DNA of 64,000 nt from Oscillospiraceae bacterium (GTDB taxonomy: Bacteria > Bacillota > Clostridia > Lachnospirales > Lachnospiraceae), in assembly GCA_021771715.1 (NCBI GenBank), contig JAETOO010000018.1, positions 62,001-126,000 on the forward strand, read 5' to 3'. Both the position numbers and the translations under genes were made by a program. Under the pieces are notes generated by a model that saw only the letters and a program-made list of their open reading frames with translations, searched no databases and was not told where the DNA came from. How positions within the stretch are numbered: position 1 is the stretch's first letter; each line of letters opens with the position of its first letter. Below are positions 1-64,000 of this stretch, in pieces.

Positions 1-297
1 GAGTGGCGGATCGGCTGCGAGCACGATTTTTCCGTGAGCCCCGGCAAGTGCGGCAAGTACATGAGCCGGTATCTGCCCCGGCCGGTCTACGAGGCGTACC
101 TCTCGACCTGGGCCGAGGCCAGGACGGAGGCGCTCTGGCCTGCGGTCCTCGGAATGTGCGACCTGGTGGACGAGACGGCGGCCTTCGTCGGAGAAACACT
201 GGGCTACTCCTACAACACGGAGGAGGCGAAAAACAGCCGCGCATTTTTGCTCTGCGTCAAGGAGCTGCCGGAGGACGCGACGGAGATCGACCCATAG
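1..297 (+). CDS. Aminoglycoside 6-adenylyltransferase-like protein, C-terminal fragment (5' end outside window)
   Basis: The frame is open from base 1 and stops with TAG at 295-297, so only the last 98 residues are present. The piece reads FSVSPGKCGKYMSRYLP, then a Trp/Glu-rich helix and EEAKNSRAFLLCVKELP. This matches what I recall of the C-terminal domain of ANT(6)/AadE streptomycin adenylyltransferases, where a GKxxKY(M/I) segment is followed by an LGYxYN segment and a short lysine/proline end. The nucleotidyltransferase active site lies upstream of the window, so activity cannot be judged. Many chromosomal Firmicutes homologues carry the family name without proven drug resistance. No local sign of a mobile element is seen beside it. 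Confidence 0.7.
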   Translation, partial: EWRIGCEHDFSVSPGKCGKYMSRYLPRPVYEAYLSTWAEARTEALWPAVLGMCDLVDETAAFVGETLGYSYNTEEAKNSRAFLLCVKELPEDATEIDP

Positions 298-348
298 GAG
301 AACCGGACAAATGAGGTCATGTGGGAGAGAGAGGAGGGGTGTGATTTT

Positions 349-1944
349 ATGGGAAGTTTTTTTAATCCGGGAAAGCGTTTATTCGCCGATACGCGGCGAT
401 CCGAGATCTATATTGACAAATCAGAGATGATCGAGTACCTGAACCGTTGTATTGACACAGAGCAGCGTTTTGTCTGTGTGAGCAGGCCGCGCAGATTTGG
501 AAAGTCAATGGCGGCCAAAATGCTGTGCGCCTACTACGATCAGTCATGTGATGCACAGGAGCTGTTTGATGGGCTGAAAATAGCCGGAGCGACTTCGTAC
601 CAGACACATTTGAATCGATATCCGGTGATCCATCTGGATATTCAGTGGTTCCGATCCAACAGTCAGGACGGCACGGCGGCGGTAAGGATGCTGGAGAAGG
701 GCGTGTCAGCGGAGTTGCTGGCTGCATACCCGGAAGCTGCGGAGGAAATTTGTGCCGACGGAGAATACGTACCTCTTCCGGTTGTACTCGAACAGCTGAG
801 CCGCCGGATAGGAAAGAGATTTGTGATCATCATTGACGAATGGGATTGTCTGTTCCGTCAGGATAAGAGCGACCATAAAGCGCAGGAGGCGTATCTGGCA
901 CTTCTGCGCGGTCTGTTTAAGGGAACGGTGTCTGAGCAGTTTGTGAGTCTTGCTTATCTTACGGGGATTTTGCCGATAAAAAAATACGGAACGGAATCCG
1001 CGCTTAACAATTTCGATGAGTATACGATGGCGGATCCGGGCCCGTTGGCAGAATACGTGGGCTTTACGGAGGAGGAAGTTTACGCGCTCTGCGCAGAGTA
1101 CAAAATGAATTTCGAGGAGGCACAGCGCTGGTATGACGGCTACCGCTTTTTTGAGAATAGCCATATCTACAGCCCGAAGTCCGTGGTGGATGCGATGCGG
1201 AGACACCGCTTTGGCAATTACTGGACAAAGACAGAGACATACGAATCGCTGAAGCTGTATATTGCAATGAATTTTGACGGGCTGAAGGATACGGTGATCG
1301 ACCTGCTTGGGGGAGCGCACCATCGCTGTGACACAGAGGCATTTCAGAATGATATGACGACCTTTGAGTCAGGTGATGATGTGTTGACGCTGCTCGTTCA
1401 CCTGGGCTATCTCGCGTATGATGTGGAGCAGGGTGAGGTGTTTATCCCAAATGAGGAGGTGCGTTCTGCCTTTGTTCGGGCAATCCGTGTAAACGGATGG
1501 AACGAGGTAATGCAGGCAATCGGTGACTCAGAGCGTTTGTTGCAGGCGACGTGGGCGAAGGATGAGGAGACGGTAGCCGCTATGATTCACGCAGTGCACA
1601 GGCAGAATACGGCGAGTCTTGTCTATAATCATGAAATCTCTCTTGCAAGTGTGATTACGCTCGCGTATTACAGTGCGGCAAAGGACTACACAGTGATAAG
1701 AGAACTGCCGGCGGGGGAAGGGTTTGCGGATATTGTTTTTTTGCCGAGGCGGGTGTCGGAGAAACCGGCGCTTGTGGTAGAGCTGAAATGGAACCGGTCT
1801 GCAGAAGGAGCGGTGAGGCAGATCCGGGAAAAACGATACGTAGAAGCGCTTCGGGAGTACAGAGGAAATATTCTGCTTGTCGGGATCAATTACGATAAAA
1901 AGACAAAAACACATCAGTGCCGGATCGAGGAGGCTCTGATCTGA
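349..1944 (+). CDS. AAA-ATPase-like protein with C-terminal PD-(D/E)XK nuclease-like domain
   Basis: A 531-residue protein of the AAA-ATPase-like (PF09820) plus DUF1703-type nuclease (PF08011) architecture that is common in gut Firmicutes and Bacteroidetes. The Walker A region is the variant SRPRRFGKS with GKS at 51-53, and Walker B is FVIIIDEWD with D163/E164. Near the C-terminus GFADIVF (D461) followed by VVELKW (E478, K480) fits the D...ExK nuclease signature. I chose ATG 349 because GAGGAGGGG lies about 8 nt upstream; an upstream in-frame ATG at 319 lacks such a site. The role of this family is not established, and mobile or defence-related functions have been suggested. It ends 19 nt before the GH3 gene, so the two may be cotranscribed. 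Confidence 0.85.
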   Translation: MGSFFNPGKRLFADTRRSEIYIDKSEMIEYLNRCIDTEQRFVCVSRPRRFGKSMAAKMLCAYYDQSCDAQELFDGLKIAGATSYQTHLNRYPVIHLDIQWFRSNSQDGTAAVRMLEKGVSAELLAAYPEAAEEICADGEYVPLPVVLEQLSRRIGKRFVIIIDEWDCLFRQDKSDHKAQEAYLALLRGLFKGTVSEQFVSLAYLTGILPIKKYGTESALNNFDEYTMADPGPLAEYVGFTEEEVYALCAEYKMNFEEAQRWYDGYRFFENSHIYSPKSVVDAMRRHRFGNYWTKTETYESLKLYIAMNFDGLKDTVIDLLGGAHHRCDTEAFQNDMTTFESGDDVLTLLVHLGYLAYDVEQGEVFIPNEEVRSAFVRAIRVNGWNEVMQAIGDSERLLQATWAKDEETVAAMIHAVHRQNTASLVYNHEISLASVITLAYYSAAKDYTVIRELPAGEGFADIVFLPRRVSEKPALVVELKWNRSAEGAVRQIREKRYVEALREYRGNILLVGINYDKKTKTHQCRIEEALI

Positions 1945-1963
1945 AAAATCAGGAGGGAATAAA

Positions 1964-4384
1964 ATGAAGGAAATGCAGTTGAGAGAGCTGCTGCAGGAGA
2001 TGTCCGTCAAGGAGAAGGTCGGACAGCTGGTGCAGCTGATGGGGGCATTTTACGAGAAGGATGTGGAGAGTGTGCTGACCGGGCCCGGGAAGGAGCTGGG
2101 GATCGGGGAAGAGGATATCCGCCTTTGCGGCTCGATCCTCGGCACCAGCGGGGCGGAGAATCTGATGAGGATCCAGAAGGAGTACATGGAGAAGCAGCCG
2201 CACCACATTCCGATGCTGTTTATGATGGATGTCATTCACGGGATGAAGACGATCTTTCCGATGCCGCTCGCGCAGGCGGCCGCCTTTGAGCCGGAGCTGA
2301 CGCGGGCAGGGTCCGAGATCGCCGCAAAGGAGGCGGCGGTGACTGGGCTTCATGTGGCGTTTTCCCCGATGTCGGATCTCGTGCGCGACGCCCGCTGGGG
2401 CCGCGTGATGGAATCGTTCGGCGAGGATCCGTACCTGGATGCGCAGTACACGGCGGCGCAGGTGCGCGGTCTGCAGGGCGAGGACATGGGAGAGCCGGGG
2501 CGGCTCTGCGCCTGCATCAAGCATTTCGCCGGCTACGGCGGCGCGGTGGCAGGGCGCGACTACAACACGGTTGAGCTTTCCGAACACACCTTCCGCGAGT
2601 TCTACCTGAAGGGCTATCAGGCAGGAATCGACGCGGGCGCCGGGATGGTCATGACGTCGTTCAACACGATCAACGGCATCCCTGCGACGACGAACCACCA
2701 TCTGATGCGCGACATTCTGCGCGGCGAGATGGGCTTTGACGGCGTGCTGATCTCGGATTTCTCGGCGATTCTGGAGACGATCGCGCACGGGTACAGCGAG
2801 GACGAGGCGGACGCGGCGAAGAAGGCGCTCGCGGCAGGCGTGGACATTGACATGATGACGAGCGTGTACGCGGGACACCTGGAGCGGCTGATCGCGGACG
2901 GCGCGGTGGAGGAATCGCTGCTCGACGAGGCAGTGTGGCGCATGCTGGCGCTGAAGAACCGGCTCGGCCTGTTCGAGAACCCGTACAAGGATGCGGATCC
3001 TGAGCTGGAGAAGACGTACCTTCTGTGCGAGGAGAACCGCAGGGCGGCGCGTGAGGCGGCGGCGAAGACGTTCGTGCTGCTGAAAAACGACGGGGCGCTC
3101 CCGGTGGATCGAAAGCAGAGGATTGCGTTTATCGGACCGTACACCGACCGGAAACAGCTGCTGAGCAGCTGGGCGTTTACCGGAGACGAATCGGCCTGCG
3201 TGACGATCAAGGAGGCGGCGCAGGAGGTTTTCGATCCGGAGCGCACGGTTTACCTGGCAGGCTCCCCAGTGCTCGGAGCGGGAGAAGCGCTGGTCGGTTT
3301 CACGGGCGCCGCGGAGGCAGAGGTGTCGGAGGAGGAGCAGGAAGCGATGCTGCGCGAGGCGGTTGCTGCTGCGCAGGCGGCTGAGCTTGTGATTATGCCG
3401 ATCGGTGAGCACTATCTGCAGTCCGGCGAGGCGACGAGCCGCGCAATGATTGAGGTGCCCGAGGTGCAGATGAAGCTGTTCCGCGAGGTGGTGAAGGTGA
3501 ATCCGAATGTGGTCGTCGTGCTGTTCAACGGCCGACCGCTCGACCTGCGGGAGATCAGCGAGAAAGCGCGCGCGGTGCTGGTGGCGTGGCTGCCGGGCAC
3601 GGAGGGCGGACATGCCGTCGTCGACGTGCTGACCGGAAAGGTGAACCCGTCCGGCAGGCTCCCGATGAGCTTCCCGTACTGCGTCGGCCAGGTGCCGGTC
3701 TCCTACAACGCATACTCGACCGGCCGCCCGGAAATCCCGGGTGTGAAGGAGCGCTTCAAGTCCAGATACATAGACATCCCGAATGCGCCGCTCTACCCGT
3801 TCGGATACGGGCTCGGCTATACGACGTTTGAGATCTCACCTGTCAGGCTGGAGCAGTACGACGAGGCCGCGGAGGAGAAAGCGTGCGAGGTGGCATTTAA
3901 AACAGCGACAGAGGATGCGCAGGTAGCGACCGGCGGTGTGCAGACGGATGTTGCACGGGTGGCGGGCGGCAGCGCAGCGGCAGAAGATGCGCAGGTAGCA
4001 GCCGGTAACGCACAGACAGACAATGCGCCGGCGTCATGTACTGCAGATAAACGTGTGGTGATGGAGGATAAAGGCAGGCTGAGCGCATCGGTGACAGTGA
4101 AAAATACAGGAAACTGCGCCGGCACGGAGACGCTGCAGCTCTATATCCAGGATGTCGCAGCGAGCGTCGTTCGCCCGGTCAAGGAGCTGAAAGGATTCCG
4201 GAAGGTAACACTGCAGCCGGGAGAAAGCCAGGAGATCGCGTTCCTGATCGACGAGCCGATGCTCCGCTTCCTGCGCGCTGACGGCACAACCGGCAGCGAG
4301 CCGGGCCTTTTCCGCGTCTGGGTCGCAAAAGACAGCGCATCCGGGGAGGCTGCAGAGTTCATCCTGTCCCGCACCAGCGCGTGA
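1964..4384 (+). CDS. Glycoside hydrolase family 3 beta-glucosidase-like enzyme
   Basis: An 806-residue GH3 protein with no signal peptide, so probably cytoplasmic. It starts with the usual LLQEMSVKEKVGQL segment of the TIM-barrel domain. The nucleophile is expected at D265 in GVLISDFSA. The second domain carries GEHYLQSGE, a likely acid/base region, followed by HAVVDVLTGKVNPSGRLPMS and a C-terminal fibronectin-III-like domain (LQLYIQD, KELKGFRKV). An unusual Ala/Gly/Gln/Asp-rich stretch of about 45 residues, at roughly 645-690, sits between the catalytic part and the FnIII domain and repeats EDAQVA. The substrate is probably a beta-glucoside or beta-xyloside oligomer, which the sequence alone does not decide. 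An AGGAGG-type site lies upstream of the ATG. Confidence 0.93.
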   Translation: MKEMQLRELLQEMSVKEKVGQLVQLMGAFYEKDVESVLTGPGKELGIGEEDIRLCGSILGTSGAENLMRIQKEYMEKQPHHIPMLFMMDVIHGMKTIFPMPLAQAAAFEPELTRAGSEIAAKEAAVTGLHVAFSPMSDLVRDARWGRVMESFGEDPYLDAQYTAAQVRGLQGEDMGEPGRLCACIKHFAGYGGAVAGRDYNTVELSEHTFREFYLKGYQAGIDAGAGMVMTSFNTINGIPATTNHHLMRDILRGEMGFDGVLISDFSAILETIAHGYSEDEADAAKKALAAGVDIDMMTSVYAGHLERLIADGAVEESLLDEAVWRMLALKNRLGLFENPYKDADPELEKTYLLCEENRRAAREAAAKTFVLLKNDGALPVDRKQRIAFIGPYTDRKQLLSSWAFTGDESACVTIKEAAQEVFDPERTVYLAGSPVLGAGEALVGFTGAAEAEVSEEEQEAMLREAVAAAQAAELVIMPIGEHYLQSGEATSRAMIEVPEVQMKLFREVVKVNPNVVVVLFNGRPLDLREISEKARAVLVAWLPGTEGGHAVVDVLTGKVNPSGRLPMSFPYCVGQVPVSYNAYSTGRPEIPGVKERFKSRYIDIPNAPLYPFGYGLGYTTFEISPVRLEQYDEAAEEKACEVAFKTATEDAQVATGGVQTDVARVAGGSAAAEDAQVAAGNAQTDNAPASCTADKRVVMEDKGRLSASVTVKNTGNCAGTETLQLYIQDVAASVVRPVKELKGFRKVTLQPGESQEIAFLIDEPMLRFLRADGTTGSEPGLFRVWVAKDSASGEAAEFILSRTSA

Positions 4385-4507
4385 CGCTCCCTGGAGAACT
4401 TGCTCTGCGCCCCACTAATGCGTGACGGCCCTGTAATCTTCTCGTCCTGGTTATCCAAGCCGTAACGAGGAATGAACTACTTTGTGCGACAAAGCCCCAA
4501 ATACCTT

Positions 4508-4536
4508 TTGACGTTTTGGGAAGAATGTGATACGAT
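4508..4536 (+). promoter_or_regulatory. Sigma-A type promoter for the YczE-like gene
   Basis: TTGACG at 4508-4513, a 17-nt spacer, and TACGAT at 4531-4536. Transcription would begin near 4543. That leaves a leader of about 160 nt before the ATG at 4705, which contains the structured element described next. Confidence 0.6.
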
Positions 4537-4565
4537 CCCACTTGGCAAATATTGTTGATGACTCA

Positions 4566-4664
4566 GTATCATTTCAAGGCCAGCTATGACCGCTATGGTT
4601 TTCCGGGAAAGCGCTTGCAGGCATTTGTTCGAGGAGCTCATAGCGGTTGCTGCCGAGATGATAC
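4566..4664 (+). promoter_or_regulatory. Structured 5' leader (nested stem), candidate cis-regulatory RNA
   Basis: Within the leader, GTATCAT (4566-4572) pairs with ATGATAC (4658-4664). GGC-C-AGC (4578-4584) pairs with GCTGCC (4649-4654). ACCGCTATG (4589-4597) pairs perfectly with CATAGCGGT (4639-4647). The enclosed 41 nt includes a small TTCCGGGAA palindrome. The stem ends about 40 nt before the start codon. It does not match the consensus of any riboswitch class I know. There is no U-run after it, so control by translation or RNA stability is more likely than by termination. Confidence 0.45.
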
Positions 4665-4704
4665 CGATTCAAAAGGGAAAATCCAGGAGGACAAGAGAGA
4701 AGAC

Positions 4705-5352
4705 ATGGAGACCAGGAGGGACAGGCTGCCAAAGCGGATTGGCATGGCCTTTTTCGGCGTAATCGTAACAGGCTTTTGTGTGGGCGCATTTCAGGCGGCG
4801 GATCTGGGAGCGGACCCGTTCACCTGCTTCGTGACAGGTGTCGGGAACTTCTTCCACTCGACGTACAGCACATTTTATGTGATTCTGACCGGGATACTGC
4901 TGGTCGGCGTCTTTTTTGTCGAGAAGCACTACATCGGGATCGCGACCGTGATCAACCTGCTGTTTACCGGCATGGCGGCGGACTTTATGCGGGGGATCCT
5001 GGAGCACTTCTTCCCGGATCCGTCTCTTCCGGCACGGATCGTCATGATGCTGTTCGGCATCTTCGGGACGTGCTTTGCGGCGTCGATCTACTTCACGGCG
5101 GACCTGGGCGTGTCGGCGTACGACGCGTGGTCGCTGATCGCCGCATACAAATACAAACTGCTCGCCTTCCGCCTGTGCCGGATCGTCAGCGACTGCTTCT
5201 GCGTGCTGGTCGGCTTCGCCGGGCACGCGACAATCGGAGTCGGCACCGTGATCACAGCATTTTTCATGGGCCCGGTCGTGCAGTGGTTCAACACAAATGT
5301 GTCGGAGCCGTTCCTGTACGGCAAGGAAGAGGCAGCTTCCCGCCAAAAGTGA
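4705..5352 (+). CDS. YczE/YitT-family integral membrane protein
   Basis: A 215-residue hydrophobic protein starting at METRRDRLPKRIG, with about five or six membrane spans. It contains two related halves: GAFQAADLGADPF in the first and FTADLGVSAYDA in the second. That internal duplication of an (A)ADLG(A/V)xxxD motif is typical of the YczE/DUF6198 group of Firmicutes membrane proteins, whose substrate is unknown. The longer frame back to 4552 would read through the structured leader and lacks a ribosome site, so I take ATG 4705. The AGGAGG at 4685-4690 is rather far from it, so the start is uncertain. Monocistronic; its transcript ends at the shared hairpin near 5450. Confidence 0.8.
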   Translation: METRRDRLPKRIGMAFFGVIVTGFCVGAFQAADLGADPFTCFVTGVGNFFHSTYSTFYVILTGILLVGVFFVEKHYIGIATVINLLFTGMAADFMRGILEHFFPDPSLPARIVMMLFGIFGTCFAASIYFTADLGVSAYDAWSLIAAYKYKLLAFRLCRIVSDCFCVLVGFAGHATIGVGTVITAFFMGPVVQWFNTNVSEPFLYGKEEAASRQK

Positions 5353-5427
5353 TGGAAGACAGAGCTACCGGCTCTGCGGCGAAGCATCCAAATAAAATGA
5401 CCGTGATGCATCCACTGGTGCAGAAAA

Positions 5428-5476
5428 AAACAGGCATTGCAAGATGACAAGTTACGTCAAGGAGCAATGCCTGTTT
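5428..5476. terminator. Bidirectional intrinsic terminator
   Basis: AAACAGGCATTGC (5428-5440) pairs perfectly with GCAATGCCTGTTT (5464-5476). It is flanked by an A-run on the left and a T-run on the right, and a further TGAC/GTCA pairing lies inside the loop. It lies between two convergent genes and can serve both. Confidence 0.85.
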
Positions 5477-5495
5477 TTTGTTTCTCTGTACGTCT

Positions 5496-6476
5496 CTACG
5501 CGAACTGGAACACACAGAACGCCGCATAGATGACGAGCAGTCCGATGCCCTGCGCGCGCGTCAGTTTCTGGCGGATGAGCGCGGGCAGCGTCAGGAGTGC
5601 CATGACGGCGATCATGACCGGGATGTCGACGACCAGGGAGGCGTTCATGCCGTTGATCGTCTTGCTGGCCGGGATGTCGAAGGGGGCGAGCGTAACGGAA
5701 ATTCCGCTCACGAGCACGAGGTTGAACAGGTTTGCCCCGATGACGTTGCCGAGCGAGAGTGCGCCGTGCCCTTTGACCAGGGACGTGATCGCGGTCACAA
5801 GCTCCGGCAGGGAAGTGCCGAGCGCGACGAAGGTCAGCGCGATGACGGACTCCGGCACGCCGAGCGACTGTGCGATCAGGGTGCCGTTGTCGACGAGCAG
5901 ATCCGCTCCGAAGGCGATGAGCACCGCCCCGAGGATCAGCAGAAGAATATCCTGGAGCATGGAGGAATCGTCCTGCTGGGAGGATTCCTCACTTTGCAGG
6001 GAGACCGGCTGCGGGCTCTTTTTGATTTGGAGCACCGTGGTCAGGATGTAGGCGGCGAACATCGCGAGCAGCACAAGGCCGGTGGTGCGGCTGAAATGTC
6101 CGATCAGGTAGGCGGTCAGCGAGTAGAACGAGGCCGCGACGAAAAAGAAGAAAACCGGCGTCCGGAACGTGCTGCGGTCGACGGTCGAGGGCCGGATCGC
6201 GACGGTGAGGGCTGCGATCAGGGCGGTATTGCAGATCACAGAGCCGATCGCGTTGCCGTAGGCGATCTCGCCGTGGCCGCCGAGCGCGGACGTCGCGGAG
6301 ACCATGACCTCCGGGAGCGTCGTCCCGATGGACACGACCGTCGCTCCGATCAGAAGCTCCGGGACGTGGAACCGGTGCGCGATCCCGGTCGCGCCGTCGA
6401 CGAACCAGTCGCCACCCTTGATCAGAAAGAGCAGACCGAGGATAAATAAGAGAATGACAGAAACAGGAACAGGCAT
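5496..6476 (-). CDS. Calcium/sodium (CaCA family) antiporter
   Basis: A 326-residue membrane protein with the two inverted alpha-repeats of the CaCA superfamily. The first repeat reads GTTLPEVMVSATSAL then GNAIGSVICN, and the second reads GTSLPELVTAITSL then GNVIGANLFN. Each carries the conserved acidic residue in (T/S)LPE and the GN(A/V)(I/L)G turn. It is closest in layout to YrbG-type K+-independent exchangers of bacteria, which extrude Ca2+ in exchange for Na+ across the inner membrane. ATG 6476 has an AAGGAG site 8 nt away. The central loop, QKSPQ-like and Ser/Glu-rich, separates the two five-helix halves. Single-gene unit, convergent with the YczE-like gene. Confidence 0.92.
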   Translation of the reverse strand: MPVPVSVILLFILGLLFLIKGGDWFVDGATGIAHRFHVPELLIGATVVSIGTTLPEVMVSATSALGGHGEIAYGNAIGSVICNTALIAALTVAIRPSTVDRSTFRTPVFFFFVAASFYSLTAYLIGHFSRTTGLVLLAMFAAYILTTVLQIKKSPQPVSLQSEESSQQDDSSMLQDILLLILGAVLIAFGADLLVDNGTLIAQSLGVPESVIALTFVALGTSLPELVTAITSLVKGHGALSLGNVIGANLFNLVLVSGISVTLAPFDIPASKTINGMNASLVVDIPVMIAVMALLTLPALIRQKLTRAQGIGLLVIYAAFCVFQFA

Positions 6477-6545
6477 ACAGATACTCCTTTCTTAATCGAG
6501 GCCCGGTGCAGACGAAAGCCTGTGCGGGGCATGAGCGGTGATAAG

Positions 6546-6730
6546 GTTACAGCTCAGCCGGGACGCCATGCAAGCCGCAGACCCGCTTGCTACGCAAGCT
6601 ATCCGCCGCTATGCGGCTCCTGTCTGTGGCTGAATGGGCGTTCCGCCCATTCAAAAATGGTAATACAGCCCTTAGCAAGCAAGCTTGCACGGTCTGTCTT
6701 CCCATTTTTTATGCATGGCTGAACTGTAAC
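6546..6730. repeat. Dispersed repeat element with 14-bp terminal inverted repeats, copy A
   Basis: GTTACAGCTCAGCC at 6546-6559 is mirrored by GGCTGAACTGTAAC at 6717-6730 (13 of 14 matching). Inside are several hairpins, for example GAATGGGC-GTTC-GCCCATTC and GCTTGC-TAC-GCAAGC. The right end (TATGCATGGCTGAACTGTAAC with the TCTTCCC block before it) recurs in inverted orientation at 50200-50235. The left segment (ACGCCATGCAAGCCGCAG) recurs near 50272-50289. No transposase is encoded. The form is that of a MITE-like or REP-like element sitting upstream of the exchanger gene. Confidence 0.7.
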
Positions 6731-6804
6731 ATGGACATCATAGCAAACCAGCCGGAATTTGTCAATAAAATTTTTGTGACCGGCAGCGTGGGTATATTTC
6801 CGGA

Positions 6805-7431
6805 TCATAGGATGTCATCATCCTGGCGGCCAGCCAGCGCGCCCGCAAAACAGATAGCGCTAAGGGCCAGCAGCATAAGCCAGAGCGTCAGGTTGACGGG
6901 ATCGTCGGTCTGTGGGGCATGTCCCGGGGCAGTGGAAGCTTCTTCCTTCCGGTAACTGTTTGTAAAGGAAATGTGATCGGCTTTTTCACCACTTTCCGTG
7001 TAGGCTACGGTGGAGGCGGTCAGGCCGCCGTCCGCGGCGTTTGTCACATAAATCTTTAGGGTATAGACTTCCCCGTCACAGGTATAGCCCTCTTTCCGGT
7101 TTTTGGCGGTCTGCTTTAGCTCATAGCGGTAGATCCCGGTCCTGGTAAACACGATCTGCGCCAGCTTTACGTCCTCCGTCCCTTTCATGGTGAACGAATA
7201 GCGGTCAGCGCCCTGCTCTGGCATGGGGGTTTCTGATTCCAGCGGAGTCAACACATACGAAAAGGTATCCTCTGCCTGCAGCGTCGTATAATTGACGAAC
7301 GTCTGGCTGACCGGCAGGCTCACACTTACGCTGTCCGAAGCCGCATAAGCCGGGCTTGCCAGAACGGCCGCAATCAGCACGGCTGTCAGGGCGCGGAAAC
7401 ACGTTGCGATTACTCTTTTCACACAGCTCAT
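6805..7431 (-). CDS. Small pilin subunit (FctB/basal-pilin-like) with sortase sorting signal
   Basis: A 208-residue secreted protein: signal peptide ending near SPAYA, one Spy0128/FctA-type pilin isopeptide domain, then a C-terminal sorting region. In the domain FTMKG, GIYRYELKQ and ISFTNSY supply the Lys, Glu and Asn segments expected for an intramolecular isopeptide bond. The C-terminus reads APQTDDP, a hydrophobic stretch and a short tail that lacks the usual Arg/Lys. This is a variant of the LPxTG signal. ATG 7431 overlaps the sortase stop codon by 4 nt and has AGGAGG 6 nt upstream. By position (last gene after the sortase) it corresponds to FctB, the wall-proximal pilin in streptococcal FCT operons. 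Confidence 0.85.
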   Translation of the reverse strand: MSCVKRVIATCFRALTAVLIAAVLASPAYAASDSVSVSLPVSQTFVNYTTLQAEDTFSYVLTPLESETPMPEQGADRYSFTMKGTEDVKLAQIVFTRTGIYRYELKQTAKNRKEGYTCDGEVYTLKIYVTNAADGGLTASTVAYTESGEKADHISFTNSYRKEEASTAPGHAPQTDDPVNLTLWLMLLALSAICFAGALAGRQDDDIL

Positions 7432-8363
7432 ACGCTTCCTCCTTTCCGTTTTCGATTTTTCCTGAACCTGCGGTAACTGCAGGCGGCCAGGAAAAAGAGC
7501 GCCATCAGAATCATAAGTACTGTCAGGACAACCAGCCACAGAGGGAGTTCCTGCAGGCGTTCCCTCAGCGTAGCGTTCCCGTCAATTCCTGTCAGGTGTT
7601 TTTCCTCGGGTTTCTGATAGAAGGGATCCTCCTGTACCTCATCGGTGATCCGGCCCACCAGTACGTGACGGCCGTTGGTGGCCTGCGAGGAGCAGGTGCT
7701 GAGCAGCACCAGATGCGGATCCTGCATCTGGGGAAGCTCCCGGAGATTCCGGGCATGTTCCTTGATCCGCCCCAGATAGGCTGCCTGCTCATCGACTCCG
7801 GTGATGCTGGGCCGGTACAGCTCGTCATAGGCGTCGATCTCCAGGAAAGCAAAAAATTCGATTCCGTGTTCTGCACCGGCGTAATAGAGTGTCCCGTACC
7901 GATGTGTATTGAAATAATCCGCTTCCCTGAAATCGGCGATCTCCCCGAACATCACCTGTTTGTCCATGTGATGTCCGTAGATAATGCTGTTAAAGTCTGT
8001 GAAATCGTTCCGGTTCCGGTAGTCCAGAAACAAGCTTCCCGACAGAGAGTAAGTCCCGTCGGCAGCGGTGTTCACGTACTTGTCGTTATCCGCTCCCTGA
8101 ACCAGCGGGTAGTCGATGTTCGTTCCGTACACCGTCAGCCAGCCGAACACGTCCGGATTCCTCTCCTGCAATGTCTCAAAGGATACGCTGTCCTCGACGA
8201 CCGGCCTGTAAATTTCATATTGCGTGTTGTCCGCCGCTGCATAGAGCTGCTGAGAGTCCCACAGCGCGTAGCAGCCGTAGGACAGGAGCAGCAGGAGAAC
8301 GGACAGCACCGCAAGATTCACAGCGCCGTCCAGCAGCCGGATCAGTTTTCTGCCAATGTTCAT
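7428..8363 (-). CDS. Class B sortase, pilus-polymerising type
   Basis: A 311-residue membrane protein with an N-terminal transmembrane segment (about 13-33), an extracellular sortase domain and a second C-terminal membrane segment (about 274-297). The catalytic residues are visible: H131 in IIYGHHM, C224 in LLSTCSSQ and R232 in NGRHVLVGR. The long insert between His and Cys (FFAFLEIDAYDELYRPS) is typical of class B. Pilus-building enzymes of FCT type 3, such as SrtC1/Spy0129 in group A Streptococcus, are also class B, which fits the neighbours. It lies between the backbone pilin and the small pilin, with 4-nt ATGA overlaps on both sides. It should link pilins through their (A/V)PTG-like signals. 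Confidence 0.93.
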   Translation of the reverse strand: MNIGRKLIRLLDGAVNLAVLSVLLLLLSYGCYALWDSQQLYAAADNTQYEIYRPVVEDSVSFETLQERNPDVFGWLTVYGTNIDYPLVQGADNDKYVNTAADGTYSLSGSLFLDYRNRNDFTDFNSIIYGHHMDKQVMFGEIADFREADYFNTHRYGTLYYAGAEHGIEFFAFLEIDAYDELYRPSITGVDEQAAYLGRIKEHARNLRELPQMQDPHLVLLSTCSSQATNGRHVLVGRITDEVQEDPFYQKPEEKHLTGIDGNATLRERLQELPLWLVVLTVLMILMALFFLAACSYRRFRKNRKRKGGSV

Positions 8364-9517
8364 GGTTTATTCTTATAACTTCTTCTTTTGAGTACGATAT
8401 ATCCGGCAAAGCCGCATACAGCCACGAGAATCAGAATGATGAACGGGAGGTTGTTGACAAGGATGCCGGTGGGAGCAGGATTATTTTTTGTGTTGGTGAA
8501 AGTGACACGGTTCGTGTCCTCGCCAATCACAGCATTGGTCGGTGAGACCGCAGTGCTCTGTCCGTTTACCATTGCCTCCACTGTGGTGCTATAGCCGTCT
8601 GAATTCGTCTCTGCAACGGTGTAGATCGTACCGACAGGCAGATGGTCAAACACCAGAGACTCACCGTCAGCCAGGGTAAAAGTATTGCTTACCGCGGACA
8701 GTTCGAAACTGGTGTCGGTGGCCAGCGACCCATTCGCACGGGTAATCGTACCTGTGTACGTAGTTCCCGGCGTCTCCAGGGCAGACAGCGTATTGAGGTT
8801 CATGGTAAAAGTAAATTGTTTGGTCTTATCGCCCAAAGCACCGGTAACGGTCTTGGAAATGGTCAGAGCATTGTTCGCGTTTGTGCCGCCATTTTTAGCG
8901 AATTTATTGACAAAGATCCAGTCGCTTAAATCGTCGCCTGTGCCGGGGGTAGGGTCAACTTTGCCGGTCTTTGAATTGTCATCGTCATCCTTGACATAAT
9001 TCACATATATACCGCTAATTTCCAGACCATTGGTACTATTTTTAATGTGGATTTCCATGTTGTATACCGCTTTGGAGTAGGTCAGGGCCGTACCTGCCGC
9101 TGCGGCATAGCCGCTGTGCTTTTCTGCTATCTCATATTGGTACACACCGGCGTGGGGAAACTCGTTTATGTCAGGGATAATATTTGCCGTTTGTTTTTTT
9201 ACTTCCTTCAGGTTGCTGCCGGCAGCCGTGGTTCCGGCATCTGAGGAACTGTATGATATGGACGGCACTGTAATCGTGGGCATTTCCGCCAGCGCGGTAG
9301 GATCGTTACTGCCATCCAGGGAAACCTTCTTTACATCAAAGGTAAAGGTTACATTTGGGGTGGTTACATTCTCATCCATCTGCAGATTCTTGGTGATCGC
9401 GGCTTCTGTCACACCGTCACCGGTCGCTGCGAACACGCTTGTGTCGAATCCCAAGCTCAGCATCAGAGCCAGGGCCACTGCGGACAATTTGGCGACAAAG
9501 CTCTTTTTCATCATCAT
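8360..9517 (-). CDS. Pilus backbone protein (FctA/Spy0128-like major pilin)
   Basis: A 385-residue secreted protein with a signal peptide ending near SVFAA. It has an N-terminal FctA-type domain (VTFTFDVKK, GVYQYEIAEKHSG, DWIFVNKF) and a second immunoglobulin-like pilin domain (ALTISKTVTGAL, FTFTMNL, YTVAETN, VTFTNTK). Both look able to form Lys-Asn isopeptide bonds. The end carries PAPTGI, a hydrophobic segment and KRRSYKNKP, a sorting signal of the xPTG type. Three tandem ATG codons (9517, 9514, 9511) follow AAGGAGG; the first is only 3 nt from it, so translation may use the second or third. A clear gap of about 100 nt separates it from the signal-peptidase-like gene. Confidence 0.9.
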   Translation of the reverse strand: MMMKKSFVAKLSAVALALMLSLGFDTSVFAATGDGVTEAAITKNLQMDENVTTPNVTFTFDVKKVSLDGSNDPTALAEMPTITVPSISYSSSDAGTTAAGSNLKEVKKQTANIIPDINEFPHAGVYQYEIAEKHSGYAAAAGTALTYSKAVYNMEIHIKNSTNGLEISGIYVNYVKDDDDNSKTGKVDPTPGTGDDLSDWIFVNKFAKNGGTNANNALTISKTVTGALGDKTKQFTFTMNLNTLSALETPGTTYTGTITRANGSLATDTSFELSAVSNTFTLADGESLVFDHLPVGTIYTVAETNSDGYSTTVEAMVNGQSTAVSPTNAVIGEDTNRVTFTNTKNNPAPTGILVNNLPFIILILVAVCGFAGYIVLKRRSYKNKP

Positions 9518-9617
9518 GTTCCTCCTTAAAATTAGGTTAAATAGAGTTTGTATAAAGAAAAGGGAAGCCCTTTCTCTTTCTGTAAGTAAGTGTGCCGTGG
9601 GTCTCTTCACGGCAATG

Positions 9618-10163
9618 CTAAAATTCTCTGCGCCGGATGATCATCATGACCTTGCCCAGCGCGTCCTCTGCCCTGACCGGGCCGTACACCCGGCTGTCGG
9701 TGGCGTTGTCTCTGGCATCCCCCAGAACAAATACCTCGCCCTCCTGCAGAGTGACAGGGAAATCCCATCCGCTTTCATAGCGAAAGGTGCTCTCATAGAT
9801 ATCCGGCTCATACTGTGCAACGCCGTTGATGGCCAGGCCTTCGTCGGTGATATCCACTGTATCCCCGGCCACGGCCACGACCCGCCGCACCTGCCGTCTG
9901 CCCTGGTAATCCAGCACCAGACAGTCAGAGGCATGGTAATCGTCGTCCAGCCGGTAAAAGATCACGAGATCGCCGTCCTTCACCGAGGGGAACATATCCC
10001 CGTCCTGGTTGCGGAACAGCCCGAACACAAAGGTGAACAGCAGTCCAAAGGCGGCGGCCAGTGCAGCGATCTTCAAAATCAGCGCCAGCAGATCCTTCCA
10101 CAGGGGTGGGGCTTTGTTGGGCGCAGAGTCGGTCTGCCCCGGTTCCGGATATAAACTCATCAT
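9618..10163 (-). CDS. SipA/LepA-like signal peptidase homologue lacking the catalytic dyad
   Basis: A 181-residue protein with one N-terminal transmembrane segment (about 25-48) and a type I signal peptidase fold. In the serine box the usual GxSMxPTL reads DGDMFPSV, so the nucleophile is D56. In the lysine box the usual VKRVxGxPGD reads VRRVVAVAGD, so the general base is R93. Box E (GDARDNATDSR) is retained. The group A Streptococcus pilus protein SipA also lacks both residues (Asp and Gly, as I recall, also 37 residues apart) and is needed for pilus polymerisation as a chaperone-like factor. The start is ATG 10163 or 10160, coupled to the adhesin stop (ATGATGAG). A start at 10196 is possible but would overlap more. 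Confidence 0.88.
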   Translation of the reverse strand: MMSLYPEPGQTDSAPNKAPPLWKDLLALILKIAALAAAFGLLFTFVFGLFRNQDGDMFPSVKDGDLVIFYRLDDDYHASDCLVLDYQGRRQVRRVVAVAGDTVDITDEGLAINGVAQYEPDIYESTFRYESGWDFPVTLQEGEVFVLGDARDNATDSRVYGPVRAEDALGKVMMIIRRREF

Positions 10164-13100
10164 CGTCCACGCTTTCTGCGCGCTCTTGCGCTGCACACGA
10201 GATACACGCCGGAGCCGAGCAGAGCGAGCACCAGCATGACCATAAGCTTCCGGATCTCCATGCCGTCACGGATCCCGGTGGGAACCGCTTCCTTCCGGGT
10301 GTTGGTAAAGGCTGCCACTGCAGCTTTACCGGCCTGAATCGTACCGGTATCACCAATGGAAGTGGGCGTATAATTCGTGTCTGCCGTCTCCGTCACGGTA
10401 TATGGAATGCCGGCCGGCAGCCCGGAGGCAGTTTTCGTCTGCCCGTGTTTCAGGGTAAAGGTGGCTGTGCCATCTTTAAATTCCATATCCCCGTATGTGC
10501 CGCTGAACCCATTGGTGTCTGCAGGATACCCGTAGATGCCTCTGAGACTGGCATCGTCCAGTGTCACCGTAAAAGTAAACTCTTTTTCCCGGTTGCCCAG
10601 GTCGCCCGCCACCGTCTTGGTCACGGTCAGATCACCCGAAGCCTTCTCCCAGTTGGCTACAAAGGCCAGTGCTCCGATTGTTCCGGCGCTGACCTCCAGG
10701 GTGGGATAAGAGCCGGTTCCTGTATTCGGAGCCGCCGTTGTCCCGACGCCCAGACTCCAGTAGGAGAACCGGTACAGCTTGCCGTTTACCCACACCGGTC
10801 CGGGATTTACCGCGGAAAAGTGATCCTTTACCGTATACTGGGTAGGATTCTTGCCGGACGGAGTATGTTCGACCGGGGTGTCTGCCGCTGCGGTCACTTC
10901 AGCCAGCGCAGCGTCCAGTGCAGTCTTCGCCGCCGCAGGAGAACTGTCAGCGTTCTCATAGGTGATGGGATACACGATAGGCTGCACCAGATAAGTGATG
11001 GTGTCGGGGATATTGTCTCCGGCCAGTGTATCCATATTCCGTATGTTGCCTCCCTGATCGAGCCAGGTCAGATCCTGGTACGCAGTTACCGCCGTATAGG
11101 TTCCTCCGTCGGCATTTCGGTTGACCAGCTCATAGCCCATCCCGGTCAGCTCCTCTACAGCGGCCGCGCCGGGCGTTATCACAATCTGGTCTGCATTTAC
11201 CCGGAGCGCATGCACGACTGCGGGATCTGCCCCTGTCTCTGTCCCGGCCTCCACAAACTTTACCGTGTAGCTGCCGGTGGCCTGAGGAGCGTAGAAAAAG
11301 ACAACGTTATAAGTTTTGCCGGACTCTGTGACTTCCACTGTCTTGTTTGTCTGTTCCGGGACGTATCCGGGCCACAGCTTCGCTGTCAGATTCAGGACCA
11401 GGTTGGGAATATACACCTGATCAGTCCACTCATCCCTCTCCAGCACATAGTAGGAAGTCCCGCCGTCATCAACGATCTCCCCAGCGTCATCGATCTGCAC
11501 GGTTTCAAAGGTTTTGTCTTTGTCTGCGTCACTTAGCGCCTTTGTCACATAGCAGACATTGTAGCTGTACGTTTCTGTGGTGTTCGCCGTCCATACAGCG
11601 GCAACGTGGGTGTCTTCTATGATAACAGAATCAAAGCTGAAGGGGATCATCTCTCCCGGTACATGGGTTGGCTGCCCGTTTTGGTCGACGGTCTGTCCAT
11701 GCTCGTCTGACAGGAACCATCCTGCCAGTGTGTAGCCGCCGCGGACAGGGCGGGGAATGGTGCCGACGGCGGTGTACACGGTGTTGGAAGGAATCGGCAC
11801 TTCGGTGTGCTCCCCGCTGCTCACATAGCCTCCGTTTAAGTGAAACGTCACCTTCAGAATCGGCGCTTCCCAGATGGCATAAAGATCCAGGTTGCTGTCG
11901 ATATAGAAATCATTTGCCGCCTGGCCCTGTGGAGTGTACGCGTCCGGCATCATCCACTGCATGTTGACGCCTGCCGGACCCAGGCCCCAGCCCTTGAATC
12001 TCCACACTGCCGTACCGTTTGGATTCCGGTCAGGGCAGACCGGGACCGCGTCGCCCGTGGGATAAGTCCACAGGTATTTTGGGGTATCGCCGTCCTGCGC
12101 CTGGTTGGTATCCGTGTACAGCAGGTGAAAAGCGTAGTCGTCCTCGGTCACGTGGGCGCCGTAGGGCAGGTCGATATGGCCCAGTTCGTGGATATTATGG
12201 TTGGTACCGGACGTCATGTAGGTGATCCGGTAGCGATCCCGGTTGTAGTAGAAATAGAGATCGTAGGGGGCATCCGTGGAGCCCACAACTTTTTCCTTTA
12301 CTTCTGGTCCTCCCCAGGTCCGGCCATCCGTATCCTCATGCCGGCTGGTATGGTCGGCATTGTCGTTGGCACGGGTCATGTGCTGCCGGGCGCTCGGGTT
12401 CTGCGCGAGAATCCAGTTGGAGGACGGCGCTGTCACCCGCCGGGCGACGGCATAATAGCTGGTCTCGCCGCCGGAGGTGTACCCGCGCACAGCGTAATAT
12501 CCGCCGCCCTTCACATTATATGTAACCGTGCCGGACCCGGAGTCGTAGGCCACCTCCATCAGGTCGGTAAATCCGAATCTGGTAATTTTTTCCGTATCGA
12601 CAGGCACCAGATACATGGTATCCTTCAAGGCTGTGGAGCTGTTGTAAAGGCTGACTGTCTGCACATCCGCCGCATCGATATCCAGCCCCGGCACCTCGTA
12701 GCAGTGGTTGTAGCGGTAATAGCTGATAGCCTGATTGTACCAGTAGGCCGGCAGATGGTGTACGGTGCGAGGGTCAGCCGGATCGGCGATGACCTCGACA
12801 TCCATAGTGGTATACAGTCCCATGATGGTGGGCTCGTCGGTATGGCTGGTGTTGGGAGTTACCGCGTCGTCCCGGTATTTTCCCTGAGTGGTGGCCCAGG
12901 AGACCATTTTGGCATCGCCGCCGTTTGTCGCAACGTGCTCTTCGAGCCGGGCGGCAGGCCAGACGTCCCGCAGATCCGCGCCGTACTTGGCCGTGATGGT
13001 AATGGTCTGCGGAACTGGCATCTGATCTGCACTGTCCAGGTTCGTTGGCCGTAAATATACGTTGTATTTCCCGGAGCTGGGCTCTTTGGTGTAATAAAAC

Positions 13101-15928
13101 TTCAGATCCCCATTTTCTATAACTTCATCCGCCCTGGCATAGCTGAAGCCGTTTGTGTTGATAGCTACGCAGTAGGGAGATTCCTGATTATCAACGGTAG
13201 CCGTGCCGTAGTAGTGAAACTTGAGGGTGTAGATATTCCTGGTGAAGTACACGTAGATCATGGTTCTGCCGTCGGCATTGGCTGTGGTGGTGGAATAGTC
13301 CATCACATTGCCGGTCTCGTGCAGGATCTCAAAGGAATCCTGGGCATAGAACCGGCTGACCGGAGTGCTGCCCGCAGTTCCCATGACGGTGAGGAAATTT
13401 TGGGCAACTTGCGCCTGAATTTCACTTGTCAAAGCTGCGCTGCCATTTTCTACCAGGGAGGAATCAGTGGGCACTTCTATGGTAAAGCTGCCCATATTGC
13501 TGTAATTCGCGTTATTGCTTTTCGGCACGGGGGCATGGGTCACCGGGCTGGCGCCATAACCGCTGTATTTCTGAGTGTAGTAATCCGATACGCCCCCGGA
13601 TACCGCTGCCTGCACGTCGTCCACACCGGTCAGATCCTCCGTCCAGAAGAGCACCGTCACCTGGGTGGTGTCCGGTTTCCAGATGGGATAGAGGTACAGC
13701 ACCGGCACACCGTCCATTTCCTGGAGCTTTGCATCGTGCGTGATCACTTGTTCACTGATGGTAAGCTGATAGTGACCGCCCTCTTTTGATACAGGTATGT
13801 ATGCGGAGGAATCATATGCTCCGTTTTCGTCCGGCACAGCGTCCTTTTTCAGATACTGCCAGCCGTCAAATTGATACCCCTTGCGCGTCGGGGTCGATGT
13901 CTCCATAAAATCAAAGTTCACCGCTTCCCCCAGCTTGACCTGCTGTCTTGGAATGTAGGTATTGTCGGTATTGAAAATGACGCGGTAGGAATCCGCTGCC
14001 TTGTAATAGATGTCCACCGTCGTGCCTGTCCCGGTCCCGGATTCATTCTTGATGAGCTGCTGGGAGAAGCCCAGCGGGACGAGCAGATCGTACACGCCTC
14101 CCGTCTTCGCGGAGGCCCTTGTCAGGCCGCCCACGCGGCCCTGCAGCCGTTCCGTATCCAGAAGGACATAAGAAACGCCATCTGCGGTCTTTATTTCATT
14201 TTTTTGTGCCTTTTCCTCAAGCTTTTCCTCTGACAGACCTGAGAGTCCGGTGGGAACCCAGTGGTATACCGTGTACCAGGTGGCATTGCGGCGGTAGTTG
14301 ACGGTGAGGTTGAGGACGGTTGCCTGCGGGCTTTGGAGCTGCGCCTCGATAAGCGCCGCCAGCTGATCCCCGGTGAGTATCACCTTCAGCTCGGGATGTT
14401 CCAGAGCATTCGCGCCGTGATCCCCGACACCCTGCTCGGGTGCATTCCCGGAAATGGCCATCGCTGTATAGTCCTTTTCCGTGAGGGTGCGGGCAGTGTT
14501 CCATGCCTCATTGTAGTTGGTGGAGTAACGGTTGCCATATTTGGGGTTCGTAGTCCCGCCGGGGACTTGCTGATAGTAGTAAACGGTGTTTTTTTTGATA
14601 TCCACGCTGAAATCACCGTTCTGCAGCATCTCATGAAGTTGCTGCTGCGTCTCATTTCCCGTCGGCGGGTTCACGAGGTACTCATTCAACGGTTCGGGAT
14701 TCAGCACGATGCGGAAACCCTCTACGGTAGGGAGCGGAAACTCAAAGGTATACGTGTCATCGTTCTGCTTCACGAACAGCGCCTCCACGATCTCGGGAGA
14801 TGCCGCGTCGATCCCTGCCAGGCCGCCGGTGCTGGAGTACTTGTATTCCACCTGCAGCCGGATGACGGATGCAGGTACAAAGATGTAGTCGGAGAGCTGT
14901 CCCTCAAACACGTCCCGCAGAACGGAGCCCTCGTTCCCGGTCTCACCCGCAGGGATCATCGTCCAGCCGTCGGCGACGGCATATACGATCCGCGCACCGC
15001 CCTCGCGGCTCTCGCCAAAGGCTTCCAGGGGGAGGGGCTTCGCCTCCGTGACCGTGAGCTGTCTGGCATCATAGGCGAAGCGACTCAGGTCGCACACACC
15101 ATCCTCAAAATCCGCCTCCGTCAGCTCGAGCGTCTCCTCCGCCTTGACATTCCGGCCTTCGCCATTCACGGTAAACCGGAAATAGTGCGTCAGATACAAG
15201 GTATAGACGGCCTCTGTCTCTTCCGCTGTCTGCTCCTCCGTTTCAACTGGCTCCTCTGACTCGGGAGAAGTCTCTTCCGGATCTGCCTCGTCGGAAGGAT
15301 CTGTCTCTGTTCCGGTTGCCTTATCGGAAGAAGTTGTCTCGTCGGAAGGATCTGTCTCTGTTCCAGTTGCCTCAGCGGAAGAATCCGTCTCCGTTCCGGT
15401 TGCCACGTCGGAAGAATTTGCCTCCGTTCCGGTTGCCGTGTCGGAAGAATCCGTCTCCGTTCCGCTTTTCGCGGGGGAGGTGTCTGTGCCCGTCTCGCTT
15501 TCCTCAGCGGAAGTGCTGTGCTCCGCTTCGTTTTTTCCAGCGGAAGTGCCTGCCCCCGTTTCGTTTTTTTCAGTAGAAGCGCTCGTTTCCGCTTCGCTTT
15601 TTCCAGAAGAAGTGTCCGCTTCCGTTTTGATTTTTCCAGAAGAAGTGTCTGGCGCCGGCTCGGTATTTTCTGAGGAAGTGCTCGGCAATGTCTCGTTTTT
15701 TTGTGCGGGAGTGTCCGGTTCCGTCACGGCCTCCGCGGGAGTCAGGGCATCCTCACTGATCGGTTCCTGGTTTGTGACAACAGCAGAACTGTCATCCACT
15801 GCGGTTACCGTTCCGGTGATGCCTGAGCCAAGCAGTACAGCGCAAAGCGCTGCACTGACCACCCTTCGCCATTTTTTTGATCCACGCGTTTGGCCGCTGC
15901 GTTTTTTTGAAGAGAAATTCATGTTCAT
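10160..15928 (-). CDS. Giant sortase-anchored pilus adhesin (1922 residues)
   Basis: Signal peptide of the long KKxxRR type (cleavage near residue 45), then about 170 residues of Ser/Thr/Glu-rich repeats built on ATGTETDSSD-like units. A very long ectodomain follows. It holds InlB B-repeat/Listeria-Bacteroides-type modules (RKGYQFDGWQ; GGYTLAGWF), a MucBP-like segment (YTVKFVEAGTETGADP, about 1590-1660) and a final SpaA/FctA-like module (LTVTKTVAGDLG, FTFTVTLDD, YTVTETAD, VAAFTNTR). The C-terminus has EAVPTGI, a membrane segment and RARRKRGR. I do not see the Cys-Gln thioester domain that Cpa adhesins use. As the first gene of the operon it corresponds to the tip adhesin. AAGGTGGG lies upstream of ATG 15928; ATG 15922 is an alternative. 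Confidence 0.88.
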   Translation of the reverse strand: MNMNFSSKKRSGQTRGSKKWRRVVSAALCAVLLGSGITGTVTAVDDSSAVVTNQEPISEDALTPAEAVTEPDTPAQKNETLPSTSSENTEPAPDTSSGKIKTEADTSSGKSEAETSASTEKNETGAGTSAGKNEAEHSTSAEESETGTDTSPAKSGTETDSSDTATGTEANSSDVATGTETDSSAEATGTETDPSDETTSSDKATGTETDPSDEADPEETSPESEEPVETEEQTAEETEAVYTLYLTHYFRFTVNGEGRNVKAEETLELTEADFEDGVCDLSRFAYDARQLTVTEAKPLPLEAFGESREGGARIVYAVADGWTMIPAGETGNEGSVLRDVFEGQLSDYIFVPASVIRLQVEYKYSSTGGLAGIDAASPEIVEALFVKQNDDTYTFEFPLPTVEGFRIVLNPEPLNEYLVNPPTGNETQQQLHEMLQNGDFSVDIKKNTVYYYQQVPGGTTNPKYGNRYSTNYNEAWNTARTLTEKDYTAMAISGNAPEQGVGDHGANALEHPELKVILTGDQLAALIEAQLQSPQATVLNLTVNYRRNATWYTVYHWVPTGLSGLSEEKLEEKAQKNEIKTADGVSYVLLDTERLQGRVGGLTRASAKTGGVYDLLVPLGFSQQLIKNESGTGTGTTVDIYYKAADSYRVIFNTDNTYIPRQQVKLGEAVNFDFMETSTPTRKGYQFDGWQYLKKDAVPDENGAYDSSAYIPVSKEGGHYQLTISEQVITHDAKLQEMDGVPVLYLYPIWKPDTTQVTVLFWTEDLTGVDDVQAAVSGGVSDYYTQKYSGYGASPVTHAPVPKSNNANYSNMGSFTIEVPTDSSLVENGSAALTSEIQAQVAQNFLTVMGTAGSTPVSRFYAQDSFEILHETGNVMDYSTTTANADGRTMIYVYFTRNIYTLKFHYYGTATVDNQESPYCVAINTNGFSYARADEVIENGDLKFYYTKEPSSGKYNVYLRPTNLDSADQMPVPQTITITAKYGADLRDVWPAARLEEHVATNGGDAKMVSWATTQGKYRDDAVTPNTSHTDEPTIMGLYTTMDVEVIADPADPRTVHHLPAYWYNQAISYYRYNHCYEVPGLDIDAADVQTVSLYNSSTALKDTMYLVPVDTEKITRFGFTDLMEVAYDSGSGTVTYNVKGGGYYAVRGYTSGGETSYYAVARRVTAPSSNWILAQNPSARQHMTRANDNADHTSRHEDTDGRTWGGPEVKEKVVGSTDAPYDLYFYYNRDRYRITYMTSGTNHNIHELGHIDLPYGAHVTEDDYAFHLLYTDTNQAQDGDTPKYLWTYPTGDAVPVCPDRNPNGTAVWRFKGWGLGPAGVNMQWMMPDAYTPQGQAANDFYIDSNLDLYAIWEAPILKVTFHLNGGYVSSGEHTEVPIPSNTVYTAVGTIPRPVRGGYTLAGWFLSDEHGQTVDQNGQPTHVPGEMIPFSFDSVIIEDTHVAAVWTANTTETYSYNVCYVTKALSDADKDKTFETVQIDDAGEIVDDGGTSYYVLERDEWTDQVYIPNLVLNLTAKLWPGYVPEQTNKTVEVTESGKTYNVVFFYAPQATGSYTVKFVEAGTETGADPAVVHALRVNADQIVITPGAAAVEELTGMGYELVNRNADGGTYTAVTAYQDLTWLDQGGNIRNMDTLAGDNIPDTITYLVQPIVYPITYENADSSPAAAKTALDAALAEVTAAADTPVEHTPSGKNPTQYTVKDHFSAVNPGPVWVNGKLYRFSYWSLGVGTTAAPNTGTGSYPTLEVSAGTIGALAFVANWEKASGDLTVTKTVAGDLGNREKEFTFTVTLDDASLRGIYGYPADTNGFSGTYGDMEFKDGTATFTLKHGQTKTASGLPAGIPYTVTETADTNYTPTSIGDTGTIQAGKAAVAAFTNTRKEAVPTGIRDGMEIRKLMVMLVLALLGSGVYLVCSARARRKRGR

Positions 15929-16041
15929 TTATAGTCCCACCTTGCTGCTTTACCGTTCCGTCTTCGGTTTCCTGCCGGAACGTTTTATATCACAGAAAAA
16001 TGCAGAGTGATTTGTATACTCACATTACCATAGTTTTTTTT

Positions 16042-16069
16042 AGTATAGCATGTTTTCTGACACTGAAAA
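16042..16069 (-). promoter_or_regulatory. Candidate promoter of the pilus operon
   Basis: On the minus strand TTTTCA (16064-16069) and TATACT (16042-16047) are 16 nt apart. The -10 is strong and the -35 is poor, which suggests activator dependence or tuning. The start would lie about 105 nt before the adhesin ATG. The leader contains an eight-T/A tract. Confidence 0.45.
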
Positions 16070-16096
16070 GCCCCCTGAAGCACGAAAATCACGAAA

Positions 16097-18241
16097 TCAT
16101 CCGGCCCGGACGGTGTTTGCCATATCGAGGTAGGAGCCTCTCGCCCAGGAGCCTCCCGCGGGTGCGAGGAGGACCTGGATCTTGGTGACGGACTTGCGGA
16201 AGCTCCAGTTCCCGAGTGAGACGGACAGACGCACCGGCTGGTTGGCCGGGATGGTGCCCGAGCTCTCGAGTATTCGCTTTCCGCTGTAGAAGCGCAGCTT
16301 CACAACGACCTGTCCGCTGGTGGGCCCCACGGCAGTGAGCGTGGTGCAGAAGCGCGGCGCTTTGTCAAAGGAGAGCTTTTTCTTGAAGCTCTGCGTGAAG
16401 CCCCAGAGGCTGTTGCGGTTGCGGCTTCCGTCGTGGGTGACGCGCCAGGTGCCGCTGGACTTCCTGGCAGAGGAGGCCGCACCGTATTTGCTCCATTTGG
16501 AGGAGATCGAAGCTTTTTTCTGATAGCCTGCGCCGATTTCCATCGGGACGGAGACGAGGCTCGTCTTGCTGTAGAGCGAGGCGTTATAGCCGGGGATGAG
16601 CTCAGACCAGCTGGATGCGCCGATTTGGGCGAGCGCAGCATTGGCCACGGACGGAGACTGGTTGGTGTCCATGTACTTGAAGACATTCCAGGAGTCCTTT
16701 TTGGTGTTTGCCCACTCCGGGTTGGAGCCGTTTGTCGTCGTCCAGAGTCCGAGATTCAGCCCCTGGTTGACCTCGACGCGGTGATCGACATGCCGGTTCA
16801 TGATAAAGGAGTCAATCATGTCGTCCGCCTCTGTCAGATAGTAGCTGTAGACGATGGCGGCAGACTGCTCTTTTTCCACGTTCCGCTTTTTCTGGACGGA
16901 GGTAAAACCCTGCTCGGACAGGATCACACGCGTGCCGGGGCCGTACGTGCTGCGGATGTAGGAGGTCAGCAGGCCGATGTTTCCCATGTTGATGACCGGG
17001 GTGGTCAGGGACTGGGTGAGCTGGCCGTTTTTATTTTCCCAGAACTTCGGCTCCGTCAGCGGAGAGCTGTACGGGTGGTAGGCGAGATTCCACGGGATGC
17101 TCCCCTGCCGCGAGAGCGCGGCTGCGAAGGAGTCGAGCATCTTCCGCGAGGCGTACGTGCCGCGCACGGTATTCGTATTCCAGAGATGGTCGAGCGATAT
17201 GTACACTCTTGCATTTGCGTATACGCTTGCGACGGTGTTGTAGGTCATCCGGAACGCGTTTGCGTAGATCTGGGCGTACTGGCTCAGCGTCTTTGTGCCG
17301 GCGTAATTGTAGACCTTGTAGTTGTTGACCTCGTTCCCGACGATCCAGTTTGCGATCCTGCCGTTTTTGGCGGAGGAGGAAGCGTAGCGGCCGGCGAGGA
17401 AGGACAGCGTGGCCTGAAGCTGTTCCCGGGCCGACGCATCCGCGGTGTTCCAGGCGTAGAAGGAGTGGCCCTTCTCGCGGCCGGACGGATAGATCAGGTA
17501 GGTGAGGTCCTCGCGCCAGCCGAGGAGCAGGATCGCACTCACGACGGTGTCGGATTCCTTCAGCGCCCGGAGCTGCCGGTCGTAATTTTCGACGACGGAT
17601 TTGCGGAACCAGAAGGTCTTCCCGTGATATTTGTAGGCGTAGGAGGCACTTTTATTCCGCTCAGACGGGGCGGAGATCACCTCGGAGAAAACGATATTCA
17701 GTACCGAGTGCCGGACGTTGAGCTCGACGGCGTCCTCGACCATCGCCGCGCAGACCTGCAGGCCCTTCTTTGAGGCGGCCGTCGGAAATTTGTACCGGTA
17801 TTTTGCGGCTTTGCCGGGGTTGGACAGATATCTGGTGTCGCTGATCATCACATACTTGCCGTTTTTCCTGGCGGCGACTGCGAAATGAGAGTACAGCCGG
17901 CTGGAAGCCTTTGATTTGTTCAGCGCAAAGGAAAAATTCATGGTCTTTGCCTTTTTCTTTGTCTGAATCGGCTTGGCGCCGCTGGGGATCTTGGTGTCCG
18001 CGGGGGACAGGGCAAACAGGTAGCACTTGCTGCCGGGCACCGCCTTGGTGTTGGAGAGCCTGGCCGTGACTTTTACCTTTGAGGCGGAGGTCAGCTTGCA
18101 CGTTGTGATCTTTGCGGGCTTCGACGCCGCACGGACGGTTCCCGACGGAAACAGCAGCAGGAAGAGCAGCAGAAGCGGCAGCAGCGCGCAAAGCCCGCGG
18201 CCGTGCCGGGCGGTGCGATGGGTCTGGTTCATGACATTCAT
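16097..18241 (-). CDS. Secreted DUF5722-like protein (probable glycosidase-fold domain)
   Basis: A 714-residue exported protein: signal peptide ending near TVRAAS, an Ig-like N-terminal domain (about 40-145), then a large domain resembling DUF5722 proteins of Lachnospiraceae. This part has features of clan-A glycosidases: WIVGNEVNN (Asn-Glu, about 300) suits an acid/base residue, and RVILSEQGFTS (Glu, about 445) suits a nucleophile. A beta-sandwich C-terminal region (about 590-714) may bind carbohydrate. No sorting motif or membrane anchor is seen, so it is probably released or held non-covalently. AAAGGGAG lies 6 nt before the ATG. It is transcribed toward the pilus operon but has its own upstream region. 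The enzymatic role is inference. Confidence 0.75.
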   Translation of the reverse strand: MNVMNQTHRTARHGRGLCALLPLLLLFLLLFPSGTVRAASKPAKITTCKLTSASKVKVTARLSNTKAVPGSKCYLFALSPADTKIPSGAKPIQTKKKAKTMNFSFALNKSKASSRLYSHFAVAARKNGKYVMISDTRYLSNPGKAAKYRYKFPTAASKKGLQVCAAMVEDAVELNVRHSVLNIVFSEVISAPSERNKSASYAYKYHGKTFWFRKSVVENYDRQLRALKESDTVVSAILLLGWREDLTYLIYPSGREKGHSFYAWNTADASAREQLQATLSFLAGRYASSSAKNGRIANWIVGNEVNNYKVYNYAGTKTLSQYAQIYANAFRMTYNTVASVYANARVYISLDHLWNTNTVRGTYASRKMLDSFAAALSRQGSIPWNLAYHPYSSPLTEPKFWENKNGQLTQSLTTPVINMGNIGLLTSYIRSTYGPGTRVILSEQGFTSVQKKRNVEKEQSAAIVYSYYLTEADDMIDSFIMNRHVDHRVEVNQGLNLGLWTTTNGSNPEWANTKKDSWNVFKYMDTNQSPSVANAALAQIGASSWSELIPGYNASLYSKTSLVSVPMEIGAGYQKKASISSKWSKYGAASSARKSSGTWRVTHDGSRNRNSLWGFTQSFKKKLSFDKAPRFCTTLTAVGPTSGQVVVKLRFYSGKRILESSGTIPANQPVRLSVSLGNWSFRKSVTKIQVLLAPAGGSWARGSYLDMANTVRAG

Positions 18242-18304
18242 AATAAACTCCCTTTATATAATGTAGGTTTACAGTTCAAAGTTCCGCCGGGAGCGGGGAG
18301 GCCC

Positions 18305-18478
18305 TTTGTATCGGAGCCCCGGTGATCGGCGATGCCGGAAGCAATAGTTCAGGCGAGCATGCCGGAAAGCGTCTGTACCGGGTGCCGGGTGGTCGGCGAT
18401 ATCAGCAGCGTTGGTTCAGGCGAACATGCCTGAAAACGTCTGTACCGAAAACCGGATAATCGGCGGATATTCTGAGAA
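18305..18478. repeat. Imperfect 67-nt tandem repeat, about 2.5 copies
   Basis: TTCAGGCGAGCATGCCGGAA at 18348 recurs as TTCAGGCGAACATGCCTGAA at 18415. Each is followed by GTCTGTACCG and a TCGGCGAT-type tail, and a degenerate third copy precedes them. It lies in the divergent region between the DUF5722-like gene and the CdaR-type regulator. No open frame of note spans it. Confidence 0.7.
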
Positions 18479-18572
18479 TATAGTAGTACGGAGCGAGGGG
18501 GAAGTAAAGAAAATTTTGTCATGGCGTCGGAACTCCTTCTATAATAAATGCGTAGATTTTAAAATTTGCGCA

Positions 18573-18601
18573 TTGCCAAAAACGGAAAAATAGTCTATAG
18601 T
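18573..18601 (+). promoter_or_regulatory. Sigma-A type promoter for the CdaR-like regulator
   Basis: TTGCCA at 18573-18578, a 17-nt spacer and TATAGT at 18596-18601. This gives a start near 18608 and a leader of about 40 nt. Confidence 0.7.
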
Positions 18602-18646
18602 AACTGTATACATTCGAAAATCGAAAACGAAAAGGACGTGGTAAAA

Positions 18647-19732
18647 ATGATTTCCAGCCAGATTTTACAGAACACGATAGATGAGCTGCATGCGATCACG
18701 CGTGTGGATTTTGCCGTTATGGATATTGAGGGGAATGAGATTGCGACGACACAGCAGCCGGGCTTCGTGCTTCCGCAGGCGGTCGCGCAGTTCGCGGATT
18801 CCCCGGCGGACAGCCAGGTGGTGCAGGACGCGCATTTCTTCAAGATATACGACGAGAAAACGCTGGAATTTGTGCTGGTGTCAAAAGGGACTTCGGAGGA
18901 TGCGTACATGCTCGGGCGCGTCGCGGTCAGCGAGATTCAGAATCTGATCGTTGCGTACAAGGAGCGTTTTGACAAGAACAATTTCATCCAGAATCTTCTG
19001 CTGGACAATATGCTCCTGATCGACGTCTACAACCGCGCGAAGAAGCTGCACATTGACACAGAGGTCCGCCGGATCGTGTATCTGATCGAGACGAAGTATG
19101 AGAAGGACAACACGGCGATGGAGATCGTCAAGGGTCTTTTCAGCAGCCGGACGAAGGACTTTATCACGGCAGTCGACGAGAAGAGCATCATCCTTGTGCA
19201 GGAGCTGCGCGAGCAGGACGGTTACGAGGAGGTCGAGAAGACGGCCAAGATGCTGCGTGATATGCTGAATACAGAGGCCATGTCGAGCGTGCGCATCGCC
19301 TACGGCACGATCGTAGGGGAGATCCGCCAGGTGTCGCGCTCCTACAAGGAGGCGAAGATGGCGCTGGATGTCGGCAAGATCTTCTACATTGAGAAGTCGA
19401 TTATTGCATACAATACGCTCGGAATCGGCCGTCTGATCTATCAGCTGCCGGTGCCGCTGTGCCAGATGTTTATGAAGGAGGTCTTTACGGATGCGTCGCC
19501 GGATTCGTTTGACGAGGAGACGCTGACGACGATCAGCAAGTTCTTCGAGAACAATCTGAATGTGTCCGAGACTGCGCGTCAGCTCTACATTCACCGGAAT
19601 ACGCTGGTGTACCGCCTCGAGAAGCTGCAGAAGAGCACGGGGCTTGATATCCGCAAATTTGATGATGCGTTGACGTTTAAGATCGCGATGATGGTGGTCA
19701 GCTACATGAAGTATATGGAGCAGCAGATGTGA
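18647..19732 (+). CDS. CdaR/PucR-family transcriptional regulator
   Basis: A 361-residue regulator. Residues about 1-130 (QILQNTIDELHAITRVDFAV, EIATTQ) resemble the sugar-diacid recognition domain of CdaR. A central GGDEF-like, non-cyclase domain follows. The C-terminal PucR-type helix-turn-helix (LNVSETARQLYIHRNTLVYR, about 308-327) completes the family layout. CdaR homologues control uptake or breakdown of sugar acids and related compounds. Here no target gene lies next to it, so the ligand is unknown. I chose ATG 18647 because AAAGGA lies 9 nt upstream and the promoter fits; the longer frame to 18566 would begin upstream of the likely transcription start. Confidence 0.85.
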   Translation: MISSQILQNTIDELHAITRVDFAVMDIEGNEIATTQQPGFVLPQAVAQFADSPADSQVVQDAHFFKIYDEKTLEFVLVSKGTSEDAYMLGRVAVSEIQNLIVAYKERFDKNNFIQNLLLDNMLLIDVYNRAKKLHIDTEVRRIVYLIETKYEKDNTAMEIVKGLFSSRTKDFITAVDEKSIILVQELREQDGYEEVEKTAKMLRDMLNTEAMSSVRIAYGTIVGEIRQVSRSYKEAKMALDVGKIFYIEKSIIAYNTLGIGRLIYQLPVPLCQMFMKEVFTDASPDSFDEETLTTISKFFENNLNVSETARQLYIHRNTLVYRLEKLQKSTGLDIRKFDDALTFKIAMMVVSYMKYMEQQM

Positions 19733-19798
19733 GAGGTCCGGTGAAGGGAAACGGCGGAGCCGGAGGAGTGGTTTGCGGTAGGGAGTAAATTGAGTTTG

Positions 19799-19860
19799 GG
19801 AATGAAGTAGATGTTAGGAATGAAGTAGATTTTAGGAATGAAGCAGATTTTAGGAATGAA
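19799..19860. repeat. 18-nt tandem repeat, 3.5 copies
   Basis: The unit GGAATGAAGTAGATTTTA occurs at 19799, 19817 and 19835, with a partial copy at 19853. It lies just downstream of the CdaR-like gene and is non-coding. Confidence 0.85.
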
Positions 19861-19985
19861 ATAGGCTTTGGGAGTGAGTAGGGAATACGGCTTGTCTGTC
19901 ACGAGTGGGTGATGGGCAGGCCGTTTTTTATATTGAGTTTAAGGTAACTTTTTATAGTAAGTTTTTGGGTGTAGGTATTCCGGAC

Positions 19986-20227
19986 GAGAAGATTGCAGGG
20001 GCGGCCGTAAGCTCCGAATCGCTCGTCTATAAGTACTAAGGTCTCAGAGGGCCTGCGCATCCGCCGCTGGCAACTCGGAAAATGTGCCTGATGCACATTT
20101 TCCTCAGACAGTGCCAGCTAAAAATCCTGCCGGAAGGCAGGATTTTTGCGGGTGCTCCGGCCCTCTGAGACCTAAGTACTTATGAAGACTCGCTATAGTC
20201 GCTTACGGCCGCCCCTGCAATCTTCTC
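19986..20227. repeat. 242-bp nested palindromic element (MITE-like or structured RNA)
   Basis: The outer arms 19986-20012 and 20201-20227 are perfect 27-bp inverted repeats. The inner arms 20031-20053 and 20159-20181 match in 22 of 23 positions. Inside these lie two complete hairpins: GGAAAATGTGC/GCACATTTTCC (20077-20087, 20093-20103), closed by CTGGCA/TGCCAG, and AAAAATCCTGCC/GGCAGGATTTTT (20120-20131, 20136-20147), which resembles an intrinsic terminator. The whole element folds as one long cruciform with a branched head. It has no open frame, and no second copy is in this window. Confidence 0.85.
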
Positions 20228-20700
20228 TGACAGTGGTTAGCGGTTACTTGTTTTTTGTGTTTGGATAGCTTTTTCTTCTGACAATTCTTACATTTCAAAA
20301 TCTGATAAAATTGTGCCTCTGTAGTTTGATCCATTGGAACAATCTCTCCGCTAAAACTTTTTTGATTGAGGTTTGCACTAAGGATAAAACAGTTGTTTTC
20401 TCATATAATATAATACATTTTATTTACACGGAGATATAGATAAAAGACATTATGTAAAAACAAACAAATTAGAGGCTTCTGTATTATTGTATGTTTATGT
20501 AAATCACACAAACTTAATTTAAATGCATCATAACCACTTTACAGATCAGAAAATTGTGATATACTTAGTGGCAACAAAGAGGTTAAGATAAATAGTAAGA
20601 GAATAATAGAAACATAATTTGATAATAATGGGAGGGGAAAACGAATGAAAAGAAGATAAAAGATAACGTCAGGAAGAAAAGCAAAGAGGAGGAAGGATGA
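20228..20700. other. AT-rich non-coding stretch
   Basis: About 470 nt with clearly lower GC than either flank, runs such as ATATAATATAATACATTTTATT near 20405 (in pieces), and no credible gene on either strand. It probably carries the promoter for the Tad locus. I see no single -35/-10 pair good enough to call. Purine-rich sequence from 20620 leads into the ribosome site at 20686-20696. Confidence 0.5.
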
Positions 20701-20706
20701 TGAGGG

Positions 20707-21219
20707 TTGGAGAATGTGAGACAGTTTGCTTTGTTGAGCATTGCGGTTGTGGCGGCGCTCAGGGACCTTAGGGAGGGGCGGATTCCGAACAGGTTGATCG
20801 TGATTGGTCTGGTTTGCGGAGCGGTCTGGCAGTTTGCGGCAGCTGGCCAGGCGGGGGTGGTCTTGTTTGTGGGTGGTTGTGTACTGCCGGTTTTGTTGTT
20901 CGGCGGGTTGTATTATTTTCGTATGTTTGGCGCGGGAGATATCAAGCTGCTCTGCGTTCTGGGAGGTTTTCTGGGCCCGATGGACGGATTTAGGTGTATC
21001 GCGGTGTCTGTCTTTTTTGGCGGGTGTATTGCGCTGGCGATTCTGATAGCCGGGGGAGGGCTGCGGGAGCGGCTTGGATACCTGGCTGGGTATCTGTTGG
21101 ACTATGCTGTGGACGGACAGTGGCGAAGTTACATGGCGGGGGTCAGGAGACAGGATCGGTTCTGCTTTTCTGTTCCGGTTCTCTTGGGAGTGTTGTGTTA
21201 CATAGGAGGGTTTCTTTGA
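20707..21219 (+). CDS. tadV: Prepilin peptidase, TadV/CpaA type (A24)
   Basis: A 170-residue polytopic protein of the short A24 aspartyl peptidase type, without the cytoplasmic methylase domain of PilD. The two active-site aspartates are D20 in LRDLREGRIPN and D78 in FGAGDIKLL. It should cleave the leader of the Flp pilin and TadE-like pseudopilins. The start appears to be TTG at 20707, with GAGGAGGAAGG 10 nt upstream; GTG 20716 is possible. It is the first gene of the Tad locus, and its stop overlaps the start of TadZ by 4 nt (TTGA). Confidence 0.87.
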   Translation: MENVRQFALLSIAVVAALRDLREGRIPNRLIVIGLVCGAVWQFAAAGQAGVVLFVGGCVLPVLLFGGLYYFRMFGAGDIKLLCVLGGFLGPMDGFRCIAVSVFFGGCIALAILIAGGGLRERLGYLAGYLLDYAVDGQWRSYMAGVRRQDRFCFSVPVLLGVLCYIGGFL

Positions 21220-22232
21220 AGAAGAATATTTTTGCGGTCTGTGATCTGGATTCGTCGTACGCATGTAATCTCACAGACTATCTGAATGAAAAGAGGAGTA
21301 CGCCGTTTGAGGTGCAGGCGTTTACGAATGTGGAGAGCCTGCAGGAGTTTGCGAAGGATCATCCGATCGAACTGCTGCTGATCTCTACCCGTGCGATGTG
21401 CAATGAGATCCGGGAGCTCTCGATCGGAAGGATTGTGATTTTGTCTGAAGGAGAGCGGCTCCAGGATCTGAATCTGGATCAGTACCCCTTTGTCTACAAA
21501 TATCAGTCTTCCGATCAGCTGATTTGTGAGGTGATGGAGTATTATGCGGAGACGCACCCGCATACATATCTGTTTCCGAGCGTGACGAAGACGGCGATTA
21601 TCGGCGTCTATTCCCCGATTGCGCGTGCGCGGAAGACCTCTTTTGCGCTGGCGCTTGGGGAGATCCTGGCGGAGACAAAGCAGGTGCTCTACCTGAATCT
21701 GGAGGAGTATTCCGGTTTCGAGGACCTGTTTGACATCCATTACCGGGCCGATATCACGGATCTGATTTACTTTGCGCGGCAGAAGGAGGATGGGCTGGTT
21801 TTCAAGCTCAACTCGGTGATTCAGTCGTTCCACGGCCTGCATTATATTCCGCCTGCGTTCTTTTCCGCTGATCTGCGGGATGTGACAGGTGAGGAGTGGA
21901 TGAACTTTTTACAGGAGATTGCCACGTACTGTGAGTATGACGTGATCCTGCTGGATCTGGGCAGCCAGCTCGACGATCTGTTTGGGATCCTGCAGAAATG
22001 TGACAAGATCTATATGCCGGTGCAGGACGACCTTATGGCTTCGGCAAAGCTGTCGCAGTATGAAAAAGTTTTGGAGATGATGGAGCTGCAGGAGATCATG
22101 GAGAAAACCAAAAAGCTCTACGTGCCGGCGCAGACACTCGTGAAGGGCGAGGGGGATATCACACAGCAGCTCGTCTGGGGCGAGACGGGGAACTATGTGC
22201 GGAAGCTGCTGTGGGAAGAGGGAGAGGTGTGA
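21216..22232 (+). CDS. tadZ: TadZ/CpaE-like MinD-family localisation protein
   Basis: A 338-residue protein with a degenerate receiver-like N-terminal domain (about 1-105) and a MinD/ParA-type domain. The deviant P-loop region reads GVYSPIARARKTSFALALG and lacks a clean GK(T/S) signature, as in many TadZ proteins. YDVILLDLGSQLDDLF (about 238) matches the Walker B/switch region. TadZ places the Tad machine at a cell site. The start is probably TTG 21216, only 5 nt after AGGAGGG and overlapping the TadV stop, which implies translational coupling. A longer frame from 20994 lies inside tadV and is a shadow. Confidence 0.82.
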   Translation: MKKNIFAVCDLDSSYACNLTDYLNEKRSTPFEVQAFTNVESLQEFAKDHPIELLLISTRAMCNEIRELSIGRIVILSEGERLQDLNLDQYPFVYKYQSSDQLICEVMEYYAETHPHTYLFPSVTKTAIIGVYSPIARARKTSFALALGEILAETKQVLYLNLEEYSGFEDLFDIHYRADITDLIYFARQKEDGLVFKLNSVIQSFHGLHYIPPAFFSADLRDVTGEEWMNFLQEIATYCEYDVILLDLGSQLDDLFGILQKCDKIYMPVQDDLMASAKLSQYEKVLEMMELQEIMEKTKKLYVPAQTLVKGEGDITQQLVWGETGNYVRKLLWEEGEV

Positions 22233-22233
22233 C

Positions 22234-23457
22234 GTGGATGAACGGAAATTTTTCCTGCTGAGGGAGCGTCTCATGGAGAGTCTTGAGGAGTATCGGGAAA
22301 TCCGGGACGACGAGATTTACCGGAAAATTGATGAGCTGATCCTGCAGAACAGTATGGAGTTCTACATCCGGCTGTCCGAGCGGAATGCTCTGCGCCGCGA
22401 CCTGTTTAATTCCGTCCGCAGGCTGGACATCCTGCAGGAACTGATTGACGACAATACCGTGACGGAGATTATGGTAAATGGAACCGACGGAATATTTATT
22501 GAGCGCGCAGGTAAACTGTCGCGCTGGGAGAAGTGTTTCCACTCTGTGGAGAAGCTTGAGGACATTGCGCAGCAGATTGTGGGACGAGTGAACCGGATTG
22601 TCAACGAGTCTGTCCCGATTGTGGATGCGAGGCTGGAGAACGGTGCGCGGGTCAATATTGTGATGCCGCCGGTCGCCCTGAACGGTCCGATTATCACGAT
22701 CCGGAGGTTCCCGGACGAGCCGATCCACATGGAGCAGCTCATTCGCTGGGGAAGTGTGTCGCAGGAGGCGGTGGACTTTCTGCGGAAGCTGGTGCGCGCC
22801 GGCTACAATATCTTCATTTCCGGCGGCACCGGCTCCGGTAAGACGACGTTTATGAACGCATTGTCAAACTACATTCCAAAGGAAGAGCGCATTATTACGA
22901 TTGAGGATAATGCAGAGCTGCAGCTGCAGGGAGTGACGAATCTGGTCCGCCTCGAGGCGCGCAGCGCCAGCACGGAGGGGCGGATGGAGGTGTCCATCCG
23001 TGATCTGATTAAATCGAGTTTGCGCATGCGCCCGGATCGAATCCTGATCGGGGAAGTGCGCGGCAGTGAGGCGATTGACTTGCTGCAGGCGCTGAACACG
23101 GGCCACGACGGCTCTATCAGCACCGGGCACGCGAACAGTCCGGAGGATATGCTCGCGCGGCTTGAGACGATGGTCCTGATGGGACTCGAGATGCCGTTGC
23201 CCGCCATCCGCAGACAGATCGCGTCCGGCATTGATCTGATCATACATGTCGGACGGCTTCGGGACAGATCGCGGAAGGTGCTCCAGATCGTGGAGCTCCT
23301 CGGCTATGATTCTTCATCAGGAGAGATCCGGACACAGGTGCTCTACGAGTTTGAGGAGGAAGGTGAGGACGAGTGCGGAAGGATCGCAGGCAGACTCATA
23401 CCTCGCGCCGCCCTGAAAAACAGGCGGAAGCTGAAACGGATGGGGTACGAGGCGTAA
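22234..23457 (+). CDS. tadA: TadA/CpaF secretion ATPase
   Basis: A 407-residue hexameric motor ATPase of the type II/IV secretion family. The N-terminal domain includes the VTEIMVNGTDGIFIE motif typical of CpaF. The P-loop is GGTGSGKTT with K203, the Asp box is ITIEDNAELQL, Walker B is RPDRILIGEVRGSEA, and the His box is STGHANSPEDML. It powers Flp pilus assembly from the cytoplasmic face together with TadB and TadC. The start is GTG 22234 (after GGGAGAGG), 1 nt after the TadZ stop. The last 28 residues or so, rich in Arg/Lys, overlap the start of the TadB frame, so this end may be a recent extension. Confidence 0.95.
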   Translation: MDERKFFLLRERLMESLEEYREIRDDEIYRKIDELILQNSMEFYIRLSERNALRRDLFNSVRRLDILQELIDDNTVTEIMVNGTDGIFIERAGKLSRWEKCFHSVEKLEDIAQQIVGRVNRIVNESVPIVDARLENGARVNIVMPPVALNGPIITIRRFPDEPIHMEQLIRWGSVSQEAVDFLRKLVRAGYNIFISGGTGSGKTTFMNALSNYIPKEERIITIEDNAELQLQGVTNLVRLEARSASTEGRMEVSIRDLIKSSLRMRPDRILIGEVRGSEAIDLLQALNTGHDGSISTGHANSPEDMLARLETMVLMGLEMPLPAIRRQIASGIDLIIHVGRLRDRSRKVLQIVELLGYDSSSGEIRTQVLYEFEEEGEDECGRIAGRLIPRAALKNRRKLKRMGYEA

Positions 23458-24524
23458 AAGAGCGGACGCTGCAGCCGGAGGCAACCCGCGCGGGCGGAAA
23501 GAAATTACGGTCGGCAGAGCAGAGCGCGGAACAGAAAAGAGACTGTGTGGGCGGAAAGAACTTGCAGTTGACAGGACAGAGAGCAGAACAGAAAAGAAAT
23601 CGTGCAAGTGTGAAGATTGGGCAGAAATTACGGTCGGCAGAGCAGAAAACGGAACAGAAAAGAGACTGTGCGAACAGGAAGACAGGGATGGAACTGTGTC
23701 ACGAAAAACAAAGAGACGGGCTGGAACTTGCGCACACCAAGAAGCACTATAGCTCGAGAAAGAGGACATCAGGAAATGGCGAGCGTGCAGATTATACGGT
23801 TTACCAGCTTTCCAGAAAGGAATGGGCAAAATATGCTGCATTTTATCTCGCGCTGGATGGGAGCATCAGCTATCTGTTTTTTAATTCCTGGATCGCATTT
23901 TGTATCCTTTTGCCCGGAGGCATTCTGTTTATCCGCGAGCAGAGAGCGGTGCTGCAGCGCGAACGTGCTGCCCGGATGGCGCCGCAGTTCCTTGACGGAA
24001 TCCAGATGGCGGCGGCTTCTCTCCAGGCTGGTTATTCGGTAGAAAATGCATTCCGGGAGGCCGGCAAGGAGCTGGAGAACATATACCCGCAGGATGCGTT
24101 CATCGTTCAGGAGTTCCGCATACTGGCAGCCGGGCTGGATGTCAGTTACAGCCTTGAGAGTCTGCTGATGGATTTGGGACGGCGCAGCGGTGTTGAGGAC
24201 ATCAGGAGCTTTGCAGAAATATTCCTGACGGCCAGACGCACCGGATCTGATCTGCTGGCGATTATACGCAACACAGTCTCCTGCATTCGGCAAAAGCAGG
24301 AGACGATGCAGGAGATAGAGACCTGCCTTGCCGGAAAGGTGATGGAGCAGAATATTATGAGCCTGGTGCCGATCCTGATTCTCGCATACGTAAAGCTGAC
24401 ATCGCCGGAGTTCCTTGAGCAGATGTATGGAAATGTAACGGGCGTGGCAGTGATGTTTCTTTGCTTTCTCGTCTATGCACTTGCGTACTTCTGGGGAAGA
24501 CGGATCGTTCGGATTGAGGTGTGA
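23373..24524 (+). CDS. tadB: TadB-like type II secretion system F family protein
   Basis: A 383-residue inner-membrane platform protein. Two adjacent membrane segments (about 150-185), a cytoplasmic T2SSF domain (APQFLDGIQMAAASLQAGYS through RTGSDLLAIIRNT) and C-terminal segments (about 325-378) match TadB. The first 140 residues are unusual: a Lys/Glu/Gln-rich basic region with a duplicated 47-nt block (23501-23547 and 23624-23670, almost identical, 123 nt apart). The GTG at 23373 has GAGGAGGAAGG 9 nt upstream but overlaps tadA by 85 nt. A shorter protein beginning nearer the membrane part cannot be excluded. It works with TadA and TadC. Confidence 0.85.
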   Translation: MRKDRRQTHTSRRPEKQAEAETDGVRGVKERTLQPEATRAGGKKLRSAEQSAEQKRDCVGGKNLQLTGQRAEQKRNRASVKIGQKLRSAEQKTEQKRDCANRKTGMELCHEKQRDGLELAHTKKHYSSRKRTSGNGERADYTVYQLSRKEWAKYAAFYLALDGSISYLFFNSWIAFCILLPGGILFIREQRAVLQRERAARMAPQFLDGIQMAAASLQAGYSVENAFREAGKELENIYPQDAFIVQEFRILAAGLDVSYSLESLLMDLGRRSGVEDIRSFAEIFLTARRTGSDLLAIIRNTVSCIRQKQETMQEIETCLAGKVMEQNIMSLVPILILAYVKLTSPEFLEQMYGNVTGVAVMFLCFLVYALAYFWGRRIVRIEV

Positions 24525-24790
24525 GATTTTTGAAAATGTACTTACACCGCCGCTTTTGGTATGCGTACACAGAAGATATCTTGTGTGATCTGATTCCGGT
24601 TGCGCGGAACATTGCTGAATGGTGCTGTCAGGAAAATAAACCGGAATATTTGCACAGGCGTTTTCGGGACACGATTCTCCAGGTTTCGGTGTACAAGAAG
24701 GGGAAACACGGATACGTCTGTATGGAGGAGCGAATCAGGAGTATAGCCCGGAGGAGGGATGCGGTTGGGCGGTATAGAACAGATTTATGA
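24521..24790 (+). CDS. Doubtful small ORF between tadB and tadC
   Basis: An 89-codon frame starting with GTG that overlaps the tadB stop (GTGA) and runs 26 nt into tadC. It contains two similar segments, YLHRRFWY and YLHRRFRD, and several cysteines, but no recognisable domain or signal peptide. The tight GTGA overlap copies the pattern used through the rest of this operon, which favours translation. The composition (many His, Arg, Trp) does not look like a normal protein here. If it is not coding, the 240 nt before tadC is an untranslated spacer. Confidence 0.25.
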   Translation: MRFLKMYLHRRFWYAYTEDILCDLIPVARNIAEWCCQENKPEYLHRRFRDTILQVSVYKKGKHGYVCMEERIRSIARRRDAVGRYRTDL

Positions 24791-26147
24791 AAAGATGGGT
24801 GTATTCCTGGTAGAACGGCTCAGGCTGGATCAGCCGGGAAGGGGGAAGCAGGAGCTGCGGCAGGAACTGGATTCCCTTCGCGCCGTGAGTGATGAGACCG
24901 TGAGGAGCTATTATGTAAAAAAGGTGTCAAAGGCTTTGATGATAGTGACAGCAGGGTTGGTGCTTGCGGTGGTGAGTTTCCTTGCGTATGCGGGGAGACA
25001 GGCGGGAGTCGAAGGGCAGAGGCTGGCGCGTCCTGACTACGGTGAGGGTGACAGGAGGGAAGCACTTGCGGTGCAGATCGACGGGGAGGAGGTGCAGAAG
25101 CTTGAGGTCACGGTACAGGAGCGAAGATACACGGATCAGGAAATACAGGAGCTGACAGACCGTGCGATTGCAGAGCTGGAACGACTGCTTCCAGGCGAGA
25201 ATACATCTCTGGATGAGGTGCGGCGGGATCTCGTGCTGCCGGAGCGTTTGGCGGACGGTGCGGTGAAGGCAAGCTGGATGACGGTTCCATATGGAGTGAT
25301 TGACGAGAGCGGGCGTCTTCTCGGGTCCGAGGATGAGGATGGCGTGCTGGTGGAGCTACAGGGAACTCTCACCTGCTGCGGAAAGGAAACGCTGTACACA
25401 GCGTATGCCAGAGTATTTCCGCGGGAATTGTCAGAGGAGGAGCGCCTGCGTCAGTCAATTCTGGACGAGGTTCGGGAGGCGGACGAAGAGGGAAGCTATG
25501 GGACGGTGCTGGAACTGCCGAAAGCTGTCGGAGACCGCGGCCTGTACTGGCTGCGCAGGGAGGAAAATCCCTTTTTCAAGGTGCTGGCCTTTTCCGTGAT
25601 TGCTGCGGCGATTTTTTATCTGGAGATGGACAGCCAGGTACACAGCAGGGCGGAAAAGCGAAAGGAGCAGCTGCTGCTGGATTATCCGGATCTGCTGTGG
25701 AGGATGACAATGCTGCTGGGAGCAGGACTGGGAATCAAGGCAACCTTTGTGAAGATCGCAGAGCAGTATTTGAAGGAACAGGGAGTGTACCAGGGCAAGG
25801 GAAGGAAGAAAAGGAGGGCGGTTCGCTATGTCTATGAAGAAATAGCATTTGCCTGCTATGAAATGCAAAGCGGAGTGCCCGAGGCGGAGGCGTACGAGCG
25901 GTTCGGCAGGCGCTGCCAGCTTCCCGAGTACATCCGGCTTGGGACAGTTCTGGCACAGAATCTGAAAAAGGGCGCGAAGGGCCTGACTGCTCTTTTGGAG
26001 ACAGAGGCAGCATCCTCCTTTACCGAGCGAAAGAACAATGCCCGAAAGATGAGTGAGAAGGCGGGGACGAAGCTGCTGCTGCCTATGGTTCTGATGCTGG
26101 GAGTTGTGCTCGTTGTCCTGATGGTGCCGGCATTCTTGTCCTTCTGA
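24765..26147 (+). CDS. tadC: TadC-like protein with large extracytoplasmic domain
   Basis: A 460-residue protein. Its C-terminal part (about 275-460) is a T2SSF platform domain with membrane segments at about 275-295 and 435-460 (LLLPMVLMLGVVLVVLMVPA). It differs from proteobacterial TadC in having an N-terminal membrane segment (about 55-77), then about 190 residues outside the membrane with YTDQEIQELTDRAIAELERLLPG and ELQGTLTCCGKETLYTAYARV. That arrangement is common in clostridial Tad loci. GAGGAGG at 24751 is only 1 nt from ATG 24759 but 7 nt from the in-frame TTG 24765, so I prefer TTG. Partner of TadB in the assembly platform. Confidence 0.82.
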   Translation: MGGIEQIYEKMGVFLVERLRLDQPGRGKQELRQELDSLRAVSDETVRSYYVKKVSKALMIVTAGLVLAVVSFLAYAGRQAGVEGQRLARPDYGEGDRREALAVQIDGEEVQKLEVTVQERRYTDQEIQELTDRAIAELERLLPGENTSLDEVRRDLVLPERLADGAVKASWMTVPYGVIDESGRLLGSEDEDGVLVELQGTLTCCGKETLYTAYARVFPRELSEEERLRQSILDEVREADEEGSYGTVLELPKAVGDRGLYWLRREENPFFKVLAFSVIAAAIFYLEMDSQVHSRAEKRKEQLLLDYPDLLWRMTMLLGAGLGIKATFVKIAEQYLKEQGVYQGKGRKKRRAVRYVYEEIAFACYEMQSGVPEAEAYERFGRRCQLPEYIRLGTVLAQNLKKGAKGLTALLETEAASSFTERKNNARKMSEKAGTKLLLPMVLMLGVVLVVLMVPAFLSF

Positions 26148-26348
26148 TGAAACAGAACTTATATGCAGGAAGGAAACCGTTGCACGTACGCAGGACACTT
26201 GTGTGAACGGAGGGAACAGATCGAGAAATGGTGTGCAGTGCGTGTGCAGAGCGCTTGTGCATGACCGAGGAGAACAAGTTGGAAAATGATACATGGTGAA
26301 TCGTATGTATGTAGAGTACCCGTGTACGAGACGGAGAGGAGGAGTTGT

Positions 26349-26516
26349 ATGGAACACATAAGAGCATTTTTTAAGGAAGAGGATGGCGTAGGCGTGGTGG
26401 AGATTATTCTGATTCTGGTGGTATTGATCAGTCTGGTGCTGATTTTCAAGAGCCAGCTCACGAGTCTTGTCACAGGCATTTTTGGAAAGATTGTAAGCCA
26501 GAGCAACAGCATATAA
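26349..26516 (+). CDS. flp: Flp-type pilin
   Basis: A 55-residue prepilin. A short charged leader (MEHIRAFFKEEDG) precedes a hydrophobic helix. Cleavage is expected after G13, giving a mature protein that begins VGVVE, with the conserved Glu at position +5 (E18). The rest (IILILVVLISLVLIF, then FGKIVSQSNSI) is the usual single helix of a Flp pilin. It would be processed by one of the two local A24 peptidases and polymerised by the Tad motor. A GGAGAGGAGGAG site sits about 6 nt before ATG 26349; the longer frame from 26286 has no such site. The 200-nt gap before it probably holds a separate promoter, since pilins are needed in excess. Confidence 0.9.
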   Translation: MEHIRAFFKEEDGVGVVEIILILVVLISLVLIFKSQLTSLVTGIFGKIVSQSNSI

Positions 26517-26525
26517 GGAGGAACT

Positions 26526-28040
26526 GTGGACAGAAAGGGACAGAGAGGATCCGTCACGGTATTCCTGAGTCTGACCTGCATCCTGTTTCTCTGCCTGATC
26601 TGTTCAACTGTGGAATCTGCGAGGATCCAGGGGGCGAAGGCGCAGGCAGCGAACATTGTGGGCATGGGTAACTTTTCTGTACTGGGAGAGTTCGAAAATG
26701 CACTTTTGGAGGACTACGATGTCTTTGCGGTGGATGGCTCCTACGGGAGCGGGAAGTTTGGAATCAGTAAGGTGGAGGAGCGTCTGGAATCCTTTCTGGT
26801 CCGCAATGCAAATCCCAGGGAGAGCCTGATTGCCGGGTGGTGCTTTGACCCCTGGAGGCTGGAGCTCGTCGACAGCGAGATTTCAAAGTATGCGCTTTTG
26901 ACGGATGAGCAGGGAGAGCCGTTTTACCAGCAGGTGGTTTCGTATATGAAGACAAATTCCGCGATGCTCGCGGTGGACGCTCTGATGGAATACACGAAGG
27001 ACACGGAGAAGATTCAGAAGTGGGAAGAGGAGTATGAGCGGCGGAAGGAAGAAAGCGACAGTGGACTGTCCAGTCTGGAGGAACAGCGGCAGGAAAAACA
27101 GAAGCAGCTGGAATCGGAAGCGGAGGAGGGCGGCGATGTTCAACTCCCCGAGGAAAAGAGCAATCCACTCAAGGAGATTGCAAAGCTCAGGAAGCGGAGC
27201 ATTCTGTCTATTGTTACCGGAGACGCTGCGGTGTCGAAAAAGAAGCTTTCTGCGAGCTCTCTGCCGTCGAAGCGCAGGCTCAGGAAGGGAAATCTGAAGC
27301 TGGAACGGGAGCATGCCGGCGTTCTTGCAAATGTGCTGTTTCGGGAATATCTGCTTTTGCATTTCCCGAATTATCGGACAGAAGCAGATGGAGAGACGCT
27401 GAAGTACCAGGTGGAATATATTCTCGGCGGTAAAAATACCGATGAGAAGAATCTCAAGTATGTCGTGAACCGTCTTTTGCTGCTGCGTGAGGGCATGAAT
27501 TACCTATACTGCCTGGAGAACGGCGAGATGGGAGCAGAGGCGGGAGGTCTTGCACTGACACTGACCGGTTTCCTGGGAATCCCGGCGCTGACGTCGGCGA
27601 CAAAGCACGCGCTGCTGCTCGCTTGGGCCTACGGAGAAAGCCTGCTTGATGTCCGGACACTGCTTCAGGGCGGATCGGTTCCGATATTTAAGGACGCATC
27701 GTCATGGACACTGACGCTGGAAAAGCTGAGCATGCTCACGGAGCTGCTCAGGGAAGGAAAGCCGAACCAGGAGGGCGGAATGGATTATGAGGGGTATCTG
27801 AGAATTCTGTTACATATGGGACGGCTCTCGAATCAAAAGCTGCGGGCATTAGATATGATTCAGTGCAACCTGCAGAAAAAGGACGGGAGCGGAAAATTTA
27901 AGGCGGAGAACTGTGTCGTGGCGATACAGACGGAGACAAAGTGGAATTGCAGTCCGGTATTTTTGGGCCTTCCACAGATTGTGATGGGAGTGCGCGGCGG
28001 AAAGGTCACAGTGCAGCAGAATGGAAGTATTGCGTATTGA
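26526..28040 (+). CDS. DUF5702-type Tad-locus surface protein
   Basis: A 504-residue protein with an N-terminal pseudopilin-like segment (GSVTVFLSLTCILFLCLICS, about 8-27) and a Glu placed soon after it. A long charged coiled-coil region (about 155-215, EEEYERRKEESDSG and EEQRQEKQKQLES) and a mostly helical C-terminal half follow. It matches the DUF5702 family that sits next to Flp in clostridial Tad loci, and a TadG-like role as a minor pilin or tip component is plausible but unproven. The start is GTG 26526 with AAGGAGG just upstream. It follows the Flp stop by 9 nt, so Flp and this protein are coupled. Confidence 0.85.
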   Translation: MDRKGQRGSVTVFLSLTCILFLCLICSTVESARIQGAKAQAANIVGMGNFSVLGEFENALLEDYDVFAVDGSYGSGKFGISKVEERLESFLVRNANPRESLIAGWCFDPWRLELVDSEISKYALLTDEQGEPFYQQVVSYMKTNSAMLAVDALMEYTKDTEKIQKWEEEYERRKEESDSGLSSLEEQRQEKQKQLESEAEEGGDVQLPEEKSNPLKEIAKLRKRSILSIVTGDAAVSKKKLSASSLPSKRRLRKGNLKLEREHAGVLANVLFREYLLLHFPNYRTEADGETLKYQVEYILGGKNTDEKNLKYVVNRLLLLREGMNYLYCLENGEMGAEAGGLALTLTGFLGIPALTSATKHALLLAWAYGESLLDVRTLLQGGSVPIFKDASSWTLTLEKLSMLTELLREGKPNQEGGMDYEGYLRILLHMGRLSNQKLRALDMIQCNLQKKDGSGKFKAENCVVAIQTETKWNCSPVFLGLPQIVMGVRGGKVTVQQNGSIAY

Positions 28041-28152
28041 GCACGAAGAAGAGCTATCGTGGGTATTCGGATCAAGGAGTCAAATATCTGAGTAAGCAAG
28101 ACTGCCAAGGTTCGCTGCCCACGAAGAGAAATGGAAAGCGGGGTGAAAAAGA

Positions 28153-29100
28153 ATGTTTCTGTGCTGGATTGGATTATTGGTATTTTGCGGGCCAATAGTC
28201 GGTTTTACGAGCTGTGGATTATACCGACACAAGTTCACGATCAGCAGAAAGGATAAGCTCTCTCCCCCCTATAATACAAGCTTTGTCTGCCGACAGCGCA
28301 GGAGCATTCTTTTTTGCCCCGCTTTTTCCGGCACTCTGACGGTGGAGACAGCCTTGGTCCTCCCGATCTTTCTGTTTTTCATGATTGCCGCTCTGCAGTA
28401 TGGAGCGGTTATGGAGACGGCAGTCAAGTTTGGGACATCCCTGTCGGAGACCGGAAAAGCGATGGCGACAGCCGCCTACGTGTCAGAATATGGCGGCGAG
28501 TCCAGCGGCGGCACAGATCTGGTGGTAGGGGCACTTTCTGCGATCTATGCGCAGCACCGCGTCTTGTCGGAGGCGGGAGACACCTCATCGGTGAAAAATG
28601 CGAATATGGCGTTATCTTCTTTCCTGGGCGAGGACGAAGAGATTGATCTTATTCTGACGTATCAGATCAGGAGTCCGATTGCGGGTATCCGTCTTCCGGG
28701 CCAGTTTTTCCTTCAGCGCGCCTGGGTGCGGGCGTGGACCGGACGTACGGGAGGCCGCAAGGCGGATGGGGAAGGAGACGGGGAGAGCGGAGACGATTAC
28801 GTGTATGTCACGGCAACGGGAGGTGTCTGCCACGAGGATCCGGACTGTACGTATCTGAAACTGTCAATCCGCGAGGTGGATCGCAGCTCTCTCGAGACGC
28901 TGCGCAATAGCGGAGGCAGTATCTATCATGCGTGTGAAAGGTGCGGCGGAGGCAGCGGATCCAGCGTATATATCACAAAGGACGGCAATCGCTACCACAG
29001 CTCACTGACTTGCAGCGGCCTGAAGCGGACCGTAAAGCAGGTGCGGCGAGACGAGTGTACACTCCGAGCATGCTCAAAATGCGGAAAGCATTCAGGGTGA
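28153..29100 (+). CDS. TadE-like pseudopilin with tandem Cys/His (zinc-binding-like) modules
   Basis: A 315-residue protein. A TadE-like membrane helix (GTLTVETALVLPIFLFFMIA, about 61-80, Glu near its start) is followed by a pilin-like region. The last 95 residues hold two copies of a module of about 45 residues. The first runs VYVTATGGVCHEDPDCTYLK to ACERCGG, and the second runs VYITKDGNRYHSSLTCSGLK to ACSKCGKH. Each has His/Cys, Cys, then CxxC at the end, the pattern of small zinc-binding modules attached to secreted nucleases and other surface proteins. The first 55 residues before the helix are atypical, so a start nearer the helix is possible. No strong ribosome site precedes ATG 28153. 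Confidence 0.8.
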   Translation: MFLCWIGLLVFCGPIVGFTSCGLYRHKFTISRKDKLSPPYNTSFVCRQRRSILFCPAFSGTLTVETALVLPIFLFFMIAALQYGAVMETAVKFGTSLSETGKAMATAAYVSEYGGESSGGTDLVVGALSAIYAQHRVLSEAGDTSSVKNANMALSSFLGEDEEIDLILTYQIRSPIAGIRLPGQFFLQRAWVRAWTGRTGGRKADGEGDGESGDDYVYVTATGGVCHEDPDCTYLKLSIREVDRSSLETLRNSGGSIYHACERCGGGSGSSVYITKDGNRYHSSLTCSGLKRTVKQVRRDECTLRACSKCGKHSG

Positions 29101-29270
29101 TAAGATGACAGAACAAATGCGTAGAAGAAGTTCAAAGAGAAATATATGGCGGGAGAAATATGAAACGATTGGAGTACATGCGGCAAGAAAAATGTCCAGT
29201 AGCCAAGATATGAAGTAGAGAAAGTTGCAATGAGAAAGGCACGTACGAGAAAAGAAGGTGGGGAGACACG

Positions 29271-29717
29271 ATGGCAGGGATTGGAATGTATCAGCAGTGC
29301 ATAACGGCAGTGGCCTTGTCTGTCTGTGCTTATACGGACGTACGGTATAGAAAAGTATATGGAAAGGTGGCGGCAGTCTACGTGGTGTTGGCCGCAGGTG
29401 GTTGGATCGTATGCGGCAAAAAGAATCTTTGTGAGCTGCTTCTGGGATTATTGCCAGGTGCGGTATGCCTCTCCCTTTCGTGGATTACGCGGGAAGCATT
29501 GGGGTATGGGGACAGTATGCTGATTCTGGCCTGCGGATTGTCGCTTGGGCTTTGGCAGTGCCTGAGTTTGTCTGCTATCGCATTTTTTCTGGCCGGAGTC
29601 TGGGGTGCAGTTCTGCTGATCCGACACAGAGGAGACCGGAAGAGAACCTTTCCATTTGTCCCCTTTTTGCTGGCAGCACTGTTTGTGCTGGAATTTTTAC
29701 AGAGGCTGGGGAAATGA
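29271..29717 (+). CDS. Second prepilin peptidase, A24 family
   Basis: A 148-residue membrane protein with the two active-site aspartates of the A24 family: D23 in CAYTDVRYRKV and D81 in LGYGDSML. It is shorter than the TadV-like protein at 20707 and only distantly similar to it. Two peptidases in one Tad locus may divide work between the Flp pilin and the TadE-like or DUF5702 proteins. AAGGTGGGGAG lies about 6 nt before ATG 29271. Confidence 0.85.
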   Translation: MAGIGMYQQCITAVALSVCAYTDVRYRKVYGKVAAVYVVLAAGGWIVCGKKNLCELLLGLLPGAVCLSLSWITREALGYGDSMLILACGLSLGLWQCLSLSAIAFFLAGVWGAVLLIRHRGDRKRTFPFVPFLLAALFVLEFLQRLGK

Positions 29718-29721
29718 GGAG

Positions 29722-29948
29722 GATGCAAAGCGGTCGCCAGAGGGAACTACAGGATGAGGGATGCAGATCGGTCGTCAGAGGGAACTACAGGATGAAGGAT
29801 GCAGATTGGTCGCCAGAGAGAACTGCAGGATAAGGGATGCGGGGCGGTTGTCAGAGAAAACTACAGGATGAGGGATGCAGAGTGGTCGTCAGAGAGAACT
29901 ATAGGATGAGGAAGGCAGAACGGTTGTCAGAGAGAACTACAGTATAAG
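29722..29948. repeat. 38-nt tandem repeat, six copies
   Basis: Units begin at 29722, 29760, 29798, 29836, 29874 and about 29911. Each has a core GTCAGAGGGAACTACAGGAT with few changes. The array fills the start of a 435-nt gap between the second peptidase and the second TadE-like gene. No frame through it looks coding. The rest of the gap to 30150 shows nothing recognisable. Confidence 0.92.
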
Positions 29949-30152
29949 AAGTGCAGTAAATGAAAGTGAAAAAGAAAAAATGGATTTTGGAATAAACTTG
30001 ATAGGGAAGGGTTGTGTTCTGGGATACTCGGAAGTCAATGTTTCACAGTAAGGTAGAAATAGGCCGGAAAAAGAAGTCTGGAGCAGAAAAGAACTGTGGC
30101 ATAAATGTTTTGAAGCTGAACAGTTTGAGAAACGTGCGGAAGGAAAAGTGAG

Positions 30153-30689
30153 TTGAGAGAAAGGGCAACCACGGAAAGGCAGGTGAAAGAATTGAGGATT
30201 GGAAAAAAGGACACAGGCAGCAGGTGGACAGAAGAGAATGGGAATCTATCTGCGTGGCAGGGCAACTACACGGTGGAGGCTGCGGCGGTAATCCCGCTGG
30301 TCTTTCTTGTTTTGGCGGCGCTGCTCATCTGTGCATTTTATGTGCACGACAGCGGCGTGTTTCAAAGCATGGCCTGTGAGGCGGGCGCGGTCGGAAGCAA
30401 TTTTATCACGGCAAAAGAGCGGCAAAAGGCGGTAAAAGAGATGCGTGCTCAGGCAAAGGCCTCCCGCTTTCTCGGAAGCAGAGGGATCTCGGCGACTGTT
30501 TCTGCGGGGGAGCAGGCTGTAGATGCTTCCTATCACGCTTCCTATCCGGTGCCGGGGATTGTGATGCGGTATTTGAACAGAAACAGGCTCAGCATCCGGA
30601 AGAGTTGGCACACCGATATTCCGGATCCGGCAAAGACCATCTGGCTTGTGCGCGGGGTAAAACAGTTGATCGACGGAGGCACGAAGTGA
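30153..30689 (+). CDS. TadE-like pseudopilin
   Basis: A 178-residue protein with a basic leader (about 1-37) and a TadE helix (NYTVEAAAVIPLVFLVLAAL, about 39-58), whose Glu sits at the expected place after the leader. The extracellular part is short. Start choice is weak: TTG 30153 has GGAAGG 9 nt upstream, and in-frame GTG 30183 is the alternative. The stop overlaps the GTG of the FHA protein by 4 nt (GTGA). It is probably a minor pilin or assembly factor of the Tad system. Confidence 0.8.
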   Translation: MRERATTERQVKELRIGKKDTGSRWTEENGNLSAWQGNYTVEAAAVIPLVFLVLAALLICAFYVHDSGVFQSMACEAGAVGSNFITAKERQKAVKEMRAQAKASRFLGSRGISATVSAGEQAVDASYHASYPVPGIVMRYLNRNRLSIRKSWHTDIPDPAKTIWLVRGVKQLIDGGTK

Positions 30690-32566
30690 AAGCGGAATAC
30701 AGACGGGATCTGAAAAATAATTATCTGGTCATTGAAGCGACGGAGAAAGAGGAAGACGAGGACTACTGTATCCATATGGTGGAGCAGAATAAGATCCCGG
30801 GTCTTCTGCCCTTCCACCGGTCGCGAAGAGACGGAAAACTGTTTCTGAATTATGAGATTACAGGCCGTCAGGCGGTTGCCAGTCTGTTCGAGAAGCGGTA
30901 TTTGGGATATGCGGACATTTTGTTTCTGCTGTCCGGAATCAGTGAGCACCTGGATACGCTTTGCCGGTATCTGCTCAGCCCGGAAAAGCTGATCTTTGAT
31001 CCCCAGTATATTTTTACAGAGCCAGAGCGCCGGGGGATCTGGCTTTGCTATGCTCCCGGTGTCGAGCAGGAAACTCCGGTGGCGCTGCTCGCCGAGTTTA
31101 TCCTGAAGCACCTGGATCATGAGGATGGGAGCGCTGTGGCTCTGGGCTATCGCTTTTATGCAAAGACACAGGAAGAGAATTTCAGTCTCCAGGCTGCTCT
31201 GAGAGATCTGCTGTTGGAATGCCGCGCAGGGATTCAAGATCCGTCGGATGCGGACGCGGAGATGCCAGAGTCCGGAAATGCGTGGGGGAGTGGTAGGGAT
31301 GTTCCGCCCGGTGATCCAGCGTCGCTTTCTGGTGGTACATGGAATACAAAAAACAAAGGAAACGCACTGCCTCAGGGGATGCCGTACATAGAGGAGGGGA
31401 AGACTGTTTTTCCGTCAAGTGTGCGTCATGAAATCGGGAAGACAGGAACTCCGTCATCAGATGCATGCTATGGAACCGGAAGGGCAGGAGATTTATCGTC
31501 AAATGCGCGGCGGGAAGTTGGGAAGGCAGGCAGTTTGGCGTCGGATGCTCAATATGGAACGAGGCAGTCAGACGGTTTACCATCGGGTGTGGGAGGAGGA
31601 ACCAGAACATCAGGAGCCTCGTCATCAAATGCGCGCTATGGAACCGGAAGGTCGGGAGGATCATCATTAAATGCACGCCAGGAAGCTTGGAACGCAGGTG
31701 GTCCGGCGTCGGATCCTCGATATAGGTCTGCGGACAGCGGGAGGTCTGGTTCCGGACAGCGGGGATGGCAGGGGCAGAGCGATCAGGATCCGATCTGGAA
31801 AGAGTATGAGGTCATTCATAAGTCCAGAAGTGATCGCGGAGATGCGGCATCGAAGGAGCTGAGGCCAAAAGGCGGAGAATCCGACAGTCCGCGTCTGGCA
31901 GAGCGCATTTTTCGTGTGGTGCATCCAGCGGTGCTTCTGTCAGCCTTGTTTCTGATAGCAGCGTCAGAGGCTGCGTTCTATTTTGGTTATTTGGAGGTGA
32001 CGGAGGCCGGAGGAGTGTTTTTCCTGATTTTGTCGGCGGAGCTGCTTGCGAATAGCTACTGGCGGAGAGCAAAGGAGCGAAAGGAACAGAAACGATACGA
32101 GGGCTGGGACGATGAAGAGGATGAGGATGAGGATGGAGAATACTTGCGTCTTCAGGCGGAGATGTATGAAACTTCGCGTGCCGGAAGGATGGAGAAGGAA
32201 CAGATCGGAGAGACACGCTGTCTTACGGAAAGTGAAGAGGCTGGACAAATGCGTCTGATCTATGTGCCAGCATACGGCAGCTTCAAGGAGGGTACGGCCA
32301 GCTTTCCGGATATCGTAGTCGGCGGCGATGCAGTGACCGTCGGTAAACTTCCGGAAGCGTGTGAGATTGTGCTGCCGGCACAGACGGTGAGCCGATTGCA
32401 TGCAAGACTGGAGCGCAGGCAGGAGAAATATTTCCTGCAGGATTTGAACAGCCGTAACGGCACGTTCGTAAATGGAGAGCGCCTGGATCCGCAGGAGATC
32501 CGCGAGTTTTCCGGAGGTGACCGGATTGCCTTCGCGGATATCCAGTATCGGGCGGTGTGCCTGTAG
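30686..32566 (+). CDS. DUF6382 and FHA domain protein of the Tad locus
   Basis: A 626-residue protein. The N-terminal DUF6382 region (about 1-185) is a helical domain found beside Tad genes. A linker follows with seven 14-residue repeats (257-354; e.g. SSNARYGTGRSGGS, SSDACYGTGRAGDL). Then come two close membrane segments (about 410-450) and a C-terminal FHA domain (about 545-626) with VSRLHARLERR and LQDLNSRNGTFVNGE. FHA domains bind phosphothreonine, so control of pilus assembly by a Ser/Thr kinase is a reasonable inference, though no kinase is seen nearby. The start is GTG 30686, coupled to the preceding stop, with GGAGG 6 nt upstream. Confidence 0.87.
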   Translation: MKAEYRRDLKNNYLVIEATEKEEDEDYCIHMVEQNKIPGLLPFHRSRRDGKLFLNYEITGRQAVASLFEKRYLGYADILFLLSGISEHLDTLCRYLLSPEKLIFDPQYIFTEPERRGIWLCYAPGVEQETPVALLAEFILKHLDHEDGSAVALGYRFYAKTQEENFSLQAALRDLLLECRAGIQDPSDADAEMPESGNAWGSGRDVPPGDPASLSGGTWNTKNKGNALPQGMPYIEEGKTVFPSSVRHEIGKTGTPSSDACYGTGRAGDLSSNARREVGKAGSLASDAQYGTRQSDGLPSGVGGGTRTSGASSSNARYGTGRSGGSSLNARQEAWNAGGPASDPRYRSADSGRSGSGQRGWQGQSDQDPIWKEYEVIHKSRSDRGDAASKELRPKGGESDSPRLAERIFRVVHPAVLLSALFLIAASEAAFYFGYLEVTEAGGVFFLILSAELLANSYWRRAKERKEQKRYEGWDDEEDEDEDGEYLRLQAEMYETSRAGRMEKEQIGETRCLTESEEAGQMRLIYVPAYGSFKEGTASFPDIVVGGDAVTVGKLPEACEIVLPAQTVSRLHARLERRQEKYFLQDLNSRNGTFVNGERLDPQEIREFSGGDRIAFADIQYRAVCL

Positions 32567-32642
32567 CCGGAGCCTTTTTGCAGACAGAAACCAAAGGATA
32601 GCTGCCGCATTCGAAATAGATGATTGCCGGGAGGCAGTCCGC

Positions 32643-33524
32643 TTACTGTGGAAGACTTGCCTTTGCCCGGAACCAATAGGTGTACAAGTCCTCAAACCCG
32701 AGCGATTTGTACAGTGCCTTTGCGTAGGTATTTCCCTTGACGACCTGCAGATAGGCGCGCGTCGCCCCCTTTTTCTGAGCCTCGGAGAGAATCGCGCTGC
32801 AGATGGAGCGGGCATATCTTTTGCGGCGGCAGCTCGCATCGACGTAGATGGCATACAGGCCGACGTGCCCCCGGTCCATGATCCCGAGACCGGAAGCGAC
32901 CATCCGGCCGTCAATCTCGATGCTTGCGACAATCGTCTCCTTTGGGATCGCCTTGAACATGGACGGGACGATCCTGCGCAGAGTCGGATTGGTGGTGCCG
33001 TTGAGGCGGAAGAGCGAGGTGATCCACTCATCCGTGATGCGGTCCTGCAGCAGGACAATCACATCGTCGGGATAGACGATGAACGACGGCAATCCCGAAT
33101 TTCTCCCGTAATACTCGTACTCCGCAGATACGGGCAAATACGGGCGGAAGTTTTGCATATCCATCGTCATGACCTCTGTCGTGTGCTGAATTTCATAGCC
33201 CTTGTCCTCAAGCAACCGGTCAAATGACGGATCAATCAGGGGACTGATCTTAAAAATAGACGGGGTGTGATAATTTGCATACACGGCTTCACAGTATTTG
33301 ATTTTCTCTTCGATTGGCACGAGAGATGCGCCTACCTGTGTGACGCTGTTCGTTCGATGGGTATAATTGTGTGAAAACCGGATCAGCCAGCCGTCATACA
33401 GCTCGATTTTGTGTGAGGGCCAGGCGTTCAGGGAAATCTCCTCAATTAATTTTATGTAGGCTTCTTTTTCTGATTCCGCGGCGGTGTCGGAGATCGGAGA
33501 AGAGATAGTGTCAGATAAATTCAT
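32643..33524 (-). CDS. GNAT family N-acetyltransferase
   Basis: A 293-residue protein with a C-terminal GNAT domain (about 180-293). The acetyl-CoA loop is read in SCRRKRYARSICSAILSEA, preceded by HVGLYAIYVD and followed by AYLQVVKGNTYAKALYKSLGF. The N-terminal half (INAWPSHKIELYDGWLIRFS) is also typical of the two-domain GNAT group that includes uncharacterised acetyltransferases. The substrate is unknown. ATG 33524 has AGAGGAG 8 nt upstream. It is convergent with the Tad operon, which ends only 76 nt away. Confidence 0.88.
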   Translation of the reverse strand: MNLSDTISSPISDTAAESEKEAYIKLIEEISLNAWPSHKIELYDGWLIRFSHNYTHRTNSVTQVGASLVPIEEKIKYCEAVYANYHTPSIFKISPLIDPSFDRLLEDKGYEIQHTTEVMTMDMQNFRPYLPVSAEYEYYGRNSGLPSFIVYPDDVIVLLQDRITDEWITSLFRLNGTTNPTLRRIVPSMFKAIPKETIVASIEIDGRMVASGLGIMDRGHVGLYAIYVDASCRRKRYARSICSAILSEAQKKGATRAYLQVVKGNTYAKALYKSLGFEDLYTYWFRAKASLPQ

Positions 33525-33658
33525 TGCAATTACTCCTCTGTTTTTTTGCATTGACTCATAATACATGAAATTTTCAGGAAAAGCAAGAATAAGTTAGAAC
33601 ACACGTTGCGGGAGAGTAGCGGCAGATCTGTAAAAGTGATAGAAATCATCTGCGCCGG

Positions 33659-33686
33659 TTGCCATACAGGGAGATCGTGCTATAAT
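33659..33686 (+). promoter_or_regulatory. Sigma-A promoter of the rhomboid gene
   Basis: TTGCCA at 33659-33664, a 16-nt spacer and a perfect TATAAT at 33681-33686. The start is near 33693, about 30 nt before the ATG, with GGGGGAATAAG as the ribosome region. Confidence 0.7.
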
Positions 33687-33721
33687 GGGCACAGCAAGAT
33701 TACCTGGACAGGGGGAATAAG

Positions 33722-34324
33722 ATGCAGGAGTTTACGGATTTTTTGAAGTCGAGACAGAAGGTGAATCTGGCCATTGTCATTGCAAACATTCTGGCCTTTG
33801 TAGTGCTTACTTTTCTGGGAAATACGGAGGATGCGCGTTTTATGCTGGAGCACGGCGCGTGTTTTACCCCGCTGATACGGGAGGGGGAGTACTATCGGCT
33901 GTTTACCGGAATGTTTCTTCACTTTGGAGCGGAGCACCTGCTTTACAATATGCTGCTTCTGATCTTTGTCGGGGATACGCTGGAGCGCATAGTCGGAAAG
34001 GTGCGCTATTTGCTGCTCTATCTGGGTGGCGGACTTGTCGGGAATATCGTCTCCTGTGCATGGGAACTGTACCGCGAGGATTATGCAGTGTCTGCGGGGG
34101 CATCCGGTGCGATTTTTGCAGTGATCGGCGCCCTGGTGTACATCGTCGTGCGAAACAGAGGAGATGCCGGGGAGATATCGGGCCGCAGATTGCTCCTGAT
34201 GGCCGGTCTATCCATTCTGCAGGGACTGACGGAGAGCGGAATCAATAACAGCGCGCATATTGGCGGGTTCCTCGGCGGCTTTGTGCTTGCCTGGCTGCTT
34301 GGAGCAGCAAGACGGAGAAAATAA
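33722..34324 (+). CDS. Rhomboid family intramembrane serine protease
   Basis: A 200-residue protein with six predicted membrane spans. The catalytic serine is S128 in SAGASGAIFA and the histidine is H179 in NNSAHIGGFLGG. LHFGAEHLLYNM supplies the conserved H67/N-containing second span, which helps form the oxyanion region. All residues of an active rhomboid are therefore present. It should cleave membrane protein segments; targets cannot be told from here. Single-gene unit with its own promoter. A perfect palindrome TGTAATATATTACA lies at 34335-34348, just after the stop. Confidence 0.93.
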   Translation: MQEFTDFLKSRQKVNLAIVIANILAFVVLTFLGNTEDARFMLEHGACFTPLIREGEYYRLFTGMFLHFGAEHLLYNMLLLIFVGDTLERIVGKVRYLLLYLGGGLVGNIVSCAWELYREDYAVSAGASGAIFAVIGALVYIVVRNRGDAGEISGRRLLLMAGLSILQGLTESGINNSAHIGGFLGGFVLAWLLGAARRRK

Positions 34325-34376
34325 TTAAAAAAAGTGTAATATATTACAAAATGGCCCTGAAAAGTTTACATAATTG

Positions 34377-35192
34377 TTAAATCGTATTCGTTGACACAGG
34401 CAGGATCAGACAGAAATCGGTATAGGAATCGGGAGCTGTGGTGGAGGTATCCAGAGTCAGTGTGCCGTGGTGCTGCCGGGCCACTTCGCGGATGATGGAG
34501 AGGCCAAGACCGGTTCCAGTGGCCTTATGCGTGACGAAGGGTTCAAAGATAGAAGTGCGGTCACAGGCTGGGATGCCTGCGCCGTTGTCACGGATATGAA
34601 TGTGGATTTGCTGGCCGCGAAGATAAGCACGCAAATAGACCTTGCCCTGCGACAATTCTGCATCCGGTGAGGGGACAGATATAGATGATGTAGGGGTGGA
34701 AGTTGCATTAGTAGCCGGGGACTTTTCGGCTGTAACGTGGTGATTTGCAGCCGCATCACAGGCGTTCAGCAGAAGATTAATGATTGCTTCTTTCAGTTTG
34801 ATTTCATTTCCGGAGATGGGCGGCAGATCGCTGTCGATTTCGGGTATGAGTGCAACATTCTGTTCCGCCATAAAGGCATGACAGGAGCTTACGATTTGGT
34901 CGAGAAGGGAGGACGGCATGACAGCGTGCAGGCGGGAACTGCTGCTATTTTCCGGGTGAGATAGATCCCTTAGAAGGTAGATGGTACTGCGCACATCCTC
35001 CTTTACCTGCCTCCAGAGTAAGACTTCACAGACCTCCGGACAGCGCTTCTCAATCAGCTGAAGAGAGCTGTAGATGAGAGTCAGGGGATTGCGGATTTCA
35101 TGTGTGAGAGAGGAGAGAAGATACTGGTAACGGCGGTTGGCCTGGTTGATTTTGATGCAATTATTGCAACTATTGTCAAAATTTGAGTTCAT
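34377..35192 (-). CDS. Soluble orphan histidine kinase
   Basis: A 271-residue kinase without membrane segments or a sensor domain. The H-box is LLSSLTHEIRNPL with H31. The N-box is EAIINLLLNACDA, the G1 box is DNGAGIP, the F-box is IFEPFVT and the G2 box is GTGLGLSI. A low-complexity Thr/Ser/Pro insert of about 30 residues lies between the N-box and G1 (ATNATSTPTSSISVPSPDA). Two short Cys motifs open the protein (CNNC near residues 9-12), which might bind metal or respond to redox state. No response regulator lies next to it. It resembles the kinase part of NtrB/KinB-type proteins. Confidence 0.88.
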   Translation of the reverse strand: MNSNFDNSCNNCIKINQANRRYQYLLSSLTHEIRNPLTLIYSSLQLIEKRCPEVCEVLLWRQVKEDVRSTIYLLRDLSHPENSSSSRLHAVMPSSLLDQIVSSCHAFMAEQNVALIPEIDSDLPPISGNEIKLKEAIINLLLNACDAAANHHVTAEKSPATNATSTPTSSISVPSPDAELSQGKVYLRAYLRGQQIHIHIRDNGAGIPACDRTSIFEPFVTHKATGTGLGLSIIREVARQHHGTLTLDTSTTAPDSYTDFCLILPVSTNTI

Positions 35193-35283
35193 AATACTAC
35201 GCTTTCTGTAAAATTGTTAATTTTACTGTGATTTTTGTATGAAAAGTGTAGCATTTTATTAACAAAATGGCAATTAGAATTTA

Positions 35284-35312
35284 TTGACAATTTGCGACAG
35301 AATTCTTAATAT
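35284..35312 (+). promoter_or_regulatory. Promoter of the HIT protein gene
   Basis: TTGACA at 35284-35289, a 17-nt spacer and TAATAT at 35307-35312. It lies in the divergent gap with the histidine kinase gene. Confidence 0.55.
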
Positions 35313-35364
35313 AAAAATACAGTACGACTTTACGCAATCACATATGGAAAGGAAGGGACTGATT

Positions 35365-35766
35365 TTGGAAACAAATTGTATCTTTTGCAAAATAGCAAAT
35401 GGAGAGATTCCGTCCGCTACGATCTATGAGGACGAAGAGTTCCGTGCGATCCTTGATCTTGGCCCGGCATCAAAGGGACACGCACTGATTCTTCCGAAAA
35501 AGCATGCGGCGAATCTGTTTGAGCTTCCGGATGAGACAGCTGGGAAGGCAATGATTTTGGCGAAGCGGCTGGCAAAGACACTGAAAGAGGGTCTGCATGC
35601 GGATGGCCTGAATGTTGTGCAGAACAACGGAGAGGCAGCTGGTCAGACTGTGTATCATTTTCATATGCATCTGATTCCGCGCTATGCAGATGATACGGTA
35701 AATGTGACGTGGACACCTGGGACTTTGACGGAGAGCGATAAAGCGGAGGTCACAGAGCTGTTTTAA
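35365..35766 (+). CDS. HIT family nucleotide hydrolase
   Basis: A 133-residue protein that begins METNCIFCKIANGEIPSA, the standard opening of bacterial HIT/HinT proteins with a CxxC zinc-like pair (C5, C8). The histidine triad is H98-x-H100-x-H102 in VYHFHMHLIPR. These enzymes hydrolyse nucleoside phosphoramidates and related adenylated compounds. I chose TTG 35365 because AAGGAAGGGA lies 8 nt upstream and the product then matches family length. ATG 35344 would place that site inside the gene. Confidence 0.92.
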   Translation: METNCIFCKIANGEIPSATIYEDEEFRAILDLGPASKGHALILPKKHAANLFELPDETAGKAMILAKRLAKTLKEGLHADGLNVVQNNGEAAGQTVYHFHMHLIPRYADDTVNVTWTPGTLTESDKAEVTELF

Positions 35767-35820
35767 GACGGATATAGGGATTTACAATGAAAAACTACAA
35801 AAGAAGAGTGAATGTAAAAA

Positions 35821-36354
35821 ATGAAGAACGAAAGATTCGAGGCGTATTTCCTCAAGTATAGAAATCTGGTAATACGCATTGTGATGGACAAAACTGGAGA
35901 TTATCAAACGGCGCAGGAAATCTGCCAGCAGGTATTTGTGGCACTTTATGCAAACATGGATAAGGTGTCGCCGGATTTAGTGAAGGCTTGGCTGATCCGC
36001 TGTACACAAAATGCGGTGATTGACCATCTTAGAAGTGGGAGAGTCAATCATGAGATCGTATCAGATTCTCCGCTCAGAGAGGTTGGAGAAAGCGGCAATG
36101 TTTTGCCGGAGGAATGTATTTCTGCCTGTGAAGACCGGGTAGTAGACAGAGAACTGGCAGGCAAAATTTTGAGAGAGGTACGGGAGGTGAATGAGCGCTG
36201 GTATGAAGTGCTCGTGCTTCACTGCATTGATGGTCTGACACATGCAGAGGCAGCGAAGAAGCTGCGGGTTACGGAGGCGGTACTTAGAGCCAGATTGTGC
36301 AGGGCAAGATCGTATGTCAGAAAGCACTTTGGCAAAGAGTACGAGGATTCCTGA
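35821..36354 (+). CDS. RNA polymerase sigma factor, ECF type
   Basis: A 177-residue protein with region 2 (FLKYRNLVIRIVMDKTGDYQ, then AQEICQQVFVALYANMDKV and WLIRCTQNAVIDHLR) and region 4 (LVLHCIDGLTHAEAAKKLRV with a following recognition helix). It lacks region 3, as ECF factors do. The nearest candidate partner is the DUF4367 membrane protein at 37736, which has an anti-sigma-like form, but murG lies between them on the other strand. No ribosome site of note beyond a GAAGAG run precedes ATG 35821. Confidence 0.88.
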   Translation: MKNERFEAYFLKYRNLVIRIVMDKTGDYQTAQEICQQVFVALYANMDKVSPDLVKAWLIRCTQNAVIDHLRSGRVNHEIVSDSPLREVGESGNVLPEECISACEDRVVDRELAGKILREVREVNERWYEVLVLHCIDGLTHAEAAKKLRVTEAVLRARLCRARSYVRKHFGKEYEDS

Positions 36355-36364
36355 TCCTAACCGG

Positions 36365-36505
36365 GGCTGCTGCAGGATGTACAGAAGTCGGATCTTGGCG
36401 CTGGTGTTCTCGGGATTTTTGTGCATGCTGCACGAGAACACTTCACGGACAATGGATGCGTGAACGGTGGCGGAGAGCGACTGCACAGCCTGCAGCAGCC
36501 TTTCT
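36365..36505. terminator. Long-range inverted repeat ending in a T-rich run
   Basis: GGCTGCTGCAGG (36365-36376) is perfectly complementary to CCTGCAGCAGCC (36489-36500), which is followed by TTTCTTTTTACTTT. A second nested pair, TGTTCTCG/CGAGAACA, lies inside at about 36406-36440. It may terminate the sigma-factor transcript, as murG converges from the other side. The long loop is unusual for a simple terminator. Confidence 0.5.
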
Positions 36506-36507
36506 TT

Positions 36508-37572
36508 TTACTTTGTAATTTCTTCGATTAGCTGTATAATAGTGTTGACAGCGTTGCTTGCCGTGCTCTTTTCCATCGCAGCGATATAGGTTGCACGGTT
36601 TTGATAGAGAGAAGAGATGGTGGTAAGCAGCAGTTCCGGTGTGATCGTCTCTTCCTGGAGGACTTCACTGAAGCCCTGTTTGCGGAAGGACTCTGCATTG
36701 AGCAGCTGGTCTCCGCGGCTGGCTGAGGCGGGAAGCGGAATCAGCAGATTCGGCTTGCGCAGTTCAAGCAGCTCGCAGATGGCATTTGCCCCGGCGCGCG
36801 ACACGACAACGTCGGCAAGAGCGAAGAGATCGGCAAGCTCCTGCTTGATATATTCATACTGCACATAGCCTCTTGTGCCGTTTAGAGACTCGTCGAGGTT
36901 TCCTTTGCCGCAGAGATGGATGACCTGGAAGGTTCGGAGCAGGTCAGGGAGAATGCTGCGGATCGCGTGGTTGACTGCGACAGAGCCAAGGCTTCCGCCG
37001 ATCACGAGAAGAACCGGTTTGTCGGAGGTAAATCCGCAGAAATCCAGGGCGGCGAGCTTGTTTCCGGAGCGCAGTTCCTCGCGGATCGGGGATCCGGTTA
37101 CGACAGCTTTGCCCGCCGGAAGATAGGGGATCGTCTCAGGAAAGTTGCAGCAGACCTTCGTGGCAGCTGGGATGGCCAGCTTGTTTGCGAGTCCCGGTGT
37201 CATGTCGGATTCGTGGATGATCACGGGGATATGCAGCTGCTTGGCTGCCTGAACCACAGGGACGGACACAAAGCCGCCCTTGGAAAAGACGATATCCGGC
37301 CGGACTTCCTTGAGCACTTTTTTCGCCTGGAAGAAGCCCTTTACCACGCGGAACGGATCTGTGAAATTTTTCAGATCAAAGTAGCGGCGCAGCTTTCCGG
37401 ATGCGATACCGTGATAGGGGACGCCGAGTTCCTCGATCAGCTTTTTTTCGATTCCGTCGTAAGAGCCGACATACTGTACTTCGTAGCCGAGCTCCCGGAG
37501 CTTTGGAAGCAGGGCGATATTCGGTGTCACATGTCCGGCGGTTCCTCCGCCGGTGAGAATGATTCGCTTCAT
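36508..37572 (-). CDS. murG: UDP-GlcNAc--undecaprenyl-PP-MurNAc-pentapeptide GlcNAc transferase
   Basis: A 354-residue GT28 enzyme that makes lipid II from lipid I on the inner membrane face during peptidoglycan synthesis. The first glycine loop is ILTGGGTAGHVTPN (G8-P16), the second is VIGGSLGSVAVN, and the UDP-GlcNAc site is SRAGANAICELLELRKPNLLIPLP. KPNLLIPLP followed by GDQLLNA matches the MurG signature. The start is ATG 37572; the longer frame from 37677 adds a segment not found in the family. It stands alone, away from a dcw cluster, as in some clostridia that carry a separate murG. Confidence 0.95.
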   Translation of the reverse strand: MKRIILTGGGTAGHVTPNIALLPKLRELGYEVQYVGSYDGIEKKLIEELGVPYHGIASGKLRRYFDLKNFTDPFRVVKGFFQAKKVLKEVRPDIVFSKGGFVSVPVVQAAKQLHIPVIIHESDMTPGLANKLAIPAATKVCCNFPETIPYLPAGKAVVTGSPIREELRSGNKLAALDFCGFTSDKPVLLVIGGSLGSVAVNHAIRSILPDLLRTFQVIHLCGKGNLDESLNGTRGYVQYEYIKQELADLFALADVVVSRAGANAICELLELRKPNLLIPLPASASRGDQLLNAESFRKQGFSEVLQEETITPELLLTTISSLYQNRATYIAAMEKSTASNAVNTIIQLIEEITK

Positions 37573-37735
37573 GAGAAAATACCAGCCCGCGCAGAAGCAG
37601 TGAAAACTCTGCAGGGCGCAAACATAAAGGGTGAAGGAAGGGGTGTCTGCATTCCTTTCCGATAGATTTTCTTTCACCCGCTGTAATACAGTTTAAACGT
37701 TGGAGTAAAAAAGTCAAGAAGGGACTGAGGGGTTT

Positions 37736-38812
37736 ATGGTGAAAGAGGAAAAAAGAGGGAAGCCGTCCCAAAAGATCATGCCATTTCCAACTGCGACGGA
37801 AGAGAAGCTGGAGGGCTTCGAGGACGCGGCGATGGATCAGTTTCTGCGGGAGAGTGTGAAAAAAGAAGCTGATGAGATTGAAAAAGCGCTGAATGAGGAT
37901 CCGAAGCTGATAGGGGTAGGGGCGTCGGATGATCTATTTGAAAAAATAGTCGCGGAGCTGAAGGAACGCGGGGAGTGGGAAGAAGAGGAAGCGGGAGAGG
38001 CAGGATCAGAGGGAGATAGGCAAAAAGAAAAGCAGAAGAATGGGCAGAAAGAGAAAGAAGCACAAGAAAAGCAGGAAAACAAGCAGGAAGAAAAGATGCC
38101 GGAGGGGAGCGGATCGGAGGAAGAAATATATAAATTACTGTCAGAGGAAGACAGAGACGCTCTGGAATATGGGTGGCGGATGAAAAAGGAAAAGGAGATC
38201 AAGGAGCAGAGGAAAAAGTATAGAAGGAAAAGATGGCAGCGGGTTGGAATGACTGCTGCGGCACTGGCCTTGGTTATGGGAGTGGGGCTGAGGAGTGAAG
38301 CAAATAGAAGATTTGTTCTGCAGGTGTGGGGATCGGTGGCGAATAATTTTGGAATACGAATGCCAGTAAACTTTGTGGAACAAGATGAATTACATATAGA
38401 AAGTGATGAAGAACAAGAAGCTTTTGCAGAAATAGAAAAAAAGCTTAATATAGCTCCAATATATTTTGGGTATTTGCCAGAGGGAATGTTATATCAGCGT
38501 TACTCAATAAACGAAAAGGCAGCTCTTGCTGTTGTCACATATTCTTACCAAGATGTATTCATGGATATCTATTTGAAAAGTGGTGAAAGAGAAAACGCGA
38601 TATATGGACAAATTGATGGAAAAGAAGAGAAGAAGGAAACGGTAATAAATGAACAGAATCTTGAAATGCAAGTATACAAAATTGTTACGGATACAGAAGC
38701 ATATAGCACAGTGATATTTGTAAACGGTGATGATTATTATTGTTTGAGTGGGATGGTTCCTTTTGATGAAATGAAGAAAATTTCGAAATTTCTTGTGATT
38801 TCTGAAAAATAG
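37736..38812 (+). CDS. DUF4367-type membrane protein, possible anti-sigma factor
   Basis: A 358-residue protein. Residues 1-165 are charged and coiled-coil-like (EEEEAGEAGSEGDRQKEKQK, then EKEAQEKQENKQEEKM). One membrane segment follows (about 176-190, GMTAAALALVMGVGL). The extracellular C-terminal half (YFGYLPEGMLYQRYSI, then VFMDIYLKSG and YSTVIFVNGDDYYCLSG) fits DUF4367. This form resembles anti-sigma partners of ECF factors, and the sigma gene at 35821 is 1.4 kb away. The first half is GC-rich and the second half AT-rich with different codon use, with a change near base 38340, suggesting a mosaic origin. GAGGGG lies 4 nt before the ATG. Confidence 0.75.
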   Translation: MVKEEKRGKPSQKIMPFPTATEEKLEGFEDAAMDQFLRESVKKEADEIEKALNEDPKLIGVGASDDLFEKIVAELKERGEWEEEEAGEAGSEGDRQKEKQKNGQKEKEAQEKQENKQEEKMPEGSGSEEEIYKLLSEEDRDALEYGWRMKKEKEIKEQRKKYRRKRWQRVGMTAAALALVMGVGLRSEANRRFVLQVWGSVANNFGIRMPVNFVEQDELHIESDEEQEAFAEIEKKLNIAPIYFGYLPEGMLYQRYSINEKAALAVVTYSYQDVFMDIYLKSGERENAIYGQIDGKEEKKETVINEQNLEMQVYKIVTDTEAYSTVIFVNGDDYYCLSGMVPFDEMKKISKFLVISEK

Positions 38813-38876
38813 CGTAACATAGTTGAAAAAAATACGTTTATATCTATGTAAAACGCAAAGAAAGGAGGGAAAAGGA

Positions 38877-39356
38877 ATGAGAGGAAAAAAGTGGCTACTG
38901 ATGTTTTTTATAGGTTGTCTCTTATTGCAGGGGATAACAGTGGCAGCGGCGGATGATCAATTGGGAACGGTTGTGGATGGCTCGCTCTTAACAGAGGAAA
39001 CAGAGGTAAAAGGGATTGCTCAGCCTATTGCCAGAGGTACCTATCTTGGAATGGGATGGGGTTTTTTGACAATTAATTCTGGGCGTAATGTCAATGTTTC
39101 TGGAACGACTTCATGCAATCGTACGAGTGACCAGGTAAAAGTTACGATACATTTGCAGCAGCTAAGCGGTGGCAGTTGGCACACTATACGGACAGTAGGT
39201 CCGACGGTTGCGTACAACACGAACTTTGTTTCAACTTCCAGAGACTATAATGTGACTGGTGGCTATTACTATCGTGTGTCCGGAACTCATACTGCGATCA
39301 AGGGAAAGACAGTTGAAACTCTTTCTAGCTATTCCGACGGTATATGGATTCCGTAA
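38877..39356 (+). CDS. Small secreted protein, DUF6147-like
   Basis: A 159-residue exported protein. The signal peptide (RGKKWLLMFFIGCLLLQGI) is cleaved near VAAAD. The mature part is a beta-rich domain with SWHTIRTVGPTVAYNTNFVS and TGGYYYRVSGTHTA, resembling small Lachnospiraceae proteins named DUF6147 as I recall. The function is unknown. I chose ATG 38877, where AAAGGAGGG lies 9 nt upstream, over the longer frame from 38823. It follows the DUF4367 gene by 65 nt on the same strand, so the two are probably cotranscribed, and it shares that gene's AT-rich style. Confidence 0.8.
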   Translation: MRGKKWLLMFFIGCLLLQGITVAAADDQLGTVVDGSLLTEETEVKGIAQPIARGTYLGMGWGFLTINSGRNVNVSGTTSCNRTSDQVKVTIHLQQLSGGSWHTIRTVGPTVAYNTNFVSTSRDYNVTGGYYYRVSGTHTAIKGKTVETLSSYSDGIWIP

Positions 39357-39415
39357 TGCATGCCGCTACAAAAGACCGCTATTTGAGTAGATAAGTTTTA
39401 AACAGACGAGTTTGA

Positions 39416-39769
39416 AAAAATAGCAGAGATTCACAAAAGAAGTTTCATCAAGTAACAAGGATCCCTTGGGATATACCAGGAGAGAGGTTTGCTTCTCGTT
39501 CCGGTACAGGATGCCAGGGGGATCCTGCCCAGAGATGGGCGGATGAAGGACGTTTTCTGGCGAATCTGTCAGAGCGCTCTGAGGTACACAAGAAAAAGAC
39601 TCTGTTGAGTCAAATTACAACTGAATATGGAATTTGTGTCCGCCTGCGGGATTCCGGAGCGTATGTGATCTGGGATTTCGCGCGGTGGCACGGAAAGCAG
39701 TTTCTATACGTGGGGAAACGAAAAATCATGAATCGTGATTGCGTGCGTACTGTATTTGCTCACGGATAA
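39416..39769 (+). pseudogene. Start-less open stretch, possible decayed or 5'-truncated gene
   Basis: One frame is open for 117 codons, from just after a TGA at 39413 to TAA at 39767-39769. It has no ATG, GTG or TTG until late (TTG near 39604). The conceptual product is protein-like, for example RIPWDIPGERFASRSG, then QRWADEGRFLANLSERSEV, then YGICVRLRDSGAYVIWDFAR and HGKQFLYVGKRK. Its balanced residue use and Trp/Tyr pattern look unlike a random frame. I do not recognise the family. It could be a gene that lost its start, one using an unusual start codon, or chance. Confidence 0.35.
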
Positions 39770-39900
39770 AAACTGGAACGACAAAAACGGTGGAAACAGA
39801 TCTGAAGCAATAAAAGCGTCAGAGGAAACAAAGCCAATGATAACAAGTAACATTAAGCAACAACAGAATTGGTGATGAGAACAATCCTGTAAGGGAACAC

Positions 39901-39929
39901 ACATCGGGGAATTAGGGCCTCCCCGATGT
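39901..39929 (+). promoter_or_regulatory. Strong hairpin in the leader of the gene at 39964
   Basis: ACATCGGGGA (39901-39910) pairs perfectly with TCCCCGATGT (39920-39929) around a 9-nt loop. No T-run follows. It ends 34 nt before the ATG, so it could protect or control the transcript. It could also be the terminator remnant of an upstream unit. Confidence 0.45.
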
Positions 39930-39963
39930 GGCATCACCAGGAGATTAATACGGGGAAAGAATT

Positions 39964-41010
39964 ATGAAAACAAAATATTTTCGGTTTCTTTATGGTGCAC
40001 AGAAATTGTGCATGGTTCACTTTGGAGAATTAACAGATACGCTCACGGAGGAGCGGTTTACCTTTCTGTATATCAGAAGGATGGGACGGGGAGGAAGCGT
40101 CCCGAAATCTGGCAAGTCTCTTTTTTTATGTCCAAAACAGGTAGATTTGGTCGTTTTGGGCAGTGCAGATAAGGATGCAGACGCTGTTTTGCAAGAAATC
40201 TTGCAGGTGACAGAGGTGAAGCTGGTTGTGCTGCCGAAGAGCGATTACTCCTGGAAGACGAAGCTTGCCGATGTAAAACAGGTAGAAATGCTCAGCCCGG
40301 AGGCAGAACAGAAGTGCACGGTCGATAGAGTTGCAGAGTTCGCGGCGGGCAGTAAGCCGGTGAAAGAGATGGTGCTGAGAGAAGCCGGATGGAAATTTTT
40401 CCTGAAGAGCTACACAGTGGGAAGCATTGTGATGGCGCATAGTTTGGATGGAAATCTGGACATGGTCTGTAACGCGAATCCAGAAAGAGAAACCGATAAA
40501 GTTTGTGAGAAAAGGTATGAGGACTGCATCATGAGCGTCAAGGTGCTGGAGGAGGAAGCAGCCTGCTGTGCGGAAGGATCACCGGACGGTTACGCGTGTG
40601 CGCTGGGATGTGTGCAGAAACGGGATTCTGATGTATGCAGATACCAGCGGAAAGCGGCAACCAACTCATATCTGACAGGAGCCTTGCTGTACGGAAGCCG
40701 GATGTCGCGCCAAGAATGCAGCCAGCTGGAACAGGATATGGGAGCGTGGATGGAGGAGATGCGTTTCTTCTGTCTGCCGGACTGCACAGTTGCAGCAGAA
40801 GAGACATCAGGAGAAGAATCTAGAGGAACAGACAACTATTTTGAACGTCTTGCGCGGAAATTTAAACGGTATTATTTGGCTGGCAGGGAGGAACTGAGCG
40901 CAGAGACGGTCAAAGAAATCTGTGACAGTGGCTTGTATCAGGTTCCCGGACTGTTTGGAGACGGGGACGGAATTTGCTGCTCGGGCCTGCTGAAATACAG
41001 AGAGCTCTGA
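39964..41010 (+). CDS. Unrecognised cysteine-rich protein
   Basis: A 348-residue protein with no signal peptide or membrane segment. I do not recognise its family. The N-terminal 130 residues alternate hydrophobic and charged segments (VDLVVLGSADKDADAVLQEI, then VKLVVLPKSDYSWKT), like an alpha/beta fold. The middle and C-terminal parts are rich in cysteine (VCEKRYEDC, CCAEGSPDGYACALGC, CRYQRK, FFCLPDC, GDGICCSG): 16 or more Cys in about 200 residues, which suggests metal or disulfide binding. HSLDGNLDMV at about 160 and the CALGC segment are candidate sites. A weak GGGGAAAG ribosome site precedes ATG 39964. It stands alone between two gaps of more than 500 nt. Confidence 0.7.
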   Translation: MKTKYFRFLYGAQKLCMVHFGELTDTLTEERFTFLYIRRMGRGGSVPKSGKSLFLCPKQVDLVVLGSADKDADAVLQEILQVTEVKLVVLPKSDYSWKTKLADVKQVEMLSPEAEQKCTVDRVAEFAAGSKPVKEMVLREAGWKFFLKSYTVGSIVMAHSLDGNLDMVCNANPERETDKVCEKRYEDCIMSVKVLEEEAACCAEGSPDGYACALGCVQKRDSDVCRYQRKAATNSYLTGALLYGSRMSRQECSQLEQDMGAWMEEMRFFCLPDCTVAAEETSGEESRGTDNYFERLARKFKRYYLAGREELSAETVKEICDSGLYQVPGLFGDGDGICCSGLLKYREL

Positions 41011-41089
41011 TCGGACAGCAAAGCGTATTCTGGCATCACAGAGGAGTACATAGGTCACGATAATCTGCAGTATCGTTTTCACAAAGGAG

Positions 41090-41460
41090 AAAAGATAGCG
41101 CAGGAGACGAAAGAAACAGCAGAAGAAGAAAACAAAAGAAGAGATAGAAAAAGATACAAAAGAAAAAACGAAAAGGTACAAAAGAAAAAATAAGAGAAAA
41201 ACAGAAGAGAAAACAAAAGGTCATAAAAAAGTCATAGAAGTAGAGACAGGAAAAGAAAAAACACAAAAGAAGAGAAAAAGACACCGAGGTAGAGACGGAA
41301 AAGATACAGGGAACGATACAAAAGAAGAGAAAAGACACAGAAGAGAAGACTGAAAGCCACAAAAGAAGAAAAAGGCATAAAAACGAGACAGAAAATTATA
41401 GAACAAGATACAAAAGAAGAAACGAAAAAAGAAACATACGAAAAACTAAAAAAGAGGTCA
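41090..41460 (+). repeat. Polypurine low-complexity tract
   Basis: About 370 nt consist almost wholly of A and G on the plus strand, with recurring AAAAGAAGAGAAAAG, GATACAAAAGAAG and AGACACAGAAGAGA motifs. Six-frame reading gives only Phe/Ser/Cys-rich shadows on the minus strand. It follows the unrecognised Cys-rich gene. Confidence 0.85.
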
Positions 41461-41461
41461 A

Positions 41462-41520
41462 AAAAGAGCCCCGCAGGATTTTATGATGCATGGAAGCATT
41501 GTAGCCTGCGGGGTTCTTTT
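41462..41520. terminator. Bidirectional intrinsic terminator
   Basis: CCCCGCAGG (41469-41477) pairs with CCTGCGGGG (41505-41513). The stem is extended by A/T pairs on both sides, so it ends in T-runs in either direction. It lies between the plus-strand unit ending at 41010 and the minus-strand PepSY gene. Confidence 0.85.
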
Positions 41521-41566
41521 GGCAAAATGAATGGAGTATCAAATGAAAAATGATTGGTTACATTCC

Positions 41567-42337
41567 TCAGTGATGTGTTTCTGTGTGGTGCGCTTCTGGA
41601 TGGTGGCCGTCATAATATACAGAGGAATTATCTGAGCTCTGCGTATTATCTTGTGCCAGGCCCATGCTCTGCAGATTCTCCTGGGCCTGAGTCGCATCCG
41701 GATTTGCGGCCTTCCAGGCGAGATAGCGCTCTCCGTCGTAGGACCAGGAGAGGATCAGGCCGGTGTCGCACGTGATCTCGTACTCATACTCTTTTTGATT
41801 CTCCGTGAAAAATTCCAGATCCCAGATGCGCTCGCCGCCCTCACGATCTTCCTCGGCCTTTTCGAAAATTGCATCTTCCAACGCTATGCCGGCGTGATCG
41901 GCGGCGAGCTGTTTTGCGTCGTCGAGCGAGATGGCCGTGCCCTTTCCGTCTGCCGTACCCCATTGCTCCCAGGACGCTTCAAGGATTTCACCGGTCTCGG
42001 CGAGAATTTCATACTCGTACTCTTCTTGCGTGTCTGTGAAGAGCTTTAGCTTGTAGAGGTCGAGCCCATCGTCGGTGTCCCTTTGTATATGGATCGTTAC
42101 ATCTGCTTCCTGCAGACCTGCCGCATCCAGAGCAATCTGCGTTGCATCCTCCTCGGAAAGCGGAGCAGCGGAATCTGTGCTCAGCAAGGTGGCGGAATCC
42201 GTGCTCAGTGAAGCGGCAGAAGTAGTGCTCGGCGAAACGACGGGGATGGCGATCAGGGAGGCGGTCAGAAGTCCGGTGGTGATGCCTGCGAGGAAGCTAT
42301 ATTTGTTTTGGATTCGTTTTTTGCCTGTATATTTCAT
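41567..42337 (-). CDS. Exported protein with two PepSY domains and a His-rich tail
   Basis: A 256-residue protein with an N-terminal membrane/signal segment (about 13-36). A low-complexity Ser/Thr/Ala piece with repeated LSTDSA follows. Two PepSY domains come next: SEEDATQIALDAAG to EYEYEILAETGEI, and SLDDAKQLAADHAG to EYEYEITCDTGLI. The C-terminus is DGHHPEAHHTETHH, a possible metal-binding end. PepSY proteins often hold back proteases or bind peptidoglycan-near ligands; the exact role here is unknown. An AAAGGAGG site lies upstream of ATG 42337. It is divergent from the LexA-like repressor gene. Confidence 0.88.
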   Translation of the reverse strand: MKYTGKKRIQNKYSFLAGITTGLLTASLIAIPVVSPSTTSAASLSTDSATLLSTDSAAPLSEEDATQIALDAAGLQEADVTIHIQRDTDDGLDLYKLKLFTDTQEEYEYEILAETGEILEASWEQWGTADGKGTAISLDDAKQLAADHAGIALEDAIFEKAEEDREGGERIWDLEFFTENQKEYEYEITCDTGLILSWSYDGERYLAWKAANPDATQAQENLQSMGLAQDNTQSSDNSSVYYDGHHPEAHHTETHH

Positions 42338-42504
42338 GAATCGTTACCTCCTTTTCTTCGTTGCTTATCTTGCATCCAATTACAGTTTCATTATACATGG
42401 CGCGAAGAAAAAATCTAGACGAAAATGGTTTCGGCAAAATCTTTCGGCGTGCGTTTTGCGGGATTCATTATATCTTAAATTCAAATATTTATTTCAAGAT
42501 TTTC

Positions 42505-42533
42505 TTGATTTTCGAGGAGACATGTAGTATACT
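42505..42533 (+). promoter_or_regulatory. Sigma-A promoter of the XRE/S24 regulator
   Basis: TTGATT at 42505-42510, a 17-nt spacer and TATACT at 42528-42533. The start would be near 42540, only about 24 nt before the TTG start codon. Confidence 0.65.
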
Positions 42534-42563
42534 CGGGTTATAGTTAGGGAGAGGGGTGGTTGT

Positions 42564-43304
42564 TTGTCGACGCTAGGCGAACGTTTAAAATATGCCCGGG
42601 AGACGAAAGGCTACTTGCAGAGTGAACTGGCCAGGCGGATCGGGGTAAAGTCCTCCGGAGTCATCAGCAACTGGGAAAATGATCTGAATAAGCCGGACGC
42701 GGAGAAGATCGTAAAGCTTTGTGACGCGCTGGATATTTCTGTTTCCTTTTTGTTAGACTATTATGGAAAGTCCGCGTTCGAGCTTCATCCTCTCGAGCGG
42801 GACTTCATTGCGAAATACCGCGCGCTTGATCCTTACGGGCAGGAGACGGTAACTATGATATTGGATCGGGAGAGCACCCGTGTTCAGCAGCTTGCCGAGC
42901 TGCATGGGCGGCCTGCTGCAGTGATCGATTTTGCGGAGCGCAAGACTACGCACATGTGCAGCTATTCTTACATGCACAGGATTGCCTCGGCAGGGGTTGG
43001 GTTTTATTTTGACGATATTCCGACCGACACGATCAGGGCGCCATACTGTGAGCATGCGGACTTTATCATCGGCGTGTCCGGGGACTCTATGGAGCCGACC
43101 TACTCGGACGGGGATCTGGTGTATGTGCAGAAGCAGCAGGTTATCGGGGTGGGAGAGGTTGGCATTTTCGTGGTAGACGGGGAATGCTTCATAAAGGAAG
43201 CGGGGGAAGACACCCTGATCTCCCACAACAAGAGGTATGCGCCCATCCCGGGAGGCGAGCACATCAACTGCGTGGGAAAGGTTTTGGGGAAAGTGCCAGA
43301 GTAG
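42564..43304 (+). CDS. XRE family regulator with LexA-like (S24) autocleavage domain
   Basis: A 246-residue repressor of the phage CI/LexA form. The N-terminal helix-turn-helix reads LGERLKYARETKGYLQSELA then GVISNWENDLNKPD. The C-terminal S24 peptidase domain has the cleavage site IASAGVG (A143-G144), the serine S175 in GDSMEP and the lysine K211 in GECFIKEAG. All parts needed for RecA-assisted self-cleavage are present, so a DNA-damage-linked switch is plausible. No prophage genes surround it. The start is TTG 42564 with a GGGAGAGGGG site 6 nt upstream. Targets are unknown; the divergent PepSY gene is a candidate. Confidence 0.9.
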   Translation: MSTLGERLKYARETKGYLQSELARRIGVKSSGVISNWENDLNKPDAEKIVKLCDALDISVSFLLDYYGKSAFELHPLERDFIAKYRALDPYGQETVTMILDRESTRVQQLAELHGRPAAVIDFAERKTTHMCSYSYMHRIASAGVGFYFDDIPTDTIRAPYCEHADFIIGVSGDSMEPTYSDGDLVYVQKQQVIGVGEVGIFVVDGECFIKEAGEDTLISHNKRYAPIPGGEHINCVGKVLGKVPE

Positions 43305-43464
43305 AGGCAGCAAACGGGCGGCGTGAGACATATGGTAGAGCAGAGCACTTTTGCAGATTTTGCGAAAGAGCCTGCGGACAACTGGTATCGCGTATCCGAA
43401 TTTCTGCAAGGGGGTTCGATCCGCTGTGCCAGGAATAGGTAGATCATAGAAGGAGCGTAGAAGT

Positions 43465-45075
43465 ATGAGACTGACATTTCTCGGGGCGACACATGAGGTG
43501 ACAGGGAGCTGTTTTCTGCTGGAGGCGTGCGGGAAGCGGCTGCTGATCGACTGCGGTATGGAGCAGGGACAGGATATCTATGAAAATGCAGAGCTGCCGG
43601 TGAAACCGTCGGATATTGAGATGGTGCTGCTGACGCACGCGCATATGGATCATTCCGGAAAGCTGCCGCTTTTGTATAAGAACGGATTTCAGGGCCAGGT
43701 ATTTGCGACGGCCTCGACGGCAGATCTGTGTGAGATCATGCTGCGTGACAGCGCGCACATCCAGATGTTTGAGGCAGAGTGGAAGAACCGGAAGGGGAAG
43801 CGCGCCGGCAGGGAGGCGGTGGAGCCGCTTTATGACATGGAGGATGCGGTCGGAGTGCTTGCGTGCTTCGTGAGGTGTCAGTATGGAGAGGAGATCAGGA
43901 TCGCTGAGGGGATCCGGATCCGGTTTATTGACGCGGGGCATTTGCTCGGATCCTCCTCGATTGAGGTGTGGATACAGGAGGACGGGATCGAGAAGAAGAT
44001 CGTCTTCTCCGGCGATATCGGCAATCTGAACCAGCCGCTGATCCGTGATCCGCAGTACCCGACGGCGGCAGACTACGTGGTCATGGAGTCTACCTATGGG
44101 GACCGGAGCCATGAGACGCCGACCGACTACGCAGTGGCGCTTGCGGAGGTGATTCAGCGGACCTTCGACCGAGGGGGAAATGTAGTGATCCCGTCCTTCG
44201 CGGTCGGCAGGACGCAGGAAATGCTGTACTTTATCCGCAGGATCAAGGAGGAGGGGCTCGTCCGGAACCACGACGGCTTTGAGGTGTGGGTTGACAGCCC
44301 GCTCGCGATAGAGGCGACGAACATTTTCCGGCAGCATATGTGGAGTGATTTTGACGATGAGGCGATCGCGCTGATCGAGCGCGGGGTGAATCCGATCGGT
44401 TTCGCCGGGCTGAAGACATCGGTGACGAGTGAGGATTCGCGTGCGATCAACGAGAATATGCACCCGAAGGTGATCCTCTCGGCGAGCGGCATGTGTGACG
44501 CGGGCCGGATCAAGCATCACCTCAAGCACAATCTCTGGAGAAAGGAGTCGACGATTCTGTTTGTCGGCTACCAGGCACACGGGACGCTGGGGCGTGCGCT
44601 GATCGAGGGCGCGAAGAATGTGAAACTGTTCGGCGAGGAGATCGAGGTCCATGCGGAGATCTGCCGCCTGCCCGGCATCAGCGGGCATGCAGACAACCAG
44701 GGACTGATGCGCTGGATCCGTTCATTTCAGACAAGGCCGCAGAAAGTGTTTGTGGTGCACGGAGAGGATACGGTGTGCGAGCTGTTCGCGTCGCGGCTGC
44801 AGGAGGAACTGGGCTATGATGCGTATGCGCCATACTCAGGCACGGTGTACGACCTGGCGAAGGATGCTTTCGTCACAAAGCCGGACGGAGTGCGGATCAA
44901 AAAGGCCGGACAGATCACAGCCGCGTCCGCGAAGGTGGCGCGGGTATACGCGAAGCTCGTGGCTGCGGGACAGCGCTTGGTCGGTGTCATCCGCAAAAAT
45001 GAGGGCGGTGCGAACCGTGATCTCGAGCGGTTTACACGGGAGATCCATGCACTATGTGATAAGTGGGAGCGGTAG
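43465..45075 (+). CDS. MBL-fold/beta-CASP RNA-processing-like hydrolase
   Basis: A 536-residue protein of the CPSF73/YsxA-like group. The metallo-beta-lactamase motif is LLTHAHMDHSG (H58, H60, D62, H63), followed by a later metal His in IDAGHLLGS and the Asp in VFSGDIGN. The beta-CASP part carries VIPSFAVGRTQEML, ILSASGMCDAGRIKHHL and the motif PGISGHADNQGL. These enzymes act as endo- or exonucleases on RNA. An additional C-terminal piece of about 75 residues (VRIKKAGQITAASAKVARVY) is unlike the core family. A 160-nt gap after the S24 gene holds only a doubtful 36-codon frame. Confidence 0.92.
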   Translation: MRLTFLGATHEVTGSCFLLEACGKRLLIDCGMEQGQDIYENAELPVKPSDIEMVLLTHAHMDHSGKLPLLYKNGFQGQVFATASTADLCEIMLRDSAHIQMFEAEWKNRKGKRAGREAVEPLYDMEDAVGVLACFVRCQYGEEIRIAEGIRIRFIDAGHLLGSSSIEVWIQEDGIEKKIVFSGDIGNLNQPLIRDPQYPTAADYVVMESTYGDRSHETPTDYAVALAEVIQRTFDRGGNVVIPSFAVGRTQEMLYFIRRIKEEGLVRNHDGFEVWVDSPLAIEATNIFRQHMWSDFDDEAIALIERGVNPIGFAGLKTSVTSEDSRAINENMHPKVILSASGMCDAGRIKHHLKHNLWRKESTILFVGYQAHGTLGRALIEGAKNVKLFGEEIEVHAEICRLPGISGHADNQGLMRWIRSFQTRPQKVFVVHGEDTVCELFASRLQEELGYDAYAPYSGTVYDLAKDAFVTKPDGVRIKKAGQITAASAKVARVYAKLVAAGQRLVGVIRKNEGGANRDLERFTREIHALCDKWER

Positions 45076-45290
45076 AGATGTATGGTTCCGTAATGCATGG
45101 AGAGATAAATACGAGTATATATAGGAAAGACGCTGATGGATGATAGGAGAGATATGCGGATATGGAAGGATAAGAGTAAGTTATGCGAATGTGAAATGGT
45201 AGGAGAGAAATATTCGCATATGACGTGATAAATATTAGGAGATAGCGAGTTCAATGGAAACGATAGGGTGCGGTGCAAGGAGGAGCGAAA

Positions 45291-45334
45291 GTGCGCTCCG
45301 GTGGCAGCCCTCGGAGCGTGCGGTGGGAGCGCAC
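45291..45334 (+). promoter_or_regulatory. Hairpin upstream of the transglutaminase-like lipoprotein gene
   Basis: GTGCGCTCC (45291-45299) pairs with GGAGCGCAC (45326-45334) around a GC-rich 26-nt loop. It ends 28 nt before ATG 45363. There is no T-run, so if it matters it acts on the leader. The rest of 45076-45290 holds nothing I recognise. Confidence 0.35.
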
Positions 45335-45362
45335 ACAGGATTTGCGGAAAAGGAATGAGAGG

Positions 45363-46574
45363 ATGGATAAAACGAGTTATAGAAAGAGGGAGAGACATAC
45401 GTTTTTGTTCCGCCTGGCGGCGGGAGCGGGGGCGGCGGTGCTGCTCGCGTCCGCCCTTGGCGGCTGCAGCGTGGTGGAGCGCGTGCAGTATCAGTGGGCG
45501 GATGCCGGTGCGGAGCACTGGGAGGAGGCGGCCGTAGAGGCAGGGGTGGTGAGTGAGGTGGAGGAATACTATTACAGTCACCTACCTGAGAAGCTCCAGG
45601 AGGCGTACCGGGAGATCTATGTGCATCTGATGAAGTATGAGGACTCCGGGCCGTTCATGGCGGGGATCGGGGTCGATGATTTCTGGAAGAGCTACTATGC
45701 GGTGCTGGCGGATCACCCGGAGATTTTCTGGATCGGTACGAGTGCGCAGGTGGAGGAATCGGGCATCGGAAAGCAGGTCGTGTCGTACACCTGCGAGACG
45801 ACGGTGGACGCCAAGGAGCGCGCATCGATGAAGGCGCAGCTCGAGGCCGCGGCGGATGCGTGTATCAGCCAGATTCCGGCGGCTGCCTCCGACTATGAGA
45901 AGATCAAGTATGTGTATGAGTACATTATTGACACGACAGACTACGATCAGGGAGGCGCAGACACGCAGAATATCCAGAGCGTGCTGCTGTACCGCCGATC
46001 CGTGTGCGCCGGGTACTCGAAGGCGTTTCAGTATATTCTGAACCGGATGGGGCTGTTCTGCACCTACATCACGGGGACGATTCAGGGCGGCGGCGATCAC
46101 GGCTGGAATATGGTGCGCATCGGCGACCAATACTACTATGTAGATGTGACCTGGGGCGATCCGGTCTTTGCAAATCAGGTGGAGGGCTCCGGGAGCAACG
46201 CGATGAATTACAACTATCTTTGCTGTACGGAGACGGAGCTGTTCAAGACCCACGTTCCCTCCGATTCGATCGCACTGCCGTCGTGCACCTCGGATGATTA
46301 CAATTATTACAAAATGAACGGCTACTACTATGAGACCTTCGACTATGATACGATTTACAATGCGCTGATGAATTCTGTCTGGAACGACAACGCGTATATC
46401 GTGATGAAGTTTGGCAGCAGTGAGGCGTATGAATCCGCAAAGTACGAGCTTTTTGAGGGCAATATGCTGAACGACCCGGGGCAGTACCTGATGGAGATCA
46501 ACGGGGTGGGGAGCTGGAACTACCGCTACCATACGGACGACGAGTTCCATCTGATCACGCTGTACTGGAAGTGA
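45363..46574 (+). CDS. Transglutaminase-like (cysteine protease fold) lipoprotein
   Basis: A 403-residue lipoprotein. The lipobox LGGC gives the acylated C35, so it is held on the outer face of the membrane. The transglutaminase-core triad is visible: C215 in RRSVCAGYSKAF, H246 in GGDHGWNMV and D261 in YYVDVTWGDP. A region before it (about 55-190) is helical. In Firmicutes such proteins are usually thought to act on cell-wall or surface proteins as peptidases. I chose ATG 45363 since the lipoprotein signal then begins properly. The next gene encodes a wall carboxypeptidase. Confidence 0.9.
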   Translation: MDKTSYRKRERHTFLFRLAAGAGAAVLLASALGGCSVVERVQYQWADAGAEHWEEAAVEAGVVSEVEEYYYSHLPEKLQEAYREIYVHLMKYEDSGPFMAGIGVDDFWKSYYAVLADHPEIFWIGTSAQVEESGIGKQVVSYTCETTVDAKERASMKAQLEAAADACISQIPAAASDYEKIKYVYEYIIDTTDYDQGGADTQNIQSVLLYRRSVCAGYSKAFQYILNRMGLFCTYITGTIQGGGDHGWNMVRIGDQYYYVDVTWGDPVFANQVEGSGSNAMNYNYLCCTETELFKTHVPSDSIALPSCTSDDYNYYKMNGYYYETFDYDTIYNALMNSVWNDNAYIVMKFGSSEAYESAKYELFEGNMLNDPGQYLMEINGVGSWNYRYHTDDEFHLITLYWK

Positions 46575-46688
46575 TCGGCACCACTTTTTTTCCTAATATT
46601 CATGATCAGGGCTTGCATTTTTTGATGCTGTCCCATATACTTGAAATTGACGCTATGCGTTGTAATACAACTGAATAGGAGAAAGAGA

Positions 46689-48455
46689 ATGAAAAACTGG
46701 AAAGCTGTTTTGACGGGGTTTTTAGTTCTTTGCCTGCTCATATTTGCGCCAGTAGCTGCGACATTTGCGGAGGAGGATGCAGAGGGGCAGGAGGAAGAGA
46801 CGGAGGAAGCGATTCCAGATTCATACTACTATCCGATCGAGTCGAACCAGATCAAGGACTGGCCGCAGGGGCCGGCGATTGAGGCTGCGGCGGCGACCGT
46901 CATGGACATGGACACGGGCACCTTTCTGTACAGCAAAAATGCGACGGAGAAAATGTACCCGGCCAGCATCACAAAGATTATGACGACATTGCTCCTAGTG
47001 GAGAATTGTGACTTGGATGACGAGATCACATTTTCCGAGATCGTGTATGATCTGGAGGAGGGCAGCTCACACCAGGGGATTCAGCCGGGGGAGAAGATGA
47101 CGCTGCGGGATGCCGCATATGGGATTATGCTGGAGTCCGCGAATGATATCTCGAATGGCGTGGCGGAATATATGGGCGGCAGCATCAGCGGGTTTTCGGA
47201 CATGATGAATGCGAGAGCCGCCGAGATCGGATGCGTCAACACTCATTTTTCCAATCCGCACGGACTTTACAGCGACGATCACTATACGTGTGCGTACGAC
47301 ATGGCGCTGATCGCAAAGACTGCCTACCAGAATCCGACGTTCCGCGAGATCGCGACTACGCGATACCACACGATTCCGGAGACGAATCTGGTGGAGGAGG
47401 AGCGCTACCTCATGAATCATCACAAGATGATGCATGAGGACTCGGAGTACTACTGGCAGTACGTGGCCGGGGGCAAGAACGGCTTCACGTCGCAGTGCCT
47501 GAACACGCTTGTGACGTACGCCCAGAAGGACGGCAGGAGCCTGGTGTCCGTAATCCTGCGGGTGAACGGCGCGGGGAAAGCGTACGATGAGACGAGGACG
47601 ATTCTCGGGTATGGATTTGACAATTTTTCCACGGTAAATTACAAAAGAAACAACTCTTCGCGTACCTTTTATGATATAATGGGGCTGAGTGCACTGGGTG
47701 CAAGCACCTGGTTTCAGTCGGATGTCTGGAGGAGGACACCGGCGGCCGATTGCTCCATATCGCTCACGCTTCCGAACACGGTGTCGGCGGATCGCCTGGC
47801 ATTGAGAACGGGTGAAAAGGCTGGGAACAGCAGGTCTGTGATCTATGAGTATGAAGGGACGGCCGTGGGAGTTTCCAGGGGGACATTTTATCCGATCTAC
47901 GCTCCGGCACAGCTTTCATTTGAGGGGGAAGCGGTGGTTGCCGAGCTTGCGCAGGAAGAGGAAGCGGTATCCGCGGGAGGCATCCGGATTGAGAATCTGG
48001 ATGGAGTTCTGGCACAGACGGCAGCGATTTTTGAGTCCGGCTTTGCGGCGCTGGAAGGGTATACCAGCGAGCATACGGTGACAGTGCTGGCAGCAGGGGC
48101 CGTGGTCCTTGTGATTCTGATCGTCTTTATCGTAGTTCTGATCTTCCGATGTACTTCGGATATGAGGATTAAGAGGCGCAGAAAGCAGGAGGAAAAGGAG
48201 CGGAAGCTTCGCGAGGAGGAGATCGAGCGGATGACGACCGCCGAGATCGAGGCCGAGCTGCGCGCGGTCATGGAGCAGGAGCGAATCCGAAAGGAGCAGG
48301 AGGTACTCAGACAGGAGGAGGCAGTGAGGGCTGCCGAGGAGTCCAGGCGACTGGAGGAGGAGGCTCATGAGACAGAGCGTCTTTTGCAGGAGCTTGAGGA
48401 GGAGCGTCTGCAGCGCCGCGCCAAAGGGGATGCACCGTCAGATCGCAGAGAATAA
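46689..48455 (+). CDS. D-alanyl-D-alanine carboxypeptidase, DacF/PBP5 type, with long cytoplasmic tail
   Basis: A 588-residue penicillin-binding protein that trims the stem peptide of peptidoglycan. The signal peptide ends near ATFAEE. The SxxK motif is PASITKIM (S93, K96), the SxN motif is ESANDIS (S150, N152), and the third motif, usually KTG, reads KNG (K263-N264-G265). The usual C-terminal amphipathic anchor is replaced by a true membrane span (about 473-499). A basic and then highly charged coiled-coil tail of about 85 residues follows, placed in the cytoplasm (EEEIERMTTAEIEAELRAVM, then EEVR/RLEEEAHETERLLQEL-like). Start ATG 46689 has AGGAGAAAG upstream. Confidence 0.9.
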   Translation: MKNWKAVLTGFLVLCLLIFAPVAATFAEEDAEGQEEETEEAIPDSYYYPIESNQIKDWPQGPAIEAAAATVMDMDTGTFLYSKNATEKMYPASITKIMTTLLLVENCDLDDEITFSEIVYDLEEGSSHQGIQPGEKMTLRDAAYGIMLESANDISNGVAEYMGGSISGFSDMMNARAAEIGCVNTHFSNPHGLYSDDHYTCAYDMALIAKTAYQNPTFREIATTRYHTIPETNLVEEERYLMNHHKMMHEDSEYYWQYVAGGKNGFTSQCLNTLVTYAQKDGRSLVSVILRVNGAGKAYDETRTILGYGFDNFSTVNYKRNNSSRTFYDIMGLSALGASTWFQSDVWRRTPAADCSISLTLPNTVSADRLALRTGEKAGNSRSVIYEYEGTAVGVSRGTFYPIYAPAQLSFEGEAVVAELAQEEEAVSAGGIRIENLDGVLAQTAAIFESGFAALEGYTSEHTVTVLAAGAVVLVILIVFIVVLIFRCTSDMRIKRRRKQEEKERKLREEEIERMTTAEIEAELRAVMEQERIRKEQEVLRQEEAVRAAEESRRLEEEAHETERLLQELEEERLQRRAKGDAPSDRRE

Positions 48456-48537
48456 ACAGGGGTTCTGCGGCAGTCTGACGTGTACAGTGCAGGATAACAC
48501 GAGTATAAATAAATTAGTAAGAAGGGAAGGATAAGGT

Positions 48538-49275
48538 ATGAACTGGGTTGCACCTATCAAGGATGAGGAGACATTGGAGAAGTTTAAGGCGAAGCTGCGC
48601 GAGATGGATGACAAGTATTATATCATGTTTGAAATCGGAGTCGGTACAGGGCTTCAGCTTCAGGAGATCTTAAAGTTCAAGAATAAAGACATCCGCGGAA
48701 AGGACAGCATTGAGGCGAGCATCGGCACGAAGAATATCAGAAGGACATTCCAGATTCCGACAGAGCTCAAGGAGATTATCACGCAGTATACGGAGGGCAA
48801 GGATCCGGAGGCGTATCTGATTCTCGGACATGCAAGCTCCTCTGCGCCGCTCTCAAGGGAGCAGGCGTACCGCGCGTTCAAGAGCGCGGGCAAGAGCATG
48901 GGGCTGACCTCGATCGGCGCGCAGACAATGCGAAAGACATTTGCGTGGAGGTACTACAAGTCTACAGGTGACATCTATTACCTGCAGAATCTGCTGAATC
49001 ACGCATCGCCGTCCATCACCTACCGCTACATCGGGGAGAAGCCGAATGTGGAGGTCTATCTGAAAAAGATGACGCCGGAGGAGAATGAGCGGAGCCGCTA
49101 CCTGCTCTACAAGAACGGCAACGGCAAGAAGCGCGTCAAGGAGCTACAGAAGGTGCTTGAGGCGATCGAGGCTGAGATGGACAACCCGCTCAACAATGAT
49201 GCCTACTACGGAAGAGTCGACTGCCTGCTGACCGAGATGGAAGACCTGGTGGAGAACTTTAAAAAGACAAGATAA
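48538..49275 (+). CDS. Degenerate tyrosine recombinase-like protein (catalytic domain only)
   Basis: A 245-residue protein with the fold of a tyrosine recombinase catalytic domain but no N-terminal core-binding domain. In the first Arg motif the usual TGLRxSE reads TGLQLQE (Q40). In the HxLR motif it reads QTMRKTF, so His is Q129 while R132 remains. H155 in LLNHAS and Y164 in TYRYIG are kept. Two of the five helper residues are therefore lost, which makes normal strand exchange doubtful. A C-terminal helical extension (about 185-245) is added. No att-like repeats or phage genes are nearby, so it may be a domesticated DNA-binding protein. Confidence 0.8.
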   Translation: MNWVAPIKDEETLEKFKAKLREMDDKYYIMFEIGVGTGLQLQEILKFKNKDIRGKDSIEASIGTKNIRRTFQIPTELKEIITQYTEGKDPEAYLILGHASSSAPLSREQAYRAFKSAGKSMGLTSIGAQTMRKTFAWRYYKSTGDIYYLQNLLNHASPSITYRYIGEKPNVEVYLKKMTPEENERSRYLLYKNGNGKKRVKELQKVLEAIEAEMDNPLNNDAYYGRVDCLLTEMEDLVENFKKTR

Positions 49276-49299
49276 GAGAAAATAGAAGAGAATAAAAGG

Positions 49300-49334
49300 A
49301 CAGCCGTCGTATCGGAAAACCGATCGGCGGCTGT
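49300..49334. terminator. Terminator hairpin between convergent genes
   Basis: ACAGCCG (49300-49306) pairs with CGGCTGT (49328-49334), and inside it ATCGG (49311-49315) pairs with CCGAT (49320-49324) around AAAA. TTTG follows on the right and an A-rich run precedes it on the left. Confidence 0.65.
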
Positions 49335-49362
49335 TTGTGCGTCTAATTGATTATTACGGGAT

Positions 49363-50172
49363 TTATCTCCGCAAGGTGTTCGGCGCGTTGAAATGCGCCT
49401 CGATCCGTGTCGTCTCGGGATTGACGATCAGGAGCTCCTTGCCGAGGTCGGCCGCCTGGCGCACCTGGTCTTCGGGCGCGCGCGTGTCGGTGATGATCAG
49501 GTCGATATCGGCGAGCCGGACGCTGTTGCAGATCGAGTTGACGCCCCACTTGGAGTAATCGAGGAGCAGGATCCTGCGGTCCGCGATGGAGGCAAGGGAG
49601 CGCTTCGTGTCGGTCAGAAGCTGGGTGTGCTCGAAGGTGCCCTCCGGGATGCGCAGGGAACGGCAGGAGATGAAGGCGAGGTCCACCTTGTACTGCTTCA
49701 GGCCGCCGAGATCGTTCAGCAGCAGGGTGCGGTTGCTGTGGTGCACGAAGCCGCCGGGCAGGAGGACCTGCACATCCTTCCGGTCGCAGAGGGACATCGC
49801 GGCGACGAGGCTGGGCGTGATGACGGAGAGCGGAAAATGATCCGGGATCAGATTCACGAGCTGCTGAATCGTCGTGCCGGAGTCGAGGCAGATGCTCATG
49901 TCGGGCTTGAGAAAGGTCATCGCGATCGTGGCGATGGCTTTTTTCTCGCGCACATTTTCTTCGATTTCCTTATAATAATCCGTCGATTTTGCCGGAGTCT
50001 GCAAGGTGGCATAGCCATGCTCGCGCCGGACGAAGCCCATCTGCTGCAGCTCGTCCAGGTTGCGGCGGACGGTCATATCCGTACAGGAGAGAAGCTGTGC
50101 AAGCTCTTTTACACTGACAACATTTTTTGATTCCATGATCTCGATAATTTTCGAGTGTTTATCTCTGCTCAT
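49363..50172 (-). CDS. DeoR family transcriptional regulator
   Basis: A 269-residue repressor. The N-terminal DeoR helix-turn-helix is KIIEIMESKNVVSVKELAQL then CTDMTVRRNLDEL. The C-terminal sugar-phosphate sensing domain carries DSGTTIQQLVN and VLLPGGFVHHSN, typical of the DeoRC fold. Members usually respond to a phosphorylated sugar. It faces away from the split transketolase genes, so pentose or related sugar-phosphate control is a sensible inference. GGAGGG lies 7 nt before ATG 50172. The longer frame to 50283 runs into the dispersed repeat element and is not credible. Confidence 0.92.
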   Translation of the reverse strand: MSRDKHSKIIEIMESKNVVSVKELAQLLSCTDMTVRRNLDELQQMGFVRREHGYATLQTPAKSTDYYKEIEENVREKKAIATIAMTFLKPDMSICLDSGTTIQQLVNLIPDHFPLSVITPSLVAAMSLCDRKDVQVLLPGGFVHHSNRTLLLNDLGGLKQYKVDLAFISCRSLRIPEGTFEHTQLLTDTKRSLASIADRRILLLDYSKWGVNSICNSVRLADIDLIITDTRAPEDQVRQAADLGKELLIVNPETTRIEAHFNAPNTLRR

Positions 50173-50199
50173 ACAGAAAGCCCTCCAAACTGGTAGATG

Positions 50200-50294
50200 G
50201 TTACAGTTCAGCCATGCATAAAAACGGGAAGACAGGAGCTGCGTTGCGCCGACCGAAGCGGGGCGCAGACCTGCGGCCTGCATGGCGTTCTGAC
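50200..50294. repeat. Dispersed repeat element, copy B (one terminal repeat missing)
   Basis: GTTACAGTTCAGCC (50200-50213) followed by ATGCATAAAA and CGGGAAGACAG matches the right end of copy A (6546-6730) in inverted orientation. The block 50272-50290, read on the minus strand as ACGCCATGCAGGCCGCAG, matches the left part of copy A. The far terminal repeat is absent. It lies in the region between the DeoR gene and its divergent transketolase partner. Confidence 0.7.
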
Positions 50295-50382
50295 AATAGT
50301 CTGATACATACGGTCAGTATAAGAGAAACTGGTAGAAAAAGCAAGGAAAGAATAAAATGTTTGAAAAAGAACGAAAAATGTG

Positions 50383-50411
50383 TTGACAAACAAACTATTA
50401 AGTGTTATACA
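50383..50411 (+). promoter_or_regulatory. Sigma-A promoter of the transketolase genes
   Basis: A perfect TTGACA at 50383-50388, a 17-nt spacer and TATACA at 50406-50411. The start would be near 50418, about 55 nt before the ATG. The AT-rich leader (GATAAGTAAATAAAG) could hold a DeoR operator; no clear repeat is seen. Confidence 0.75.
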
Positions 50412-50472
50412 TAAGACATAGATAAGTAAATAAAGAACAAAACAAGAATGAACGAAACGAGGAGGTAACGCA

Positions 50473-51306
50473 ATGAGTTTATCTTTGGAGAAAAAGAAGC
50501 AGCTGCTGCTTCAGGCATCGGAGGTGCGGGAACGGACGGCGGAGTTGATTGTGCACGGCGGGGGCGGGCATATCGGCGGCGATCTGTCGGAGACGGATGT
50601 GCTGGTGAATCTGTTCGACTACATGAAGCACGACCCGAAGAATCCGAAGTGGGACGGCAGAGATTACTTTGTGCTGAGTAAGGGGCACTCGGCGGAGGCG
50701 TACTACGTGTTGCTGAACGAGTACGGGTACGTGCCGCAGGGGGAGCTGGACGCGTTTGGGTCCTTTGGGGCGAAGCTCGGGGGACATCCGACGAAGAAGG
50801 TAAACGGCGTCGAGGCGAACACGGGCTCCCTGGGACACGGGATGGGGCTGGCGACCGGCATGGCGCTGGCGCTGAAAATGAACCGGAAGGATAATCGCGT
50901 CTTTGTGCTGACCGGTGACGGTGAGCTGGCGGAGGGCAGCAACTGGGAGGCGGCGATGTCGGCGGCGAAGTTCAAGCTGACGAATCTGACCTGGATCGTG
51001 GACCGCAACCGCCTGCAGATCAGCGGGAGCACGGAGGATGTGATGCCGCTGGACGATCTGGAGAAGAAGGCGGAATCGTTTGGCTTCCATGTGATTGTGA
51101 TCGACGGGCATGACATGGATGCGATCAGGGAGGCGCTCGAGAGCCGCACGGAGGGTAAGCCGACATGCATCATTGCGAACACCGTCAAGGGGAAAGGGCT
51201 GTACTGCGCAGAGAATCAGGCATCCTGGCATCACAAGACCCCGACGGCGGAGCAGCTGGAGCGGATGAAGGCGGATATGGAATCGTACAGAAAGGAGCTG
51301 GCATGA
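50473..51306 (+). CDS. Transketolase, N-terminal subunit
   Basis: A 277-residue protein equal to the thiamine-diphosphate binding half of transketolase. The TPP motif GDGELAEGSNWEAAMSAA is present, along with LSKGHSAEAYY and GSLGHGMGLATGMAL near the active site. With the next gene it forms a split, two-chain transketolase, which moves two-carbon units between sugar phosphates in the pentose phosphate pathway. A clear AGGAGG site lies 7 nt before ATG 50473. The 3' end overlaps the next gene by 4 nt (ATGA). Confidence 0.95.
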   Translation: MSLSLEKKKQLLLQASEVRERTAELIVHGGGGHIGGDLSETDVLVNLFDYMKHDPKNPKWDGRDYFVLSKGHSAEAYYVLLNEYGYVPQGELDAFGSFGAKLGGHPTKKVNGVEANTGSLGHGMGLATGMALALKMNRKDNRVFVLTGDGELAEGSNWEAAMSAAKFKLTNLTWIVDRNRLQISGSTEDVMPLDDLEKKAESFGFHVIVIDGHDMDAIREALESRTEGKPTCIIANTVKGKGLYCAENQASWHHKTPTAEQLERMKADMESYRKELA

Positions 51307-52241
51307 TGGAGAAGGAGACGTGCAGAGGTGCATTTTCAAAGAAAATTCTCGAGGAGGCAAAGAAGGATCGCGACATCGTAGTGGTCTGCACGGACTCGAG
51401 GGGCTCGGCATCGCTTGGCAGTTACCCGGAGGAGCTTCCGGAGCAGTTTGTGGAGATGGGGATTGCGGAGCAGAATTCCGTGACGGTGTCGGCCGGCATG
51501 GCGTACATGGGGAAAAAGGTCTACGCGATTGGACCGGCAAGCTTCTACAGCATGCGCTCGGCGGAGCAGGTGAAGGTCGATATGGCGTACTCGCACAATA
51601 ATGTCAAGGTCATCGGCATCAGCGGCGGTATCAGCTACGGCGCACTGGGCGCGACGCACCACTCTCTGCAGGACATTGCCCTGATGCGGGCGATTCCAAA
51701 CCTGATCGTCGAGATCCCGTCGGACGCGAGTCAGATGACAGGGCTGGTCGACGCGTTTCTGGCGACAGAGACACCGGCGTATATCCGGATCGGCCGCGGT
51801 GCGGTGCCGACGATCTACCCGAAGGATGTGAAGGTGGAGATCGGCAAGGCGATCCGACACGGAGACGGCACGGATGCGGCGATCATGGCCTGCGGGCAGA
51901 TGGTATGGCGCGCGCTGGAGGCGGCGAAGCTGCTGGAGGAGCAGGGAATCCACGTGAGCGTGTGGGATGTGCATTCGCTCAAGCCGTTTGACGAGGCGGC
52001 GGTCATCGAGGCGGCGCGCGCGTGCGGCTGCATCCTGACCGTGGAGGAGCACAGCATCTACGGCGGTCTCGGCAGCGCCGTGACCGAGGTAGTCTGCGCG
52101 AATCATCCGGTGCCGGTAGCGGTTGCAGGCATCCCGGATGAGGATGTACCAAACGGCAGTGACTCGGAGGTATTCGAACACCTGGAATTGGATCCGAAGG
52201 GAATCAGCGAGCGGGTGAAGAAACTGATGGAGCGAAAATAA
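51303..52241 (+). CDS. Transketolase, C-terminal subunit
   Basis: A 312-residue partner carrying the pyrimidine-binding and C-terminal domains (EMGIAEQNSVTVSAGMAYMG, then SYGALGATHHSLQDIALMRA and VWDVHSLKPFDEAA, with TVEEHSIYGGLGSAV). The Glu in MGIAEQN is the activating residue of TPP enzymes. Translation starts at ATG 51303 or 51306, in the overlap with the N-terminal subunit stop, which should keep the two chains in equal amounts. The longer frame from 51165 lies in the preceding gene. Expression is probably controlled by the divergent DeoR protein. Confidence 0.95.
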   Translation: MMEKETCRGAFSKKILEEAKKDRDIVVVCTDSRGSASLGSYPEELPEQFVEMGIAEQNSVTVSAGMAYMGKKVYAIGPASFYSMRSAEQVKVDMAYSHNNVKVIGISGGISYGALGATHHSLQDIALMRAIPNLIVEIPSDASQMTGLVDAFLATETPAYIRIGRGAVPTIYPKDVKVEIGKAIRHGDGTDAAIMACGQMVWRALEAAKLLEEQGIHVSVWDVHSLKPFDEAAVIEAARACGCILTVEEHSIYGGLGSAVTEVVCANHPVPVAVAGIPDEDVPNGSDSEVFEHLELDPKGISERVKKLMERK

Positions 52242-52270
52242 GGAAAAACAGGTGACAGGACAGGCGCGCC

Positions 52271-52350
52271 GACAGCGAGAACGCGGAGACGGATGACATG
52301 CAGGCGTGCTGACAGCGAGAACGCGGAGACGGATGACATGCAGGCACGCT
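52271..52350. repeat. 40-nt tandem repeat, two full copies
   Basis: The 40-nt unit begins GACAGCGAGAACGCGGAGAC at 52271 and again at 52311. The copies differ only in GTGC/ACGC near the end, and a partial match sits just before (CAGGCGCGCC). It lies downstream of the transketolase genes. Confidence 0.85.
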
Positions 52351-52384
52351 GGCAGAGAAAAAGTGGCGGCGATGGAATAACAAT

Positions 52385-52410
52385 GGCCCCGGAGAGTTAT
52401 CTCCGGGGCC
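52385..52410. terminator. Strong GC hairpin after the transketolase operon
   Basis: GGCCCCGGAGA (52385-52395) pairs perfectly with TCTCCGGGGCC (52400-52410) around GTTA. No pure T-run follows on the plus strand (TGCGTTTGC). The downstream minus-strand gene ends 19 nt away, so it may serve both. Confidence 0.6.
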
Positions 52411-52428
52411 TGCGTTTGCTGAAAATTC

Positions 52429-52941
52429 TTATTTTTTCTTTTTGCTCTTGCTCTTCTGTTCCTTCGCTTCCTCTTCCTTGAGCTTCTTCTCCGCTCTCGT
52501 GAGCTTTGCTCTGAGCTTCTGCATCATGCTCTTTTTCTTCTGAGGAGTCTCGAGCGGTCCGCGCACGCCGCGCACCTCCATGATGTAGATGCCGCTGACG
52601 ACTGCCTTGACCTCCTTCTTGACCGGGATCGTGTCGAAGATCGCCGAGTCGGCGACGAGCGTCATGATCCTGGGGCCGACCTTCGCCTTGACGATCGGGA
52701 GCTTGGAGCGGCGCATGAGCTTTGGCGTCTGGTCGATCACCATCTGCGGCAGCCCGGATTCCTTGATCGGCATGAGCTTTTTATCAATGATCAGCATCGA
52801 GACGGTCTGCTTTGCGGCTTCCATCTGCTCCTGCTGGGCAGCCTGCTTTCTCTGCATTCTCCGTCCGAGCACGTAGAGGACGACCAACGCGATCACGAGA
52901 AGGATCAGGATAACGATCAGTACCTTGAGAAATGTTGACAT
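52429..52941 (-). CDS. Small single-span membrane protein of unknown function
   Basis: A 170-residue protein: an N-terminal membrane span (about 5-25, KVLIVILILLVIALVVLYVL), then a basic segment, then a compact domain (VSMLIIDKKLMPIKESGLPQ, then KAKVGPRIMTLVADSAIFD and VKAVVSGIYIMEVRGVRG), ending in a Lys-rich coiled tail (KLTRAEKKLKEEEAKEQKSK). The family is unknown to me by name; similar proteins occur widely in Lachnospiraceae, as far as I recall. Likely topology is N-out with the domain in the cytoplasm. GGGAGGG lies upstream of ATG 52941. Confidence 0.78.
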   Translation of the reverse strand: MSTFLKVLIVILILLVIALVVLYVLGRRMQRKQAAQQEQMEAAKQTVSMLIIDKKLMPIKESGLPQMVIDQTPKLMRRSKLPIVKAKVGPRIMTLVADSAIFDTIPVKKEVKAVVSGIYIMEVRGVRGPLETPQKKKSMMQKLRAKLTRAEKKLKEEEAKEQKSKSKKKK

Positions 52942-53102
52942 ATGTACCCTCCCACAAACAAAATTCGGATTTTATTTTAGCATTGTTTGGTAAAAAGTGC
53001 AACCAGTAAATGCCACAATCCCGTATTACGACGTCTGTGAGGGGAGCTTTGTTGAACTGCTTCAGGTTGACCGCCGACTGCCCGCGGATCAAAGCGGCAG
53101 TG

Positions 53103-53471
53103 TCACCCCTTCGACCCCACCGGAGCGCCGCCGCCCATCAGTTTTCCGTTCTTGTCGTAGATTCTCCCCTTGGAATCCACCCGGCCGCCCTCGGGAACCT
53201 GCCAGCCGCCGTCGTCATCGAAGGTATTCCCCTGCGGATCGACAATATTTCCTCTGCTGTCCCTGTGGGAGCCCTCCGGCGGCTGGAATCCCTGACCGGT
53301 GACAGAGTCAGGCTCCGCAGAGGAGTCCGCCGGAGTGTCCTGCTCCGTCTCATCCGAGGCGGATAACTCGGTCATTTTCTCTGTCTCCTTGACCTCCGGA
53401 GTCCTGCCGCATCCGGCCAATCCTACCACGATACAGGAAACCAGAATCATTTGTCCTACACTCTTTTTCAT
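53103..53471 (-). CDS. Small lipoprotein of unknown function
   Basis: A 122-residue lipoprotein. The lipobox VGLAGC places the lipid at C21. The mature part opens with an acidic linker (EVKETEKMTELSASDETEQD), followed by three similar Gly/Asp-rich segments (HRDSRGNIVDPQGN, WQVPEGGRVDSKGR, IYDKNGKLMGGG). These repeat a xDxxGxIxDxxGN pattern that may bind Ca2+ or form a small beta structure. I chose ATG 53471, since AAAGGGG is 10 nt from it and only 1 nt from ATG 53480. No linked neighbours. Confidence 0.8.
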   Translation of the reverse strand: MKKSVGQMILVSCIVVGLAGCGRTPEVKETEKMTELSASDETEQDTPADSSAEPDSVTGQGFQPPEGSHRDSRGNIVDPQGNTFDDDGGWQVPEGGRVDSKGRIYDKNGKLMGGGAPVGSKG

Positions 53472-53690
53472 AAATCGCATGCCCCTTTCTCCGATCCGGC
53501 ACCGTTGATGCAGGATGACTAAGCGTGATTTTTTCCGAAATCCATTTCATATTAGATCGCGGAAGAGAGAAATACTACAGGCTTTTTATTAGGGGTTTAT
53601 TGAGATTTTATTAAGAAGCTTGATCACGGATAGCATCTGTATCGATCCTGCGCCGTGTCTATAAATACGCTGCAGGAGTTACAATCACCC

Positions 53691-53719
53691 TTGCCATTGT
53701 ATCTCTGCGGAGATATAAT
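53691..53719 (+). promoter_or_regulatory. Promoter with overlapping operator-like palindrome (DUF3990/XRE pair)
   Basis: TTGCCA at 53691-53696, a 17-nt spacer and a perfect TATAAT at 53714-53719. TATCTC-TGCG-GAGATA, an inverted repeat at 53700-53715, lies in the spacer and enters the -10 box, so a bound protein would block the promoter. The XRE protein of this operon is the natural candidate. Confidence 0.65.
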
Positions 53720-53731
53720 TGAGAAGAGGTG

Positions 53732-54415
53732 ATGAAAATGGGGAAGGTACTTTATCACGGCTCGGACCATATCATTGAGCGGCCCGAATATGGGAAGGGC
53801 ATGAGGACCAATGACTACGGGAAGGGTTTTTACTGTACGGAGAATCTGGAGCTTGCGAAAGAGTGGGCCTGCGCAAAGCAAACGGATGGATATGCCAACA
53901 TCTATGAGCTGGATATGGAGGGACTGGAGGTCCTGAACCTGAATGCTCCACCGTACCACATTTTGAACTGGCTGGCCCTGCTGGCGGAGAACAGGACGTA
54001 CTGGCAGAATGGCAGTATTGCGCAGGAGGCGAAGCAATATCTGAAGGAGCAGTTTCTGATCGATATTTCCGGGTATGATGTGCTGATCGGATACCGGGCG
54101 GACGATTCCTATTTTTCTTTTGCGCAGGATTTTGTGTCAGGCGCGATTTCTCTGCAGAAGCTGTCAACGGCGATGCGGCTTGGAAAACTGGGAGAGCAGG
54201 TGGTGCTAAAAAGCTGCTCTGCCTTTGACAGAATCCACTATGTGGGGAACGAGCCGGTTGACGCCGGGGAGTATTATCAGAGGAAGATGCAGAGGGAAAA
54301 AGAGGCGAGAAGGGAGTACCGCAGCACAAAGAAGCGTACCTCTTATCTGGATGAATTGTTTATCATTGATATCATGAGGGAGGGGATGCAGAATGACGAT
54401 CCGCGCCTACGATGA
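53732..54415 (+). CDS. DUF3990 protein, possible ADP-ribosyltransferase-like toxin
   Basis: A 227-residue protein of DUF3990 type. It opens VLYHGSDHIIERPEYGKGMR and continues NDYGKGFYCTENLELAKEWA. The YHGS and G(K)GFYxT motifs resemble the H-Y part of ADP-ribosyltransferase and related NAD+-using folds. A conserved acidic third residue cannot be fixed from one sequence. Its overlap of 23 nt with the following XRE gene and the shared promoter suggest a toxin-antitoxin pair; related modules with DUF3791 are, I recall, common in clostridia. Starts at GTG 53729, ATG 53732 or ATG 53738 are all possible, and the last best fits the ribosome spacing. Confidence 0.75.
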   Translation: MKMGKVLYHGSDHIIERPEYGKGMRTNDYGKGFYCTENLELAKEWACAKQTDGYANIYELDMEGLEVLNLNAPPYHILNWLALLAENRTYWQNGSIAQEAKQYLKEQFLIDISGYDVLIGYRADDSYFSFAQDFVSGAISLQKLSTAMRLGKLGEQVVLKSCSAFDRIHYVGNEPVDAGEYYQRKMQREKEARREYRSTKKRTSYLDELFIIDIMREGMQNDDPRLR

Positions 54416-55034
54416 GGATTACGTGATGTCCGCGCAGCGCATCCTGGGAGATATGATGGATTTTGCCATGAACACGCTGAACTATGACGGGGATACGTTT
54501 TTTTCGATGTTCATCGTGTCTGGCCTGGCACGCCAGTTTGGGAGGGGGAATCCCACCTATGTGGCGGGTAGAACGGGGTGTGAGCTGGCAAGGGAGGTGC
54601 TGCGGGAGAGCGGCTTGAAAGAGCCCGCCGTCCCGGATGAGATGTATATGGATAAATCCCCGGAATACTGGAGCGGGTGGGCGCTTGCGTACTATCAGTG
54701 GTATACGGGGAGGAGCTTTGCAAGGATCCACAAGGCAGTTCGAATCGGAACAATCCTGGATATGTATCACACGCTGCACGAGGCGGACATCATGAAATTT
54801 GTGACAGTCATGGATGAGAAGCTGCAGGACTATTATACGGATACCAACCTGAAGCGGCTGCGCACCGGCATGGGTCTGTCCCAGAGGGAGCTTGCGCAGT
54901 TATCCGGCGTCGCACAGCGGCAGATCCAGCTCTTGGAGGAAAGGCACAGGGATATCAATAAGACACAGGCGCTCACACTTTATAAGCTTGGAAAGGTGCT
55001 GCACTGTGCGTGTGAGGATCTGCTGGAGATTTAG
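54393..55034 (+). CDS. XRE family helix-turn-helix protein, probable antitoxin/repressor
   Basis: A 213-residue protein. The C-terminal HTH is of the Cro/CI type (LKRLRTGMGLSQRELAQLSG, then VAQRQIQLLEERHRDINKTQ, about 152-205). The N-terminal two thirds are helical (DMMDFAMNTLNYDGDTFFSM, then YWSGWALAYYQWYTGRSFAR) and resemble the companion part of DUF3990/DUF3791 modules, possibly binding the toxin. The gene overlaps DUF3990 by 23 nt. It most likely neutralises the partner and represses the promoter at 53691. GAGGGAGGGG lies upstream of ATG 54393. Confidence 0.82.
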   Translation: MTIRAYDEDYVMSAQRILGDMMDFAMNTLNYDGDTFFSMFIVSGLARQFGRGNPTYVAGRTGCELAREVLRESGLKEPAVPDEMYMDKSPEYWSGWALAYYQWYTGRSFARIHKAVRIGTILDMYHTLHEADIMKFVTVMDEKLQDYYTDTNLKRLRTGMGLSQRELAQLSGVAQRQIQLLEERHRDINKTQALTLYKLGKVLHCACEDLLEI

Positions 55035-55189
55035 AGCTGCAAAGTACAGCGCAATCGCTTTGCATGCGCAATGGTGCCTGCAAAGCAGGCATGTAAGTTT
55101 TGGTTTTGGTCTGCAACTTGGGGGAGATTTTGCTCTTGACGGCAAAGTTCGCGAGAACACGTATATCAGGAGAAGGAGGATGGGCACAG

Positions 55190-57553
55190 ATGAGTTACAA
55201 AGTGAGAAAACACGAGGAATTTACGCTCTTTGAAAACGAGGGCGGCGCGGTGCTCGGGATGCGCAGGCCGCGCGTGATCGAGCAGGACGGGTATGTCTTT
55301 AAGGATCTCGCCGGGACGGGGGAGCTGCTGCCGTATGAGGACTGGCGGCTGGACGCGCGCACGCGGGCCGAGGATCTGGCGGGGCGGCTGTCGGTTGAGG
55401 AGATCGCGGGGCTGATGCTGTATTCGTCGCACCAGCTGGTGCCGTTTCGCAGCACGGGGCCGTTTGCGGCGCATTATGACGGGAAATCGTATGAGGAGGC
55501 GGGCGTGCCGAAATGGGCGCTGACTGACGAGCAGAAGACGCTGATCTGTGAGGACAATATCCGCCATATCCTGCTGATGAAGGTCGACGATGCGGACACC
55601 TCCGCGCGCTGGAGCAACGCGCTGCAGTCGCTGGCGGAGGAGCAGCCGTGGGGGATTCCGGTGAACCTGTCCTCTGACCCGAGGCATGGGGCGTCGGGCG
55701 CGGGGGCGGAGTACAAGTCTGCGGGCGTCGATGTCTCGAAGTGGCCGGAGGGGCTGGGGATGACCGCGACGTTTTCTCCCGAGCTGTGTAAAAAATATAC
55801 GGAGGCAGTGTCGAAGGAGTACCGCGCGCTCGGGATCACGACGGCGCTCGGGCCGCAGGTGGATCTCGCGACGGAGCCGCGCTGGATGCGGTATGAGGAC
55901 ACGTTCGGCGGGGAGTTTGAGATGACGCGGGCGATGGCGAAGGCGGTGTGCGACGGCCTGCAGACGACGGAGGGTGCGCCGGACGGCTGGGGACGCGACA
56001 GCATTGTCGCGATGGCAAAGCACTGGCCGGGCGGCGGCACCGGGGAGGGCGGCCGCGATGCGCACTATGCGTTCGGCAAGTGTGCGGTGTACCCGGGCGG
56101 CAAGTTTGAGCAGCATATGCGCGTGTTTACGGAGGGCGCGCTCTCCCTGGACGGGCCGACCGGGCAGGTGGCCTCGATCATGCCGTACTACACAATCTCC
56201 TGGGACCAGGATCAGAAAAATAAGGAGAATGTCGGCAATTCCTACAGCGAGTACCTGATTCACGACCTGCTGCGTGAAACGTACGGGTACGACGGCGTGC
56301 TCTGCACGGACTGGGGGATCACGGGGGATCCGGCGCCGGTGATGGACTCGTTCGGGAGCCGCTGCTACGGGGTCGAGCAGCTCTCGGAGGCGGAGCGGCA
56401 CCTGCGGATTATTCTGAACGGGGTCGACCAGTTCGGCGGAAATAACGCGAAAGCGCCGATCATCGAGGCGTACCGGATCGGCTGCGAGCGGTACGGGGAG
56501 CCTGTGATGCGGGCGCGGATGGAGCAGTCGGCGGTGCGGCTGCTGACGAATCTGTTCCGCGTGGGGCTGTTTGAGAATCCGTATCTGGATCCCGAGGAGA
56601 GCAGCCGGATCGTGGGCGCGCCGGAGTTTGTCGCAGACGGCATGGAGGCGCAGCGCGCGTCGGTCGTGCTGCTGAAAAATAAGAACCGCTGCCTGCCGCT
56701 CGCGAGAGGGATCAAGGTCTACATTCCGGACCGGAGGATCCGCGCGCGGAAGAATTTCTTCCGGGGCATGGACGAGGAGCAGGTGATCACGCCGGTGACG
56801 GAGGAACTGATCGCCCGAATGTCAGATGGAGTGTCTGGGTGCGCAGATAAGGTGACGGGAGAGCCGGAAGAGACGGCGAACAGCGCGGGACAGACGACAG
56901 GGAGCGTAGAACAGGCGGCAGGGAACGCGGGAACGACATCAGGTGGTAAAGGCCAGTCGGAGGGGGCGGCATCGGAGCGTTTGTTTTACTTGGCAGATAC
57001 GCCGGAGGAAGCGGATGCGGCGATTGTCTTTGTCGAAAGTCCGCTCTCGGACGCCTACTCGGAGAACGATGTGAGAGGCGGGGGCAACGGCTATTTGCCG
57101 CTGACGCTGCAGTACCGCCCGTATACGGCGAATGCGGCGCGGGAGCACAGCATCGCGGGAGGCGATTTCCGGGAGCCGTCGGCGGACCGCGGCTATCGCG
57201 GGAAGACGAACACGGCGGCGAACGAGGCGGATCTCGACAACATCCTGGAGACAAAGCGCGCGATGGGCGACAAGCCGGTCATCGTCTGCATGCGGGTGCA
57301 CAATCCGGCGGTCGTCGCAGAGTTTGAGCCCGCTGCGGACGGCATTTTCGCGGAGTTCGGCGTGCAGAAGGAGGCGGTGCTCGACCTCATATTCGGAAAT
57401 GCAAAGCCTGCGGGCCGTCTGCCGGTCATCCTGCCGGCGGATATGGAGACGGTGGAGCGCCATGCGGAGGATGTGTTTGACGATATCATGCCGTACACGG
57501 ACGAGGAAGGACAGGTGTATGCGTTCGGGTACGGGCTGCGCTACGAGGAGTAA
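55190..57553 (+). CDS. Glycoside hydrolase family 3 enzyme (second)
   Basis: A 787-residue GH3 protein with no signal peptide. It has a longer N-terminal domain than the enzyme at 1964. The nucleophile is expected at D374 in GVLCTDWGITGDP; the catalytic barrel also shows MTATFSPELCKKYTEAVSKE and MAKHWPGGGTGEGGRD. A low-complexity linker (about 553-595, ETANSAGQTTGSVEQAAGN) lies in the middle of the second domain, similar in style to that of the other GH3. It resembles GH3 enzymes annotated as exo-beta-glycosidases for plant or host glycans; the substrate is not decided. AGAAGGAGG lies 10 nt before ATG 55190. Confidence 0.93.
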   Translation: MSYKVRKHEEFTLFENEGGAVLGMRRPRVIEQDGYVFKDLAGTGELLPYEDWRLDARTRAEDLAGRLSVEEIAGLMLYSSHQLVPFRSTGPFAAHYDGKSYEEAGVPKWALTDEQKTLICEDNIRHILLMKVDDADTSARWSNALQSLAEEQPWGIPVNLSSDPRHGASGAGAEYKSAGVDVSKWPEGLGMTATFSPELCKKYTEAVSKEYRALGITTALGPQVDLATEPRWMRYEDTFGGEFEMTRAMAKAVCDGLQTTEGAPDGWGRDSIVAMAKHWPGGGTGEGGRDAHYAFGKCAVYPGGKFEQHMRVFTEGALSLDGPTGQVASIMPYYTISWDQDQKNKENVGNSYSEYLIHDLLRETYGYDGVLCTDWGITGDPAPVMDSFGSRCYGVEQLSEAERHLRIILNGVDQFGGNNAKAPIIEAYRIGCERYGEPVMRARMEQSAVRLLTNLFRVGLFENPYLDPEESSRIVGAPEFVADGMEAQRASVVLLKNKNRCLPLARGIKVYIPDRRIRARKNFFRGMDEEQVITPVTEELIARMSDGVSGCADKVTGEPEETANSAGQTTGSVEQAAGNAGTTSGGKGQSEGAASERLFYLADTPEEADAAIVFVESPLSDAYSENDVRGGGNGYLPLTLQYRPYTANAAREHSIAGGDFREPSADRGYRGKTNTAANEADLDNILETKRAMGDKPVIVCMRVHNPAVVAEFEPAADGIFAEFGVQKEAVLDLIFGNAKPAGRLPVILPADMETVERHAEDVFDDIMPYTDEEGQVYAFGYGLRYEE

Positions 57554-57675
57554 GGAAGAGCTGGGCCGCCTATGAGCGTTGCTGCTGCGGGTGCAGGGAG
57601 AGCCAGGCGGAATCGTGAAAAAACTGTGTGCTTTTTCTTAATTCTTTATTTTCCAGTGCAAATCCGGGAAAGGTA

Positions 57676-57684
57676 TGGTATACT
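57676..57684 (+). promoter_or_regulatory. Extended -10 promoter of the foldase gene
   Basis: TG-G-TATACT at 57676-57684, an extended -10 box with no good -35. Transcription would start near 57690, about 45 nt before ATG 57735. Confidence 0.5.
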
Positions 57685-57734
57685 GGTTAAAGTTTTACGA
57701 AAAAAAATTAACAGATCAGGAGAGGTTTTATAAA

Positions 57735-59081
57735 ATGAGAAGAAAGCATTTATTTATGGCTCTGATGTGCGCAGTATCGCTGACGATGACGTCTGTGATG
57801 CCGATGGTGTCAATAGCGGAGGAGACGGAGGCGGTGACGGAATCTGCAGAGGACGCGACGGAGGGCGCGGAGAAAGCGACAGAGGCTCCGGAGGGTGATT
57901 CCGAGGCGGAGACCGGGGATGAGGCAGAGTCAGAGACGGAGGAGCCGCTCGAGCTCGTCGAGCGCCCGGACTATCAGGCATCCGAGTACGTGGAGCTCGG
58001 AGAGTACAAGGGGCTGACGGTGCAGGTGAGCCCGCTGACGGTGTCGGACGAGGAGGTGGTTCGCCAGATTCGCGCGAACGGCGGAAGCGACATCCTCGAG
58101 GAGATCACGGAGGGCACGGTGGAGCTCGGCGATACGGCGAACATTGACTATGAGGGCAAGCTGGACGGCGTGGCGTTTGACGGCGGCACGGCGCAGGATT
58201 ATGATCTGGAAATCGGCTCCGGCACGTTTATCGACGGGTTCGAGGACGGGCTGGTCGGCGTCGCAGTCGGTGAGACGGTAGATCTGCCGCTGACGTTCCC
58301 GGAGAACTATACGGAGGAGCTGGCGGGGAAGGATGTCATCTTTACCGTGACGGTAAATTCGGTGAAGCGGATGCCGGAGCTGACCTCGGAGGTTGTGGAC
58401 AAGATTACCGATGGTGAGTATTCCGATGTGGATACGTACAAGGAGTCGGTGCGCGCGGAGCTGCTGCAGATCAAGGAAGATTCCCGTGAGAGCGAGATCA
58501 ACAATGCGCTGCTGACGCAGATTGCATCCGCGTCCACGATTAAGGATTACCCGCAGGAGCTGGTGGATTACGTAGTGGCGAATATGACGAATTACTACAA
58601 GCAGTATGCGGACATGTACAGCATGGAGTTTGAGGAGTTCCTGGATTCCTACATGGGCCTGACCGAGGAGGAGTTTGAGGCGCAGGCAGAGCTGGCGGCG
58701 AAGCAGGGACTGCAGGCGGAGCTGTATCTCAAGGCGATCGCGGAGAAGGAGGGCATCGAGCTCTCCGACGAGGAGTACACGGCGAAGTGCCAGGAGTATG
58801 CGGACCGGAACGGGTATTCCTCTGTGGAGGAGTTCACGGCTGCGTATGAGGAGAGCGAGATCCGTCTGAGCGCGCTCCAGGAGAAGGTGCTTGCCTTCAT
58901 CACGGAGAATGCGACCGTGGAGGAGCAGACCGAGGCGGAGTCCGAGAGCGACGGCGCGTCAGAGGGAGAGAGCGAAGCTGTCTCAGAGGGACAGAGCGAG
59001 GAAGTCTCAGAGACCGAGAGCGAGACTGCTGCAGAGTCCGGGACGGAAGCGGAGTCTGAGGGTGAGTCCGAAGCGGAATGA
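57735..59081 (+). CDS. Exported FKBP/trigger-factor-like peptidyl-prolyl isomerase
   Basis: A 448-residue protein. The signal peptide ends near SIAEE (about 27). An acidic Glu/Ala linker is followed by a trigger-factor-like strand (YKGLTVQVSPLTVSDEEVVR). An FKBP domain (about 125-205, GDTANIDYEGKLDGVAFDGG, then IDGFEDGLVGVAVGE) and a trigger-factor C-terminal helical region (about 215-395) follow. The tail (about 400-448) is Glu/Ser-rich with repeats of ESE, SEGQSEE and SEGESEAE. It should fold secreted proteins outside the membrane, like PrsA. ATG 57735 is about 11 nt from AGGAGAGG. Confidence 0.9.
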   Translation: MRRKHLFMALMCAVSLTMTSVMPMVSIAEETEAVTESAEDATEGAEKATEAPEGDSEAETGDEAESETEEPLELVERPDYQASEYVELGEYKGLTVQVSPLTVSDEEVVRQIRANGGSDILEEITEGTVELGDTANIDYEGKLDGVAFDGGTAQDYDLEIGSGTFIDGFEDGLVGVAVGETVDLPLTFPENYTEELAGKDVIFTVTVNSVKRMPELTSEVVDKITDGEYSDVDTYKESVRAELLQIKEDSRESEINNALLTQIASASTIKDYPQELVDYVVANMTNYYKQYADMYSMEFEEFLDSYMGLTEEEFEAQAELAAKQGLQAELYLKAIAEKEGIELSDEEYTAKCQEYADRNGYSSVEEFTAAYEESEIRLSALQEKVLAFITENATVEEQTEAESESDGASEGESEAVSEGQSEEVSETESETAAESGTEAESEGESEAE

Positions 59082-59095
59082 AGATAAGTCAGGAG

Positions 59096-59215
59096 CCAGA
59101 CCGGCGGAAGCAAGAGAAGTAAGAAAAGCCAGACTGGCGGAAGCAAGAGAAGTAAGAAAAGCCAGACCGGCGGAAACAAGAGAAGTAAGAAAAGCCGGGC
59201 CGGTCGAATCAGGAT
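59096..59215. repeat. 33-nt tandem repeat, 3.6 copies
   Basis: The unit CCAGACTGGCGGAAGCAAGA plus 13 nt begins at 59096, 59129 and 59162, with a partial copy at 59195. It starts 14 nt after the foldase stop codon. The rest of the gap to 59512 shows no gene; a weak AGGG-type hairpin followed by TTTTTC at about 59262-59286 may end the foldase transcript. Confidence 0.88.
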
Positions 59216-59512
59216 AAGGCAGAAAGGCTGAGTTAGAGACACACAGGAAAGGGTATCACGGCGGGAGGGTTGTGAGCGCCCTTTTTCTGTTGAGGGACTA
59301 AGCCGGAGAATTGGAGTAAATCGCGAAGCGCGTTCCTATTCGTGGCCGACAAAGCTGCGAACGGAAACGAATTATCGGATGTGTCTCGGAGCCAGGAACA
59401 GAGTGCCAGGGAGACGTACGGTATTGTGCTAGGGAGTTCAGAGCCGGATAACATTGTGCCGGATATCTGGAAGTCGGTGTTAGTTAGAGCAGGGTGAGAA
59501 AGGGAGAGCTAC

Positions 59513-60403
59513 ATGAAAAAAGCTGGATTGATTCTTGAGGGTGGTGGACAGCGCGGCATCTTCACGAGCGGCGTGCTGGATTATTTTATGGAGAAGGGGC
59601 TGGTGCTGCCGTATGTGATCGGCGTCTCTGCGGGGGCGTGCAACGCGGTGGATTACGTGTCCGGCCAGCTGCTCCGGACAAAGGAGTGTATGCTGGACGC
59701 ACAGCTGGACAACGAGCTGTTCGGCGTGCGGACGATGCTCAGGACAAAGTATTTCATGAATATGGATCTGATTTTTGACGAGTTTCCGAATCATCTGTAC
59801 CCGTTCGACTACAAAGCTTACGTCCGGTCGCCGACACGCTGCCTGCTGACGACGACGAACTGCCTGACCGGAAAGGCGGAGTACATTGAGGAGTACCGGA
59901 ATGAGGAGCGGATGATGCAGGCGTGCCGCGCGTCGTCGAGCCTGCCGTTTGGCTCCCCGATGGTGAAGGTTGACGGAGTGCCGATGCTCGACGGCGGGAT
60001 CGCAGATTCCATTCCGGTCAGAAAAGCGATCGCCGACGGTTTCGACCACAATATCATCGTGCTCACGCGGCGGCGCGGCTACTACAAGGAGGAGCGTACA
60101 GACGCATCGGTGCGGATGGCGAAACTGTATTATCGCAGATATCCGCAGCTTGTAAAGACGCTGAGTGAGAGGGCGCACGTGTACAACCGGACGTTGGATT
60201 TGCTGGATCGGTTGGAAAAGCGGGGGATGGTATTTGTCATCCGGCCGACCGCTCCGTGCGTGAGCCGGACCGAGCGCGATCTCGAGAAGCTCGAGGACTT
60301 CTACTGGCATGGCTACGAGGAGGCGAAACGGCTGTACCCGTCGCTGCAGAAATGGCTGGAGAAGCGGGAGGAGTGCGTGAGCAGGAAGCGGCTGCTGCGG
60401 TGA
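59513..60403 (+). CDS. Patatin-like phospholipase
   Basis: A 296-residue protein with the patatin features: the glycine-rich oxyanion loop LILEGGGQRGIF (G10-G15), the nucleophile S39 in IGVSAGACN and the second residue of the dyad D160 in MLDGGIADS. RASSSLPFGSPMV lies where the family usually has a substrate loop. It resembles the RssA/YjjU group of soluble bacterial patatins, lipid hydrolases of unknown physiological target. GGGAGAG lies about 6 nt before ATG 59513. It ends 117 nt before the convergent transporter gene. Confidence 0.92.
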   Translation: MKKAGLILEGGGQRGIFTSGVLDYFMEKGLVLPYVIGVSAGACNAVDYVSGQLLRTKECMLDAQLDNELFGVRTMLRTKYFMNMDLIFDEFPNHLYPFDYKAYVRSPTRCLLTTTNCLTGKAEYIEEYRNEERMMQACRASSSLPFGSPMVKVDGVPMLDGGIADSIPVRKAIADGFDHNIIVLTRRRGYYKEERTDASVRMAKLYYRRYPQLVKTLSERAHVYNRTLDLLDRLEKRGMVFVIRPTAPCVSRTERDLEKLEDFYWHGYEEAKRLYPSLQKWLEKREECVSRKRLLR

Positions 60404-60519
60404 GAGATGCCGGAGCGGAAAGCTTCTCTGAGGATGGATTGCTGAGCTGTGATTTGATGGCAGTCATTTTGAGGCAGCTTCCGCTCACCTGCGATAAAAT
60501 CGGAGAAGCGCTGTGCGGC

Positions 60520-61602
60520 TCAGAGGAGCATGAGCAGGGTTCCTGCGGTGACGAGCGCGAGTCCTGCGGCGCCGCGCTTTGACAGCCGCTCGTGCAGGAA
60601 GACGCAGGAGAAAGCGACGGTCACAAGGATGCTCAGCTTATCGATCGGCACGACGATGCTCGCAGGGCCGTCCTGCAGGGCGCGGTAGTAGCAGAGCCAG
60701 GAGGCGCCGGTCGCGAGGCCGGAGAGACAGATGAACAGGAGCTCAGAGTGCGGGATCGTTCTCAGGGCATCCTGTTTTTTTGTCGCGAAGACGACGACCC
60801 ATGCCATCACGAGCACGACGCAGGTGCGGATGGCGGTGCCGAGGTTCGAGTCGATCCCGGTGATCCCGATCTTTGCGAGGATCGAGGTCAGGCTCGCAAA
60901 CACCGCCGAGAGCACTGCATAGAACAGCCAGCGGTGGGAAGCATGCACGGCAGAAGTGGAGGCGATCTGCGGTTCGGAAGCCTTGTGGTCTGCAGTGGTT
61001 GTCTGTGACTCGGGAGTTCTACGGTCTGCAACGGATGTCTGTGACTCGGGAGTTCTGCGGTCTGCAGCGGTTGTCTGTGACCCGGGAGTTCTGCGGTCTG
61101 CAGTGATTGACTGCGGTTCGGAGTCTTTGCGGCCTGCTGCAGTTGAGCGCAGAGGGTTGGTCCTATGGTTACTGACAGGGATTTTCGTGCGCTGGATCAT
61201 CAGGAAGGTTCCGGCGCCGATCATGACCATTCCGAGGACCTTGAAGAGGGACACTGTCTCATGGAAGATGACGAACGCCAGCAGAATCGTCAGGATGATG
61301 CTGGATTTGTCGACGGGCGCGACCCTGCTGACGTCGCCGAGCTGCAGCGCGCGGAAATAGCAGAGCCAGGAGGCCCCGGTCGCGAGGCCGGAGAGCGCGA
61401 GGAAAAGCAGCGTTTTCGGCGTCAGGTCGGCGAGACCGTTCTGTGCGCCGGTGACAAAGACCATGATCCAGGAGAACAGCAGCACGACGATCGTCCGGAT
61501 CGCTGTGGCGACATTCGAGTTGGTCTTTCGGATCCCGCATTTCGCGAGAATTGAAGTGACTCCGGCAAAAACGGCGGAGCCGCAGGCATAGAGAATCCAC
61601 AT
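60520..61602 (-). CDS. EamA/DMT superfamily transporter with repeat-containing central loop
   Basis: A 360-residue membrane protein with ten predicted spans in two EamA halves (about 1-135 and 220-360). Each half carries the GLATGASWLCYFRAL or GLATGASWLCYYRAL motif and a related (V)APVDKSSI or VPIDKLSI motif. The loop between the halves (about 153-212) consists of five copies of a 12-residue repeat such as ADRRTPESQTTT, encoded by a 36-nt repeat at 60967-61146. Transport direction and substrate are unknown. GGAAG lies before ATG 61602. Confidence 0.92.
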   Translation of the reverse strand: MWILYACGSAVFAGVTSILAKCGIRKTNSNVATAIRTIVVLLFSWIMVFVTGAQNGLADLTPKTLLFLALSGLATGASWLCYFRALQLGDVSRVAPVDKSSIILTILLAFVIFHETVSLFKVLGMVMIGAGTFLMIQRTKIPVSNHRTNPLRSTAAGRKDSEPQSITADRRTPGSQTTAADRRTPESQTSVADRRTPESQTTTADHKASEPQIASTSAVHASHRWLFYAVLSAVFASLTSILAKIGITGIDSNLGTAIRTCVVLVMAWVVVFATKKQDALRTIPHSELLFICLSGLATGASWLCYYRALQDGPASIVVPIDKLSILVTVAFSCVFLHERLSKRGAAGLALVTAGTLLMLL

Positions 61603-61717
61603 AAATCTTCCTTCTTTCTATTTTGCACCGCAAAAAGATGCTGTCCCGGTAGAATAGCAAGAATCCACCGTCGATAAGGCAGCAGTACAGCTTCAGGGCA
61701 GCGGCCTGCGGTCAAGA

Positions 61718-62248
61718 CTACAGCGCACACTCCAGCTGACAGTCATAAGGCTCCCGCTCCACGTGCTCTGTCTGGTATTCCTCGGCCTCCGTGCAGCCCA
61801 TTGCGCGGTAGAAGGCCTGGCTCTCCACCGCCGAGTGGGCGGAGATGTAGAGCTTTTCGGCGTGCTGCTCTCTGGCAAAGCGCTTTGCGGCGGCGAACAG
61901 CTCCCGGCCGATCCCCTGTCCGCGCATATCCTCGGATACATGAATGCTGGAGAGATCCGCGTACTGCGCGCGCGAGCCGGTCAGCGGTCCTTCCACGGAG
62001 ACAAAGCCCTTCAGCTCTCCGTCCACAAAAGCGCCGTACACCAGGCCGCCTGTGGCTGCCGTGTTTTTGAGGCAGCGAATCAATACGGCGTAGTCGGCCT
62101 CACTCCAGTCGTCAACGAAGGGATCCGGCTGAATGGTCCACCGGCCGTCGACTCTCCGCCAGCAGTCCGTCACAACCTGTCTGCGCCGAAACGGGCGAAA
62201 CAGGTCCCTGGTGATTTCCGTTTCTTCTATTTTTCTGTAAAAAATCAT
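61718..62248 (-). CDS. GNAT family N-acetyltransferase
   Basis: A 176-residue protein. The acetyl-CoA loop is seen in HVSEDMRGQGIGRELFAAAK (about 107-126), preceded by DLSSIHV and followed by KLYISAHSAVESQAFYRAMG. These are the A and B motifs of GNAT enzymes. The N-terminal part (RRQVVTDCWRRVDGRWTIQP) probably binds the acceptor, which is unknown. I chose ATG 62248, which has GGAGGTG 4 nt upstream; the longer frame reads into the repeat at 62268. Confidence 0.93.
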   Translation of the reverse strand: MIFYRKIEETEITRDLFRPFRRRQVVTDCWRRVDGRWTIQPDPFVDDWSEADYAVLIRCLKNTAATGGLVYGAFVDGELKGFVSVEGPLTGSRAQYADLSSIHVSEDMRGQGIGRELFAAAKRFAREQHAEKLYISAHSAVESQAFYRAMGCTEAEEYQTEHVEREPYDCQLECAL

Positions 62249-62267
62249 AAGCACCTCCATAGATCGT

Positions 62268-62360
62268 TGATTCCCGGTATCGTAAGTCGCAGCGATAAAA
62301 ATGATTCCCGGCATCGTAAGTCAGGGCGGAAAAAATTTCTGGCATGATGAGCCGGAGCGG
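62268..62360. repeat. 34-nt imperfect tandem repeat, about 2.7 copies
   Basis: GATTCCCGGTATCGTAAGTC (62268) and GATTCCCGGCATCGTAAGTC (62302) each begin a unit of 34 nt. A more diverged third unit follows at about 62336. It lies directly upstream of the GNAT gene. Confidence 0.8.
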
Positions 62361-62463
62361 AGAAAACGCGGGATGCCGCCACTCCTTCCAGACAGTGTAC
62401 TGCGAATAGAACTAAAATGCAAGAGGAGCAAGATTTGATATGGAAAGAGAAGCAAGATTTGAT

Positions 62464-62492
62464 GTGACAATTCCGGGCAGAACCCTTAAAAT
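62464..62492 (+). promoter_or_regulatory. Promoter of the beta-helix gene
   Basis: GTGACA at 62464-62469, a 17-nt spacer and TAAAAT at 62487-62492. The start would be near 62499, about 40 nt before ATG 62539, which has AAAGGAGG 6-8 nt upstream. Confidence 0.6.
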
Positions 62493-62538
62493 AAAGCTAT
62501 CTAGTTCCATAAAAAATCATGCAAAAAGGAGGCCCAAA

Positions 62539-64000
62539 ATGAAAATTTATGTGAACGTCAATGCCGCCCTGGATGGCTGCGGCAGCAAAGAGGCGCCCTT
62601 CCGCCGGATTCAGCAGGCGGCGGATATCGCAAAGCCAGGTGATGAGGTCCTGGTCGCACCGGGAATCTACCGCGAGTACGTGAGCCCGGTCAATGCCGGA
62701 ACGGAGGATGCGCGGATCACCTACACGAGCACGGAGCCGCTGGGCGCTGTCATTACCGGCGCGGAGGAGCTGAAGAACTGGGTTCCCTATAAGGGGAATG
62801 TGTGGACTGCGAGCGTGGACAATTCTATTTTTGCAGGCTACAATCCGTACACCACGTATGTGTACGGGGACTGGTATTTTGCCGGGCGCACGAAGCACAC
62901 CGGCGTGGTGTACCAGAATGACAGGATGCTCTACGAGGCTGCGTCCATAGAGGAGTGTATGGCCGGGGAAGTCTGGAAATGCTCCTGGGAGCCGGAGGAA
63001 TCCCGCTATAAATGGTTCGCGGTTCAGGAGGACGGGCGCACGGTATTTTACGTGAACCTGCTCGGCGCGGACCCGAACAAGGAGCGGATGGAGATCAATG
63101 TTCGGGAGCAGTGCTTCGTCCCGGAAAAGACGGGTATCGGCTACATCACAGTCAGCGGCTTCACGATTACGAAGGCCGCGACGAACTGGGCTCCGCCCGC
63201 AGCGTACCAGAACTGCATGATCGGCCCGCACTGGTCCAAGGGCTGGATCATCGAGGACTGTGAGATTTCCAACAGCAAGTGCTCCGGCATCGGCCTGGGC
63301 AAATACCTGGACCCGGAGAACAATCACTATTTCACGTACAAGCATGTGAAGAGCCCGACGCAGATGGAGCGCGACGCGGTCTGCCGCGGCCAGTATCACG
63401 GCTGGGTGAAGGAGAAGGTCGGCAGCCACATCATCCGCCGCAACAATATCCATCACTGCCAGCAGGGCGGAATTATCGGGAGAATGGGCTGCGTCTTCTC
63501 CGTCATCGAGGACAACCACATCCATCACATCAACAACATGATGGAGCTGGGCGGAGCTGAGATTGCCGGAATCAAGCTCCACGCCGCGATTGACGTCATC
63601 ATGCGCCGCAACCACATCCACCACTGCACGATGGGAATCTGGACCGACTGGGAGGCGCAGGGCACCCGCATCACGCAGAACCTGCTGCACGACAACCAGC
63701 GTCCGGAATTTGCGGAGCAGCTGGACGGCGGCATGATGAGCCAGGATATTTTCGTGGAGGTAGGGCACGGCCCGACGCTGATCGACCACAACCTGCTGCT
63801 CTCCGACGCGTCGCTGCGCATGGCGACCGAGGGGATCGCGATGGTACACAACCTGATCTGCGGCTCCTTCACAGCAGTCGGCGCCGGCTGCGATTCCATC
63901 GTGGAAGGAAAGCTGCGCCAGCGCTACACGCCGTACCATATCCCGCACCGCACGGAGGTGATGGGCTTCATGACGATCCTGCACGGCGACGACCGTTTTT
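62539..64000 (+). CDS. Right-handed parallel beta-helix protein (3' end outside window)
   Basis: The frame is open to the end of the window, giving the first 487 residues. The N-terminus (YVNVNAALDGCGSKEAPFRR, then IQQAADIAKPGDEVLVAPGI and YREYVSP) is the DUF1565-like start of many pectin-lyase-fold proteins. Beta-helix repeats follow from about 190, with RRNNIHHCQQGGIIGRMG, EDNHIHHINNMME and RRNHIHHCTMGIWTD. Such His/Asn ladders are typical of the right-handed helix. No signal peptide is seen, so it is probably cytoplasmic. It could be a glycoside hydrolase or lyase on plant or host glycan fragments, in line with the two GH3 genes. Long frames on the other strand are shadows. Confidence 0.9.
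   Translation, partial: MKIYVNVNAALDGCGSKEAPFRRIQQAADIAKPGDEVLVAPGIYREYVSPVNAGTEDARITYTSTEPLGAVITGAEELKNWVPYKGNVWTASVDNSIFAGYNPYTTYVYGDWYFAGRTKHTGVVYQNDRMLYEAASIEECMAGEVWKCSWEPEESRYKWFAVQEDGRTVFYVNLLGADPNKERMEINVREQCFVPEKTGIGYITVSGFTITKAATNWAPPAAYQNCMIGPHWSKGWIIEDCEISNSKCSGIGLGKYLDPENNHYFTYKHVKSPTQMERDAVCRGQYHGWVKEKVGSHIIRRNNIHHCQQGGIIGRMGCVFSVIEDNHIHHINNMMELGGAEIAGIKLHAAIDVIMRRNHIHHCTMGIWTDWEAQGTRITQNLLHDNQRPEFAEQLDGGMMSQDIFVEVGHGPTLIDHNLLLSDASLRMATEGIAMVHNLICGSFTAVGAGCDSIVEGKLRQRYTPYHIPHRTEVMGFMTILHGDDRF

Follow-up and report, generated by a model that had tools for sequence, protein, structure and literature searches.

Five genes described here very probably form a complete operon for a pilus assembled by a sortase, of the type that pairs SipA with a class B sortase, and working by the mechanism proposed below. 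They lie in a window of 64,000 nucleotides, which is the whole stretch of DNA that was analysed. Judged by its sequence, the operon is an ordinary member of a pilus type that includes FCT-2, FCT-3 and FCT-4 of group A Streptococcus (GAS) and the pneumococcal islet PI-2. It points to covalent fibres in anaerobes, where such fibres have been little studied.

Organization of the Operon

Five open reading frames follow one another head to tail on the minus strand (15928-6805). They encode, in order, a tip protein, a SipA-like protein, a backbone pilin, a class B sortase and a base pilin (Table 1). This set had been proposed in a preliminary description, and the reading frames and family matches bear it out. 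Chance is excluded, because the products match known families (TIGR03064, PF10502, DUF7601 and PF12892). The sorting motifs given there, VPTGI for the tip, APTGI for the backbone and APQTDD for the base, were the same when the sequence was read again.

The ATG starts of the SipA-like, backbone and base genes were picked on ribosome site and overlap. The last three genes had been said to overlap by ATGA, and such overlaps are present between backbone and sortase and between sortase and base. Given a SipA start at 10163, the tip and SipA genes share a third. The sole intergenic gap, of 100 bases, lies 5' of the backbone gene and contains a good ribosome site, AAGGAGG. We infer a single transcript from the five genes. 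Promoter-like sites such as the one upstream of the tip gene were seen 14 times in the region by consensus scan, against 6.0 expected.

Two further ideas were tried. A hairpin in the gap between sipA and the backbone gene was rejected as an expression switch: it has a z of -1.35, and 19 of 200 shuffles fold equally well. Foreign composition is uninformative, with a GC of 0.554 in the operon and 0.544 in the window.

A gene for a DUF5722 protein (16097-18241) lies upstream and a Na/Ca exchanger downstream. Among the neighbours read there is no RofA/Nra-type regulator; the nearest regulator found is PucR-type (18566-19732). The DUF5722 gene occurs in 14 of 30 genomes of the same genus, its own included. 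In G407, G408 and G413, the 17-18 kb around it hold none of the other window genes tried, the exchanger included, so that no clean empty site is defined.

Table 1. Features of the pilus operon, in the order of transcription.
Feature	Position	Strand	Basis
Promoter-like site TTTTCA-16-TATACT, upstream of tip gene	16042..16069	-	Consensus scan only
Tip protein, putative adhesin, 1922 aa	10160..15928	-	ORF; DUF7601 and Flg_new repeats; homologues
33-nt (11-aa) tandem repeats near tip N-terminus	15249..15530	-	Repeat search, family D1
Tip head, residues 230-1760, about 1,500 residues, conserved, Listeria-Bacteroides repeats	10649..15241	-	
Tip DUF7601 domain (residues 1765-1878), akin to Cpa C-terminal domain	10295..10636	-	Family search, sequence comparison
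Tip sorting motif VPTGI	10271..10285	-	Read from sequence
SipA-like pseudo-signal peptidase, 181 aa from ATG	9618..10163	-	Nearest PDB chain 4n31; S26 family
SipA Asp56, position of signal-peptidase catalytic Ser	9996..9998	-	Alignments
SipA Arg93, position of signal-peptidase catalytic Lys	9885..9887	-	Alignments
Backbone pilin, 385 aa from ATG, two Ig-like domains	8360..9517	-	PDB matches; AF2 model and Foldseek
Backbone Lys186 in GKVDPT, candidate polymerisation nucleophile	8960..8962	-	Conserved column; aligns with PitB KV
Backbone sorting motif APTGI	8462..8476	-	Read from sequence
Class B pilus sortase, 311 aa, His131/Cys224/Arg232	7428..8363	-	TIGR03064; tree; invariant columns
Sortase C-terminal hydrophobic helix, then basic tail	7476..7544	-	Hydropathy scan
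Base (minor) pilin, 208 aa from ATG, FctA/FctB-type domain	6805..7431	-	PF12892; AF2 model; Foldseek
Base Lys150, candidate acceptor for backbone	6982..6984	-	Invariant in 22/22 base pilins
Base sorting motif APQTDD	6901..6918	-	Read from sequence; comparison with relatives

Distribution among Genomes

Related loci were found through SipA, and the best 80 of 115 confirmed loci were compared; some genomes contribute two. Their labels include Clostridia, Erysipelotrichia, Streptococcus, Peptostreptococcus, Coriobacteriia, other Actinomycetota and one Dehalococcoidia bin. Bin labels may be wrong, and isolate records are present for Lacrimispora, Hespellia, Blautia luti, Desulforamulus and Tractidigestivibacter. 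The preliminary description had seen a complete pilus operon outside its best-studied hosts. By its genes the operon is complete, but it is not isolated, since many Bacillota and some Actinomycetota have its like, and a Clostridium pilus of this kind has been published (in passages of PMC8088525).

The same genes tend to lie together. With the window proteins as queries, backbone, sortase and base were found downstream in 55 of the 80 loci. A class B sortase lies within about 8 kb in 62 of the 64 loci among these best 80 that have at least 4 kb of sequence downstream of sipA. Profiles, built partly from the loci they then scored, found backbone, sortase and base in 53 of those 64; L086 has its sortase upstream and L062 has none. 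As the loci were found by SipA, this linkage count runs in one direction.

A survey of the window's family looks at linkage from genomes rather than from loci. SipA (E <= 1e-30) is present in 48 of 397 genomes, its own counted; of 55 SipA matches, at least 40 have a class B sortase match no more than 5 kb away. A high-scoring pilus-type sortase (cut-off 1e-55, set after the scores were seen) occurs in 35 of the 48 SipA-positive genomes and in 7 of the 349 others (Fisher p about 2e-32, without correction for kinship). Thus 13 of the 48 lack it, with G073, G353 and G377 narrowly below the cut-off, and 7 of the 42 genomes that have it lack SipA. Any class B sortase at all was rejected as a marker of the operon, as 308 of the 397 genomes match at 1e-30, ordinary SrtB among them.

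Within the genus, SipA is found in 8 of 47 genomes, its own included, and G413 carries a diverged SipA copy elsewhere than beside its DUF5722 gene. The operon is therefore accessory. G354 at first seemed to have a pilus sortase without SipA, but the stretch may be a remnant, since it matches the C-terminal part of the backbone and gives no SipA or base match. In a bin labelled Propionibacteriaceae (L050:10492-17509), five tandem backbone-like genes lie between sipA and the sortase gene.

Proposed Mechanism

From gene order, predicted folds, the sortase clade, the missing dyad and conserved residues we infer the chemical steps, the location of the tip and the role of SipA as follows. The class B sortase would be held in the membrane by a helix at each end. 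It would cut the T-G bond in the PTGI of the tip protein and of each backbone subunit, and join the cleaved subunit to the next backbone at a lysine, probably Lys186. The result would be a fibre with the 1,922-residue tip protein at its end, in which two internal Lys-Asn bonds stiffen each backbone subunit. Incorporation of the base pilin, perhaps via Lys150, would stop growth, and the genome's other class B sortase would join the base to the wall. SipA, with a catalytically dead signal-peptidase fold, would act in the membrane as a chaperone or scaffold for sortase and pilins.

The Pilins

The backbone carries a DUF7601 domain (3.9e-21), and its best sequence matches in the PDB are PitB proteins (4s3l, 1.6e-23). 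An AlphaFold model built with 28 sequences (mean pLDDT 87.1, pTM 0.75) matches PitB with a Foldseek E of 1.1e-25 (TM 0.60/0.68). It also matches Spy0128 (5.7e-19), with a poor superposition of the two domains together (TM 0.34/0.43). In an alignment of the window protein with 27 of 70 locus proteins, the residues of the triad K43-E132-N204 are kept in 28, 28 and 27 of 28 sequences and those of K222-E303-N342 in 25, 26 and 28. The column of Lys186 holds Lys in 25 of the 28.

The base pilin contains an FctA domain (PF12892, 6.5e-13). Its AlphaFold model (pLDDT 87.8, pTM 0.66, 22 sequences) has FctB as its best Foldseek match (1.8e-10), the FctB-type matches being 5ttd, 3klq and 8k6t. The linking Lys of GAS FctB lies in the final strand; Lys150, just before the final strand, might be its equivalent, although this is a guess. 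Gln43 is invariant in all 22 base pilins aligned (the window and 21 of 56 locus proteins) and lies, by eye, in the first strand, where backbones carry the bonding Lys. FctB is described without an internal bond in passages of PMC7900414.

The tip protein is not a known adhesin, and its role in adhesion is putative. A comparison with Cpa had been suggested. Kinship with Cpa holds for the DUF7601 domain at its C-terminus (6.3e-27), but the rest of the protein is no Cpa homologue. No thioester or vWA family matched it at E <= 1, and neither a DxSxS nor a CW motif was found in the sequence. The in-frame 33-nt repeats of its gene could change the length of the stalk from strain to strain.

The head of the tip protein is found in many other settings. 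Residues 230-1760 have 109 homologues among 7992 candidates scored, and 162 positions are at least 95% conserved over 95 rows longer than 1,500 residues, the window included. SLH domains are present in 24 of the 109, and many others end in PxTGD-like signals. A few have an ending of the TGI type, as in this operon (P0130, P0132, P0180, P0217 and P0234). Given SLH ends on the one hand and sortase-type ends on the other, the same large head seems to be shown on surfaces in several ways. It is a sizeable, conserved surface module that Pfam covers poorly.

Proposed Anchoring of the Fibre

The base carries PQTDD, whereas all nine relatives compared, including one with 96% identity, have xTG at this place (eight PxTG, one IQTG). 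No sorting-signal model matched the base motif at E <= 10, and none matched the 96% identical relative (P0121) either. This departure makes anchoring the least secure step of the model.

A different fate of the fibre is possible, though rather unlikely. The base signal may be poorly processed, so that the polymer grows but finishes with a base that stays uncleaved and is retained by its own C-terminal helix, and the fibre stays in the membrane or is shed instead of being anchored to the wall. The motif is in keeping with this, yet class B motifs such as NPQTN do not require a Gly at that site. The helix is followed by a weakly basic tail, but the same is true of the 96% identical relative. By eye, the base genes of seven other loci (L019, L034, L037, L042, L043, L057 and L068) lack a PxTG and finish in a hydrophobic helix, which would fit base pilins held in the membrane; against this, the genome encodes a second class B sortase, L006.

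Anchoring to the wall is the preferred reading, with L006 as the likely enzyme. The genome's remaining sortases are five of class C type, one partial, presumably so by their motifs. Several of class C type, outside the window (G000:C31; G000:C42:186000-195300), stand beside LPxTGG proteins, one of which, in a 3018-aa frame, also carries FctA and DUF7601 domains. For the base pilin of C. perfringens, passages of PMC8088525 likewise suppose a class B enzyme to do the anchoring.

The SipA-Like Protein

The SipA-like protein belongs to the S26 peptidases (PF10502, 7.9e-23). Its nearest solved structure is GAS SipA (4n31, 3.1e-22), followed by 4k8w, named 'LepA' (1.1e-20); true signal peptidases rank below these in the PDB search, at 6.9e-7 and weaker. 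The Ser-Lys catalytic dyad is absent, with Asp56 and Arg93 in its place.

The same loss can be followed through the 80 loci and through 120 homologues listed of 1002 (P0001 being the window's own cluster). The two sets overlap, four being identical over the last 120 residues. The Ser is present in 28 of 80 loci and 18 of 120 listed homologues. The Lys is missing from 79 of the 80 and 119 of the 120, leaving one in each set. Both residues occur together in none of the loci and in one listed homologue (P0115, from a 599-base contig). By eye, the five other S26 matches of the genome all have S-M and K-R at the two dyad sites. With the dyad gone in SipA loci and kept in the genome's other S26 proteins, its loss therefore tracks the SipA family well beyond streptococci. 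That the protein is an active signal peptidase maturing the pilins is highly improbable on these counts, despite its S26 fold, the occasional Ser and the retention of Gly at position Gly272, seen in 73 of 80 loci and in 118 of 120 listed homologues.

Other residues distinguish SipA from four signal peptidases of the same genome. Gly48, Arg71, Gln117 and Arg179 are absent from those four, and each is found in at least 95% of 201 SipA rows. Thr126 and Arg177 are likewise kept, but one of the four also has Thr126 and one has Arg177.

According to passages of PMC4049620, GAS SipA has Asp and Gly at the dyad positions, shows no peptidase activity and is required for polymerisation; its Asp and a nearby Lys are given there as not conserved in the SipA of other species. 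In the GAS literature, passages of PMC7900414 say that the function of SipA is not known and that it is unexplained why class B sortase pili need it. Most other pilus operons have no sipA-like gene, as stated in part of PMC3019223. With dozens of diverged SipA-sortase pairs at hand, the role of SipA can be approached through conservation.

The Sortase and Its C-Terminal Helix

The sortase passes the class B equivalog cut-off of TIGR03064 (1e-51; 175.5 bits, cut-off 153.75). His131, Cys224 and Arg232 are invariant in all 22 sortases aligned (the window and 21 of 66 locus proteins). Its best sequence match in the PDB is 4y4q, which is nearly identical to an S. oralis islet sortase (L065).

A tree of 57 rows was made from the window, 32 of the 66 locus sortases, all 16 second sortases, three S. 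oralis second sortases, L006 and four PDB segments. It groups the sortase with Spy0129, 4y4q and the islet sortases of S. oralis (clade support 100/99), and L006, Lmo2181 and 5b23 fall outside. The position of the window sortase inside the clade is not resolved, and Spy0129, L006 and Lmo2181 are long branches. Its nearest relative in the tree is L011. The three nearest sortases are labelled Lachnospiraceae, but for a mobile operon such labels do not prove the host.

It is most improbable that the enzyme, for all its class B family, is an ordinary anchoring sortase and the 'pilins' monomeric wall proteins, as the tree sets it apart from L006, Lmo2181 and 5b23 and the backbone is of Spy0128/PitB type. 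Four products match, by sequence, fold or tree, the proteins to which they had been likened in the preliminary description or close kin of these: SipA, PitB/Spy0128, the pilus class B sortases and FctB. Its expectations of a Spy0128-type fold in both pilins and of a pilus-type sortase agree with the Foldseek matches and the clade above.

Polymerases of class C typically have a C-terminal membrane helix. In a hydropathy scan of the window and 66 loci (L021 not evaluable, so n=66), 62 of 66 SipA-linked sortases have such a helix, the window's included; L011, L018, L049 and L079 lack it. It is absent from L006 and from all 15 evaluated of the 16 second sortases that follow the base gene. It is present in the three second sortases of S. 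oralis, whose place in the tree is inside the pilus clade. The wider clade suggests that the helix may be a structural mark of polymerising activity, and it offers a testable mark of the polymerising clade. Next to SipA in L116, L120 and L121, the class B sortase matches are exceptionally long, at 501, 421 and 443 aa, and may be a multi-helix variant.

Passages of PMC3019223 report Spy0129 with an N-terminal anchor only and no C-terminal helix, and conclude that no structural feature marks polymerising activity. The SrtC used with SipA is described in part of PMC4049620 as carrying a C-terminal transmembrane domain, so the trait is not wholly unreported. A narrow search of open-licence PMC found no statement of dyad loss outside streptococci or of a clade-wide C-terminal helix.

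Nearly all relatives examined share two traits, the dead SipA site and the second sortase helix. A broader proposal is put forward tentatively and is somewhat less likely true than false. SipA and the two-helix class B sortase may be one old, conserved membrane machine, found across Bacillota and Actinomycetota and, next to the class C sortases, a second type of pilus polymerase of Gram-positive bacteria. SipA would have lost proteolysis and kept a binding fold. The C-terminal helix would distinguish the polymerising clade from class B enzymes that anchor, with Spy0129 as an exception that lost it.

Comparison with Known Systems

The operon is closest to PI-2 in its backbone and sortase, and to FCT-2/-3/-4 and the NE pilus of C. 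perfringens in its gene content.

PI-2 of S. pneumoniae and S. oralis (pitA-sipA-pitB-srtG1-srtG2) differs in that srtG2 takes the place of the window's base pilin and that, in oral streptococci, PitA contains vWA (passages of PMC3178606). SipA is common to both. PitB is the best match of the window backbone in sequence and fold, and the S. oralis islet sortases also have a C-terminal helix.

FCT-2, FCT-3 and FCT-4 of GAS (Cpa, SipA, FctA, SrtC and FctB) have the same gene order as the window. They share its gene content, base pilin included, a SipA without the dyad, a class B sortase and the FctB fold. The window lacks the thioester head of Cpa and an adjacent RofA/Nra-type regulator, its motifs are PTGI, and its sortase has the helix that is reported missing from Spy0129 (part of PMC3019223). 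FCT type 3 had been named as the model. The gene content fits, but the type is too specific, since its components are common to FCT-2, -3 and -4 (passages of PMC7900414) and the backbone and sortase score best against PI-2-type proteins.

The NE pilus of C. perfringens, from the VR-10B locus, is made by CnaA, FimA, FimB, a 'signal peptidase' and a class B sortase (passages of PMC8088525). Compared by description only, it likewise has three pilins, a signal-peptidase-like gene and a class B sortase in one transcript, and its base pilin is thought to be a class B sortase substrate; its tip differs in having a collagen-binding domain (same passages).

Class C sortase pili of the LPxTG type are also covalent polymers of pilins, and their polymerising sortase also has a C-terminal helix. 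They differ in their class C enzymes and LPxTGG signals. The genome studied here seems to encode several of these pili as well.
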